Positions 1-39,836 of a DNA stretch of 39,836 nt are shown piece after piece. The notes below the pieces were generated by a model. It did no database searches, was not told the origin of the DNA, and saw nothing but the letters and a program-made list of their open reading frames with translations. How positions within the stretch are numbered: the stretch's first letter is position 1; the number at the start of each line of letters is the position of its first letter. The stretch lies in NCBI GenBank assembly GCA_001941225.1, contig MSHM01000017.1, forward strand, positions 53,968 to 93,803, written 5' to 3'. Source of the DNA: Oscillospiraceae bacterium Zagget12. GTDB lineage: Bacteria > Bacillota > Clostridia > UBA1381. A program made the position numbers and the translations under genes.

Positions 1-103
1 AATTAAATGTACGTGCGGGAAAATGACCGGTTCAAATGCGAAACAGGTATATTTTTCTGCCGAATGTGTGAAAATAGTACCATTGACAAAGGAAGGTGAC
101 GGT

Positions 104-1906
104 GTGCCAAGACGAATATCGGAGGATATAATAGCTAAAATTTGCGATGAAACCGATATAATCGACTATGTTTCGCAATATGTCAGCTTAAAAAAGTCGG
201 GGCGGGATTACAGCGGCCTGTGTCCGTTTCATAACGAGAAAACTCCGTCGTTTCACGTCAGCCGCGAAAAACAGCTTTTTCATTGTTTCGGCTGCGGAGC
301 AAGCGGAAACCTTGTTCAATTCGTAATGAGAACCGAAAATCTGGACTTTGTGGACGCGCTGAAACTTCTCGCCGACAGAGCGGGAATTATAATTCCCGAG
401 GATAACGGAGATTTCAGCGACGCTAACCACGAAAAGAAAAAACGTATTTTTGAAATGAACAAGTGCGCCGCGAGATTTTTTTATCAATGCTTAAAGGATA
501 AATCAATCGGCGAAACGGCTCGGCAATATTTTTCAAAGCGAGGTATTTCGTGGAAAACCGTCACTGTATACGGTTTGGGATACGCGCCGGACAGCCGCGA
601 CGCTCTTTTAAAGCATCTTGCGTCAAAGGGATTTAAGACAGGTGAAATTGTCGAGGCGGGACTTGCCGTAAGCCGCGAGGGAAAAATATACGATAAATTC
701 CGAGGCAGAGTGATGTTCCCGATAATAGACGTCAGAGGAAATGTAATCGGATTCGGCGGACGCATAATGCATGACAACAAGGATATAAACGGATATAAAA
801 TTCCAAAATACCTGAACTCGCCCGAAACGCCTGTGTTTGACAAGGGGAAAAATTTGTTTTCTTTAAATCTTGCCAAAAACGCGAAAGCCGCCGACATTAT
901 CCTTTGCGAGGGATATATGGACGTAATATCGGTATACCAGGCGGGAATAAAAAATATTGTCGCCGCGCTCGGTACGGCAATTACGGAAAATCAAGCAAAG
1001 CTTATGATGCGCTACGCAAGCGAAATACTCATTTGCTATGACAGCGACGAGGCGGGCACAAAGGCGGCGCTGAGAGCGATAGACATTATAAGCGACGCGG
1101 GCGGACGCTCAAGAGTAATACACCTGAAGAACGCTAAAGACCCTGATGAGTACATAAACAAAAACGGAGTTGAAAAATTCAGAGAAACGGTGAATAAAGC
1201 CGTTCCGTCAACGGAATTTAAAATTTCGCTTATAAAAAAACGGTATGACATAACCGATACCGAAGGCAAAATACAATTCATTGAAGAAGTAGTAAAGGTG
1301 TTTGAAAAACTGAAAGACGCGGTGGAAATCGACGCGTATATAACAAAGGTGGCGGAGGATACAGGGATAAGCAGGGACGCGATATTAAGCAAATACCGCG
1401 AAAAAACCTCAAAAAATACCTACAGAAGAATCCCGCAAAAGAGCGAATATCAAAAGAAAACCGAGCGCCGCAATCGCGAAAACATAAAGGAATTTAAGGC
1501 TACAAGCGCGCTTATAGAGGCTGAAAAGAGATTGATAGGTCTTATATCGCAGAGTAAAAAGCTCTATAAAACAGCGTCGCGCGAGATTAAAGCCGAGGAT
1601 TTTTCCACCGATGTTTACAGGCACCTGGCAAAAAGCATATACGATTGCTACGATAGCGGCATATCGCCCGACGCCGCGATGATTTTAAATGATTTCAGCG
1701 GCGACGATATAAGCGAGGCGTCGGAGGTGTTCTATAATTTGGAGGTCTACAACGGTGATGAGGCAACCGTCAGAGAGCTTTTATATACAATAAAACTGGA
1801 AAAGCTGAATATTCGCATAAATACCGAAACAAGTGCCGCGGCACTCGCGCAGCTGTTTACGGAACGCGAAAAAGTGATTGAAGAAAAAAATACTTGGGAG
1901 GAATAA
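104..1906 (+). CDS. dnaG: DNA primase DnaG
   Basis: This is the replication primase, which makes RNA primers for the lagging strand at the fork together with the replicative helicase. The GTG at 104 is chosen as start because GGAAGG lies 7 nt upstream. It also puts the CHC2 zinc-finger ligands at C40, H43, C61 and C64, the numbering familiar from Bacillus primases, and gives 600 residues, the usual length. The DnaG catalytic core follows, with a TOPRIM domain whose glutamate lies in CEGYMDV (about 269) and whose DSD motif lies at about 313-315. The weakly conserved C-terminal helicase-interaction region is present. An ATG at 23 is in frame but would add 27 unconserved residues. rpoD starts 5 nt downstream, the classic macromolecular-synthesis order. 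Confidence 0.96.
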
Positions 1907-1911
1907 GGATA

Positions 1912-3081
1912 ATGCTTGAGAAAAAGAAAGCAATCAAAAAAGAGCTTGTTGAAAAGGGTAAGAAGAAAGGGGTTCTTACTTATAAGGAGGTTACGGAGTC
2001 TTTCGACGAGGTGGAAATCACGTCGGAGGAGATGGAGCAGCTGTACGACAGGTTTGAAAAAGAGGGAATAGAAATTGTCGAGGATATGGACAAGGAGCTT
2101 GAGGAAATCGAGGTATCAAAAGAAGAGCTTGAGGATTTATCCGTTCCCGAGGGTATTAATATCGATGACCACGTAAAGATGTACCTGAAAGAGATAGGCA
2201 AGGTCGATTTGCTTACCGCCGAGCAGGAGCTTGCTCTGGCAAAGAGAATGGCGGACGGCGAGGAGGCAAAGCGCCGTCTTGAACAGAACGGGGAAAGCGA
2301 AGATGACGAGCTTACCGAGGAGGAAAGAGAGAGAATTGATTTTCTTATTTCCGACGGCGAAAAGGCTAAAAAGAGCCTTGCCGAGGCAAATCTGCGTCTT
2401 GTCGTAAGCATTGCCAAGCGTTATGTCGGACGCGGTATGCTGTTCCTTGACCTTATACAGGAGGGCAATTTGGGACTTATAAAAGCGGTGGACAAGTTCG
2501 ATTATACAAAAGGATATAAATTTTCCACATATGCCACATGGTGGATAAGACAGGCAATCACGCGCGCAATCGCGGACCAGGCAAGGACAATCAGAATACC
2601 GGTTCATATGGTTGAAACGATAAATAAGCTTGTAAGAGTATCAAGGCAGCTTGTGCAGGAGCTGGGACGCGAGCCTACTCCGGAGGAGCTTGCAAAGGAA
2701 TTGAATATGCCTGTTGAAAAGGTGCGTGAAATTTCAAAAATATCCCAGGAGCCGGTGTCGCTTGAAACACCGATAGGCGAGGAGGAGGACAGTCATTTGG
2801 GTGATTTTATTCCCGATGACGATGCACCCGCTCCGTCCGAGGCGGCAAGCTTTGTTCTGCTAAAGGAACAGCTTGGCGATGTTTTAAAAACTCTTACGCC
2901 GCGAGAGGCAAAGGTTTTAAGACTGCGTTTCGGTCTTGACGACGGAAGAGCGAGAACATTGGAGGAAGTCGGCAAGGAGTTTGATGTCACAAGGGAGAGA
3001 ATAAGACAGATTGAGGCAAAAGCGCTCAGAAAACTTCGCCACCCGAGCAGGAGCAAAAAGCTAAAGGACTTTTTGGATTGA
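1912..3081 (+). CDS. rpoD: Primary sigma factor RpoD/SigA
   Basis: This is the housekeeping sigma-70 factor (389 residues) that directs RNA polymerase to the TTGACA/TATAAT promoters seen across this window. The ATG at 1912 has GGGAGGA 9 nt upstream; an earlier in-frame ATG at 1894 overlaps the dnaG end and has no Shine-Dalgarno. Visible parts are an acidic region 1.1, region 1.2 ([12 protein letters not shown], about 86-97), region 2 with the [13 protein letters not shown] -10 recognition helix (about 204-216), region 3, and region 4.2 ([18 protein letters not shown], about 359-376). A charged insertion of about 33 residues (122-154) separates regions 1.2 and 2 compared with Bacillus SigA. 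It is probably co-transcribed with dnaG. Confidence 0.96.
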
Positions 3082-3097
3082 CAGCGATTAACAGCGC

Positions 3098-3114
3098 TTG
3101 ACAGCCTCTGTCAA
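3098..3114. repeat. Perfect 7-bp inverted repeat TTGACAG-CCT-CTGTCAA
   Basis: The two 7-nt arms are exactly complementary around a 3-nt centre, in the 61-nt gap between rpoD and prmA. TTGACA within it resembles a -35 box, but no good -10 follows at 16-18 nt. It may be an operator or a weak hairpin; no T-run follows, so it is not a typical terminator. Confidence 0.4.
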
Positions 3115-3142
3115 ATATTACAATTAACATCGGAGGATAAAA

Positions 3143-4111
3143 ATGGATTGGATTAAGGTTACGATATTCACCTCATCGGAGGGAATAGAGCCGGTAAGCG
3201 GCAGGTTGTATCAGCTCGGAATAACGGGAGTTGAGATAGCGGACGAGCAGGATTTTAAGGATTTCCTTGAAAACAACAAGCAGTACTGGGACTACGTTGA
3301 CGACGATTTGATAAAGGAAAAAGAGGGTGAAACCACGGTCACGGCGTATGTCAGCGATAATGCCGCGGGAAATGAAATGCTGATGGCAATACGCAACACC
3401 ATAGCGGAGCTAAAGCAGCTTGACGACGAAAATGAATTCGGCAGACTGGAAATTGAAATTAACAACACAAAGGAAGAGGACTGGGCGAATAACTGGAAGA
3501 AATATTTCCACCCGCTTGAGGTTGGCGAAAGGGTTATGATAAAGCCCGAATGGGAGGAGCTTGCAAAGCCGACGGACAGAATTGTATTCAATATAAATCC
3601 CGGAATGAGCTTTGGCACCGGCTCCCATTATACCACTCAATTATGTATAGAAAATCTTGAAAAATTCGTCAAGTCGGGCGTTAAGGTTCTTGACCTTGGC
3701 TGCGGCAGCGGAATACTGTCGATTATATCGCTTTTGCTCGGCGCGGACAAGGCGTTCGCGGTTGATATAGACCCGAACGCGGTTGATATTGCGTACCAAA
3801 ACGCGGAGCTTAACGACATTGACAAAGCAAAATACACGGTAAAAGCGGGAGATATTATAACAAACGAGGCGTTACAAAACGAAATCGCGCGTGAAAAATA
3901 TGATGTGGTTCTCGCTAATATCGTAGCCGACGTTATAATCGCGCTTGCGCCCAAGGCTAAGGAATATATGAAAGAGGACGGAGTATTTATCACATCCGGC
4001 ATAATAGAGGACAGAATAGACGATGTAAAGGACGCGCTGACAAGGTGCGGCTTTAAAATCGAAAGCGTTAAGCAGAGAAAGGACGGGGCGTCTATCGTAT
4101 GCGGAAACTAA
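3143..4111 (+). CDS. prmA: Ribosomal protein L11 methyltransferase PrmA
   Basis: This SAM-dependent methyltransferase trimethylates ribosomal protein L11 in other bacteria. The 322 residues have the PrmA layout: an N-terminal L11-recognition domain, a linker with the diagnostic EDWANNWKKYF motif (about 112-122), and a Rossmann methyltransferase domain with the SAM-binding VLDLGCGSG (182-190) and the acidic VDIDPNAV loop. Downstream NIVADVI fits the catalytic-domain strand 4 motif. The start has CGGAGG about 6 nt upstream. Its last 13 nt overlap the next gene, which suggests translational coupling. Confidence 0.94.
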   Translation: MDWIKVTIFTSSEGIEPVSGRLYQLGITGVEIADEQDFKDFLENNKQYWDYVDDDLIKEKEGETTVTAYVSDNAAGNEMLMAIRNTIAELKQLDDENEFGRLEIEINNTKEEDWANNWKKYFHPLEVGERVMIKPEWEELAKPTDRIVFNINPGMSFGTGSHYTTQLCIENLEKFVKSGVKVLDLGCGSGILSIISLLLGADKAFAVDIDPNAVDIAYQNAELNDIDKAKYTVKAGDIITNEALQNEIAREKYDVVLANIVADVIIALAPKAKEYMKEDGVFITSGIIEDRIDDVKDALTRCGFKIESVKQRKDGASIVCGN

Positions 4112-5229
4112 GGGATAATATATTTCACGTCGGAACGGCAGGTGCAAACGCGTACCTTGTAATGGGCGAAAAAACGGCGTTAATAGACACTGTGCGCGAA
4201 GAATACGCCGATGTATACATACAAAATATCGAGGAAATAATACCCGTATCCGAGATTGACTATATAATATGCAATCATACCGAGCCGGATTGCTCCGGCG
4301 CAGTGAGTAAAATATTGGAAATAAATCCCGATATTGAGGTCGTCGGAACGATTGCCGCGATAAAGAATTTAAAAGAAATAACCAATACAACCTTTAACGA
4401 GCATATAGCAAAAAACGGCGCGGCGATAGACCTCGGAAACGGCGCAGTGCTCAGGTTTTGTATCGTTCCCAATCTTAACTGGCCGGACACAATGGCAACA
4501 TATTCCGAAAATGACAGGGTATTGTTCAGCGGCGATATTTTCGGCTCGAATTATATCTGCGCCGCGGATAATTCCGAGGAATTCAATGACGCGCTGAAAG
4601 CGTACTTTGATGATATTATTTCACCGTTCAAACCGTTCGCGGCAAAGGCAGTGGAAAAGATTTCTTTATTTGAAATTGACGCTATATATCCGTCACGCGG
4701 AGCGGTTATAGAAAATAACGCGGACGCTGTTATAAAAAAGTACGCGGAGTGGAGCAAGCCTACTTCAAATACCGTGAAAACCGCGTCGGTTTTCTACGTG
4801 TCCGAATACGGCTATACCGCGGCTATGGCGGACACCGTTTGCGCCGCGCTCTCTGATTGCGGCTTTGAGGTTAAACGCTTTAACGCCGCCGAATGTGACG
4901 CGGAGGAAATGATTTGCGCGCTCAACGCGTCGGACGCGCTCGCGTTCGGAACGCACACGATAAACCGAAACGCGGCAAAACCTATATGGGATATTATTTC
5001 ATCGCTGGATTTGGTTAATATGAAAGCTACGCCCTGTATGGTATTCGGCTCCTACGGCTGGAGCGGCGAGGGAATACAGCTTATTCATAATCAGCTCGCA
5101 ATGATGAGGCTTAAGCCGTTTGAAAAGCCGTTCGGCAGTATTTTAAAGCCTTCGCGGGAAAAGCTTGGGGAGCTTGAGCGATACACGAGGAAATTCACCG
5201 ACTGCACTTTGCCGACTGCGCGCGGATAA
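4099..5229 (+). CDS. Flavodiiron (FprA-type) protein with degenerate iron site
   Basis: Canonical flavodiiron proteins reduce O2 or NO in anaerobes using a diiron centre in a metallo-beta-lactamase fold plus FMN in a flavodoxin domain. Both domains are here in order: a lactamase-like domain (1 to about 245) and a flavodoxin-like domain from about 250 with a phosphate loop SEYGYTAAMA and GSYGWSGEG. H60, E62, D64 and D146 match iron ligands. The position normally H in LHWPDSM is N127 (LNWPDTM), and the histidine of the PSHG motif is R200 (PSRG). The canonical spacing of D+63 and then +19 confirms the alignment. With two of six ligands gone, a normal diiron site is unlikely. It may have a different metal content, a redox-scaffold role, or be a decaying copy. 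It starts inside the prmA end. Confidence 0.85.
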   Translation: MRKLRDNIFHVGTAGANAYLVMGEKTALIDTVREEYADVYIQNIEEIIPVSEIDYIICNHTEPDCSGAVSKILEINPDIEVVGTIAAIKNLKEITNTTFNEHIAKNGAAIDLGNGAVLRFCIVPNLNWPDTMATYSENDRVLFSGDIFGSNYICAADNSEEFNDALKAYFDDIISPFKPFAAKAVEKISLFEIDAIYPSRGAVIENNADAVIKKYAEWSKPTSNTVKTASVFYVSEYGYTAAMADTVCAALSDCGFEVKRFNAAECDAEEMICALNASDALAFGTHTINRNAAKPIWDIISSLDLVNMKATPCMVFGSYGWSGEGIQLIHNQLAMMRLKPFEKPFGSILKPSREKLGELERYTRKFTDCTLPTARG

Positions 5230-5258
5230 AATAAATATCATTAAAATGAAAATTTCTA

Positions 5259-5287
5259 TTGATTTATTACCGAAAATAGTATAAAAT
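5259..5287 (+). promoter_or_regulatory. Probable sigma-A promoter of pgi
   Basis: TTGATT (5259-5264) and TAAAAT (5282-5287) are separated by 17 nt in an AT-rich 107-nt gap. The pgi start lies about 45 nt past the predicted transcription start. Confidence 0.55.
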
Positions 5288-5336
5288 AATATATAATAAG
5301 GTATGGAAATTTATTAATATTTTAGGAGGAAGAACA

Positions 5337-6689
5337 ATGAGCAATTTAAGTTTTGACTATTCAAAAGCGCTCCCGTTTGTCGGCCGGCACGAAATCGACA
5401 ATATGGCGGGTTATGTTAAAGAGGCGCACGATATGATTCATAACAAAACAGGAGCCGGAAATGATTTTTTGGGCTGGGTAAATTTGCCGACGGATTATGA
5501 TAAAGAGGAATTTGCAAGAATAAAGAAAGCCGCGGAAAAAATCCGCTCGGATTCCGATGTTCTTGTTGTAATCGGAATAGGCGGTTCTTATCTCGGCGCG
5601 AGAGCGGCGGTGGAAATGCTCCAACATTCGTTCTATAACGCGCTTGACGCCGATAAGAGAAAGGGACCCGCCGTTTTCTTTGCGGGAAATAATATCAGCT
5701 CTACATATATGGCTGATTTGCTTGAAACCATCGACGGCAAGGATATTTCCGTAAACGTAATTTCAAAGTCGGGAACAACCACCGAGCCGGCGATAGCTTT
5801 CAGAATATTCAAGGATTTGCTTGAAAAGAAGTACGGCAAGGCTGAGGCGGCTAAGAGAATATACGCTACTACGGATAAGTCGCGCGGCGCGCTTAAGACG
5901 CTTGCGGATTCCGAGGGATATGAAACCTTTGTCGTTCCCGATGATGTGGGAGGCAGATATTCGGTTCTTACAGCGGTAGGACTTTTGCCGATTGCCGCTG
6001 CGGGAATAGATATTGACAAGATGATGCAGGGTGCCAAAGAGGCGCAGGACGAATACGCAAACCCGAACCTTGCGGAAAATCAATGCTACCAGTACGCGGC
6101 TGTAAGAAACTGCCTTGCAAGAAAGGGCAAGACTGTTGAAATGATGGTTAATTACGAGCCTGCTCTTCATTATTTCGGTGAATGGTGGAAACAGCTTTAC
6201 GGCGAGAGCGAGGGCAAGGACAACAAAGGTATATTCCCGGCGGCGGCTGATTTTTCAAGCGATTTGCACTCAATGGGACAGTATATTCAGCAGGGACAAA
6301 GAATTCTTTTTGAAACGGCTTTGCTTGTTGAAAATCCGCGTAAGAATATTGAAATTCTCGCTACAGAGGATAATATTGACGGTCTGAATTTCCTTGCCGG
6401 CAACACAATCGATTATGTAAACTCAAAGGCGGCTCAGGGAACGGCGCTTGCGCATACCGACGGACAGGTTCCGAACCTTGCCGTTACAATTCCCGCGCTT
6501 GACGCTTATAATTTCGGTAAGCTTGTATATTTCTTTGAAAAGGCTTGCGGAATTTCGGGTTATCTTTTAGGCGTTAATCCGTTTGACCAGCCGGGCGTTG
6601 AGGCGTATAAGAAGAATATGTTCGCGCTTTTGGGAAAGCCCGGATATGAGGACGCAAAAGCGGCTCTTGAGGAAAGACTGGCTAAATAA
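5337..6689 (+). CDS. pgi: Glucose-6-phosphate isomerase
   Basis: This enzyme interconverts glucose-6-phosphate and fructose-6-phosphate in cytoplasmic glycolysis and gluconeogenesis. The 450 residues are the usual Firmicutes length. The two SIS domains show [11 protein letters not shown] (80-90), SKSGTTTEP (143-151), signature 1 [17 protein letters not shown] (202-218) and signature 2 beginning [13 protein letters not shown]. The catalytic base is E290, the same position as in Bacillus PGI. Shine-Dalgarno TAGGAGGAAG precedes the ATG at good spacing. It has its own promoter, and the downstream P-loop gene follows after 58 nt without a clear terminator. Confidence 0.96.
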
Positions 6690-6747
6690 GTTAAAAAGAG
6701 AGTAAAATCTCAAAATATAAAATTATTATCAAAGGAGGAAGATTAAC

Positions 6748-7158
6748 ATGGTTGAACTTCTTATTGGAAAAAAAGGCACCGGAAAAACAAAGGCGCTTAT
6801 TGAAAAAGTAAATAACGCTTTGACAGTGGCAAAGGGTAATGTTGTGTATATCAGCAATACCGCTGAAAATATGTTTGCCATCAAATCAAAGGCAAGAATG
6901 GCGGATACGTCGGAATTTAATATAGATTCGTATGATGAATTTCTCGGATTTATCTGCGGAATTATAAGCCGCGATTTCGATATTACAAATATTTTTGTTG
7001 ACGGTATATTCAAGATTGTCGGCACCGATAATCTTGACGGCTTTGAGGAATTTTTGAACAGACTTGAGTCAATGGGACAGAAATTCCATATCGATTTCGT
7101 GATTTCTGTCAGCATAGACGCTGATTCCGCGCCCGATTACATAAAGAAATTAGTGTAA
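6748..7158 (+). CDS. Small P-loop NTPase-like protein of unknown function
   Basis: This is a 136-residue protein with an N-terminal Walker A motif GKKGTGKT (7-14) and a hydrophobic strand ending in Asp (NIFVDG, about 85-90) that could serve as Walker B. No other domain is recognisable, and the protein is too short for a complete AAA+ or RecA module. Similar short clostridial proteins are often labelled PilT-like or ATP-binding, but nothing here indicates pili. AAAGGAGGAAG supports the start. It lies between pgi and a strong hairpin before thrC, so it is probably the last gene of the pgi transcript. Confidence 0.75.
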   Translation: MVELLIGKKGTGKTKALIEKVNNALTVAKGNVVYISNTAENMFAIKSKARMADTSEFNIDSYDEFLGFICGIISRDFDITNIFVDGIFKIVGTDNLDGFEEFLNRLESMGQKFHIDFVISVSIDADSAPDYIKKLV

Positions 7159-7190
7159 TATAAGGCGCACAGCCGTTAATAACGGAACCA

Positions 7191-7220
7191 AAATTCAGGG
7201 ACGGAGGCGTCCCTGAATTT
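7191..7220 (+). terminator. 13-bp perfect hairpin between the P-loop gene and thrC
   Basis: AAATTCAGGGACG (7191-7203) pairs exactly with 7208-7220 around a GAGG loop. Only a broken T-run (ctgattt) follows, so termination strength is uncertain. A second small palindrome, CCGTTAATAACGG, lies at 7173-7185. Confidence 0.6.
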
Positions 7221-7251
7221 CTGATTTAATTAATTTGGAGGTTAAGCACAT

Positions 7252-8754
7252 ATGCAGTATCAAAGTACGAGGGATAAAAGCATTTCGGTAAGCTCTGCTC
7301 AGGCTATAAAAACGGGACTCAGCGCCGACGGAGGTTTGTTTGTGCCCGAGAGTTTCCCTTCGGTCAGTTTAGAAGAAATAAAAAATCTTGCGTCAAAGTC
7401 CTATAATGAAAGAGCGTATTTTGTTTTGAGCAAATTTCTTACGGACTTTACGGAGGAGGAATTGAAAAAGTGTATAGACAGCGCGTATACAAAGGAGAAG
7501 TTTGAAACAGACAGTATCGCGCCGGTTTATAAGTTGAATGATTCGGCTTATTTCCTTGAATTGTGGCACGGTCCGACGTGCGCATTCAAGGATATGGCTC
7601 TGCAAATTCTTCCGCATCTTCTCACAACGTCTATGAAAAAGACAAACGAGGATAAGGAAATAGTTATCCTTGTTGCCACATCGGGCGATACGGGCAAGGC
7701 GGCGCTCGAGGGTTTCAAAGATGTTGCGGGCACGAGAATTATCGTGTTCTATCCGGATAACGGCGTAAGCGAGATTCAAAAACTTCAGATGGTTACGCAG
7801 GACGGCAACAACGTAAGCGTAGCGGCTGTAAAAGGTAATTTTGACGATGCGCAAAACGGCGTGAAGAAAATATTTACCGACAGCGATTACAAAAATCTTC
7901 TTGAAAGAAATCAGTTTAAGCTGTCGTCGGCAAATTCAATCAACTGGGGCAGACTTGTTCCGCAGATTGTATATTATTTTTCCGCGTATGCCGAGCTTTA
8001 TAAGAATAAGGAAATAGAGGCGGGAGAAAAGATAAATGTTGTTGTGCCTACGGGTAATTTCGGAAACATTCTCGCGGCGTATTACGCCAAGAAAATGGGA
8101 TTGCCGATTAATAAGTTTATCTGCGCGTCAAATGAGAACAATGTTTTGACCGACTTTATAAAAACCGGTGTTTACAATAAAAACAGAGATTTCCATACGA
8201 CAATTTCGCCGTCAATGGATATTCTGATTTCAAGCAACCTTGAAAGATTTTTGTATGACCTTACAGACGGCAGCGACACCGTGATAAAAGAATGGATGAA
8301 CGAGCTTAATACAACGGGCACCTATGAAGTCACGGCGGACGTAAAGGAAAAAATGCAGAGTATGTTCTGCGCGGATTGCTGCGACGACAGCGAAACAATG
8401 GCGGCAATAAAGAAGTGCGCCGAGGAATATGACTATGTAATGGACACACATACCGCCGTGGCAAAGGCTGTATACGATAAGTACACCGCTCAAACGGGTG
8501 ATAGCACAAAAACCGTTATCGCGTCAACCGCAAGTCCGTTCAAGTTCAATCAAAGCGTGCTTATCGCACTCAAGGACCACAACGCGGTTATCGGCAAGGA
8601 CGAGTTCACGCTATTAAAGGAGCTTTCGGAAGAAAGCAATATGAAAATTCCGAAATCCCTGTTTGAGCTTAAGGATAAATCCGTTATGTTCGACCTTGTA
8701 TGCAAAAAAGATGAGATGCAGCAAATAGTAAGCGATTTCCTAATGGTTGAATAA
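7252..8754 (+). CDS. thrC: Threonine synthase
   Basis: This PLP enzyme converts O-phosphohomoserine to threonine and phosphate. The 500-residue length fits the longer (E. coli/yeast-like) threonine synthase type. The PLP lysine is K113 in HGPTCAFKDMA, and the phosphate-binding ATSGDTGKAA loop follows about 30 residues later. PTGNFGNILAAYYAK and SANSINWGRL are typical family motifs. GGAGG precedes the ATG. No homoserine kinase or homoserine dehydrogenase gene adjoins it, and no T-box or riboswitch is apparent in the short upstream gap. Confidence 0.95.
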   Translation: MQYQSTRDKSISVSSAQAIKTGLSADGGLFVPESFPSVSLEEIKNLASKSYNERAYFVLSKFLTDFTEEELKKCIDSAYTKEKFETDSIAPVYKLNDSAYFLELWHGPTCAFKDMALQILPHLLTTSMKKTNEDKEIVILVATSGDTGKAALEGFKDVAGTRIIVFYPDNGVSEIQKLQMVTQDGNNVSVAAVKGNFDDAQNGVKKIFTDSDYKNLLERNQFKLSSANSINWGRLVPQIVYYFSAYAELYKNKEIEAGEKINVVVPTGNFGNILAAYYAKKMGLPINKFICASNENNVLTDFIKTGVYNKNRDFHTTISPSMDILISSNLERFLYDLTDGSDTVIKEWMNELNTTGTYEVTADVKEKMQSMFCADCCDDSETMAAIKKCAEEYDYVMDTHTAVAKAVYDKYTAQTGDSTKTVIASTASPFKFNQSVLIALKDHNAVIGKDEFTLLKELSEESNMKIPKSLFELKDKSVMFDLVCKKDEMQQIVSDFLMVE

Positions 8755-8798
8755 TTAAATTTGGGGATAATTTTTAAATATTTCAAAGGAGGGTGTAT

Positions 8799-10088
8799 AT
8801 GCGCTCGATAACCGATACAAAAAATGCCATTATAAACGGCGAATATAACGATAAGCTGAAATATTTGTATTCCTGCGGCGACGGCGATGTTAAGCGGTAT
8901 GCGGAAAGATATATTGACGTTATAAACGGATTTGAGGAAATTTTCGGCGCCGGCGGCGATATAGCGCTTTTCTCGGCGCCCGGAAGAACCGAGATAGGCG
9001 GCAATCACACCGACCATCAGCACGGCTGCGTGCTTGCCGGAAGTGTAAACCTTGATGTCATTTCTGCCGCGCGTCCGAACGGAACAAACACGGTCAGAAT
9101 AAAATCCAAAAATTATAAAATGGACGTTATTGAGCTTGACGACCTTGAAATACACGAGGAGCAATTTGATAAGGCAATCGCGCTGATACGCGGCGTCATC
9201 AGAAAATTTGTTGACAACGGATATGAGGTAAAGGGCTTTGACGCGTACACCACGTCGAACGTGCTTAAAGGCTCGGGACTTTCTTCCTCGGCGGCGTTTG
9301 AGGTGCTTGTCGGAACAATAATCAACGGTCTGTTTGCGAACGGTGAGGTTAGTCCGATTGAAATAGCCAAGTTTGGGCAATTTGCGGAAAATGTGTATTA
9401 CGACAAGCCGAGCGGACTTATGGATCAGATGGCGTCGTCCGTCGGCTCCGTTGTGGCGATAGACTTCAAAAGCACGGAGGAGCCTGTTGTAAGCAAGGTT
9501 GACTTTGATTTGCAGAAACACGGTCACGCGCTTTGCATAATAGATTCCGGCGCCGACCACGCGGACTTAACCGATGAATACGCGGCTGTTCCCGCCGATA
9601 TGAAGGAGGTTGCCGCATATTTCGGCAAGGAATATCTTCGCGAGGTTGATAAGCGGGAATTTATGGATAATATAAAAAATATCCGTGAGAAAATACATAA
9701 CGACAGAGCGGTTCTGCGCGCATTGCATTTTTTCAATGAAAACGAAAGAGCGCAGGCGGAGGTTAAGGCACTGCAAGATAACGACTTTGAGCTGTTCAAA
9801 AGGCTCGTGAGGGAGTCCGGACAGTCGTCATATATGTATCTTCAGAATGTGTTCGCGCCGAGTATGCCGAAAAATCAGGCGGTATCGCTCACGCTGGCAC
9901 TTTGCGGCGAAATCCTCGGCGAAAGGGGCGCATACCGCGTACACGGAGGCGGCTTTGCCGGTACCGTGCAGGCATTTGTGCCGTTTGATATGCTGTCGGA
10001 ATTTAAGAGCAAAATCGAGTCCGTTCTCGGAGAGAATATGTGCCATATTCTTTCGATACGTCCTGTGGGCGGATATGAAATTAAATAA
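8799..10088 (+). CDS. galK: Galactokinase-like GHMP kinase
   Basis: Galactokinase phosphorylates galactose at C1 in the Leloir pathway. The 429 residues carry a galactokinase signature APGRTEIGGNHTDH (60-73), the GHMP ATP loop KGSGLSSSAAFE (about 157-168), and a C-terminal HGGGFAGTVQAFVP motif. The ATG at 8799 sits 6 nt after AGGAGG; a GTG two codons earlier overlaps the Shine-Dalgarno and was rejected. Neither galT nor galE is nearby, so the substrate could be galactose or a related sugar. It follows thrC by 44 nt and ends at a terminator. Confidence 0.82.
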   Translation: MRSITDTKNAIINGEYNDKLKYLYSCGDGDVKRYAERYIDVINGFEEIFGAGGDIALFSAPGRTEIGGNHTDHQHGCVLAGSVNLDVISAARPNGTNTVRIKSKNYKMDVIELDDLEIHEEQFDKAIALIRGVIRKFVDNGYEVKGFDAYTTSNVLKGSGLSSSAAFEVLVGTIINGLFANGEVSPIEIAKFGQFAENVYYDKPSGLMDQMASSVGSVVAIDFKSTEEPVVSKVDFDLQKHGHALCIIDSGADHADLTDEYAAVPADMKEVAAYFGKEYLREVDKREFMDNIKNIREKIHNDRAVLRALHFFNENERAQAEVKALQDNDFELFKRLVRESGQSSYMYLQNVFAPSMPKNQAVSLTLALCGEILGERGAYRVHGGGFAGTVQAFVPFDMLSEFKSKIESVLGENMCHILSIRPVGGYEIK

Positions 10089-10098
10089 TTGAACGTAA

Positions 10099-10133
10099 AA
10101 ACAGATTGTGAATTAATTCCGGTCTGTTTTTTT
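10099..10133 (+). terminator. Rho-independent terminator after galK
   Basis: AAACAGATT (10099-10107) pairs with GGTCTGTTT (10121-10129), with two G-T pairs. The loop contains the self-complementary GAATTAATTC. A run of seven T follows (10127-10133). Confidence 0.8.
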
Positions 10134-10134
10134 A

Positions 10135-10200
10135 TGTCGAAATATTTTTTTTGTTCGACAACCGTCTTTGACATTTTTCACACATTATTAGGAGTATAAT
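10135..10200 (+). promoter_or_regulatory. Spo0A-controlled promoter of spoIIGA-sigE
   Basis: Two exact Spo0A boxes are present in opposite orientations: TGTCGAA at 10135-10141 and TTCGACA (the reverse complement) at 10154-10160. A third near-match TTTGACA (10167-10173) coincides with the -35 TTGACA (10168-10173). The -10 TATAAT is at 10195-10200, giving a 21-nt spacer. Bacillus spoIIG is known to have an over-long spacer (22 nt) and Spo0A boxes reaching the -35; this arrangement matches. Box positions are about -72, -50 and -37 from the expected transcription start. Confidence 0.85.
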
Positions 10201-10219
10201 ACCTTTTAGAGGTGAGGTT

Positions 10220-11053
10220 ATGGTTATATATGCCGATGTTATATTTGCCGTGAACTTTGTATCGGCATATATTATGCTGTACATTATAGGCAAAGCGGTC
10301 AATAAGGTTAAAATCAGGAAAAAGCGAATAGCGGCGGCGGCACTCGAGGGCGGCGCGTCGGCTGCGATTATATTCTGCGCGGAAATATCGGCGGCAGCGG
10401 CGTATATACTGCGTGCGGCATCGGTGTTTTTAATGGTGTTTACAGCGTTTTTTGAGCTTAGGAAACAGATACTTCTGCAATTCATCTATTTTACGCTAAT
10501 CAGCGGAATAATGATGTTTTCGATGATTTTGCTCTCCTCCGCCGCCGGAGTCACCGCCGCGCTGAAAGGCGGAATTATGTATTTTGACCTGCCGGCAAAA
10601 ACCTTTACATTGCTGTTCGCGGCATCATATTTATTAATGATTTTTTTTGTAAAGGTGTTTAAAAACAGGAAAAATAAAAAATACTATATTATGAATGTGA
10701 CACATAACGACAAAACAATAACCGTTTCGGCATTGTTTGACAGCGGAAACCTGCTAAAGGAGCCGGTAACGGGTAAATGCGTGAGTATTATTGAATGGAA
10801 AGAAGTAAAAAAATTGTTCGGGGTAGATTATGACTTTTCCGATATAGAAAATCATACCGATGATATGAAATTGTGGGTAATACCGTTTAATTCCATAGGA
10901 AATCCTACAGGGATATTGTTCGCGTTTCTCGCCGATAATGTTGCAATTCCGGAGGAAAATAAAACGATTGACAAGACCTTTATAGGAATTTACGGGAGCA
11001 GCCTTTCAAAAAGCGATGAGTATCACGCGCTCATAAACGCGGCTTTATTGTAA
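10220..11053 (+). CDS. spoIIGA: Pro-sigma-E processing protease SpoIIGA
   Basis: This is a mother-cell membrane aspartyl protease that removes the pro-sequence of sigma-E after a signal from the forespore. The 277-residue protein has about five hydrophobic N-terminal segments (about 1-145), a basic linker (KNRKNKKYY), and a soluble protease domain with the catalytic motif FDSGNLL, D174. The C-terminal half contains the family motif [16 protein letters not shown]. Shine-Dalgarno AGAGGTGAGG precedes the ATG. It lies immediately before its substrate gene sigE, as in nearly all spore formers, and behind a Spo0A-type promoter. Confidence 0.95.
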
Positions 11054-11076
11054 AAATAAAAAAAAGGAGTATGGAA

Positions 11077-11790
11077 ATGGAGCTATTAAGAAAAATCAGT
11101 TCAAAATTTATGTTTGCCGGTACAAATCCGCTGAAGTGCGATGAAATTTTCTATATCGGAGGGAGCGACACTCTTCCGCCGCCGCTGAAAAAGGAGGAGG
11201 AAACAGAGCTTATAGAAAGGCTCGCGTCGGGTGATATGTCGGTCAAATCAACGCTTATAGAACGCAATTTGCGCCTTGTGGTGTATATAGCGCGAAAATT
11301 TGAAAACACAGGAATATATGTCGAGGATTTAATATCAATCGGCACGATAGGATTAATTAAAGCGATAAACACATTCAATCCGATGAAAAATATAAAGCTT
11401 GCGACATACGCGTCGCGCTGCATTGAAAATGAAATATTGATGTACCTCAGGAAAAACTCAAATACCCGCAGTGAGGTGTCCATAGACGAGCCTCTGAATG
11501 TCGATTGGGACGGGAATGAGCTGCTGCTTTCCGACATACTCGGAACGGATAACGATGTAATCTGCAAAAACATAGAGGACGAGGTTGACAAGTCGCTGCT
11601 GGCGCAGGCGCTTGAAAAGCTGTCCGGCAGGGAGCAGCAGATAATGAAACTGCGTTTCGGACTCGGCAGCGAAAAGGAAAAAACGCAAAAGGAGGTTGCC
11701 GACTTACTCGGAATTTCGCAATCTTACATATCCAGGCTTGAAAAACGAATAATCGGCAGACTGAAAAAGGAAATAGCCAAAATGAGCTGA
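11077..11790 (+). CDS. sigE: Sporulation sigma factor SigE (pro-sigma-E)
   Basis: This is the mother-cell-specific sigma factor of early engulfment. The ATG at 11077 is preferred: AAGGAG lies 7 nt upstream, whereas the ATG at 11071 is only 1 nt from it. The 237 residues start with a basic and hydrophobic pro-sequence ending at CDEIFYIGG. By analogy with Bacillus, cleavage would fall before Y26. LPPPL, the [16 protein letters not shown] region 2.1, the [17 protein letters not shown] region 2.4 and the [13 protein letters not shown] region 4.2 are nearly identical to known SigE. The gene is 17-23 nt after spoIIGA and shares its promoter. Confidence 0.96.
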
Positions 11791-11822
11791 CTACATAAAA
11801 CGCGTCATATCTTGTACATAAT

Positions 11823-11839
11823 CGCCGCAAAGCGCGGCG
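11823..11839 (+). repeat. GC-rich hairpin in the sigG leader
   Basis: CGCCGC (11823-11828) pairs with GCGGCG (11834-11839) around an AAAGC loop, 9 nt before the AAGGAGG of sigG. There is no T-run, so it is not a typical terminator. It may modulate translation. Confidence 0.5.
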
Positions 11840-11863
11840 GTTCCAATCAAGGAGGAAAAAGAT

Positions 11864-12634
11864 ATGACAAACAAAGTGGAAATATGTGGGGTAAATACAT
11901 CTAAACTTCCTATCCTCTCGAGAGAGGAAAAAGACAAATTGTTCATAAAAATCAAAGCGGGAGATATGCAGGCGCGCGAAACCTTTGTAAAAGGAAATTT
12001 AAGGCTTGTGCTTAGCGTTATACAGAGGTTTAACAACCGAGGAGAAAATGTTGACGATTTGTTCCAGGTCGGGTGCATAGGGCTTATAAAGGCGATAGAT
12101 AATTTTGATTTAAGTCAGAATGTGCAGTTTTCGACATACGCGGTGCCTATGATTGTCGGAGAAATACGCAGGTATCTGCGCGATAATAATTCAATCAGAG
12201 TGAGCCGTTCCCTTAAGGATATAGCGTATAAGGCGATGCACATAAAGGAAAAATTGATAAGTATGAATTCCAAGGAGCCCACAATATCGGAAATAGCCAA
12301 GGAGCTTAATTTACCCAAGGAGGAAGTGGTATTCGCGCTTGACGCTATAGCGGAGCCGATTTCTCTGTTTGAACCGATATATCATGACGGCGGCGAGGCG
12401 ATTTTCGTAATGGACCAGGTAAAGGACACAAAAAACCTTGATGAAAATTGGCTCGAGAGCATCGCGCTCAGCGAGGCTATGAAACACCTTGACGAAAGGG
12501 AAAAGCATATACTGAATTTAAGATTTTTCCAAAGCCGCACGCAAATGGAGGTTGCGGAGGAGATAGGCATATCTCAGGCGCAGGTTTCAAGACTGGAAAA
12601 AAGCGCGCTGAAACAGCTTAGGAAATATGTGTAA
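11864..12634 (+). CDS. sigG: Sporulation sigma factor SigG
   Basis: This is the late forespore-specific sigma factor. The 256 residues begin with the family hallmark MTNKVEICGVNTSKLP, followed by region 2 (NLRLVLSVIQRFNNRGENVDDLFQ split by typical SigG residues), FSTYAVPMIVGEIRRYLRDN, and a region 4 ending SQAQVSRLEKSALKQL. AAGGAGGAAAA precedes the ATG. The gene follows sigE by 73 nt containing a GC-rich hairpin. In other spore formers sigG has its own sigma-F/sigma-G promoter; none could be assigned here with confidence. Confidence 0.96.
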   Translation: MTNKVEICGVNTSKLPILSREEKDKLFIKIKAGDMQARETFVKGNLRLVLSVIQRFNNRGENVDDLFQVGCIGLIKAIDNFDLSQNVQFSTYAVPMIVGEIRRYLRDNNSIRVSRSLKDIAYKAMHIKEKLISMNSKEPTISEIAKELNLPKEEVVFALDAIAEPISLFEPIYHDGGEAIFVMDQVKDTKNLDENWLESIALSEAMKHLDEREKHILNLRFFQSRTQMEVAEEIGISQAQVSRLEKSALKQLRKYV

Positions 12635-12664
12635 GAAAAATTCTCGATTAAATAAATTACGATA

Positions 12665-12696
12665 AAATCCGAAATGACCTGTTTCGGATTTTTTTC
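12665..12696 (+). terminator. Rho-independent terminator after sigG
   Basis: The 10-bp perfect stem AAATCCGAAA/TTTCGGATTT (12665-12674 and 12682-12691) has a 7-nt loop and is followed by a T-run. It closes the spoIIGA-sigE-sigG region. Confidence 0.9.
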
Positions 12697-12751
12697 TTTA
12701 ATTAAACGATAAATTTTTATCAATAATGTCAAAAAAATTGCTTATCGGCTC

Positions 12752-12780
12752 TTGCATTTATGACAAATTTCAGTTATAAT
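12752..12780 (+). promoter_or_regulatory. Promoter of the PucR-type regulator
   Basis: A perfect -10 TATAAT (12775-12780) stands 17 nt after TTGCAT (12752-12757). The -35 matches the consensus only in TTG. Confidence 0.6.
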
Positions 12781-12834
12781 AAACATATATGGGCATATAA
12801 GTGTATTTTGATTGAGGAAATTGGAGGAATGAAA

Positions 12835-13920
12835 ATGATAAGCGAGGCTTTTCAGAATATTGTAACGCAAATGGCGGATGTTTTTCCAAAAAGATTCGGT
12901 ATTGTGGATTCTCACGGCTTGATATTGGCAAGCACCGGCGCGGAGCCGAACGCGGAGGTTATTGAAAATTTGGTATACGCGGCGACAAATAACGATAAAC
13001 TGTTATTTAAGGACGGATATACGGTGCGCTCTATGTCAAATAAGCCGTATTCGGAATATGTCGTTTATGTTGACGGTACGGACGAGGCATCGAAGTACTG
13101 CTGTAACTCGCTTGTCATTGCCGCCAATAATGTCCGCTATTATTATGATGAAAAATATGATAAAAATAATTTTATGCAAAATATCATTTTCGATAATCTT
13201 CTTTCATTTGACCTTCATCAGAAAGCGAGAGAGCTGCACGTTGATATAGATATACCGCGGGCGGTATTTTATATAAAGGTTCTCGACGAGGGCGAAAACG
13301 AAATTTATGATGTTTTAAGGAATATGTTTCCCGATAAAGAAAGAGATTTCCTCATCAATATAGACTCCGCCAACATTGTTCTGATTAAGGAGCTTAAGGA
13401 GGTTGAAACCTCGGAAAAGCTTGAGGAAACAGCTCAGCTGATTGTCGATACGGTAAGCGCGGAAACTATGCTTACAATATGCGTCGGATTGAGCACGGTG
13501 GCGCATAATATAGACCAGATTAACAACGCATATAAAGAGGCGCAGATAGCGCTTGAAGTCGGCAAAGTGTTTGACGAGGAAAAATATATTCTAAATTATG
13601 ATAACCTCGGCATCGGCAGATTGATTTATCAGCTGCCCATTAAATTGTGTGAATTGTTCCTCCAGGAGGTATTCAAAAAGGGGGATATATCAACCTTGGA
13701 CGACGAAACAATTCTCACAATAAACAAATTCTTTGAAAATGACCTTAATGTAAGTGAAACGTCAAGACAGCTCTTTGTTCACAGAAATACACTTGTATAC
13801 AGACTTGAAAAAATTTATAAGCTTACCGGTCTTGATCTCAGAAAGTTTGATCAGGCGATTGTGTTTAAGGTAGCTATGATGGTTCATAAATATCTTGAAT
13901 CGAACTCTATGAAGATATGA
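12835..13920 (+). CDS. PucR/CdaR-family transcriptional regulator
   Basis: This is a 361-residue one-component regulator. The N-terminal part (about 1-110) looks like a sugar-diacid-recognition or PAS-like sensor (GIVDSHGLILAST). The middle (about 140-270) fits the GGDEF-like domain of CdaR/PucR proteins. The C-terminal helix-turn-helix FENDLNVSETSRQLFVHRNT, continuing into LVYRLEKI, is the PucR-type DNA-binding domain. The ATG at 12835 lies 7 nt after GGAGG; the ATG at 12829 is too close. The ligand and target genes are unknown. It has its own promoter and precedes the S41 protease across a G-rich hairpin. Confidence 0.85.
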   Translation: MISEAFQNIVTQMADVFPKRFGIVDSHGLILASTGAEPNAEVIENLVYAATNNDKLLFKDGYTVRSMSNKPYSEYVVYVDGTDEASKYCCNSLVIAANNVRYYYDEKYDKNNFMQNIIFDNLLSFDLHQKARELHVDIDIPRAVFYIKVLDEGENEIYDVLRNMFPDKERDFLINIDSANIVLIKELKEVETSEKLEETAQLIVDTVSAETMLTICVGLSTVAHNIDQINNAYKEAQIALEVGKVFDEEKYILNYDNLGIGRLIYQLPIKLCELFLQEVFKKGDISTLDDETILTINKFFENDLNVSETSRQLFVHRNTLVYRLEKIYKLTGLDLRKFDQAIVFKVAMMVHKYLESNSMKI

Positions 13921-13931
13921 GAACAGACTTT

Positions 13932-13963
13932 GGGGGGGGGTTAAAAGCCCCCTATATTTTTTT
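13932..13963 (+). terminator. G9-tract hairpin and probable terminator
   Basis: A run of nine G (13932-13940) is followed by TTAAAAG and CCCCC (13948-13952), then TATATTTTTTT. The stem can slide along the G-run. It would terminate or attenuate transcription just before the S41 protease gene, whose Shine-Dalgarno lies at the end of the T-run. Confidence 0.65.
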
Positions 13964-13978
13964 GAAGGAGAAATTTGT

Positions 13979-15193
13979 ATGGGAAATAAAAAGAAAATCG
14001 TTCTGACCGCCGTGATTACGGCTGTTGTCACGGCTGTTATCAGCTGCAAGGTCACATCTTATGTAAAGGATACCGTCGCGGTATTTTTGCCGTCGGCGAA
14101 TGAAGATGCTGCGTTTTACAATAAGGTGAGAGGCATTGAGCAAATTCTTGACAGCAGCTATTTATATGATTACGATAAGAACGAGCTGCGCGAAACGGCG
14201 CTTGCCGAATATGTAAACGCGCTTGACGAGCCGTATACGAGCTATTATTCCGCAGAGGAATTTTCGTCATATATTGAAAATATCCGTGACGGATACGTGG
14301 GAATAGGAGTCATTGTAGCCGTGAACGAGGACAATCAAATAGAGGTCGTCGCACCGTTTGAGGGCAGTCCGGCATATGATGCCGGATTACAGCCGGGAGA
14401 TATTATCAAAGCCGTGGACGGAACGGAATATGACGGCAACAGCTTGAACGATGCCGTGAACAGCATCAAGAACGGCAAAGAGGGAACAATCGTCAATATA
14501 ACATTAATTCGCGGCGATGAGGAATTGAATATTGATATTGAGAGAGGCGACATATCCTCCGAGTCCGTAAACGCGGAAATGTTGGAGGACAATATAGGAT
14601 ATATCCGAATTACCGGATTCAATATGGAATCCGAAAACGGCGAACACAGCACATATTCTGAGTTTAATGAAAAGTTTTATGAATTGCAAAACGAGGGTAT
14701 GACAAAGCTGATAATCGACTTGCGCGATAATCCCGGAGGCGTGCTTTCCGAGGTGTGCGATATAGCCGATATGCTGCTGCCGGAGGGTACGATAACCTAT
14801 ACGGAGGACAAGTACGGCGAGAGAGAATATTACAGCTCCGACGCCGAATACGAGGATATACCGATAGTTATATTAATTAACGGAAACAGCGCGAGCGCGT
14901 CCGAGGTACTCACCGGAGCACTGAAGGATTACGGAAGGGCGACCGTTATCGGAACCACAAGCTACGGCAAGGGAATAGTGCAGAAGGTATACACCTTCTA
15001 TGACGGATCCGGAATAAGCTTTACAACGTCAAAATATTACACGCCGAACGGCATCTGCATACACGAGGTGGGCATAGAGCCGGATATTACCGTGGAAATG
15101 CCCGAGGAATTTGAAAATATGTATGCCTCAATGATAGATTATGAGGACGATGTCCAGCTGCAAAAAGCGGTTGAGGTCATAAAGGAGAAGTAG
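13979..15193 (+). CDS. S41-family C-terminal processing peptidase (CtpA/CtpB-like)
   Basis: This is a membrane-anchored serine protease that trims C-termini of envelope or signalling proteins. The 404 residues have an N-terminal hydrophobic anchor (about 7-24), a PDZ domain (about 105-185, with YVGIGV and SPAYDAGLQPGDII), and the S41 catalytic core. S306 in NGNSASASE and K331 in SYGKG form the Ser-Lys dyad, with the same 25-residue spacing as E. coli Prc. GAAGGAG precedes the ATG. In spore formers a related protease (CtpB) acts in sigma-K activation. The neighbour downstream is an envelope enzyme, so a cell-wall role is equally possible. Confidence 0.9.
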   Translation: MGNKKKIVLTAVITAVVTAVISCKVTSYVKDTVAVFLPSANEDAAFYNKVRGIEQILDSSYLYDYDKNELRETALAEYVNALDEPYTSYYSAEEFSSYIENIRDGYVGIGVIVAVNEDNQIEVVAPFEGSPAYDAGLQPGDIIKAVDGTEYDGNSLNDAVNSIKNGKEGTIVNITLIRGDEELNIDIERGDISSESVNAEMLEDNIGYIRITGFNMESENGEHSTYSEFNEKFYELQNEGMTKLIIDLRDNPGGVLSEVCDIADMLLPEGTITYTEDKYGEREYYSSDAEYEDIPIVILINGNSASASEVLTGALKDYGRATVIGTTSYGKGIVQKVYTFYDGSGISFTTSKYYTPNGICIHEVGIEPDITVEMPEEFENMYASMIDYEDDVQLQKAVEVIKEK

Positions 15194-15197
15194 ATAA

Positions 15198-17153
15198 ATG
15201 GTGTCATTAAAAAAGTGGCCGTGGATAGTGTTCGGTTCGGTGCTGTCTATGGTTTTGTGGACGTTTATAAGCGTCAATACGAGTATATTTACAGACAGCG
15301 ACGGTTTTAACTATTTCCTGTATATCACGTCATATATATTGGTGATTGGAATATGGGGATTGACTATTGTTGATTTGAAAATATCCGACAAGCTTTATAA
15401 GGCGATTTCCGTTCTTATGTTTGCCCTGACGCCGTTTTTCTGTATGCAGATTGCGATGGTGCTGTCCGGCGCGGCGGAATATTCGTTCAAAATATATTTT
15501 ATAAATATATTGTTTTATCTCGCGGTAATGGCGATTATTCTTGCCGTGACGCGGAGTATGCGTTATTCGGCGATTATCGCGACGATTTTAGCGTATATAT
15601 TCAATATGGCGAGCTTTGTGGTAAACATTTTACGCGGTACGCCGCTGATACCGAGTGATTTCCTTGCTATAGGAACGGCGGCGAACGTGGCTGAAAATTA
15701 TAACTTTCAGATGAGGTATCCGATTATCGCGGCGACGGTCATAGCTGTTGTGGTGATAGCGTTAATCGCGAAGTTTTCGTTTACGCCCAAGTTCAGATTT
15801 AAAAACACCGTTTTCGCGGTAAGCGGCGCGGCATACGCGGTCATATTTGTGCTGTGTTTGGCAAGTATTGATTATTCCGATTACGGCACGGACGTTTTCG
15901 ACCAGTATCACGCGAACAATATGGACGGAACGCTGTACAGCTTTTATATTAATGTGCGAAAAATGATACTCAGCAAGCCGGACGGATATTATGAGGAGGA
16001 CGCCGCGCAGCTTTTGGCAGCCGCGCAGTCTGACCAAGCCGAGCAAACCGAGCTTATCGCCGAGGAGGATACGCCGAATATAATAGTAATTATGAATGAG
16101 AGCTTTTCGGATTTGAGCGTTGTGGGCGATTTCGACACAAGCGAGGACTATATGCCTTTCATAAACAGTATGACGAAGAACACCGTCAAAGGACAGCTTT
16201 TGGTATCTCCGTTCGGAGGATATACCTGCAATACGGAATTTGAATTTCTTACCGGACTTTCAATGGGACTGCTGCCGAGCGGCTCCACGCCGTATCTGCA
16301 ATATTTTTCAAAGGCTTATGATTTCGCGCTCCCGTCGTATTTGTCGAATTTGGGCTATGAAACACTTGCAATTCACCCGTATTTGGCAAGCGGTTGGAAC
16401 AGAACAAAGGTATATGACCTAATGGGCTTTGACGATTTTATAAGCATTGAAAATCTTGACGAGCTGGTCGATGAAAGCGAATGGGAGTATATACGCAATT
16501 ATATAAGCGACAGAACCTCATATAAGGCGGTTATAAACAGCCTTGAGGACAAGGACGATGATGATAAGATGTTTATTTTCAACGTCACAATGCAAAATCA
16601 CGGCGGATACACCTATGGCGGCGGAGAGTTCCCGACGGTCACCGTTACCGATATGCAGGGACATTATAAGGAAACCGAGCAATATTTGTCGCTTATAAAA
16701 GAGAGCGATGAGGCGTTTGAAGAGCTGATAACATATCTTAAAAAATATGACGAGCCTACCGTTGTGGTAATGTTCGGCGACCATCAGCCGGCGATAGAGC
16801 AGCAGTTTTACGAGGAGCTGTACGGTCAGTCGATTTCAAATCTCACATCGGAGGAGGTGCAAAAAAGATATAAGGTGCCGTTTGTAATATGGGCGAACTA
16901 TGATATAGAAAGCCGCTCGGACGTCAAAACAAGTCCTAATTATCTGTCGGATTTACTTCTTGACACAATAAATATGCCGAAGAATGAGCTGGGCAACTTC
17001 ACCTCTCAAATCAGCGAATCAATACCGCAGATAAACGCGATGGGTCATTATGACAGCAACGGAATTTGGTATACAAACGATACCGAAACCGATGAGGAAT
17101 TGAAGAACTATGAATTTGTAGAGTATTATATGATGACAAAAAAGGAAAGATAG
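15198..17153 (+). CDS. LTA synthase-family membrane sulfatase-fold protein
   Basis: This 651-residue enzyme is related to lipoteichoic acid synthase and other phosphoglycerol transferases. Five or so transmembrane segments occupy about 8-225, followed by an extracellular sulfatase-like domain from about 292. Metal-site and catalytic positions visible are E301 in IMNESFSD, the nucleophile T343 in GGYTCNTEFE, the NVTMQNHGGY histidine, and the MFGDHQPA Asp/His pair. It starts 4 nt after the S41 protease stop, with AAAGGAG inside that gene's end, so the two are co-translated. Whether it makes LTA or modifies another glycan cannot be told from sequence. Confidence 0.88.
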   Translation: MVSLKKWPWIVFGSVLSMVLWTFISVNTSIFTDSDGFNYFLYITSYILVIGIWGLTIVDLKISDKLYKAISVLMFALTPFFCMQIAMVLSGAAEYSFKIYFINILFYLAVMAIILAVTRSMRYSAIIATILAYIFNMASFVVNILRGTPLIPSDFLAIGTAANVAENYNFQMRYPIIAATVIAVVVIALIAKFSFTPKFRFKNTVFAVSGAAYAVIFVLCLASIDYSDYGTDVFDQYHANNMDGTLYSFYINVRKMILSKPDGYYEEDAAQLLAAAQSDQAEQTELIAEEDTPNIIVIMNESFSDLSVVGDFDTSEDYMPFINSMTKNTVKGQLLVSPFGGYTCNTEFEFLTGLSMGLLPSGSTPYLQYFSKAYDFALPSYLSNLGYETLAIHPYLASGWNRTKVYDLMGFDDFISIENLDELVDESEWEYIRNYISDRTSYKAVINSLEDKDDDDKMFIFNVTMQNHGGYTYGGGEFPTVTVTDMQGHYKETEQYLSLIKESDEAFEELITYLKKYDEPTVVVMFGDHQPAIEQQFYEELYGQSISNLTSEEVQKRYKVPFVIWANYDIESRSDVKTSPNYLSDLLLDTINMPKNELGNFTSQISESIPQINAMGHYDSNGIWYTNDTETDEELKNYEFVEYYMMTKKER

Positions 17154-17157
17154 ACGT

Positions 17158-17189
17158 AAAAAAGCGTTCGCGGTGCGGACGCTTTTTTT
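17158..17189. terminator. Bidirectional terminator between convergent genes
   Basis: AAAAAGCGT (17159-17167) pairs with ACGCTTTTT (17179-17187). The inner TCGC/GCGG extends the stem around a GGT loop. A-run and T-run on the two sides allow use from both strands, which fits the convergent LtaS-like and deacetylase genes. Confidence 0.85.
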
Positions 17190-17198
17190 ATTTCCGCG

Positions 17199-18066
17199 TT
17201 AATTCAGTATTTCGCCGAAAAAGTCCTCTGTCGATATATCGCTCGGACGGTTATAGCGCTTAAGCAGAAAAAGGGAATCGCCGTCGCGGGAAATATTGTT
17301 TATGCCCTCGTTGCAGGTAAAGCTGACGCGGAAACCCATTTCCTTTAAAATATCGGTTGTTTCCTCGCTGTACGCGCCGAACGGGTATGTGTATATAACG
17401 GGTGAAAATCCTGTTTTGGTTAAAAAACGGTCCTGAGCTTTTTTTTGTGTCCTCATAAAATATCCGCTTGTATTCCTCCAAGCTCTCGCTTTTATTCTTT
17501 TTTGAGCCGTTCCTGCCGTTGGTATTGGAATGGAAATCATATGAATGATTTCCTATTTCGATGCGGCTGCTTAAAAGCATATCGTACACATCGCTCCAAC
17601 GCAGATAACCGTAGGTCATATTTGCAATATTGCTTTCCGAATACTCGTCCGTATAGCTGCCGACCACCGATATAACAGCCTTTGCGCCGCGTTTTTCGAG
17701 AATAGGCTTGACATATCCCAAATTATTGTAAAACCCGTCGTCAAAGGTGAGCATAACGGGTTTATCGGGCAATTCACCGTTGTTGTCGGTAAAGTCGATA
17801 AGCTCCTCGGCGGAAACAAAGGTATACCCGTTTTCGCGCAAATACAGTATATCGTTTTCCAAAGCGTCCGGCGTGATTACGTATTTGCCGGATAAATCGG
17901 TGTCCTTAAGCACACTGTGATACATTATTATCGGCAGTGAAACGCTTTCTTTTGCGGAGGACATTGCAGAGGTATACGGCGAATAAGAGAAAAACATAGT
18001 TAAAATACCGCCGTAAAGCAGCGACACAAAAAGCGCCGCCGAAAAGATTTTGAATTTGTTTACCAT
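17199..18066 (-). pseudogene. Polysaccharide deacetylase, frameshifted at an A8 run
   Basis: This is a NodB-type deacetylase acting on envelope glycans. The ATG at complement 18066 follows AAGGGGTG. An N-terminal membrane anchor (about 5-27) precedes the NodB domain: motif 1 MLTFDDGFYNN supplies the metal-binding Asp, and motif 2 GNHSYDFH has the two His. The frame breaks after YEDTKK, at eight A on the coding strand (17439-17446). Removing one A joins it to KAQDRFLTKTGFSP...YPFGAYSEET, which supplies the conserved PFGxYS segment and a natural stop. With the frame restored the protein is about 288 residues, a normal length. It is either a sequencing error, a recent mutation, or a slippage-controlled gene. 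Confidence 0.82.
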
Positions 18067-18100
18067 AAAAACACCCCTTATCAAATATTATGATAAGGGG
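18067..18100 (-). terminator. fba terminator hairpin overlapping the deacetylase ribosome binding site
   Basis: CCCCTTATCA pairs exactly with TGATAAGGGG (18074-18083 and 18091-18100, 10 bp, 7-nt loop). Read on the minus strand, it is followed by TGTTTTTA just before the deacetylase ATG. The AAGGGG arm is also that gene's only Shine-Dalgarno, so the fold would both terminate fba transcripts and mask the next start. Confidence 0.75.
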
Positions 18101-18118
18101 CGATTTTTAATTACAAAA

Positions 18119-18982
18119 TTATGCTTTGTCTATCGAGCCGAAAAGCTCCATCTTTTCCTTTACGATAACCTTGATAGCCTCTGTGCCGGGAGCAAGCAGC
18201 TTTCTCGGGTCAAAGCCCTTACCTTGAAGGTCCTTGCCCTCTTCAATGTATTTTCTGGTTGCCTCCTGGAAATAGAGCTGACACTCTGTGTTTACGTTGA
18301 TTTTAGCAACTCCGAGGGATATAGCTGTTTGAATCATATCGGCGGGAATACCCGTGCCGCCGTGAAGAACAAGCGGTAGGTCGCCTATAAGCTCCTTTGT
18401 TTTAGCGAGCGCGTCAAAGTCAAGACCTTTCCAGTTTTCAGGATATTTGCCGTGGATATTGCCTATGCCCGCGGCAAGGAAATCAACACCCAAATCGGCG
18501 ATTTTTTTACATTCCTCGGGATCGGCGATTTCGCCCGCACCCACAACGCCGTCTTCTTCGCCGCCGATTGAGCCGACCTCAGCCTCTATGGAAATGCCCT
18601 TCTTGTGGCAAACCTCCACAAGCTCCGAGGTTTTTGCAATATTTTCCTCGATAGGGAGGTGAGAGCCGTCAAACATTACCGATGAAAAACCGGCATCGAT
18701 GCACTTATAGCAGCCCTCGTATGTTCCGTGGTCAAGGTGAAGAGCTACGGGAACCGTGATATTAAGCTCCCCAATCATAGCCTTAACCATCGCGGCGACA
18801 GTTTTAAATCCTGTCATATATTTACCCGCGCCCTCGGACACGCCGAGTATTACGGGCGAATTGTTTTCCTGCGCCGTTTGAAGTATTGCCTTTGTCCATT
18901 CCAAGTTGTTGATGTTAAATTGACCGACGGCATATTTGCCCGCCACAGCCTTTTTTAACATTTCTGTTGCTGAAACTAACAT
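18119..18982 (-). CDS. fba: Class II fructose-1,6-bisphosphate aldolase
   Basis: This zinc-dependent glycolytic aldolase cleaves fructose-1,6-bisphosphate into DHAP and glyceraldehyde-3-phosphate. The 287 residues form the expected TIM barrel: the HLDHGTYEG motif supplies a catalytic Asp and a zinc His, SVMFDGSHLP and EAEVGSIGG follow, AAGIGNIHGKYP carries a second zinc His, and VLHGGTGIP the third. The C-terminal KINVNTECQ fits substrate binding. GGAGGAAATTT precedes the ATG. It lies 51 nt downstream of the zinc-ribbon gene and ends at a hairpin that overlaps the deacetylase start. Confidence 0.96.
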   Translation of the reverse strand: MLVSATEMLKKAVAGKYAVGQFNINNLEWTKAILQTAQENNSPVILGVSEGAGKYMTGFKTVAAMVKAMIGELNITVPVALHLDHGTYEGCYKCIDAGFSSVMFDGSHLPIEENIAKTSELVEVCHKKGISIEAEVGSIGGEEDGVVGAGEIADPEECKKIADLGVDFLAAGIGNIHGKYPENWKGLDFDALAKTKELIGDLPLVLHGGTGIPADMIQTAISLGVAKINVNTECQLYFQEATRKYIEEGKDLQGKGFDPRKLLAPGTEAIKVIVKEKMELFGSIDKA

Positions 18983-19033
18983 TTAAATTTCCTCCTTAAA
19001 ATTAAATAAAATATATTTAAAATAAATTTATTT

Positions 19034-19642
19034 TCAATTTCCTATTATTATCGCGCGCGCGTTGAGCAGACCTATAAGGTTTTCCTCAGACGGCTCGATT
19101 ATCTTTGATTTTCTGCATCTCGCGCAGGTTATGATGATATTTCCGTTTACAATATTAAATTCCGCGTCCTCACTGCCGCAGGTGCAGGAAATTTTGTGAT
19201 TGTCTTTAAGGTGATGAAGTCTTTCGACTATGGCGTACAGGAGGTCGAAGGGTGAATTTTCTTCCTCGTCCAAATCGTCCATAACATCGGAATAAACGTC
19301 CGAGTTTTCGTCAAGAGTTTTTTCTACCTCCTTGCGTTCTCCGGCGAAAAATATATCAATACCGGCAATCGGACACTTGTAAGTGATTAGCGGTTTATTC
19401 CAAAAGCTCTCTTTCGAGATTGAATATGAGTGAGTTTCGCCGCAAAGCGGACATTCAATATCCAGTTTATATTTTGAGTTTTTTTGAGTTATATATACGC
19501 AGGTTTCGTGGCAGCCGTGAGTCGGGCATATAAGCTGAACCTTTTCCGCGCCCGAAAAGTTAAAAACAGACAAAGCCTTTGATGATATATTCGAGCAAAA
19601 CGGACATATATATGCTACTATTCTTTTCAAATCAACCAACAC
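19034..19642 (-). CDS. Multi-zinc-ribbon protein of unknown function
   Basis: The 202-residue protein has several paired cysteines: C13/C16 (CPFC), C39/C44, C64/C67 (CPLC), C153/C155 and C173/C176 (CARC). An acidic linker (DVMDDLDEEE) lies at about 119-129. This looks like two or three zinc ribbons at each end and no catalytic domain I recognise. The start is uncertain: the GTG used here has only a weak GGAAAGG about 13 nt upstream, next to an inverted repeat. It lies directly upstream of fba on the same strand and might share a transcript with it. Confidence 0.7.
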   Translation of the reverse strand: MLVDLKRIVAYICPFCSNISSKALSVFNFSGAEKVQLICPTHGCHETCVYITQKNSKYKLDIECPLCGETHSYSISKESFWNKPLITYKCPIAGIDIFFAGERKEVEKTLDENSDVYSDVMDDLDEEENSPFDLLYAIVERLHHLKDNHKISCTCGSEDAEFNIVNGNIIITCARCRKSKIIEPSEENLIGLLNARAIIIGN

Positions 19643-19659
19643 TATATGTTCCGAACCTT

Positions 19660-19702
19660 TCCGCCCACAATATTTAACGGGTTAATCATATCTGTGGGCG
19701 GA
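19660..19702 (-). repeat. 10-bp inverted repeat in the zinc-ribbon gene leader
   Basis: TCCGCCCACA (19660-19669) is the exact reverse complement of 19693-19702. The 23-nt interior contains its own small palindrome, TTAACGGGTTAA. On the minus strand the 3' arm ends right at the GGAAAGG before the GTG start, so it could hide that site. Confidence 0.5.
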
Positions 19703-19730
19703 TAATGATTTTTAAGCCGCGCACGGCGGG

Positions 19731-20604
19731 TTATTTTGTACCTATTTTATTTTCTCTTGCATAGAAGAAGAGATATTGCTGAGCGTAGCCGCCCATATCG
19801 GCAAAATGCTTTTCGGCAAAGCGGGAAATTGTTTCAATGCTTTGCTCACCGTCGAAATAGCAATATTCCATTATGCGTTTTATCCACACGTCAATGGGGA
19901 AAGAGTCGGCTCTTCCCAGACCGAAAAGAAGTATGCAGTCGCTTACCTTGTTTCCCACGCCCTTTATTGACATAAGAGCGTTTTTTTGCATCGGGTGTTG
20001 AAAGTGATTTTATATACTCCTCCGACAAATCTCCGCTTTTAAATTTCAATGCGGCGTCCATAATATACTTATCGCGGTAACCCGCGCGGATAACAGCCAA
20101 ATCATCTTTTGTGAGCGACGCGGTTTTGGAAATATCGGGAAAAGAATAATATGTATTGCCCATATATTCGATTTTATCGCCGTAGGCGTTGCAAAAAAGC
20201 TCAATAATGCCTTTTATTCTCGGGATATTGTTGCTCGCCGAGATTATAAAAGATATAACGGACTCCCATAAATCCTGATTCAGTATTCGTATGCCGCCGC
20301 CGTATGATATAGCCTCTTTCATAACCGAATCGCGTGAGAGCACCGCTTTTATACTGCCGTAATCTCGTCCCAAATCGAAATAGTCATACCACGTTTCGGC
20401 AAAATCCTTTTCCGAGGTGTTGAAGAAAGTGACCTCATCGCCGCTTTGCGATATTTTCAGAGCCTTGCCCTTTGCTATTCCGAAATATGTGTTATCATCA
20501 ATCCGATTAAAGCGAAAGCATTGACCGCAGTCAAATATATGCCTTATATTGAAGTCTTTAAGTCCCGTGACAATAAGATTATTGTCTTTATATTTTATAT
20601 CCAT
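19731..20604 (-). pseudogene. 8-oxoguanine DNA glycosylase (Ogg family), frameshifted at an A7 run
   Basis: This base-excision enzyme removes 8-oxoguanine. The N-terminal domain (RHIFDCGQCFRF, about 20-31), the central EISYGG and LWESVISFIISASNNIPRIK segments, and then the helix-hairpin-helix KGVGNKVSDC and FPIDVW are the Ogg hallmarks. K in GVGNK is the Schiff-base lysine and D in PIDVW the catalytic aspartate. The two halves lie in different frames and meet at seven A of the coding strand (19981-19987). Dropping one A reads TPDAKNALMSIKGVG. With the frame restored the protein is about 290 residues. No Shine-Dalgarno precedes the ATG; a promoter sits only 6 nt upstream. Confidence 0.82.
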
Positions 20605-20610
20605 ATGAAT

Positions 20611-20639
20611 ATTATACCACACCGTTATAAATTTATCAA
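20611..20639 (-). promoter_or_regulatory. Promoter of the Ogg gene, predicting a leaderless mRNA
   Basis: On the minus strand TTGATA (20634-20639) and TATAAT (20611-20616) are 17 nt apart. The -10 ends 6 nt before the ATG at 20604, so transcription would begin at or beside the start codon. Confidence 0.65.
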
Positions 20640-20697
20640 CTGAAAATTGAAAAAAAACAAATCTGCAATACTTTTTACATTTCATTATTAAAATCTA

Positions 20698-20726
20698 TTG
20701 AAAATAAATTCGTCTTGTGATATAAT
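20698..20726 (+). promoter_or_regulatory. Sigma-A promoter of the glycyl radical enzyme operon
   Basis: TTGAAA (20698-20703) and a perfect TATAAT (20721-20726) are separated by 17 nt. The start codon lies about 35 nt past the predicted transcription start. No clear Rex or FNR site was seen. Confidence 0.8.
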
Positions 20727-20766
20727 ATTGTCAAATATATATAACTAAGATAAGAGAGGGAAGAGT

Positions 20767-23298
20767 ATGAAAACATTTAATACAACCGATATTCCTATGA
20801 CCGATAGGATACGTCATCTTATTGACGAGTTGTTTGCAAAAATGCCCGAAATCGAGTCGGACAGAGCTGTTTTGCTTACGGAAAGCTATAAGCAAACGGA
20901 AAATCTTCCGACGGTAAAGCGCCGTGCGTTGGCGTTCGAGCATATTTTAAATAATATTCCCATAACAATACGCGACGGCGAGCTTATCGTCGGCAGTGCT
21001 ACAAAGGCTCCGAGGAGCTGTCAGGTATTCCCCGAATATTCCTATGAGTGGCTTGAAAGCGAATTTGACACCGTTGAATTCCGCGAGGCTGACCCTTTCC
21101 ATATTTCGGAGGAAAACAAGAATATCCTGAAAAAGGTATATCCCTACTGGAAGGGCAAAACCAACAGCGATTTGGCTTTGTCCTATATGGCGCCCGAAAC
21201 GATAACGGCGATAGAGCATAATATGTTCACGCCCGGCAACTATTTCTACAACGGAATAGGTCATGTTACCGTTGATTATCCGAAGGTTATGAAAATCGGA
21301 TTTACCGGCATAATCAAGGAGGCTCAGGACGAGCTTGACAGATGCAATGTGTACGATGCGGATTACTCGAAAAAGCATGAGTTTTTGGAGTCGGTTATTA
21401 TATCCTGCAACGCCGCGATAAATTACGCGAGAAGATATGCCAATCTTGCATATGAGATGTCGCAAAAATGCAGCGACCCCGTGCGCAAGAGAGAGCTTTT
21501 GGTTATAGCAAATAACTGCGCCAATGTTCCCGAAAATCCGGCAAGAAACTTCTATGAGGCTTGCCAGACGTTTTGGTTCATTCAGATGCTTTTGCAGGTG
21601 GAATCGAGCGGACACTCAATATCCGCGGGACGTTTTGACCAATATATGTATCCTTATTATAAAGCGGGACTTGAGGACGGTACTCTTACGCGCGAATTTG
21701 CTCAGGAGCTTGTTGACTGTATATGGGTAAAATTCAACGATTTAAATAAGGTAAGAGATGCGGCGTCCGCAAAGGGATTCGCCGGCTACAGCCTGTTCCA
21801 AAATCTTACTGCGGGCGGACAAACCGTTGACGGAGTGGACGCTACGAATGATATGTCGTTCATATGTATTCAAGCGTCAATGCATACTCAGCTGCCGGCA
21901 CCGTCGTTCTCGGTAAGAATATGGAACGGCACACCGAACGAATTTATGATTAAATGCGCGGAGCTTACAAGAACCGGTATGGGACTTCCGGCTTACTATA
22001 ATGATGAGGTTATTATTCCGGCGCTTTTAAGCCGCGGACTTACCTTGGAGGACGCGAGAGATTACGGAATTATCGGCTGCGTTGAACCGCAGACACCGGC
22101 TAAAACGGACGGTTGGCATGACGCGGCGTTCTTCAATATGTGCAGACCTCTTGAATTGGTATTCTCAAACGGTATGGATAAGGGCGTGCAGGTCGGCTTA
22201 AAGACCGGCAATGTCGAGGAAATGAAAACCTTTGATGAGTTCTACGACGCGTATAAGGCTCAGTCGAAATATATGGTTCGCCTTATGGTAAACGCCGATA
22301 ACTCAATAGATGTCGCTCATTCGGAAAGAGTTCCTCTTCCGTTCCAGTCATGTATGGTTGAGGACTGCATAAAGAGAGGAAAAACAATGCAGGAGGGCGG
22401 CGCACATTACAATTTCACCGGTCCGCAGGGCTTTGGTATCGCAAATATGACGGACGCGCTTTGGGCGGTTAAGACTCTTGTATTTGAGGAAAAGAAAATT
22501 TCCATGGCGGAGCTTAAGGACGCGCTTATACATAATTACGGCGAGGGACTTACACCCGAGGCGGCTCAGAACGCGACGCAGGAGGTTGTCGGTAACCTTA
22601 TCGCCGCGGGCAAGAATGTGTCCGAAAAACAGATAGCGGATATTTGCAAGATGTTCCTTGAGGGCGAGCAGAATCCGGCTAAAAAGAGAAGATATGATGA
22701 AATCCTTGATATGATAAACGCACTTCCGAAATACGGAAACGATATAGAGGAAATAGACGCGTTCGCGCGTGACGTTGCGTACACATACACAAAGGAACTT
22801 CAAAAGTATGAAAATCCGCGCGGAGGTCAGTATCAGGCGGGACTGTATCCCGTTTCGGCTAATGTTCCGCTGGGCGCTCAAACCGGCGCCACTCCGGACG
22901 GCAGACTCGCGTATACTCCGATTGCGGACGGCGTAGGACCCAGACAGGGCGTTGACACAAAGGGCCCGACCGCGGCGGCAAATTCGGTATCAAAGCTTGA
23001 CCATGCCATCGCGTCAAACGGTACATTGTACAATCAGAAATTCCACCCGTCGGCACTCAGCGGACGCGAGGGACTTCAGAATTTCGCCTCATATATAAGA
23101 GCGTTCTTTGACCAGAAAGGTATGCATATGCAGTTTAACGTAGTCAGCAAGGAAACCCTGCTTGACGCGCAAAAGCATCCGGAAAAATATAAGTCGCTTG
23201 TTGTCCGCGTCGCGGGCTACAGCGCGCTGTTCACAACGCTTTCGCGCTCTTTGCAGGACGATATTATAAGCAGAACGGAGCAGGCATTTAACGCGTAA
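20767..23298 (+). CDS. Glycyl radical enzyme, diol/glycerol dehydratase-like
   Basis: This is an oxygen-sensitive radical enzyme of the PFL superfamily (843 residues). The active-site thiyl Cys is C438 in IIGCVEPQ, with E440. The glycyl radical is G817 in VRVAGYSA. Residues that bind glycerol in Clostridium butyricum B12-independent glycerol dehydratase are all in register: H166 (GIGHVTVDY), H283-S284 (SSGHSISAGRF) and D452 (GWHD), 14 residues after the Cys. This favours a glycerol or 1,2-diol dehydratase over PFL or CutC. An extra segment of about 45 residues (about 594-640) makes it longer than that enzyme. No microcompartment or alcohol dehydrogenase genes adjoin, so the substrate stays uncertain. 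Confidence 0.88.
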   Translation: MKTFNTTDIPMTDRIRHLIDELFAKMPEIESDRAVLLTESYKQTENLPTVKRRALAFEHILNNIPITIRDGELIVGSATKAPRSCQVFPEYSYEWLESEFDTVEFREADPFHISEENKNILKKVYPYWKGKTNSDLALSYMAPETITAIEHNMFTPGNYFYNGIGHVTVDYPKVMKIGFTGIIKEAQDELDRCNVYDADYSKKHEFLESVIISCNAAINYARRYANLAYEMSQKCSDPVRKRELLVIANNCANVPENPARNFYEACQTFWFIQMLLQVESSGHSISAGRFDQYMYPYYKAGLEDGTLTREFAQELVDCIWVKFNDLNKVRDAASAKGFAGYSLFQNLTAGGQTVDGVDATNDMSFICIQASMHTQLPAPSFSVRIWNGTPNEFMIKCAELTRTGMGLPAYYNDEVIIPALLSRGLTLEDARDYGIIGCVEPQTPAKTDGWHDAAFFNMCRPLELVFSNGMDKGVQVGLKTGNVEEMKTFDEFYDAYKAQSKYMVRLMVNADNSIDVAHSERVPLPFQSCMVEDCIKRGKTMQEGGAHYNFTGPQGFGIANMTDALWAVKTLVFEEKKISMAELKDALIHNYGEGLTPEAAQNATQEVVGNLIAAGKNVSEKQIADICKMFLEGEQNPAKKRRYDEILDMINALPKYGNDIEEIDAFARDVAYTYTKELQKYENPRGGQYQAGLYPVSANVPLGAQTGATPDGRLAYTPIADGVGPRQGVDTKGPTAAANSVSKLDHAIASNGTLYNQKFHPSALSGREGLQNFASYIRAFFDQKGMHMQFNVVSKETLLDAQKHPEKYKSLVVRVAGYSALFTTLSRSLQDDIISRTEQAFNA

Positions 23299-23311
23299 AG
23301 GAAAATTTGAT

Positions 23312-24100
23312 ATGGAAAATTATATGAAAGCAAGGGGCAGAATATTTGACATACAAAAATATTCAATTCACGACGGCCCCGGAATACGGACTATTGTCTT
23401 TCTGAAGGGCTGCGCTCTGCGCTGTCGTTGGTGCTGCAATCCCGAATCGCAGGAGTTTGATATACAGACCATGATGTTTGAGGGCAAGGAAAAAATTATG
23501 GGTCGTGACGTTACGGTCGAAGATCTGATGCCTATAATTTTGCAGGACGTATTCTATTACAACCGCAGCGGCGGAGGCGTTACGCTATCCGGCGGCGAGG
23601 CGATTTTGCAGCCGAATTTCGCGCCTTATTTGCTCCGCGCGTGCCATGATTACGGAATAAACACCGCTATAGAAACCACGGGATTTGCAAGCTGGGATAT
23701 TATACAGAAATATCTTCCTCATCTTGATTATGTGCTTATGGATATAAAGCATATGAACAGCGCAAAGCATAAGGAATTTACAACTCAGCCGAACGAGCTT
23801 ATTCTCGAAAACGCGAGAAAAATCGCGGAGTCGGGTGTGAATTTGACAATACGCGTGCCGGTAATACCAACCTTTAACGCAACTCACGAGGAAATATATG
23901 ACATTGCTATGTTCGCGGCGTCACTCCCGGGCGTTGAAAGACTGCATTTACTGCCGTACCATAGGCTCGGACAGGGCAAATATGAGGGACTTGACAGACC
24001 GTATTTCCTTGACGGAATTGAGCTTATTCCCAACGATTATATGAAACAACTTCTTGAAACGGCAAAAAAATCGGGACTTAAATGTCAGATTGGCGGTTAA
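23312..24100 (+). CDS. Glycyl radical enzyme activase (radical SAM)
   Basis: This enzyme uses SAM and a [4Fe-4S] cluster to install the glycyl radical on the upstream enzyme. The cluster motif is CALRCRWC (CX3CX2C), preceded by IHDGPGIRT, and SGGGVTLSGGEA follows, as in all activases. At 262 residues it is PflA-sized. Activases of diol dehydratase-type enzymes usually carry an extra ferredoxin-like insert with two more clusters between these motifs; here that interval contains no such cysteines. AGGAAAATTT precedes the ATG, 13 nt after the enzyme's stop, so the pair is co-expressed. Confidence 0.93.
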   Translation: MENYMKARGRIFDIQKYSIHDGPGIRTIVFLKGCALRCRWCCNPESQEFDIQTMMFEGKEKIMGRDVTVEDLMPIILQDVFYYNRSGGGVTLSGGEAILQPNFAPYLLRACHDYGINTAIETTGFASWDIIQKYLPHLDYVLMDIKHMNSAKHKEFTTQPNELILENARKIAESGVNLTIRVPVIPTFNATHEEIYDIAMFAASLPGVERLHLLPYHRLGQGKYEGLDRPYFLDGIELIPNDYMKQLLETAKKSGLKCQIGG

Positions 24101-24102
24101 AT

Positions 24103-24546
24103 ATGAATATTGAGATTATGAACGAGAGCCATTTTGATAAGGTTCTTGAAATGTCAAGGCTGTTCTATGCAAGCGACGCTTTTGACAGCGCGGTGCCCGA
24201 GGATATAATATCCGAGAACATCAGAACGGCAATAAGCGACGACGATAGTCTTGACGGATATGTGCTTATCGAAAACGGCGAGACAGCGGGTTTTGCGTAT
24301 GTGACTTGCTATTATGAAACCGTGGTTGGCGGAATTTGCGCGCAAATCCTTGATTTGTACATTGACGAAAAATTCAGACGCAGGGGATACGCAACGCAAT
24401 ATTTTAACTTTGTGTTTGACAAATACAGCTATGCCAAGCGTTTCAGACTTGAGGTCGTTAAGGATAACGCAAGAGCGATAGCGGTATACAAACGTATGGG
24501 ATTTAAAGAAATATCCTACGGACAAATGGCGATTGATAAAATATAA
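24103..24546 (+). CDS. GNAT-family N-acetyltransferase
   Basis: This is a small acetyl-CoA-dependent acetyltransferase of 147 residues. The LDLYIDEKFRRRGYATQYF segment carries the RRxGxA-type pyrophosphate loop, and RLEVVKDNARAIAVYKRMGF is the typical motif B. The ATG at 24103 lies 2 nt after the activase stop, so translation is probably coupled; an ATG at 24082 inside the activase is an alternative. The acceptor substrate is unknown. A terminator follows, making it the last gene of the operon. Confidence 0.85.
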   Translation: MNIEIMNESHFDKVLEMSRLFYASDAFDSAVPEDIISENIRTAISDDDSLDGYVLIENGETAGFAYVTCYYETVVGGICAQILDLYIDEKFRRRGYATQYFNFVFDKYSYAKRFRLEVVKDNARAIAVYKRMGFKEISYGQMAIDKI

Positions 24547-24565
24547 CTACTCAAAATTAGTGCAA

Positions 24566-24600
24566 AAATAATGTCGAACTAAATTCGGCATTATTTTTTT
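24566..24600 (+). terminator. Terminator of the glycyl radical enzyme operon
   Basis: A 13-bp stem (24566-24578 with 24584-24596, one G-T pair) has a 5-nt loop and ends in a T-run. The TGTCGAA inside it matches a Spo0A box only because it is part of the stem. Confidence 0.88.
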
Positions 24601-24621
24601 GCGAAAAAATGTAAAACATAC

Positions 24622-24649
24622 TTGACATTTTGATGTAATGTCATATGAT
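24622..24649 (+). promoter_or_regulatory. Orphan promoter-like sequence
   Basis: A perfect TTGACA (24622-24627) is followed after 16 nt by TATGAT (24644-24649). TGACAT/ATGTCA (24623-24628 and 24638-24643) form an inverted repeat across the spacer. No plus-strand gene follows, only the palindrome at 24672 and then the 3' end of argH. Confidence 0.45.
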
Positions 24650-24671
24650 ATTGAACCGCAAATATTAAAAG

Positions 24672-24698
24672 AGGGGACACTAAAATTTAGTGTCCCCT
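24672..24698. terminator. 27-nt near-perfect palindrome, probable argH terminator
   Basis: The 13-nt arm AGGGGACACTAAA (24672-24684) is exactly complementary to 24686-24698 around one central base. On the minus strand CTTTTAAT follows, so it could end argH transcripts. The GGGGACACT form also resembles dispersed palindromes found in some genomes. Confidence 0.65.
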
Positions 24699-24719
24699 TG
24701 AATTTAATGCCCTGTCAAT

Positions 24720-26099
24720 TTATTGCTCGGATAAAAATTCTTTTGCCGCCGCAATGGCTTTTTCCACGATGTCCTTTGCCGGACCGCCGATAACCTTTCT
24801 GTCGTTTACGCAGGTTTCCATACTTATCGCGTCATAAATATCGTTCTCAATAATATCGGAGAATTCCTTAAACTCGTCCATAGTCAAATCATCAAGCGCT
24901 TTGTCGTGCTCAATCGCGTAGAATACCATTCTTCCCACAACAGCGTGCGCCTCTCTGAACGGCAGACCCTTTTTAACGAGATAGTCCGCTACGTCGGTCG
25001 CGTTTGTAAATCCGCCTTTTGAACCCTTTAGCATATTGTCTGTTTTAACCGTCATTGTCGCAATCATATCGCAGAACACCGGCAGACAAAGCTTTACGGT
25101 ATCAATCGCGTCAAATATAGGCTCCTTGTCCTCCTGCATATCCTTATTATACGCGAGCGGAATACCCTTCATCGTGGTGAGCAGTCCCATAAGATGCCCG
25201 TATACGCGTCCGGTTTTGCCGCGGATAAGCTCGGCAACGTCGGGATTTTTCTTTTGCGGCATTATAGATGAGCCGGTCGAGAACGCGTCGTCCATTTCAA
25301 CAAATGAAAATTCATGGCTTGACCACAAAATAAGCTCCTCCGAAAAACGGCTAAGGTGCATCATAATTATTGAAAGACAGCTTGCAAGCTCAATCACAAA
25401 ATCTCTGTCCGAAACGCCGTCAAGCGAGTTCATTGTTACAGCGTCAAAGCCAAGCTCCTCCGCGACAAATTCGCGGTCGAGAGGGTAGGTGGTACCCGCA
25501 AGCGCGCCGCTGCCCAAGGGCATCGAGTTTGTTCGTTTTCTGCAATCCCTGAGGCGGCATAAGTCGCGCTTGAACATTTCAAAATACGCCATAAGATGAT
25601 GCGCGAATGTAACGGGCTGAGCCTTTTGCAGATGCGTGTATCCGGGCATAATGGTTTCGGTGTGCTCGGACGCCAAATCAACGATTACGTTGAGCGCGTG
25701 TATAAGCATTTCTTCTATTTCCGCCGTTTCGTCCATAAGATACATTCTGATGTCCAATGCCACCTGGTCGTTTCTGCTCCTGCCGGTATGAAGTCTTTTT
25801 CCCGCATCGCCGATGCGCTCGATAAGAATTTTTTCGATATTCATATGAATGTCCTCGGCGTCTATTTCAAATTCGATTTTACCGTCCTCGATGTCGCGCA
25901 GAATGTTTTTCAGCTCCGCGACGATTTTGTCGCTGTCCTCCTGCGGGATAATGCCCTGTTTGCCGAGCATAGTCGCGTGAGCGATTGAACCCTTTATATC
26001 CTGCTTGTACATACGCTTGTCAAAGCGTATCGATGAATTGAAATCGTCAACCTTTTTGTCGGTGCTTTTCTGAAAGCGCCCGCCCCATAATTTTGCCAT
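24720..26099 (-). CDS. argH: Argininosuccinate lyase
   Basis: This enzyme catalyses the last step of arginine biosynthesis, splitting argininosuccinate into arginine and fumarate. The 459 residues are typical. Motifs seen are AKLWGGRF at the N-terminus, [25 protein letters not shown] with the catalytic His, and the superfamily signature [12 protein letters not shown] with the flexible-loop Ser. The start is the ATG at complement 26099, with GGAG 6 nt upstream. An in-frame ATG 12 nt earlier and a GTG at 26132 lie inside the repeated hairpin element and are less likely. argG is not adjacent. A leader of about 180 nt with a small ORF suggests post-initiation control. Confidence 0.95.
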
Positions 26100-26103
26100 A
26101 GTT

Positions 26104-26132
26104 ATCTCCATTCCGCCGCCTTTAGGCGGCAC
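26104..26132 (-). promoter_or_regulatory. Hairpin-SD cassette before argH (copy 1)
   Basis: The 29 nt contain GCCGCC-TAAA-GGCGGC, a 6-bp hairpin with a four-base loop, followed by GGAATGGAGAT carrying the Shine-Dalgarno. It is identical base for base to 34009-34037 before proC. In both places GGAG stands 6 nt before the ATG, and the cassette could be read in frame as [10 protein letters not shown]. Confidence 0.85.
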
Positions 26133-26216
26133 AAATTATAACGTGGAAAAGAAACAAGCAGATTGCCGTTATGATGAACGCCGACGTATTAGCATACTTC
26201 AAGTTCCGAATAATGG

Positions 26217-26240
26217 TTAGCTGCGCAGTTTATTTTTCAC
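26217..26240 (-). CDS. Seven-codon leader ORF upstream of argH
   Basis: On the minus strand AAAGGAG (26248-26254) stands 7 nt before GTG (26240), which opens MKNKLRS followed by TAA. The sixth codon is CGC (Arg). It lies between the argH promoter and the hairpin cassette, about 118 nt before the argH ATG. The strong Shine-Dalgarno with ideal spacing in an otherwise gene-free leader is the main argument. There is no run of Arg codons, so classical codon-counting attenuation is not obvious. It may be a leader peptide or the remnant of a longer gene. Confidence 0.55.
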   Translation of the reverse strand: MKNKLRS

Positions 26241-26285
26241 GTTATTACTCCTTTGTTATTTAAGATTGCATATATCTCGCATAAT

Positions 26286-26314
26286 ATTATATAATAAAGC
26301 GCGGAAAATGTAAA
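26286..26314 (-). promoter_or_regulatory. Promoter of argH
   Basis: On the minus strand TTTACA (26309-26314) and TATAAT (26286-26291) are 17 nt apart. Transcription would start near 26279, giving a leader of about 180 nt. I could not define an ArgR box. Confidence 0.75.
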
Positions 26315-26335
26315 TATTTAACCGAAAATATTTTC

Positions 26336-26377
26336 ATAAAAAGAAAAATCGGAGCAAAGAAATCTTTGCTCCGATTT
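26336..26377 (-). terminator. Terminator of tRNA-Gln
   Basis: AAATCGGAGCAAAG (26346-26359) pairs with 26364-26377 (14 bp) with an AAAT loop. On the minus strand it follows directly after the tRNA CCA end and runs into TTTTTCTTTTT. Confidence 0.9.
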
Positions 26378-26450
26378 GGCTGCGGATCCAGGATTCGAAC
26401 CCGGACAGAACGAGTCAGAGTCGTTAGTGCTACCTTTACACAAATCCGCA
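26377..26450 (-). tRNA. tRNA-Gln (anticodon CTG)
   Basis: The 7-bp acceptor stem TGCGGAT/ATCCGCA, the anticodon stem AACGA/TCGTT with loop CTCTGAC, the GGGTTCGAATCC T-arm and an encoded CCA are all present on the minus strand. CTG reads the Gln codon CAG. Confidence 0.93.
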
Positions 26451-26468
26451 ATGTAACCAACAAACGGT

Positions 26469-26497
26469 ATAATACCATTAAAATGAGATTTTGTCAA
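26469..26497 (-). promoter_or_regulatory. Promoter of tRNA-Gln
   Basis: On the minus strand a perfect TTGACA (26492-26497) and TATTAT (26469-26474) are separated by 17 nt. The tRNA begins about 18 nt past the -10. Confidence 0.8.
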
Positions 26498-26574
26498 TAC
26501 TTTTTAAGAAAAAAATGAAAAATCTTGATAAATATTTTCCGATATGTTAGAATATATATTATAGAAAAATGCTT

Positions 26575-26659
26575 TGGTGCGAGGGACCGGACTTGAACCG
26601 GCACGGGTTTAACCACACGCCCCTCAAACGTGCGCGTCTGCCTATTCCGCCACCCTCGC
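26575..26659 (-). tRNA. tRNA-Leu (anticodon GAG)
   Basis: The acceptor stem GCGAGGG/CCCTCGC, a long variable arm typical of class II tRNAs, the anticodon loop TTGAGGG, the GGTTCAAGTCC T-arm and an encoded CCA are present. GAG reads the Leu codon CTC. Confidence 0.93.
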
Positions 26660-26674
26660 ATTTCAGCGAAATGT

Positions 26675-26703
26675 ATTATATCATTTTTCAGACAGTTTGT
26701 CAA
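26675..26703 (-). promoter_or_regulatory. Consensus promoter of tRNA-Leu
   Basis: On the minus strand a perfect TTGACA (26698-26703) and a perfect TATAAT (26675-26680) are 17 nt apart, as expected for a stable RNA gene. Confidence 0.88.
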
Positions 26704-26746
26704 CAAAAAAATGATGTATTAAAGATATTTTTTTTGGAGTTGTTGT

Positions 26747-27875
26747 TTGGTGAAGAAAAATATTATGTTTATCATAGTAATAGCTCTAATGATGAATTTC
26801 GGCATAAGGGTATTTGCAATGGCGGAAAGCGCGGACTGCGCGTGCGTCATAAACGCTCAAACGGGAGATGTTGTAATTTCAAAAAACATCAATCAAAGGC
26901 ACGCGATGGCAAGCACCACGAAAATTATGACGGCGATAGTGGCGTTGGAGAACAGCGAACCGGACGAGATAATCACCGTAAGCGCCAATGCCGCAAATCA
27001 AGAGGGGTCCGCGGCGTATATTTCCGAGAACGACCGCATTTATATGAAGGATATGCTCTACGGACTTATGCTTAATTCCGGAAATGACGCGGCGATGGCT
27101 ATAGCGGAGCATATTGCCGGCAGTGCGGAGGATTTTGCGGAGCTGATGAATGAAAAGGCGCTGGAAATAGGACTGAGGAATACGCATTTTGCGAATCCGA
27201 GCGGCTTGGACGATGACGAGCATTTTACAACCGCGCTTGATTTGGCGCTTATCGCGAGATACGCAATGTTGATTCCGGATTTTCGTGAAATAGTGTCAAC
27301 CAAGACCTATCAAATAAAGCCTATAGGCAGTGACGAAACGCTGTATCTGTCAAATCATAATAAAATGCTCAGCCTTTACGAGGGAGCAACCGGCGTAAAA
27401 AACGGGATATACCAAAGCGACGGGACGCTGCCTTGTATCCGCGGCTCAGCGGGACGGTATGGAGTTTATAGCCGTTACGCTCGGCGACGGCAATGACTGG
27501 AACGACCATATCGAAATGCTTGATTATGCCTTTGATGAACATTACCCGAAAAAAATAATAGAAAAGGGTATGAAAATTAAAATTGCCGAAATAGACGGAG
27601 AAAAGTACAGTATGGTTGCTGCGGAGGATTTCACCGTCGCTTTTAAGGAGCACGACAAGGTAAATTATGATATAATCTCTCATATGTCGGAGGATTTAAA
27701 GGCGCCGATAAACGCGGGCGAAAAGGTGGGATATTTGGAAATACGCTGTAACGAGCTGACCGTGGGCAGTGTGGATATAATATCCGAGTCGGAAATAAGG
27801 GAGGTAAGCGAAATACGGCTGAAAAACAGCTTTTATAACAGTTTTACACACGTAGTGAAAAGATTACTTGCATAA
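26747..27875 (+). pseudogene. DacF-like D-alanyl-D-alanine carboxypeptidase, frameshifted at the KTG motif
   Basis: This is a secreted penicillin-binding protein that trims the peptidoglycan pentapeptide. A signal peptide (about 1-27) is followed by the SxxK motif ASTTKIM, the SGN motif LNSGNDAAM, and a third motif region GATGVK. There the frame breaks at six A (27397-27402). Removing one A restores GVKTGYTKATGRC, that is, the catalytic KTG triad, and continues through DGMEFIAVTLGDGNDW to the PBP5-type C-terminal domain. With the frame restored the protein is about 375 residues. The start may be TTG 26747 or GTG 26750, after TTTGGAG. Sequence error or true inactivation cannot be told apart. 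Confidence 0.84.
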
Positions 27876-27892
27876 TGCAGAAAGGAAAAACA

Positions 27893-28618
27893 ATGGGAGA
27901 AACAGTAAGACTACAGAAATATATAGCGATGAGCGGAGCCGCGTCAAGACGCGCCGCCGAAACGATGATTAACGACGGAAGAGTTAAGGTGAACGGCAAA
28001 AAGATTACAGAGCAGGGAGTTAAGGTTGAAATAGGCGCGGACAATGTTTCATTGGACGGAAAACCGCTTAAGATAAAAAATAAAAAGTATTATATAATGC
28101 TTAACAAGCCCGTGGGATACGTGTCAACCGTAAAAGACCAGTTTGACCGTCCGACTGTGGTGGATATTATAAAAAACGATATTGACGATGTCAGGATATT
28201 TCCGGTGGGACGCCTTGATTACGAAACCGAGGGACTGCTTTTGCTGACAAACGACGGTGAATTTACCAATAAGGTCACGCACCCGAAATTTCATATGGAT
28301 AAGACGTATATAGCGACAATAAAGGGAGGCATAAGCATAGGCGGAATAAACAAGCTGCGCAGCGGAGTTTATATAGACGATTTCAAAACATCGCCCGCGC
28401 AGGCTGAAATCCTTGATGCCGCTGACGGTAGAACGACCGTAAAAATAACGATACACGAGGGAAAAAATCGTCAGGTTCGTAAAATGTTTGAGGCTGTCGG
28501 CTGTACGGTTGTGGGACTTAAGAGAATAAAAATAGGCACCGTGGAGCTTGGAAACCTGCCCGTCGGCAGATGGCGCCACCTTACAAGCCACGAGGTAAAT
28601 TATCTGATGAATTCATAA
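27893..28618 (+). CDS. rluB: RluB-type 23S rRNA pseudouridine synthase
   Basis: This RsuA/RluB-family enzyme converts a specific rRNA uridine to pseudouridine. The 241 residues contain an N-terminal S4 RNA-binding domain (LQKYIAMSGAASRRAAE to VKVNG, about 6-45), then the synthase domain with MLNKPVGYVST and the catalytic aspartate in GRLDYETEGLLLLTND. EGKNRQVRKM is a family motif near the C-terminus. The ATG at 27893 has AGAAAGGA 6 nt upstream. It begins 17 nt after the carboxypeptidase gene and ends at a terminator. Confidence 0.93.
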   Translation: MGETVRLQKYIAMSGAASRRAAETMINDGRVKVNGKKITEQGVKVEIGADNVSLDGKPLKIKNKKYYIMLNKPVGYVSTVKDQFDRPTVVDIIKNDIDDVRIFPVGRLDYETEGLLLLTNDGEFTNKVTHPKFHMDKTYIATIKGGISIGGINKLRSGVYIDDFKTSPAQAEILDAADGRTTVKITIHEGKNRQVRKMFEAVGCTVVGLKRIKIGTVELGNLPVGRWRHLTSHEVNYLMNS

Positions 28619-28624
28619 AAACGC

Positions 28625-28654
28625 AAACGGACTTTTTTCAAGGTCCGTTTTTTG
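28625..28654 (+). terminator. Terminator after rluB
   Basis: AAACGGAC (28625-28632) pairs with GTCCGTTT (28643-28650). The run of T continues to 28653. Confidence 0.85.
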
Positions 28655-28732
28655 TATATGATACACAAATTTGCAATATAAATTTTATGTTATTTTTGAA
28701 AGCTAACTTGTTAAAAAAACACTCAAAAACGA

Positions 28733-28761
28733 TTGAAAAAAAAATCGGAATAAGGTATAAT
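28733..28761 (+). promoter_or_regulatory. Promoter of the decarboxylase operon
   Basis: TTGAAA (28733-28738) and a perfect TATAAT (28756-28761) are 17 nt apart. The leader of about 55 nt is AT-rich and contains the small palindrome AAAATTTTTAAAATTT-like tract, with no recognised riboswitch. Confidence 0.8.
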
Positions 28762-28823
28762 GTATAATAGGTATAAATTTTAAAAATTTTATCTCTAATT
28801 TTTCAGACAATGGAGGTTGAATC

Positions 28824-30374
28824 ATGGGAACAGTTGATAAATTGACTGAGCTTCAATACCGCAGAAGTATTATTGAAAAAGGCGGCGGCGAGGCAAAAAT
28901 CAAAAAGCAGCATGACAGCGGCAAGCTGACCGCGCGTGAGAGAATAAACGCTCTCCTTGACGACGGCAGCTTTGTTGAGATTGACGCTTTTGTAACTCAC
29001 AGATGCACGGAATTCGGTATGGACTGCGTAGAGGCTCCGGGCGAGGGCGTTGTAACCGGCTACGGTACGGTTGACGGACGTCTTGTATATGTTTATGCTC
29101 AGGACTTCACGGTAATAGGCGGTTCACTCGGTGAAATGCACGCTAAGAAAATCTGTAAGGTTATGGATATGGCGGCTAAGATGGGCGCTCCGATTATCGG
29201 AATGAACGATTCGGGCGGCGCGAGAATTCAGGAGGGAATAGACGCTCTTTCGGGATTCGGAGAAATATTCTACAGAAACACCGTGAACAGCGGCGTAATT
29301 CCTCAGATTTCCGTAATAATGGGACCTTGCGCGGGCGGCGCGGTTTATTCACCGGCTATAACGGATTTCATATTTATGGTTGAAAAAACAAGTCAAATGT
29401 TTATAACGGGTCCGCAGGTAATCAAGTCCGTAACGGGCGAGGAAGTGACAAGCGAGGAGCTTGGCGGCGCGGATACTCACACGTCGAAGTCGGGCGTTGC
29501 TCACTTCAAGGCGGCAAATGACGAGGAATGTATCGCAAAGATAAGAAAGCTCCTTTCATATCTGCCGTCAAACAACCTCGAGGAGGCACCGTATGAGCCT
29601 TCAACGGACGAAATTAACCGTCTTTCGGAAAAGCTTGCATCTATTGTTCCGGACGAGGCAAACAAGGCATACGACGTAAAAGAGGTTATTGCGGAGCTCG
29701 TTGACAACGGAGATTTCTTCGAGGTACAGGAAAACTTTGCGATGAATATAGTTGTCGGCTTTGCGAGAATGAACGGACAGGTCATAGGTATAGTGGCAAA
29801 CCAGCCTAAGGTAATGGCAGGCTCGCTTGATGTTAATTCCTCGGACAAGGCGGCAAGATTTGTACGTTTCTGCGACAGCTTTAATATTCCGCTTGTTACT
29901 CTTACGGACGTTCCGGGATATTTCCCCGGCGTTGAGCAGGAGCAGAACGGTATTATAAGACACGGCGCTAAGCTGCTTTACGCGTTCTCGGAGGCAACGG
30001 TTCCTAAGATTAACGTGATTTTGAGAAAGGCTTACGGCGGCGCGTACATAGCGATGAATTCAAAGAATCTCGGCGCGGATATGGTAATGGCGTGGCCGAC
30101 GGCTGAAATAGCTGTAATGGGTCCCGAGGGTGCGGCTAATATCATTTTCAAGAATGACATTAAGGAAAGCTCCGACCCTGTTGCGACACGCAATGAGAAG
30201 ATACAGGAATACAGAAATAAATTCGCATCACCTTACGAGGCGGCAAGAAGAGGCTACGTTGACGATGTAATCGAGCCGGACTCAACAAGACCGAGAATTA
30301 TCGCGGCTCTTGAAATGCTTGCATCAAAGCGCGATTCAAGACCGGCTAAAAAGCATGGAAATCTTCCTGTTTAA
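28824..30374 (+). CDS. mmdA: Methylmalonyl-CoA decarboxylase/acyl-CoA carboxyltransferase alpha subunit
   Basis: This crotonase-fold carboxyltransferase moves a carboxyl group between an acyl-CoA (probably methylmalonyl-CoA) and biotin. The 516 residues match MmdA and the 12S subunit of propionibacterial transcarboxylase. [18 protein letters not shown], the oxyanion-hole stretch [11 protein letters not shown], and [13 protein letters not shown] lie in the N-terminal half. [15 protein letters not shown] and [13 protein letters not shown] lie in the C-terminal half. It is the first gene of an operon with a sodium pump, which favours decarboxylation or transcarboxylation over ATP-dependent carboxylation; no biotin carboxylase gene is present. 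Confidence 0.92.
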
Positions 30375-30397
30375 TCATTGAAAGGAGATTTTGAAAT

Positions 30398-30793
30398 ATG
30401 AGTGAAGGATTATTGACAGGTCAGAATCTGTCACTTTCGGACGCGCTGTCAATGGGCGGAGAAACTACGGTTATCGGTCTTGCGATAGTATTTTCGGTTC
30501 TTGTAGTGCTTATGATAGTGCTGTATTTGTTCAAGGTTATTTTTTATAAGGACCCGAACAAGAAAAAGACGGCGGATACCAAGCAGGAACCCGCGCCTAC
30601 TATTGAGGCTGCTCCCGCAGTGACCGAGGAAACGGACGAGGAAGAGCTTATAGCAGTGCTTACGGCGGCTGTTGCCGCAAGCCTTAATACGTCTACATAT
30701 AATCTGCGTATTAAGTCATACAGACGAACGGACAATAAGATGCCCGCATGGAACAGAGCGGGTGTTACCGAAACAATAAATAACAGATTCTAA
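30398..30793 (+). CDS. OadG/MmdD-type small membrane subunit
   Basis: This 131-residue protein has one transmembrane segment (about 24-48), then a lysine-rich and Pro/Ala/Glu-rich linker, and a conserved C-terminal segment LRIKSYRRTDNKMPAWNRAG. This is the layout of the gamma/delta subunit that holds the cytoplasmic carboxyltransferase and biotin carrier onto the membrane pump. The W-N-R-A-G end is typical of such subunits in Firmicutes. AAAGGAG precedes the ATG. The gaps on both sides are short (23 and 13 nt). Confidence 0.82.
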   Translation: MSEGLLTGQNLSLSDALSMGGETTVIGLAIVFSVLVVLMIVLYLFKVIFYKDPNKKKTADTKQEPAPTIEAAPAVTEETDEEELIAVLTAAVAASLNTSTYNLRIKSYRRTDNKMPAWNRAGVTETINNRF

Positions 30794-30806
30794 GGAGGTA
30801 AATACA

Positions 30807-31181
30807 ATGAGAAAGTTTAATATCACAGTAAACGGAAAAACATATGAGGTTGACGTTGAAGAGGTCGGCGGCGTTGCCGCACCGGCTCCCGCAGCTGCTC
30901 CCGCGGCTCCGGCACCTGCTCCGGCTCCCAAGGCGGCTCCCGCTCCCAAGGCTGCTCCGGTAGCGGGCGCTAAGCAGGTAACCGCTCCGATGCCCGGCAC
31001 GATTGTATCGGTAAAGGTCAACGTGGGCGATAAGGTTGAAAGCGGAACGCTTGTTGCGGTTCTTGAGGCGATGAAAATGGAAAACGAGATATTCGCCGGT
31101 GTTGACGGTACCGTTGCGGGCATAAGCGTATCAGCCGGCGACAGCGTAAACAGCGGCGACGTAATAGTTTCCGTAAACTGA
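30807..31181 (+). CDS. mmdC: Biotin carboxyl carrier subunit
   Basis: This 124-residue carrier has a short N-terminal assembly segment (RKFNITVNGKTYEVDVEEV), a flexible Ala/Pro linker (about 24-55), and a biotinyl domain whose biotin attachment site is K90 in EAMKMEN. It is the only biotinyl domain in the operon, so both carboxyltransferases must use it. It corresponds to the MmdC or 1.3S subunit. AAGGAGG precedes the ATG. Confidence 0.94.
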   Translation: MRKFNITVNGKTYEVDVEEVGGVAAPAPAAAPAAPAPAPAPKAAPAPKAAPVAGAKQVTAPMPGTIVSVKVNVGDKVESGTLVAVLEAMKMENEIFAGVDGTVAGISVSAGDSVNSGDVIVSVN

Positions 31182-31220
31182 TACGAGCGCGACTAAATTA
31201 TAGAAAGTGGTGACAAAACA

Positions 31221-32483
31221 GTGTTAGAAAGCTTTTTAAATTTTTTGCAGAATACAGGATTTTACGCGCTCATTTCAAACGGCGGAACGTGGCTTTCAAG
31301 CGGCAGCGAGGCGATAAAGACCATCATTATGCTTGCGATAGCCTGCGTGCTTTTGTATCTTGCGATAGTAAAGAAATTTGAGCCGCTGCTGCTATTGCCT
31401 ATAGCGTTCGGTATGCTGCTTACCAACCTGCCGATGATAAAGGATTCCAGCGCGATAATGATGCATACGGAATGGTTTACCGATTCGCAGTATTTTATAG
31501 ACGGACATTCGATAGACGTCGGAATGATATGCCGCGAGGGCGGATTACTGGATTTGCTGTATCTGGGCGTTAAGCTGGGTATTTATCCTCCGCTTATATT
31601 TGTCGGCATAGGCTGTATGACGGACTTCGGCCCGCTTATTGCCAATCCGAAGAGTATTCTTCTCGGAGCTGCCGCGCAGTTCGGCGTATTCTTCACATTC
31701 GTCGGCGCGCTTGTTTTAAGCGCTCTTATACCCTCAATCAGCTTTGGCGTTAAGGAGGCGGCATCGATAGGTATTATCGGCGGCGCGGACGGCCCTACGG
31801 CGATTTACGTTACAAAGTCGCTTGCTCCGTCATTGCTGCCGGCAATCGCGGTTGCGGCTTATTCCTATATGGCGCTGATACCGGTTATTCAGCCGCCCAT
31901 TATGAAGTTGATGACGCGTAAAAAGGACAGAATGATTGTAATGGAGCAGCTCAGACCCGTTTCAAAAACGGAAAAGATTTTGTTCCCGATTATAGTAACA
32001 ATAGTTGTAGCGTTGATTATCCCCGATGCGGTATCGCTTGTCGGCTGTCTGATGCTCGGCAATTTGCTTAAGGAATCGGGAGTTGCGGACAGACTTGCAA
32101 AGATGGCTCAGAACGAGCTTATGAATATAGTTACCCTGTTCCTCGGCGTAACCGTCGGAGCAACGGCAACCGCCACAAGTTTCCTTTCGGCGCAGACCAT
32201 CGGAATTATCGTTCTCGGACTTATCGCGTTCTGTTTCTCGACAGCGGGCGGTTTGTTCCTCGGCGATATTATGTGCTGGCTTACAAAGGGTAAGGTTAAT
32301 CCGCTTATCGGCAGCGCGGGCGTAAGCGCCGTGCCTATGGCGGCGCGTGTTTCGCAGACGGTCGGACAGAAAGAAAATCCGTCAAACTTCCTGCTTATGC
32401 ACGCTATGGGACCGAATGTCGCGGGAGTTATCGGCTCCGCCGTTGCGGCGGGCGTGTTCCTGTCGATGTTCAGCAATATTTGA
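31221..32483 (+). CDS. Sodium-pumping decarboxylase beta subunit (OadB/MmdB)
   Basis: This is an integral membrane protein of 420 residues with about nine to eleven hydrophobic segments. It decarboxylates carboxybiotin and exports sodium in the oxaloacetate and methylmalonyl-CoA decarboxylases. The conserved region GIIGGADGPTAIYVT has D190, corresponding to the essential D203 of Klebsiella OadB. GATATATSFL and GSAGVSAVPMAARVSQ are other family motifs. The GTG start is preceded by a modest GTGGTGA. It lies between the biotin carrier and the second carboxyltransferase. Confidence 0.92.
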   Translation: MLESFLNFLQNTGFYALISNGGTWLSSGSEAIKTIIMLAIACVLLYLAIVKKFEPLLLLPIAFGMLLTNLPMIKDSSAIMMHTEWFTDSQYFIDGHSIDVGMICREGGLLDLLYLGVKLGIYPPLIFVGIGCMTDFGPLIANPKSILLGAAAQFGVFFTFVGALVLSALIPSISFGVKEAASIGIIGGADGPTAIYVTKSLAPSLLPAIAVAAYSYMALIPVIQPPIMKLMTRKKDRMIVMEQLRPVSKTEKILFPIIVTIVVALIIPDAVSLVGCLMLGNLLKESGVADRLAKMAQNELMNIVTLFLGVTVGATATATSFLSAQTIGIIVLGLIAFCFSTAGGLFLGDIMCWLTKGKVNPLIGSAGVSAVPMAARVSQTVGQKENPSNFLLMHAMGPNVAGVIGSAVAAGVFLSMFSNI

Positions 32484-32540
32484 TATATAGGCAAAAGCGG
32501 TTTCGCATTTGCACAAATTACATAAAGGAGTGAAAATATA

Positions 32541-33950
32541 ATGGCAAAAGGCAAAAAAGCGGTAGAAATTACCGAAACAGTCCTTCGTGACGCTCACCAG
32601 TCGCTTATCGCTACAAGAATGACAACCGACCAAATTCTTCCCATCGTTGAGAAGATGGACGAAATCGGTTACCACTCACTTGAGGCTTGGGGCGGCGCAA
32701 CCTTTGATTCCTGCCTTAGATTCCTCAATGAGGATCCGTGGGAAAGACTCAGAAAAATTAAGGACAAGGCTAAGAAAACACCTATTCAGATGCTTTTCAG
32801 AGGTCAGAATATACTCGGATACAGACATTATGCCGATGATATAGTTGAATATTTTGTTCAGAAATCAATCGCGAACGGCGTTGATATTTTGAGAATATTT
32901 GACGCGCTTAACGATATACGTAATCTGGAATGTGCCATAAAGGCTTGTAAAAAAGAGAAGGGGCACGTTCAGGCTACCGTGTGCTACACCACAAGTGAAT
33001 TCCACACAAACGAGAAGTTTGTAAAAATGGCAAAGCAGCTTGAGGAAATGGGCGCGGATTCAATCTGTATTAAGGATATGGCGGGACTTTTAAGACCGTA
33101 TGTAACATATGACCTTGTAAAGATGATGAAGGAAGAGGTAAAAATTCCGATTCAGCTGCATACGCACTACACAAGCGGCGAGGCGTCAATGGTATACCTA
33201 AAGGCTATCGAGGCGGGCGTGGACGTAATCGACTGCGCTATGTCGCCGTTGGCAATGGGCACATCGCAGCCTCCTACGGAGCCTATGGTTGCGGCATTGC
33301 AGGGCACGGAATACGACACAGGCTACGATTTGGATAAGCTTATTGAAATCTGCGATTACTTCAAGCTGCTCAGAGAGGAATATATAAAGAGCGGACTTAT
33401 GAATACAAAGGTTATGGGCGTTGACGTTAATACCCTAAAGTATCAGGTTCCCGGCGGTATGCTTTCAAACCTTGTATCGCAGCTTAAGCAGCAGGGCAGA
33501 GAGGACGCCTATGACGAGGTTCTTAAGGAGGTTCCGCGCGTAAGAGCCGACCTCGGTTATCCGCCGCTTGTTACGCCGTCATCACAGATTGTCGGCACAC
33601 AGGCAGTGCTTAACGTGCTTATGGGCGAGAGATATAAGATGGTTTCAAAGGAAACAAAGGGACTTGTAAAGGGTGAATACGGCAAGTGTCCGGCTGAAAT
33701 TTCCGAGGAAATCGTTAAGAAGATTATCGGCGATGAGAAGAGAATTACCTGCCGTCCGGCTGATTTGCTTAAGCCTGAGCTTGAGCAGATGAAGAAGGAA
33801 TGTGCGGAGTGGATTGAACAGGACGAGGACGTATTGTCATACGCTCTGTTCGGTCAGGTCGCGGTTAAATTCTTTGAATACAGACGCGCTCAGAAGTATA
33901 AAATAGACGCGGATTTGGTGGATATGAAGAATAAGACATATCCGGTTTAA
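32541..33950 (+). CDS. oadA: Oxaloacetate decarboxylase alpha/pyruvate carboxylase subunit B-type carboxyltransferase
   Basis: This TIM-barrel carboxyltransferase exchanges carboxyl groups between oxaloacetate/pyruvate and biotin. The 469 residues show TETVLRDAHQSLIATRM with the metal Asp, the carbamylation-site segment CIKDMAGLLRP, and the metal-binding QLHTHYTSG. The C-terminal PYC-type conserved domain is present but the biotinyl domain is absent, so it must work with the carrier at 30807-31181. This matches the 5S subunit of propionibacterial transcarboxylase. AAAGGAG precedes the ATG. It is the last gene of the operon, followed by a 12-bp terminator. Confidence 0.92.
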   Translation: MAKGKKAVEITETVLRDAHQSLIATRMTTDQILPIVEKMDEIGYHSLEAWGGATFDSCLRFLNEDPWERLRKIKDKAKKTPIQMLFRGQNILGYRHYADDIVEYFVQKSIANGVDILRIFDALNDIRNLECAIKACKKEKGHVQATVCYTTSEFHTNEKFVKMAKQLEEMGADSICIKDMAGLLRPYVTYDLVKMMKEEVKIPIQLHTHYTSGEASMVYLKAIEAGVDVIDCAMSPLAMGTSQPPTEPMVAALQGTEYDTGYDLDKLIEICDYFKLLREEYIKSGLMNTKVMGVDVNTLKYQVPGGMLSNLVSQLKQQGREDAYDEVLKEVPRVRADLGYPPLVTPSSQIVGTQAVLNVLMGERYKMVSKETKGLVKGEYGKCPAEISEEIVKKIIGDEKRITCRPADLLKPELEQMKKECAEWIEQDEDVLSYALFGQVAVKFFEYRRAQKYKIDADLVDMKNKTYPV

Positions 33951-33960
33951 TTGTAAATTA

Positions 33961-33995
33961 AAATACCGGACGGGTTACACGTCCGGTATTTTTAT
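33961..33995 (+). terminator. Terminator of the decarboxylase operon
   Basis: AAATACCGGACG (33961-33972) pairs perfectly with 33980-33991 around a 7-nt loop, followed by TTATT. proC begins only about 47 nt further on and no promoter is visible in between. Confidence 0.85.
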
Positions 33996-34008
33996 TAATT
34001 TAATGTTA

Positions 34009-34037
34009 GTGCCGCCTAAAGGCGGCGGAATGGAGAT
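34009..34037 (+). promoter_or_regulatory. Hairpin-SD cassette before proC (copy 2)
   Basis: Identical to complement 26104-26132: a GCCGCC-TAAA-GGCGGC hairpin followed by GGAATGGAGAT. GGAG is again 6 nt before the start codon and the cassette is again in frame with the gene. Confidence 0.85.
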
Positions 34038-34041
34038 TAAT

Positions 34042-34845
34042 ATGAAATTAGGATTTATAGGCGGCGGAAATATGGGCGGCGCGATTATCGGCGGAATAAT
34101 AAACGCGCGGATTGCCGCGCCGTCGGACATACTTGTTTCGGACGCTAACCCGTCCGCGCTTGCGAAAATAAGCGCCGAGTACGGAGTTAATACCACAAAC
34201 GATAACAAAGAAACGGCGGAAAAATCGGATATATTGTTTTTATGCGTAAAGCCGCAGTTTGTATATTTTGTAATTAACGAGATAAAGGACAGCGTTTCGG
34301 AAAACACGGTAATTGTTTCGATAGTTGCGGGACAGTCAATCGAGGCTCTTACAGACGCGTTCGGCAGAGATATAAAGCTTGTGCGCGTAATGCCGAACAC
34401 ACCGGCATTGGTTGGCGAGGGAATGTCGGCAGTTTCACCGAATAAAAATATTTCCTCATCGGAAAGCGCGGTTATTGAGCAAATTTTCAACAGTTTCGGC
34501 AAATGCGAGATAGTGCCCGAAAACCTTATGGACGCGGTAACGGCTGTAAACGGTTCCTCGCCCGCGTACGTGTTTATGATGATTGAGGCAATGGCGGACG
34601 CGGCTGTTATGGGAGGTATGCCGAGAAGTCAGGCGTACACCTTTGCGGCGCAGGCTGTTATGGGCAGCGCGAAAATGGTGCTTGAAACGGGAAAGCACCC
34701 GGGCGAGCTGAAGGATATGGTATGCTCACCCGCCGGAACCACAATAGACGCTGTAGCGGTGCTTGAATCCGAGGGGTTCAGATATGCTATGATCAAGGCG
34801 ATGGCGGCTTGTATGGAAAAGTCCAAAGAACTAGGTAAAAAATAA
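34042..34845 (+). CDS. proC: Pyrroline-5-carboxylate reductase
   Basis: This enzyme makes proline by NAD(P)H-dependent reduction of pyrroline-5-carboxylate. The 267 residues are the usual length. The N-terminal dinucleotide fold GFIGGGNMGGAIIGG and RVMPNTPALVGEGMSA, followed by the C-terminal signature near MGGMPRSQAYTFAAQ, are diagnostic. The PAGTTIDAVAVLE end motif is intact. The ATG at 34042 is taken because GGAG lies 6 nt upstream. Longer in-frame versions from 34003 would add the [10 protein letters not shown] peptide encoded by the hairpin cassette. It is followed by an 18-bp hairpin. Confidence 0.95.
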   Translation: MKLGFIGGGNMGGAIIGGIINARIAAPSDILVSDANPSALAKISAEYGVNTTNDNKETAEKSDILFLCVKPQFVYFVINEIKDSVSENTVIVSIVAGQSIEALTDAFGRDIKLVRVMPNTPALVGEGMSAVSPNKNISSSESAVIEQIFNSFGKCEIVPENLMDAVTAVNGSSPAYVFMMIEAMADAAVMGGMPRSQAYTFAAQAVMGSAKMVLETGKHPGELKDMVCSPAGTTIDAVAVLESEGFRYAMIKAMAACMEKSKELGKK

Positions 34846-34850
34846 GAAAA

Positions 34851-34896
34851 ATACAACAAAGCCACCGACTCTATCATATCGGTGGCTTTGTTGTAT
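34851..34896. terminator. 18-bp hairpin after proC
   Basis: ATACAACAAAGCCACCGA (34851-34868) pairs perfectly with 34879-34896 around a 10-nt loop. The 3' arm is T-rich (TTTGTTGTAT) but no pure T-run follows. It lies between the convergent proC and dgt genes. Confidence 0.75.
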
Positions 34897-34903
34897 ATGA
34901 ACG

Positions 34904-34928
34904 TAACATTGTATACCAAACAATGTTA
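34904..34928. repeat. 9-bp inverted repeat downstream of the proC hairpin
   Basis: TAACATTGT (34904-34912) and ACAATGTTA (34920-34928) are exact reverse complements with a 7-nt loop. There is no T-run. It may help stop dgt transcripts coming from the other side. Confidence 0.5.
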
Positions 34929-34978
34929 TAACTATTATACACCAAAAATATTTAAATTTCAATAGAAATTTTATACTT

Positions 34979-36187
34979 TTATAAAAAAAGTGATTTTTTA
35001 TTATTGTCAAAGTATGAAATATATTCTATAGGAGCCTTTTTATTGAAGATATACTCATATAAATCAATGAAATAGTCGTCCGTCATACTTGCGATATAGT
35101 CAACAACGATTTCATCGCAATTACTGTTTTCGGCATAATCATAATCCTTGAAACGGTTCGCATTGTTTACAAAGTCAATATGATGCCTGAATATCGGAGA
35201 TGATTTCACACCGCTTTTCAAATCCGAAAGCAGACGCGTGTATAATTCCTCAAACATAGGACGGATTTTTTTGTCATATACGTCCGCGATTTTGTGATTT
35301 TGATAAATAATCTCATAATTATCTTTTTTGCTGTTTTTCAGCGCGTTATAATGCGCGTCGTCGAGCTTTAAATAGTCCTTGCCGTAGCTGTTTTCAACTA
35401 TATTAACTATAAGATTGTTGATAATTGTCGCGTTGTATTTTCCTATTTCGCTTTCCTCAAATATATCCTCGCTGTCAATCAGCTTTGTTCTTGTCGCGTC
35501 CTGCCTGTCCTTGCCGATATACGCAATCATATCCGAAATGCGAACCGCACAGCCCTCGAGAGTCGACGGCACAAGCCGATTTATCGCCGATTTATCGATG
35601 TAGCACTCCTCAACCTTTTTATCGAATTCCTTAAAGCCGTCGAGTTTGGAACAATAATATTCCTTACATTCAAATTCACCGTTATGGCATAAAATACCGT
35701 CAAGAGTCTGCAAGCTGATATTCAGGCTGAAAATTTTATCCAGCACGCGCACGCTCTGCACATTGTGGTTAAAATATCTGCCGGTGTTCGCGTGATACAG
35801 CTCGTTAAGGAATTTTTCACCCGCGTGACCGAAAGGAGTATGACCGATGTCGTGTCCGAGAGCGATAGCCTCAATCAAGTCAAGGTCAAGCCCCAGCATT
35901 TTTCCTATATTGCGGGCAATACGCGAAACAAGCTGTACGTGCAGTGCGCGGTGGGAAATATCATCGTTTTTGTAAAAAGAAAACACCTGCGTTTTGTCGG
36001 CGTATCTGTTATAATACGGACTGTGCATTATTTTCTCCGTGTCCCTTACGAACGCTCCGCGCCATAGGCTCGCCTTGTCGTGGTTGGGGTTGCGGCGTAT
36101 CGCCTTATCGATAAATCCCTGCCCGTTTAAAAGCTCGTCATTTATTCTTTGCTGTAATTCATCGGAAAGTTTTTCATAGTTTAACAT
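34979..36187 (-). CDS. dgt: dGTP triphosphohydrolase-like HD-domain protein
   Basis: This HD-superfamily enzyme hydrolyses dNTPs (classically dGTP) to the nucleoside and triphosphate. The ATG at complement 36187 has AAAGGAGG 7 nt upstream and gives 402 residues. The N-terminal part holds RNPNHDKASLWRGAFVRDTEKI. The HD metal site is seen as H83 (HRALHVQ) and H112-D113 (ALGHDIGHTPFGHAGE), with a later HNVQSVRVL and RISDMIAYIGKDRQDA. Clostridial homologues are often placed before dnaG; here the gene is elsewhere. It is divergent from the surface-protein gene and has its own promoter. Confidence 0.9.
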   Translation of the reverse strand: MLNYEKLSDELQQRINDELLNGQGFIDKAIRRNPNHDKASLWRGAFVRDTEKIMHSPYYNRYADKTQVFSFYKNDDISHRALHVQLVSRIARNIGKMLGLDLDLIEAIALGHDIGHTPFGHAGEKFLNELYHANTGRYFNHNVQSVRVLDKIFSLNISLQTLDGILCHNGEFECKEYYCSKLDGFKEFDKKVEECYIDKSAINRLVPSTLEGCAVRISDMIAYIGKDRQDATRTKLIDSEDIFEESEIGKYNATIINNLIVNIVENSYGKDYLKLDDAHYNALKNSKKDNYEIIYQNHKIADVYDKKIRPMFEELYTRLLSDLKSGVKSSPIFRHHIDFVNNANRFKDYDYAENSNCDEIVVDYIASMTDDYFIDLYEYIFNKKAPIEYISYFDNNKKSLFL

Positions 36188-36220
36188 TGTTTTCCTCCTT
36201 TGAATGATGTAATATATTGT

Positions 36221-36249
36221 ATTATACCATAAAATCCCTAATATAACAA
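36221..36249 (-). promoter_or_regulatory. Promoter of dgt
   Basis: On the minus strand TTGTTA (36244-36249) and a perfect TATAAT (36221-36226) are 17 nt apart. The start codon lies about 27 nt past the predicted transcription start. Confidence 0.8.
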
Positions 36250-36279
36250 TAAAGTAATGGTAAATTAATATTTTTTGTA

Positions 36280-36308
36280 GTGACAAAACGGCTTAAATGT
36301 GGTACAAT
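36280..36308 (+). promoter_or_regulatory. Promoter of the surface protein-sortase genes
   Basis: GTGACA (36280-36285) and TACAAT (36303-36308) are separated by 17 nt, each one base from consensus. The surface protein ATG is about 38 nt past the expected start. Confidence 0.75.
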
Positions 36309-36352
36309 TATCTTTAAGAATGTTTATTTACACTGCAAAGGATGCGATAACA

Positions 36353-37437
36353 ATGAAAAAATTACTTAGCGGTATAACGGCGTTCGCTGCCGCATTGTTT
36401 ATGACAGTAAACGTAATTGCCGCAACTTCAAGTATTTCCATAAAAAATGATGCCGGAGATGATGTTTCGTACACCTATGAAACGGACGGCACGGCTGAAA
36501 CGGTGACGTCGATAAAATCATTAATGACCGAGCTTGATGGATTATCCGCTCAGGATTCCGTATTGCAAACGCTCACCGTAACGAGCGAAAGCGCCGATAA
36601 TTCACCGGTTGAGTTTAAGCTGAGATTGTCCGTTGCGGAGAACGCGGACGAGGATATTGCGGTGGAATACGCCGCGCTTGATTATTACAGCATACAAATT
36701 ACGGATACAGACGGAAATATAATATATTCCGACGAAGAGGAAACGGACGGAGCATACAAGGACATTCCGCTCGGGATATTAAACAAAAACAGCGGCGAGG
36801 AAAGCAGGATTTTTAACATCGCGCTGTCCGTAAACGAGAACGCGGATTTATCGCTTAAGGAAAGTGCGGAAATTTTGGATTGGAGTATTGTTTCCAATGC
36901 GTACATAGAGCCGGAAACCGAAACGGAAAACTCGGTTGAAGAAATTGCGCTTACCGAAGAGAACCGGGAGAATACGGAAAAAACGGGTACCGCGTATGAG
37001 GATAAATACGGAGTTGTAACTATGTCCGCGGGCGAATATGTCTGCGGAGAGGACATTGAATCGGGGTTGTATACGATGACGGGCAGCGGCAGGGTGCACA
37101 TATATACCGCCGAGGACGCTCTTAAAGCCACCGTTGCGCTAAGGGCTGAAAATGACGATTCCTCAAACGGCGTCAGTGAATACGTTATAAATCTTTCCGA
37201 CGGTGAAAGGATAGTTACCGAGGCTGATGTGAAATTCACTCCGTATACCGAGCCGAAAGCGACCGCCTCGCCGAGTCCGACAAAAGCCGAGGATAATGAT
37301 TCCGATACGGCGGCATCTTCCTAAAAACCAATCCGAAAACGGGCGATAACATGCATACAGCAGTGCTTTCCGCTGCGGCGGTTATTGCATTGGCAGCCGC
37401 GTTTTATATTGAAATAAGGAAAAGAAAACAGCATTAA
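36353..37437 (+). pseudogene. Secreted surface protein with NPKTG sortase signal in the -1 frame
   Basis: The ATG at 36353 follows AAAGGA and opens a signal peptide (KKLLSGITAFAAALFMTVNV, ending near AAT). The body (about 25-320) is acidic, rich in beta-strand-like segments. It includes a GEYVCGEDIESGLYTMTGSG stretch like that of other Firmicutes surface proteins, then a Thr/Ser/Pro/Ala-rich stalk. The main frame stops at 37322. In the -1 frame, from about 37303, the sequence continues with NPKTGDN, a hydrophobic helix (VLSAAAVIALAAAFYI) and RKRKQH, stopping at 37437. This is a complete sortase sorting signal, so one base appears to be missing or a -1 shift occurs. Function unknown. Confidence 0.75.
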
Positions 37438-37456
37438 AAGAAAGGGCGTGTATGAT

Positions 37457-38212
37457 GTGAAGAGAAAAATTACCGTCATACAGGCTCTTTTAGTTTTGAT
37501 ATTCATTCTCTGCGCGGGATATGCGGGAAAGTATTTTTATGATGCGAATAAGGCGCAGAGCGAGTATGACACACTAAGGCAGACAGTTGAGAACAGCGCT
37601 CCGGCGGACGCGTCGGACGGATATATTGAAAAACGCGCCGATAACGGAATGTTGGAAAAATATTACCTATTATATACGCAAAACAGCGATATGGTCGGCT
37701 GGCTGAATATACCCGATACAGCAATAGATTATCCCGTTGTGCAGTACACCGACAATGATTTCTATCTTCACAGGAATTTTGAAAAGAAAAACAGTTACAG
37801 CGGCATACCGTTTCTTGATTATGAGTGCGCCGCGGACAGCACAAATAAGATTATTTACGCGCACAATATGAAGAACGGCTCTATGTTCGCCGCATTGAAC
37901 GAATATGCGGATAAGGAGTTTTATAACAGCCACAAGCGGATAAATTTTGATACTCTTTATGATGAGGGCGAATATGAGGTTATATCCGTTTTCTCCGTCA
38001 AGGTAGGCGTAAAGGACGAGTTTAAGTATTATGAATACACCGATTTGTCCGATGAGGAGCGCTTTTGCGAGTATACAGACAAATTAAAATCGCTTTCGCT
38101 GTACGATACGGACGCGGACGCGCAATGGGGCGACAGCTTGATTACACTGTCAACCTGCGCGTATCATACCTCCGATGAAAGATTTGTGGTAGCCGCGAAA
38201 AAAATAAAATGA
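37457..38212 (+). CDS. srtB: Class B sortase
   Basis: This membrane transpeptidase cleaves a sorting signal and anchors its substrate to the cell wall. The GTG at 37457 lies 10 nt after GAAAGGG; an upstream GTG at 37448 is too close to it. The 251 residues have an N-terminal membrane anchor (about 8-25), then the sortase domain: NIPDTAIDYPVVQ, YLHRNFE, the catalytic His in IIYAHNMKNGSMF, the catalytic Cys in TLSTCAY, and the catalytic Arg in DERFVV. The helical insertion before the TLSTC strand is typical of class B. It starts 20 nt after the NPKTG signal, so that protein is its likely substrate. Confidence 0.93.
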   Translation: MKRKITVIQALLVLIFILCAGYAGKYFYDANKAQSEYDTLRQTVENSAPADASDGYIEKRADNGMLEKYYLLYTQNSDMVGWLNIPDTAIDYPVVQYTDNDFYLHRNFEKKNSYSGIPFLDYECAADSTNKIIYAHNMKNGSMFAALNEYADKEFYNSHKRINFDTLYDEGEYEVISVFSVKVGVKDEFKYYEYTDLSDEERFCEYTDKLKSLSLYDTDADAQWGDSLITLSTCAYHTSDERFVVAAKKIK

Positions 38213-38231
38213 TGATTTTATATTAAAACTC

Positions 38232-38260
38232 TTGATATTTATGACGAAATGTAATATAAT
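38232..38260 (+). promoter_or_regulatory. Promoter of tRNA-Arg
   Basis: TTGATA (38232-38237) and a perfect TATAAT (38255-38260) are separated by 17 nt, 22 nt before the tRNA. Confidence 0.82.
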
Positions 38261-38282
38261 ATTTATCGTTGTGGAAACATAT

Positions 38283-38359
38283 GTCGCTATAGCTCAGTAG
38301 GATAGAGCGACCGCCTCCTAAGCGGTAGGCCGGAGGTTCGAATCCTCTTAGCGACGCCA
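38283..38359 (+). tRNA. tRNA-Arg (anticodon CCT)
   Basis: The acceptor stem GTCGCTA/TAGCGAC, the D-arm TAGCTCAGTAGGATAGAGC, the anticodon stem ACCGC/GCGGT with loop CTCCTAA, the GGTTCGAATCC T-arm and an encoded CCA are present. CCT reads the Arg codon AGG. Confidence 0.95.
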
Positions 38360-38398
38360 AAACCGAAACACATCGAAAACGGTATGTTTCGGTTTTTT
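38360..38398 (+). terminator. Terminator of tRNA-Arg
   Basis: AAACCGAAACA (38360-38370) pairs with TGTTTCGGTTT (38385-38395), 11 bp, followed by TTT. The first A overlaps the base after the CCA. Confidence 0.9.
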
Positions 38399-38429
38399 AT
38401 TTGCCTAAAACCTCAAAAGCATATTAAAC

Positions 38430-38458
38430 TTGCGCTTTAAAGTTTTTTCTGATATAAT
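38430..38458 (+). promoter_or_regulatory. Promoter of the metallophosphoesterase genes
   Basis: TTGCGC (38430-38435) and a perfect TATAAT (38453-38458) are 17 nt apart. The -35 matches the consensus in only four of six positions. Confidence 0.65.
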
Positions 38459-38486
38459 AATTCCATAAAGAACAAGGAGAAAATAT

Positions 38487-39185
38487 ATGGCACTATATAC
38501 AATCGCGGATTTGCATCTGCCTCTCGGAATAGATAAGCCTATGGATATATTCGGGAAAAATTGGGAGAATTACGTAGAGCGGCTCGCGGATAATTGGCAG
38601 AGCAATGTACGTGAAAACGACACAGTTGTATTGCCCGGAGATTTTTCATGGGCGACCTATCTGGAGCAGAGCGTCAAGGATTTTGAGTATCTTCACCGTC
38701 TCAACGGCAAAAAAATACTGTTAAAGGGCAATCATGACTACTGGTGGACGACAATGAATAAACTGCGTGAATTTGCCGCGCTTAACGGCTTTGGCGATAT
38801 AGAATTTCTACAGAATAATTCCTTTATGTACGAGGATATAGCCATATGCGGCACACGCGGCTGGATAAATCCCGCGTGGGACAATTTCAGTGGCGAGGAT
38901 AAAAAGATATTTGACAGGGAGGTACAGCGTCTTGAGCTTTCTTTAAGGCACGCGAGGGACTACAGCGAAATTTATGTGTTCACGCATTACCCGCCGATGC
39001 CGCTGTCAAAGGAAACGAACGCCTTTACCGAAATGATGAAACAATATCCCGTGACAAAATGTATGTATGGGCATCTTCACGGTGCGGCGCACAGAAACGC
39101 CGTAGAGGGCATTATAGACGGGATAGAATACAGATTGGTGTCGGGAGATTACACGGCGTTTAACCCGATAAAAATACACGATTAG
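38487..39185 (+). CDS. Calcineurin-like metallophosphoesterase
   Basis: This is a dinuclear metal hydrolase of 232 residues, similar to the conserved family with the GNHDYWW motif. Metal-site motifs are in order: ADLH (D8, H10), PGDFSW, KGNHDYWW, FTHYPP, and GHLHG. The natural substrate is not known. AAGGAGAAAA precedes the ATG. A second phosphoesterase gene follows after 13 nt, so they form a two-gene operon of the same superfamily but of different subfamilies. Confidence 0.9.
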   Translation: MALYTIADLHLPLGIDKPMDIFGKNWENYVERLADNWQSNVRENDTVVLPGDFSWATYLEQSVKDFEYLHRLNGKKILLKGNHDYWWTTMNKLREFAALNGFGDIEFLQNNSFMYEDIAICGTRGWINPAWDNFSGEDKKIFDREVQRLELSLRHARDYSEIYVFTHYPPMPLSKETNAFTEMMKQYPVTKCMYGHLHGAAHRNAVEGIIDGIEYRLVSGDYTAFNPIKIHD

Positions 39186-39198
39186 GAGCGTTAAAACT

Positions 39199-39711
39199 AT
39201 GAAACTTATGCTTGCGTCCGATATACACGGCTCGGCGTATTACGCGGAAAAAATGCGCGCGGCTTATATTAATGAAAATGCCGAAAGGCTGATACTGCTC
39301 GGCGATTTGCTTTATCACGGACCGAGAAATGATTTGCCGAAAGACTATGAGCCAAAAAAGGTTATAGAAATACTTAACGGAATGAAAAATGAGATATTGT
39401 GCGTGAGAGGGAACTGCGATACGGAGGTTGACCAGATGGTGCTTGACTTTCCGATAATGGCTGACTATGCCGTTATATACGTTGACGGAAAAACGATGTA
39501 TCTTACTCACGGTCATAAATTTAATCCCGATAATCCGCCTAAAATGAAGATGGGCGATTATCTTATAAACGGTCACACACATATACCCGCAAACGAGAAT
39601 AGGAGAGATTTCATATATATAAATACGGGTTCGGTATCAATACCCAAGGGTGGGAGCGGTCACACGTATATGATATATGAAAACGGTGAATTTATATTAA
39701 AAGAGCTTTAA
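39199..39711 (+). CDS. yfcE: YfcE-family phosphodiesterase
   Basis: This small calcineurin-fold phosphodiesterase of 170 residues is close to E. coli YfcE, which acts on artificial phosphodiesters. The metal motifs are SDIHGS (D8, H10), LLGDLLYHGPRN, VRGNCD, LTHGH and INGHTHIP, followed by NTGSVSIPKGG, which is typical of the subfamily. AGGAGC precedes the ATG. It is the last gene before a strong two-way terminator. Confidence 0.93.
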   Translation: MKLMLASDIHGSAYYAEKMRAAYINENAERLILLGDLLYHGPRNDLPKDYEPKKVIEILNGMKNEILCVRGNCDTEVDQMVLDFPIMADYAVIYVDGKTMYLTHGHKFNPDNPPKMKMGDYLINGHTHIPANENRRDFIYINTGSVSIPKGGSGHTYMIYENGEFILKEL

Positions 39712-39731
39712 AATGACTGAAATATTCCAAT

Positions 39732-39770
39732 AAAAAATGGCTTAAAACCTATGGTTTTAAGCCATTTTTT
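39732..39770. terminator. Bidirectional 18-bp terminator
   Basis: AAAAAATGGCTTAAAACC (39732-39749) pairs perfectly with 39753-39770 around TAT. A-run and T-run on the two flanks serve both yfcE and the minus-strand tRNA-Leu, whose 3' end overlaps it by one base. Confidence 0.92.
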
Positions 39771-39836
39771 GGTGCCGATGACCGGGGTCGAACCGGTACG
39801 GAGATTTCTCTCCACGGGATTTTAAGTCCCGGGCGT
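39770..39836 (-). tRNA. tRNA-Leu (anticodon TAA), 5' part beyond the window
   Basis: The minus strand shows the anticodon arm GGGACTTAAAATCCC with TAA, a long variable arm (CGTGGAGAGAAATCTCCG), the GGTTCGACCCC T-arm, the 3' acceptor half CATCGGC and an encoded CCA. The 5' acceptor and the D-arm are cut off by the window edge. Confidence 0.9.

Follow-up and report, generated by a model that had tools for sequence, protein, structure and literature searches.

A dispersed hairpin element with its own Shine-Dalgarno sequence, inserted at gene starts in a family of Clostridia

The repeat in front of argH and proC

The window analysed here, a stretch of 39,836 nucleotides of contig MSHM01000017.1 of Oscillospiraceae bacterium Zagget12 (genome G000, a 1.9-Mb draft, 77% complete), contains argH on the minus strand (24720..26099, ATG at 26099-26097; Pfam Lyase_1 and ASL_C2) and proC on the plus strand (34042..34845; Pfam P5CR_dimer). 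An earlier note on this DNA had pointed to a 29-nt repeat, GTGCCGCCTAAAGGCGGCGGAATGGAGAT, in front of both genes, and its two copies were confirmed at 26104-26132 (minus strand, argH) and 34009-34037 (plus strand, proC). A search of the window with the 27-nt core of this repeat, allowing up to three mismatches, returned two matches, both exact, and none of 100 shuffled sequences gave a match, which shows that the repeat is not a product of chance. As read directly from the sequence, the argH copy comprises a short GC hairpin, GCCGCC-TAAA-GGCGGC (26115..26130, minus strand), and a Shine-Dalgarno (SD) motif, GGAG (26106..26109, minus strand); at proC the hairpin lies at 34011..34026 and GGAG at 34032..34035, both on the plus strand. 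The spacing of 6 nt between GGAG and the ATG, also reported before, was found in both copies. The two copies are indeed in frame with the argH and proC open reading frames (ORFs) (24720-26132 and 34003-34845, respectively), but an in-frame peptide was rejected as a trait of the family, as 13 of 56 copies have a stop in the ATG frame no more than 36 nt before the ATG; across these 56 copies the distance from hairpin to ATG ranges from 26 to 44 nt.

The description of the repeat as a 29-nt cassette turned out to be too narrow, since these nucleotides are the right end of a unit of about 140-150 nt. The sequence outside the 29 nt does differ between the argH and proC copies, as had been stated, but this is misleading, for about 111 nt upstream of the argH copy are part of the same dispersed element, and it is only the proC copy that is devoid of them. 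Based on the comparison of the filled and empty sites L020 and L091 and on copies elsewhere, the whole element inserted at argH is about 141 nt long (26103..26243, minus strand), with the left end AACGTG and the right end at 26104 or 26103. Its core is a long imperfect hairpin of 106 nt (26138..26243, minus strand), with a folding z-score of -3.2 for this copy and covarying pairs in a set of 76 cores. Upstream of it lies the native SD of argH, AAAGGAG (26248..26254, minus strand), which is now about 150 nt away from the start codon and is the sole SD at the corresponding empty site of the closest relative (G006). Further upstream, a promoter-like TTTACA-17-TATAAT (26286..26314, minus strand) was recognised by its match to the consensus; the promoter scan yielded three sites, compared with 2.3 in shuffled sequences, so the evidence for a promoter is weak.

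In G006, argH is preceded by AAGGAGTAATACTATG with a single SD, while in the window the order is AAGGAGTAAT, then the element, then ACTATG. A match to argH was found in 21 of 22 genomes, and among these 21 the full element profile was found exclusively at the window's own locus (0 of the 20 loci of other relatives). At proC, where a check with the full profile revealed a solo right end with no core, the comparison of relatives showed a native SD (AAGGAG) in G012, whereas none was seen in G000 and G006, the SD behind the short hairpin being the only one seen. Solo or strongly shortened copies occur also at other places. A separate case is L121 of genome G003, in which a core without the tail lies about 100 nt or more upstream of proC and the native SD is kept, an exception to the usual position of the element.

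Spread of the element and its position at genes

The exact hairpin GCCGCCTAAAGGCGGC occurs only twice in G000, and two more copies have a GAAA loop. In G021, a relative from another genus, 14 hairpin copies were found at up to one mismatch, 12 of which continue through the SD into a start codon; of the other two, L011 ends with the contig and L015 continues into another copy of the element. In 13 of these 14 copies the hairpin is preceded by a conserved stretch of about 110 nt, which is shortened in L019, and it is the same stretch that is present upstream of the argH copy and absent upstream of the proC copy. A 94-nt query taken from the argH copy gave, at E<=1, 30 matches in G000, 38 in G006 and 42 in G021, the weakest of them short or due to chance.

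The covariance model R1 (E<=1e-4) detected the element in the window's family in 51 of 70 genomes, belonging to 15 of the 17 genera counted, and 25 genomes from other families of the order gave no match. A genome had up to 44 matches, which is also the number of candidates scored per genome, so that copy numbers are capped at this value. Within the window's genus the distribution is patchy: there were 29 matches in G000, 36 in G006 and at least 44 in G002, and 8 of 16 genomes gave no match at the cut-off. The carriers named in a scan of genome contigs are uncultured Clostridia, including Candidatus Avimonoglobus intestinipullorum; two odd hits of that scan, L188 ("Alphaproteobacteria") and L191 ("Phycisphaerae"), were discarded, as neither has the core. 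Searches of the phage and plasmid collections revealed nothing resembling the element, and viral contigs gave no match to two exact element patterns.

For the analysis of position, the core alone served as the search profile, so the tail could not bias the outcome. The loci searched included 40 places chosen from the best-scoring ones of the covariance model. The 205 raw hits were reduced, by removing the palindrome echoes on the reverse strand, to 137 core copies, of which 130 had 200 nt of downstream sequence and 100 had an intact left end (L201, L198, L199 and L063, repeats of other loci, and L216-L217, with the match not at the assumed place, were dropped before counting). A copy passed the downstream test when an SD and an ORF start (ORF of at least 80 aa, or at least 40 aa and open-ended) followed within 80 nt on the same strand. 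This was the case for 111 of 130 core copies, and in 78 of these 111 the SD and start lay 36-45 nt from the end of the core, whereas random positions in the same loci passed in 2046 of 19508 cases (10.5%) under the same simple ORF and SD rules, and in the antisense direction from the left end only 2 of 132 passed. On the other side of the element, an SD-like motif was present within 18 nt upstream of 75 of the 100 left ends, compared with 20% of random positions. Thus, 25 left ends are without such a motif and 19 copies fail the downstream test; these 19 include SD-start cases missed by the rules (L026, L088, L256), tandem arrays (L062, L221) and a few copies at which no gene was seen (e.g., L240, L260). 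Four core copies (L054, L056, L075, L082) have no hairpin-SD part and lie upstream of a native SD.

The proteins encoded downstream of the G000 copies were compared with Pfam, leaving aside four copies with short or uncertain frames (L026, L033, L057, L063), and 17 of 19 matched families sharing no common pathway. Apart from ArgH and ProC, they include galactose-1-phosphate uridyltransferase, NrdR, QueF, ThiG, CtsR, an ATP synthase alpha/beta subunit, a class I tRNA synthetase, and SipL-, MurJ- and Asp23-type proteins. The proposal of a control element shared by the arginine and proline pathways is therefore not supported, as the downstream genes are unrelated and the element is not kept at argH orthologs. 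The earlier note had named the presence of the cassette at hundreds of unrelated genes as the finding that would speak against its reading; what was found is dozens per genome rather than hundreds, and this went against the pathway reading.

The gene starts behind the G000 and G006 copies were sought in G000, G006, G012 and G014 and compared. There were 23 filled sites with at least one ortholog labelled as empty, a label assigned by script (L138 possibly starts within the element, the site in L142 is occupied by other sequence, the orthology of L158 is poor, and L131, L132, L134, L135 and L139 lie at contig ends). Junctions were readable in 17 of them (L020, L027, L029, L032, L033, L038, L041, L042, L045, L047, L053, L057, L059, L064, L065, L066, and L068), and all 17 insertions are located between the position of the native SD and the start codon; we judged the native SD to be clear in 13 of them and to be weak or absent in the remaining four (L027, L033, L038, L041). 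Where the site is clearest (L041, L064, L068), the flanks have only a T in common, which means that no target duplication longer than 1 nt exists there, while a short duplication remains possible at the other sites. A T stands directly before the junction in 91 of the 100 intact left ends, preceded by purine-rich bases; the SD core begins 5-9 nt before the junction in 54 of them and is missing in 37. G000 and G006 each carry copies that the other lacks, and orthologous copies common to both exist as well. It is also worth mentioning that 6 of 11 orthologous gene starts of G006 (L131, L132, L134, L135, L138, L139) are no more than about 80 nt away from a contig end, a clustering that might reflect filled and empty alleles within one population.

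Anatomy, folding and a second sub-family

In the 5' to 3' direction, a complete element consists of AACGTGAAAAATAAGCGGCGC, the long hairpin, GCTTCTTTTCCACGTTA, a linker of about 7 nt, the short GC hairpin and GGAATGGAGATT, after which the native sequence with the start codon follows. The short hairpin has the stem GCCGCC/GGCGGC with the loops TAAA, GCAA, GAAA, GTAA, GTT and others. RNA folding of four single copies gave z-scores from -3.2 to -4.95, and a consensus built from 24 copies has 34 pairs, 10 of which are changed on both sides. In the set of 76 cores, from which eleven near-identical G021 loci and cores outside 98-112 nt were excluded, the 30 pairs of the long hairpin are formed in 95.4% of cells and 23 of the 30 are changed on both sides; none of 500 shuffles reached any of five measures, and sliding the partner by 1-3 columns lowered the pairing to 35-52%. 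The G.U and A.C cells are equally common in the core stems (45 and 46, respectively), and hence the pairing is not established as kept at the RNA level; a requirement at the DNA level, or the correction of a palindrome by template switching, would do as well in explaining the paired core.

Among the loci searched for them, extra hairpin modules of about 30-60 nt are found at fixed points of the core, i.e., after GCGGCGC (7 copies), in the apical loop (7) and in the 3' arm (2), and it looks as if the element takes up further inserts in a modular manner (carriers are L027, L030, L033, L036, L041, L064, L067, L068, L070, and L071, as well as L057 and L081). The G021 copies, L207 and L208 contain, in the 5' arm at about positions 24-36 of the core, the sequence CCTCCTTTC, which resembles the anti-SD end of 16S rRNA; the covarying stem at this place has several variants, of which this is one. 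Among a few shortened copies that are orthologous between G000 and G006, the outer stem is paired with different letters: L060 has AACGTG with CACGTT, whereas its ortholog L141 has AACGCG with CGCGTT (further shortened ortholog pairs are L059/L140, L036/L133, and L074/L153).

Predicted pairing supports an open ribosome-binding site in the element copies. The mean unpaired probability predicted for the SD is 0.45, compared with 0.29 when the upstream part is shuffled with single-base composition preserved, and it is higher in 41 of 55 copies; for the start codon the respective values are 0.55 and 0.48 (higher in 38 of 55). Some SDs are predicted to be closed, with 0.01 for L024 and L038.

In addition, G021 and G085 harbour dozens of related units, here called cousins, whose core (AAAGATAAGC...GCTTCTCTTT) is similar, whereas the ends (AAGTTTGGAA/TTCTCCAAAC) and the tail (GGCATTGGTGAAAGGAGTTCGGAATATAA) are different. 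The SD rule missed this second sub-family because its GGAG is further from the ATG. The cousin tail was matched in nine G021 loci; in eight of them an ATG located 8-9 nt after the matched tail begins an ORF, and the ninth is interrupted by a contig end. An SD-like motif was found in 8 of 11 cousin left flanks (G021 and G085), and the cousin L336 follows immediately after the SD of a type I tail. The second sub-family, in its G021 copies, thus has the same start-codon habit, and the G085 cousins are less clear, some being in tandem and several being without an evident gene start. Cousin units that repeat about every 105-111 nt form tandem arrays in L062:810-1026, L221:1504-1919 and L319, and on the G085 contigs C7, C92, C160, and C222.

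Relation to known repeats, mechanism and rival explanations

No mobilising enzyme was found in a search for Y1 transposases or in a search for split copies in G002, G021, and G023. PF01797 is present in 9 of the 14 genomes searched and absent from the copy-rich G006 and G085, and a Y1 (HUH) transposase was rejected as a partner, since no element sequence occurs in the 20 Y1 loci of these 14 genomes. Concerning split copies, for 115 left halves the right half was located within 300 nt in 75, at 0.3-5 kb in three, and not within 5 kb in 37. In two of the three wide-gap cases, L338 and L340, a truncated left end stands in front of a host gene and another copy follows at some distance (the host gene of L338 belongs to the phosphoglucomutase family; that of L340 has no Pfam match and its next gene encodes a solute-binding protein), and L339 represents two separate copies.

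Miniature elements derived from IS200/IS605 are palindrome-associated and move by a mechanism that involves a hairpin near each end, no target duplication and a short target, ended by a T, at the left junction. The element shares with them the sub-terminal hairpins, the lack of target duplication and the T before the left junction, but no Y1 gene adjoins matching ends. Classical MITEs mobilised by DDE transposases are short, non-coding, bounded by inverted repeats and variably present between relatives. The element is likewise short, non-coding, multi-copy and non-autonomous, with internal inverted repeats and empty sites in relatives; unlike these MITEs, however, the moved unit has no inverted repeats at its outer ends (the left end AACGTG pairs with CACGTTA at the end of the core, while the moved unit extends about 35 nt further to GGAGATT) and there is no multi-nucleotide target duplication. 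The pneumococcal BOX, RUP and SPRITE repeats, as described in PMC3049150, resemble the element in being short, numerous, strongly folded, patchy among close relatives and co-transcribed with genes, BOX being also partly modular. Terminal inverted repeats and target duplications are reported for BOX and RUP, and the repeats are enriched between convergent genes (PMC3049150); the element differs in that duplications at its clearest sites do not exceed 1 nt, in lying on the sense strand at start codons and in having its own SD. REP/REPIN repeats are palindromic, numerous and non-autonomous as well, but are 20-40 bp long and tagged with GTAG or CGTC, whereas the element is about 140-150 nt long, has the consensus ends AACGTG and GGAGATT and carries an SD; neither tag occurs on a 20-40 bp palindrome in the element consensus A1. 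In a full-text search of the open-licence literature, judged by titles and the beginnings of abstracts, no description of a MITE or interspersed repeat bearing an SD or ribosome-binding site was found. None of these kinds, the closest to the element, fits it when tested. We regard the element as a MITE-like repeat that is unusual in where it lands and in what it carries.

Taken together, we regard it as very probable that this is a non-autonomous mobile element which docks in the spacer between SD and start codon and supplies a replacement ribosome-binding site. The idea of a mobile hairpin with a ribosome-binding site, raised in the earlier note, is supported by the empty sites, the many copies and the element's own SD before unrelated genes. 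The element inserts sense-wise, usually after a T, between the SD of a gene and its start codon, making at most a 1-nt target duplication where this can be judged. The native SD ends up more than 100 nt upstream, and the SD of the element stands at normal spacing from the start codon. The hairpins would then fold on themselves, the new SD would stay accessible and translation would probably start there, as the SD spacing and the predicted openness suggest; the insertion would in that case be nearly harmless and survive, and start codons would tolerate such a mobile unit on account of the substitute ribosome-binding site that comes with it. Subsequently, the core may shrink or disappear while the hairpin-SD part persists as the ribosome-binding site of the gene, as at proC.

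The choice of landing site may reflect either targeting or survival bias, and the scarcity of antisense copies favours targeting. That insertion is random, and that only copies keeping the gene translatable are seen, is a serious though somewhat doubtful alternative: purifying selection against other sites is to be expected and a quarter of the left ends have no upstream SD-like motif, but antisense places and places downstream of genes should then be tolerated, and they are scarce, and the purine tract and T at the left junction also speak against it. Random insertion bears on targeting only and leaves the mobile ribosome-binding site as it is. Nearly, but not quite, on an even footing with its negation, in our estimate, is the broader proposal that a class of mobile elements targets the translation-initiation region, recognising a sense-strand SD followed by T, making no target duplication and insulating the ribosome-binding site by two hairpins. 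This class would comprise two sub-families or more, whose ends differ and whose tails are unrelated, and by their shared habit genes would come to use imported, exchangeable ribosome-binding sites.

The remaining explanations concern the nature of the element. If the element were a cis-regulatory RNA, such as a riboswitch, a thermosensor or a leader bound by a protein, that controls a regulon including argH and proC and has spread as a module, this would account for a strong covarying hairpin placed on the sense strand only before genes, with an SD and start codon more open than behind shuffled sequence; we consider it unlikely, given the unrelated downstream genes, the absence of the element from argH in the 20 other relatives with an argH match and the lack of an excess of G.U over A.C. 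Moreover, in the window only a tRNA reaches the Rfam gathering threshold, and the element has just a sub-threshold Histone3 match on the wrong strand. Improbable to a similar degree is a translated leader, in which the native SD drives a small ORF from a GTG of the element and the gene is translated by coupling. A GTG-like codon (T second) does lie a few nucleotides behind the native SD in 81 of 100 left ends, and the G021 copies that were read have this frame open to a TGA next to the short hairpin; yet at argH the frame ends after seven codons (GTG AAA AAT AAA CTG CGC AGC TAA), and 19 of 100 left ends have a GCG-like codon instead. We consider it very unlikely that the elements have an old origin and that precise excision produced the empty sites. 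Orthologous copies common to G000 and G006 would fit such a history, but each genome holds copies absent from the other, and for the 20 argH loci without the element one gain is simpler than many losses.

An insertion between the SD and the start codon should silence the gene, and here a repeat family seems to be specialised in exactly those few nucleotides and to bring its own replacement signal, so that it seems able to multiply before housekeeping genes. If translation starts at the imported SD, the element is a natural movable ribosome-binding part and a route for changing the 5' leaders of many genes at once. Gene annotation near copies in this family, i.e., of leaders, start codons and small ORFs, needs care, and the element would make it testable how mobile DNA settles at start codons.
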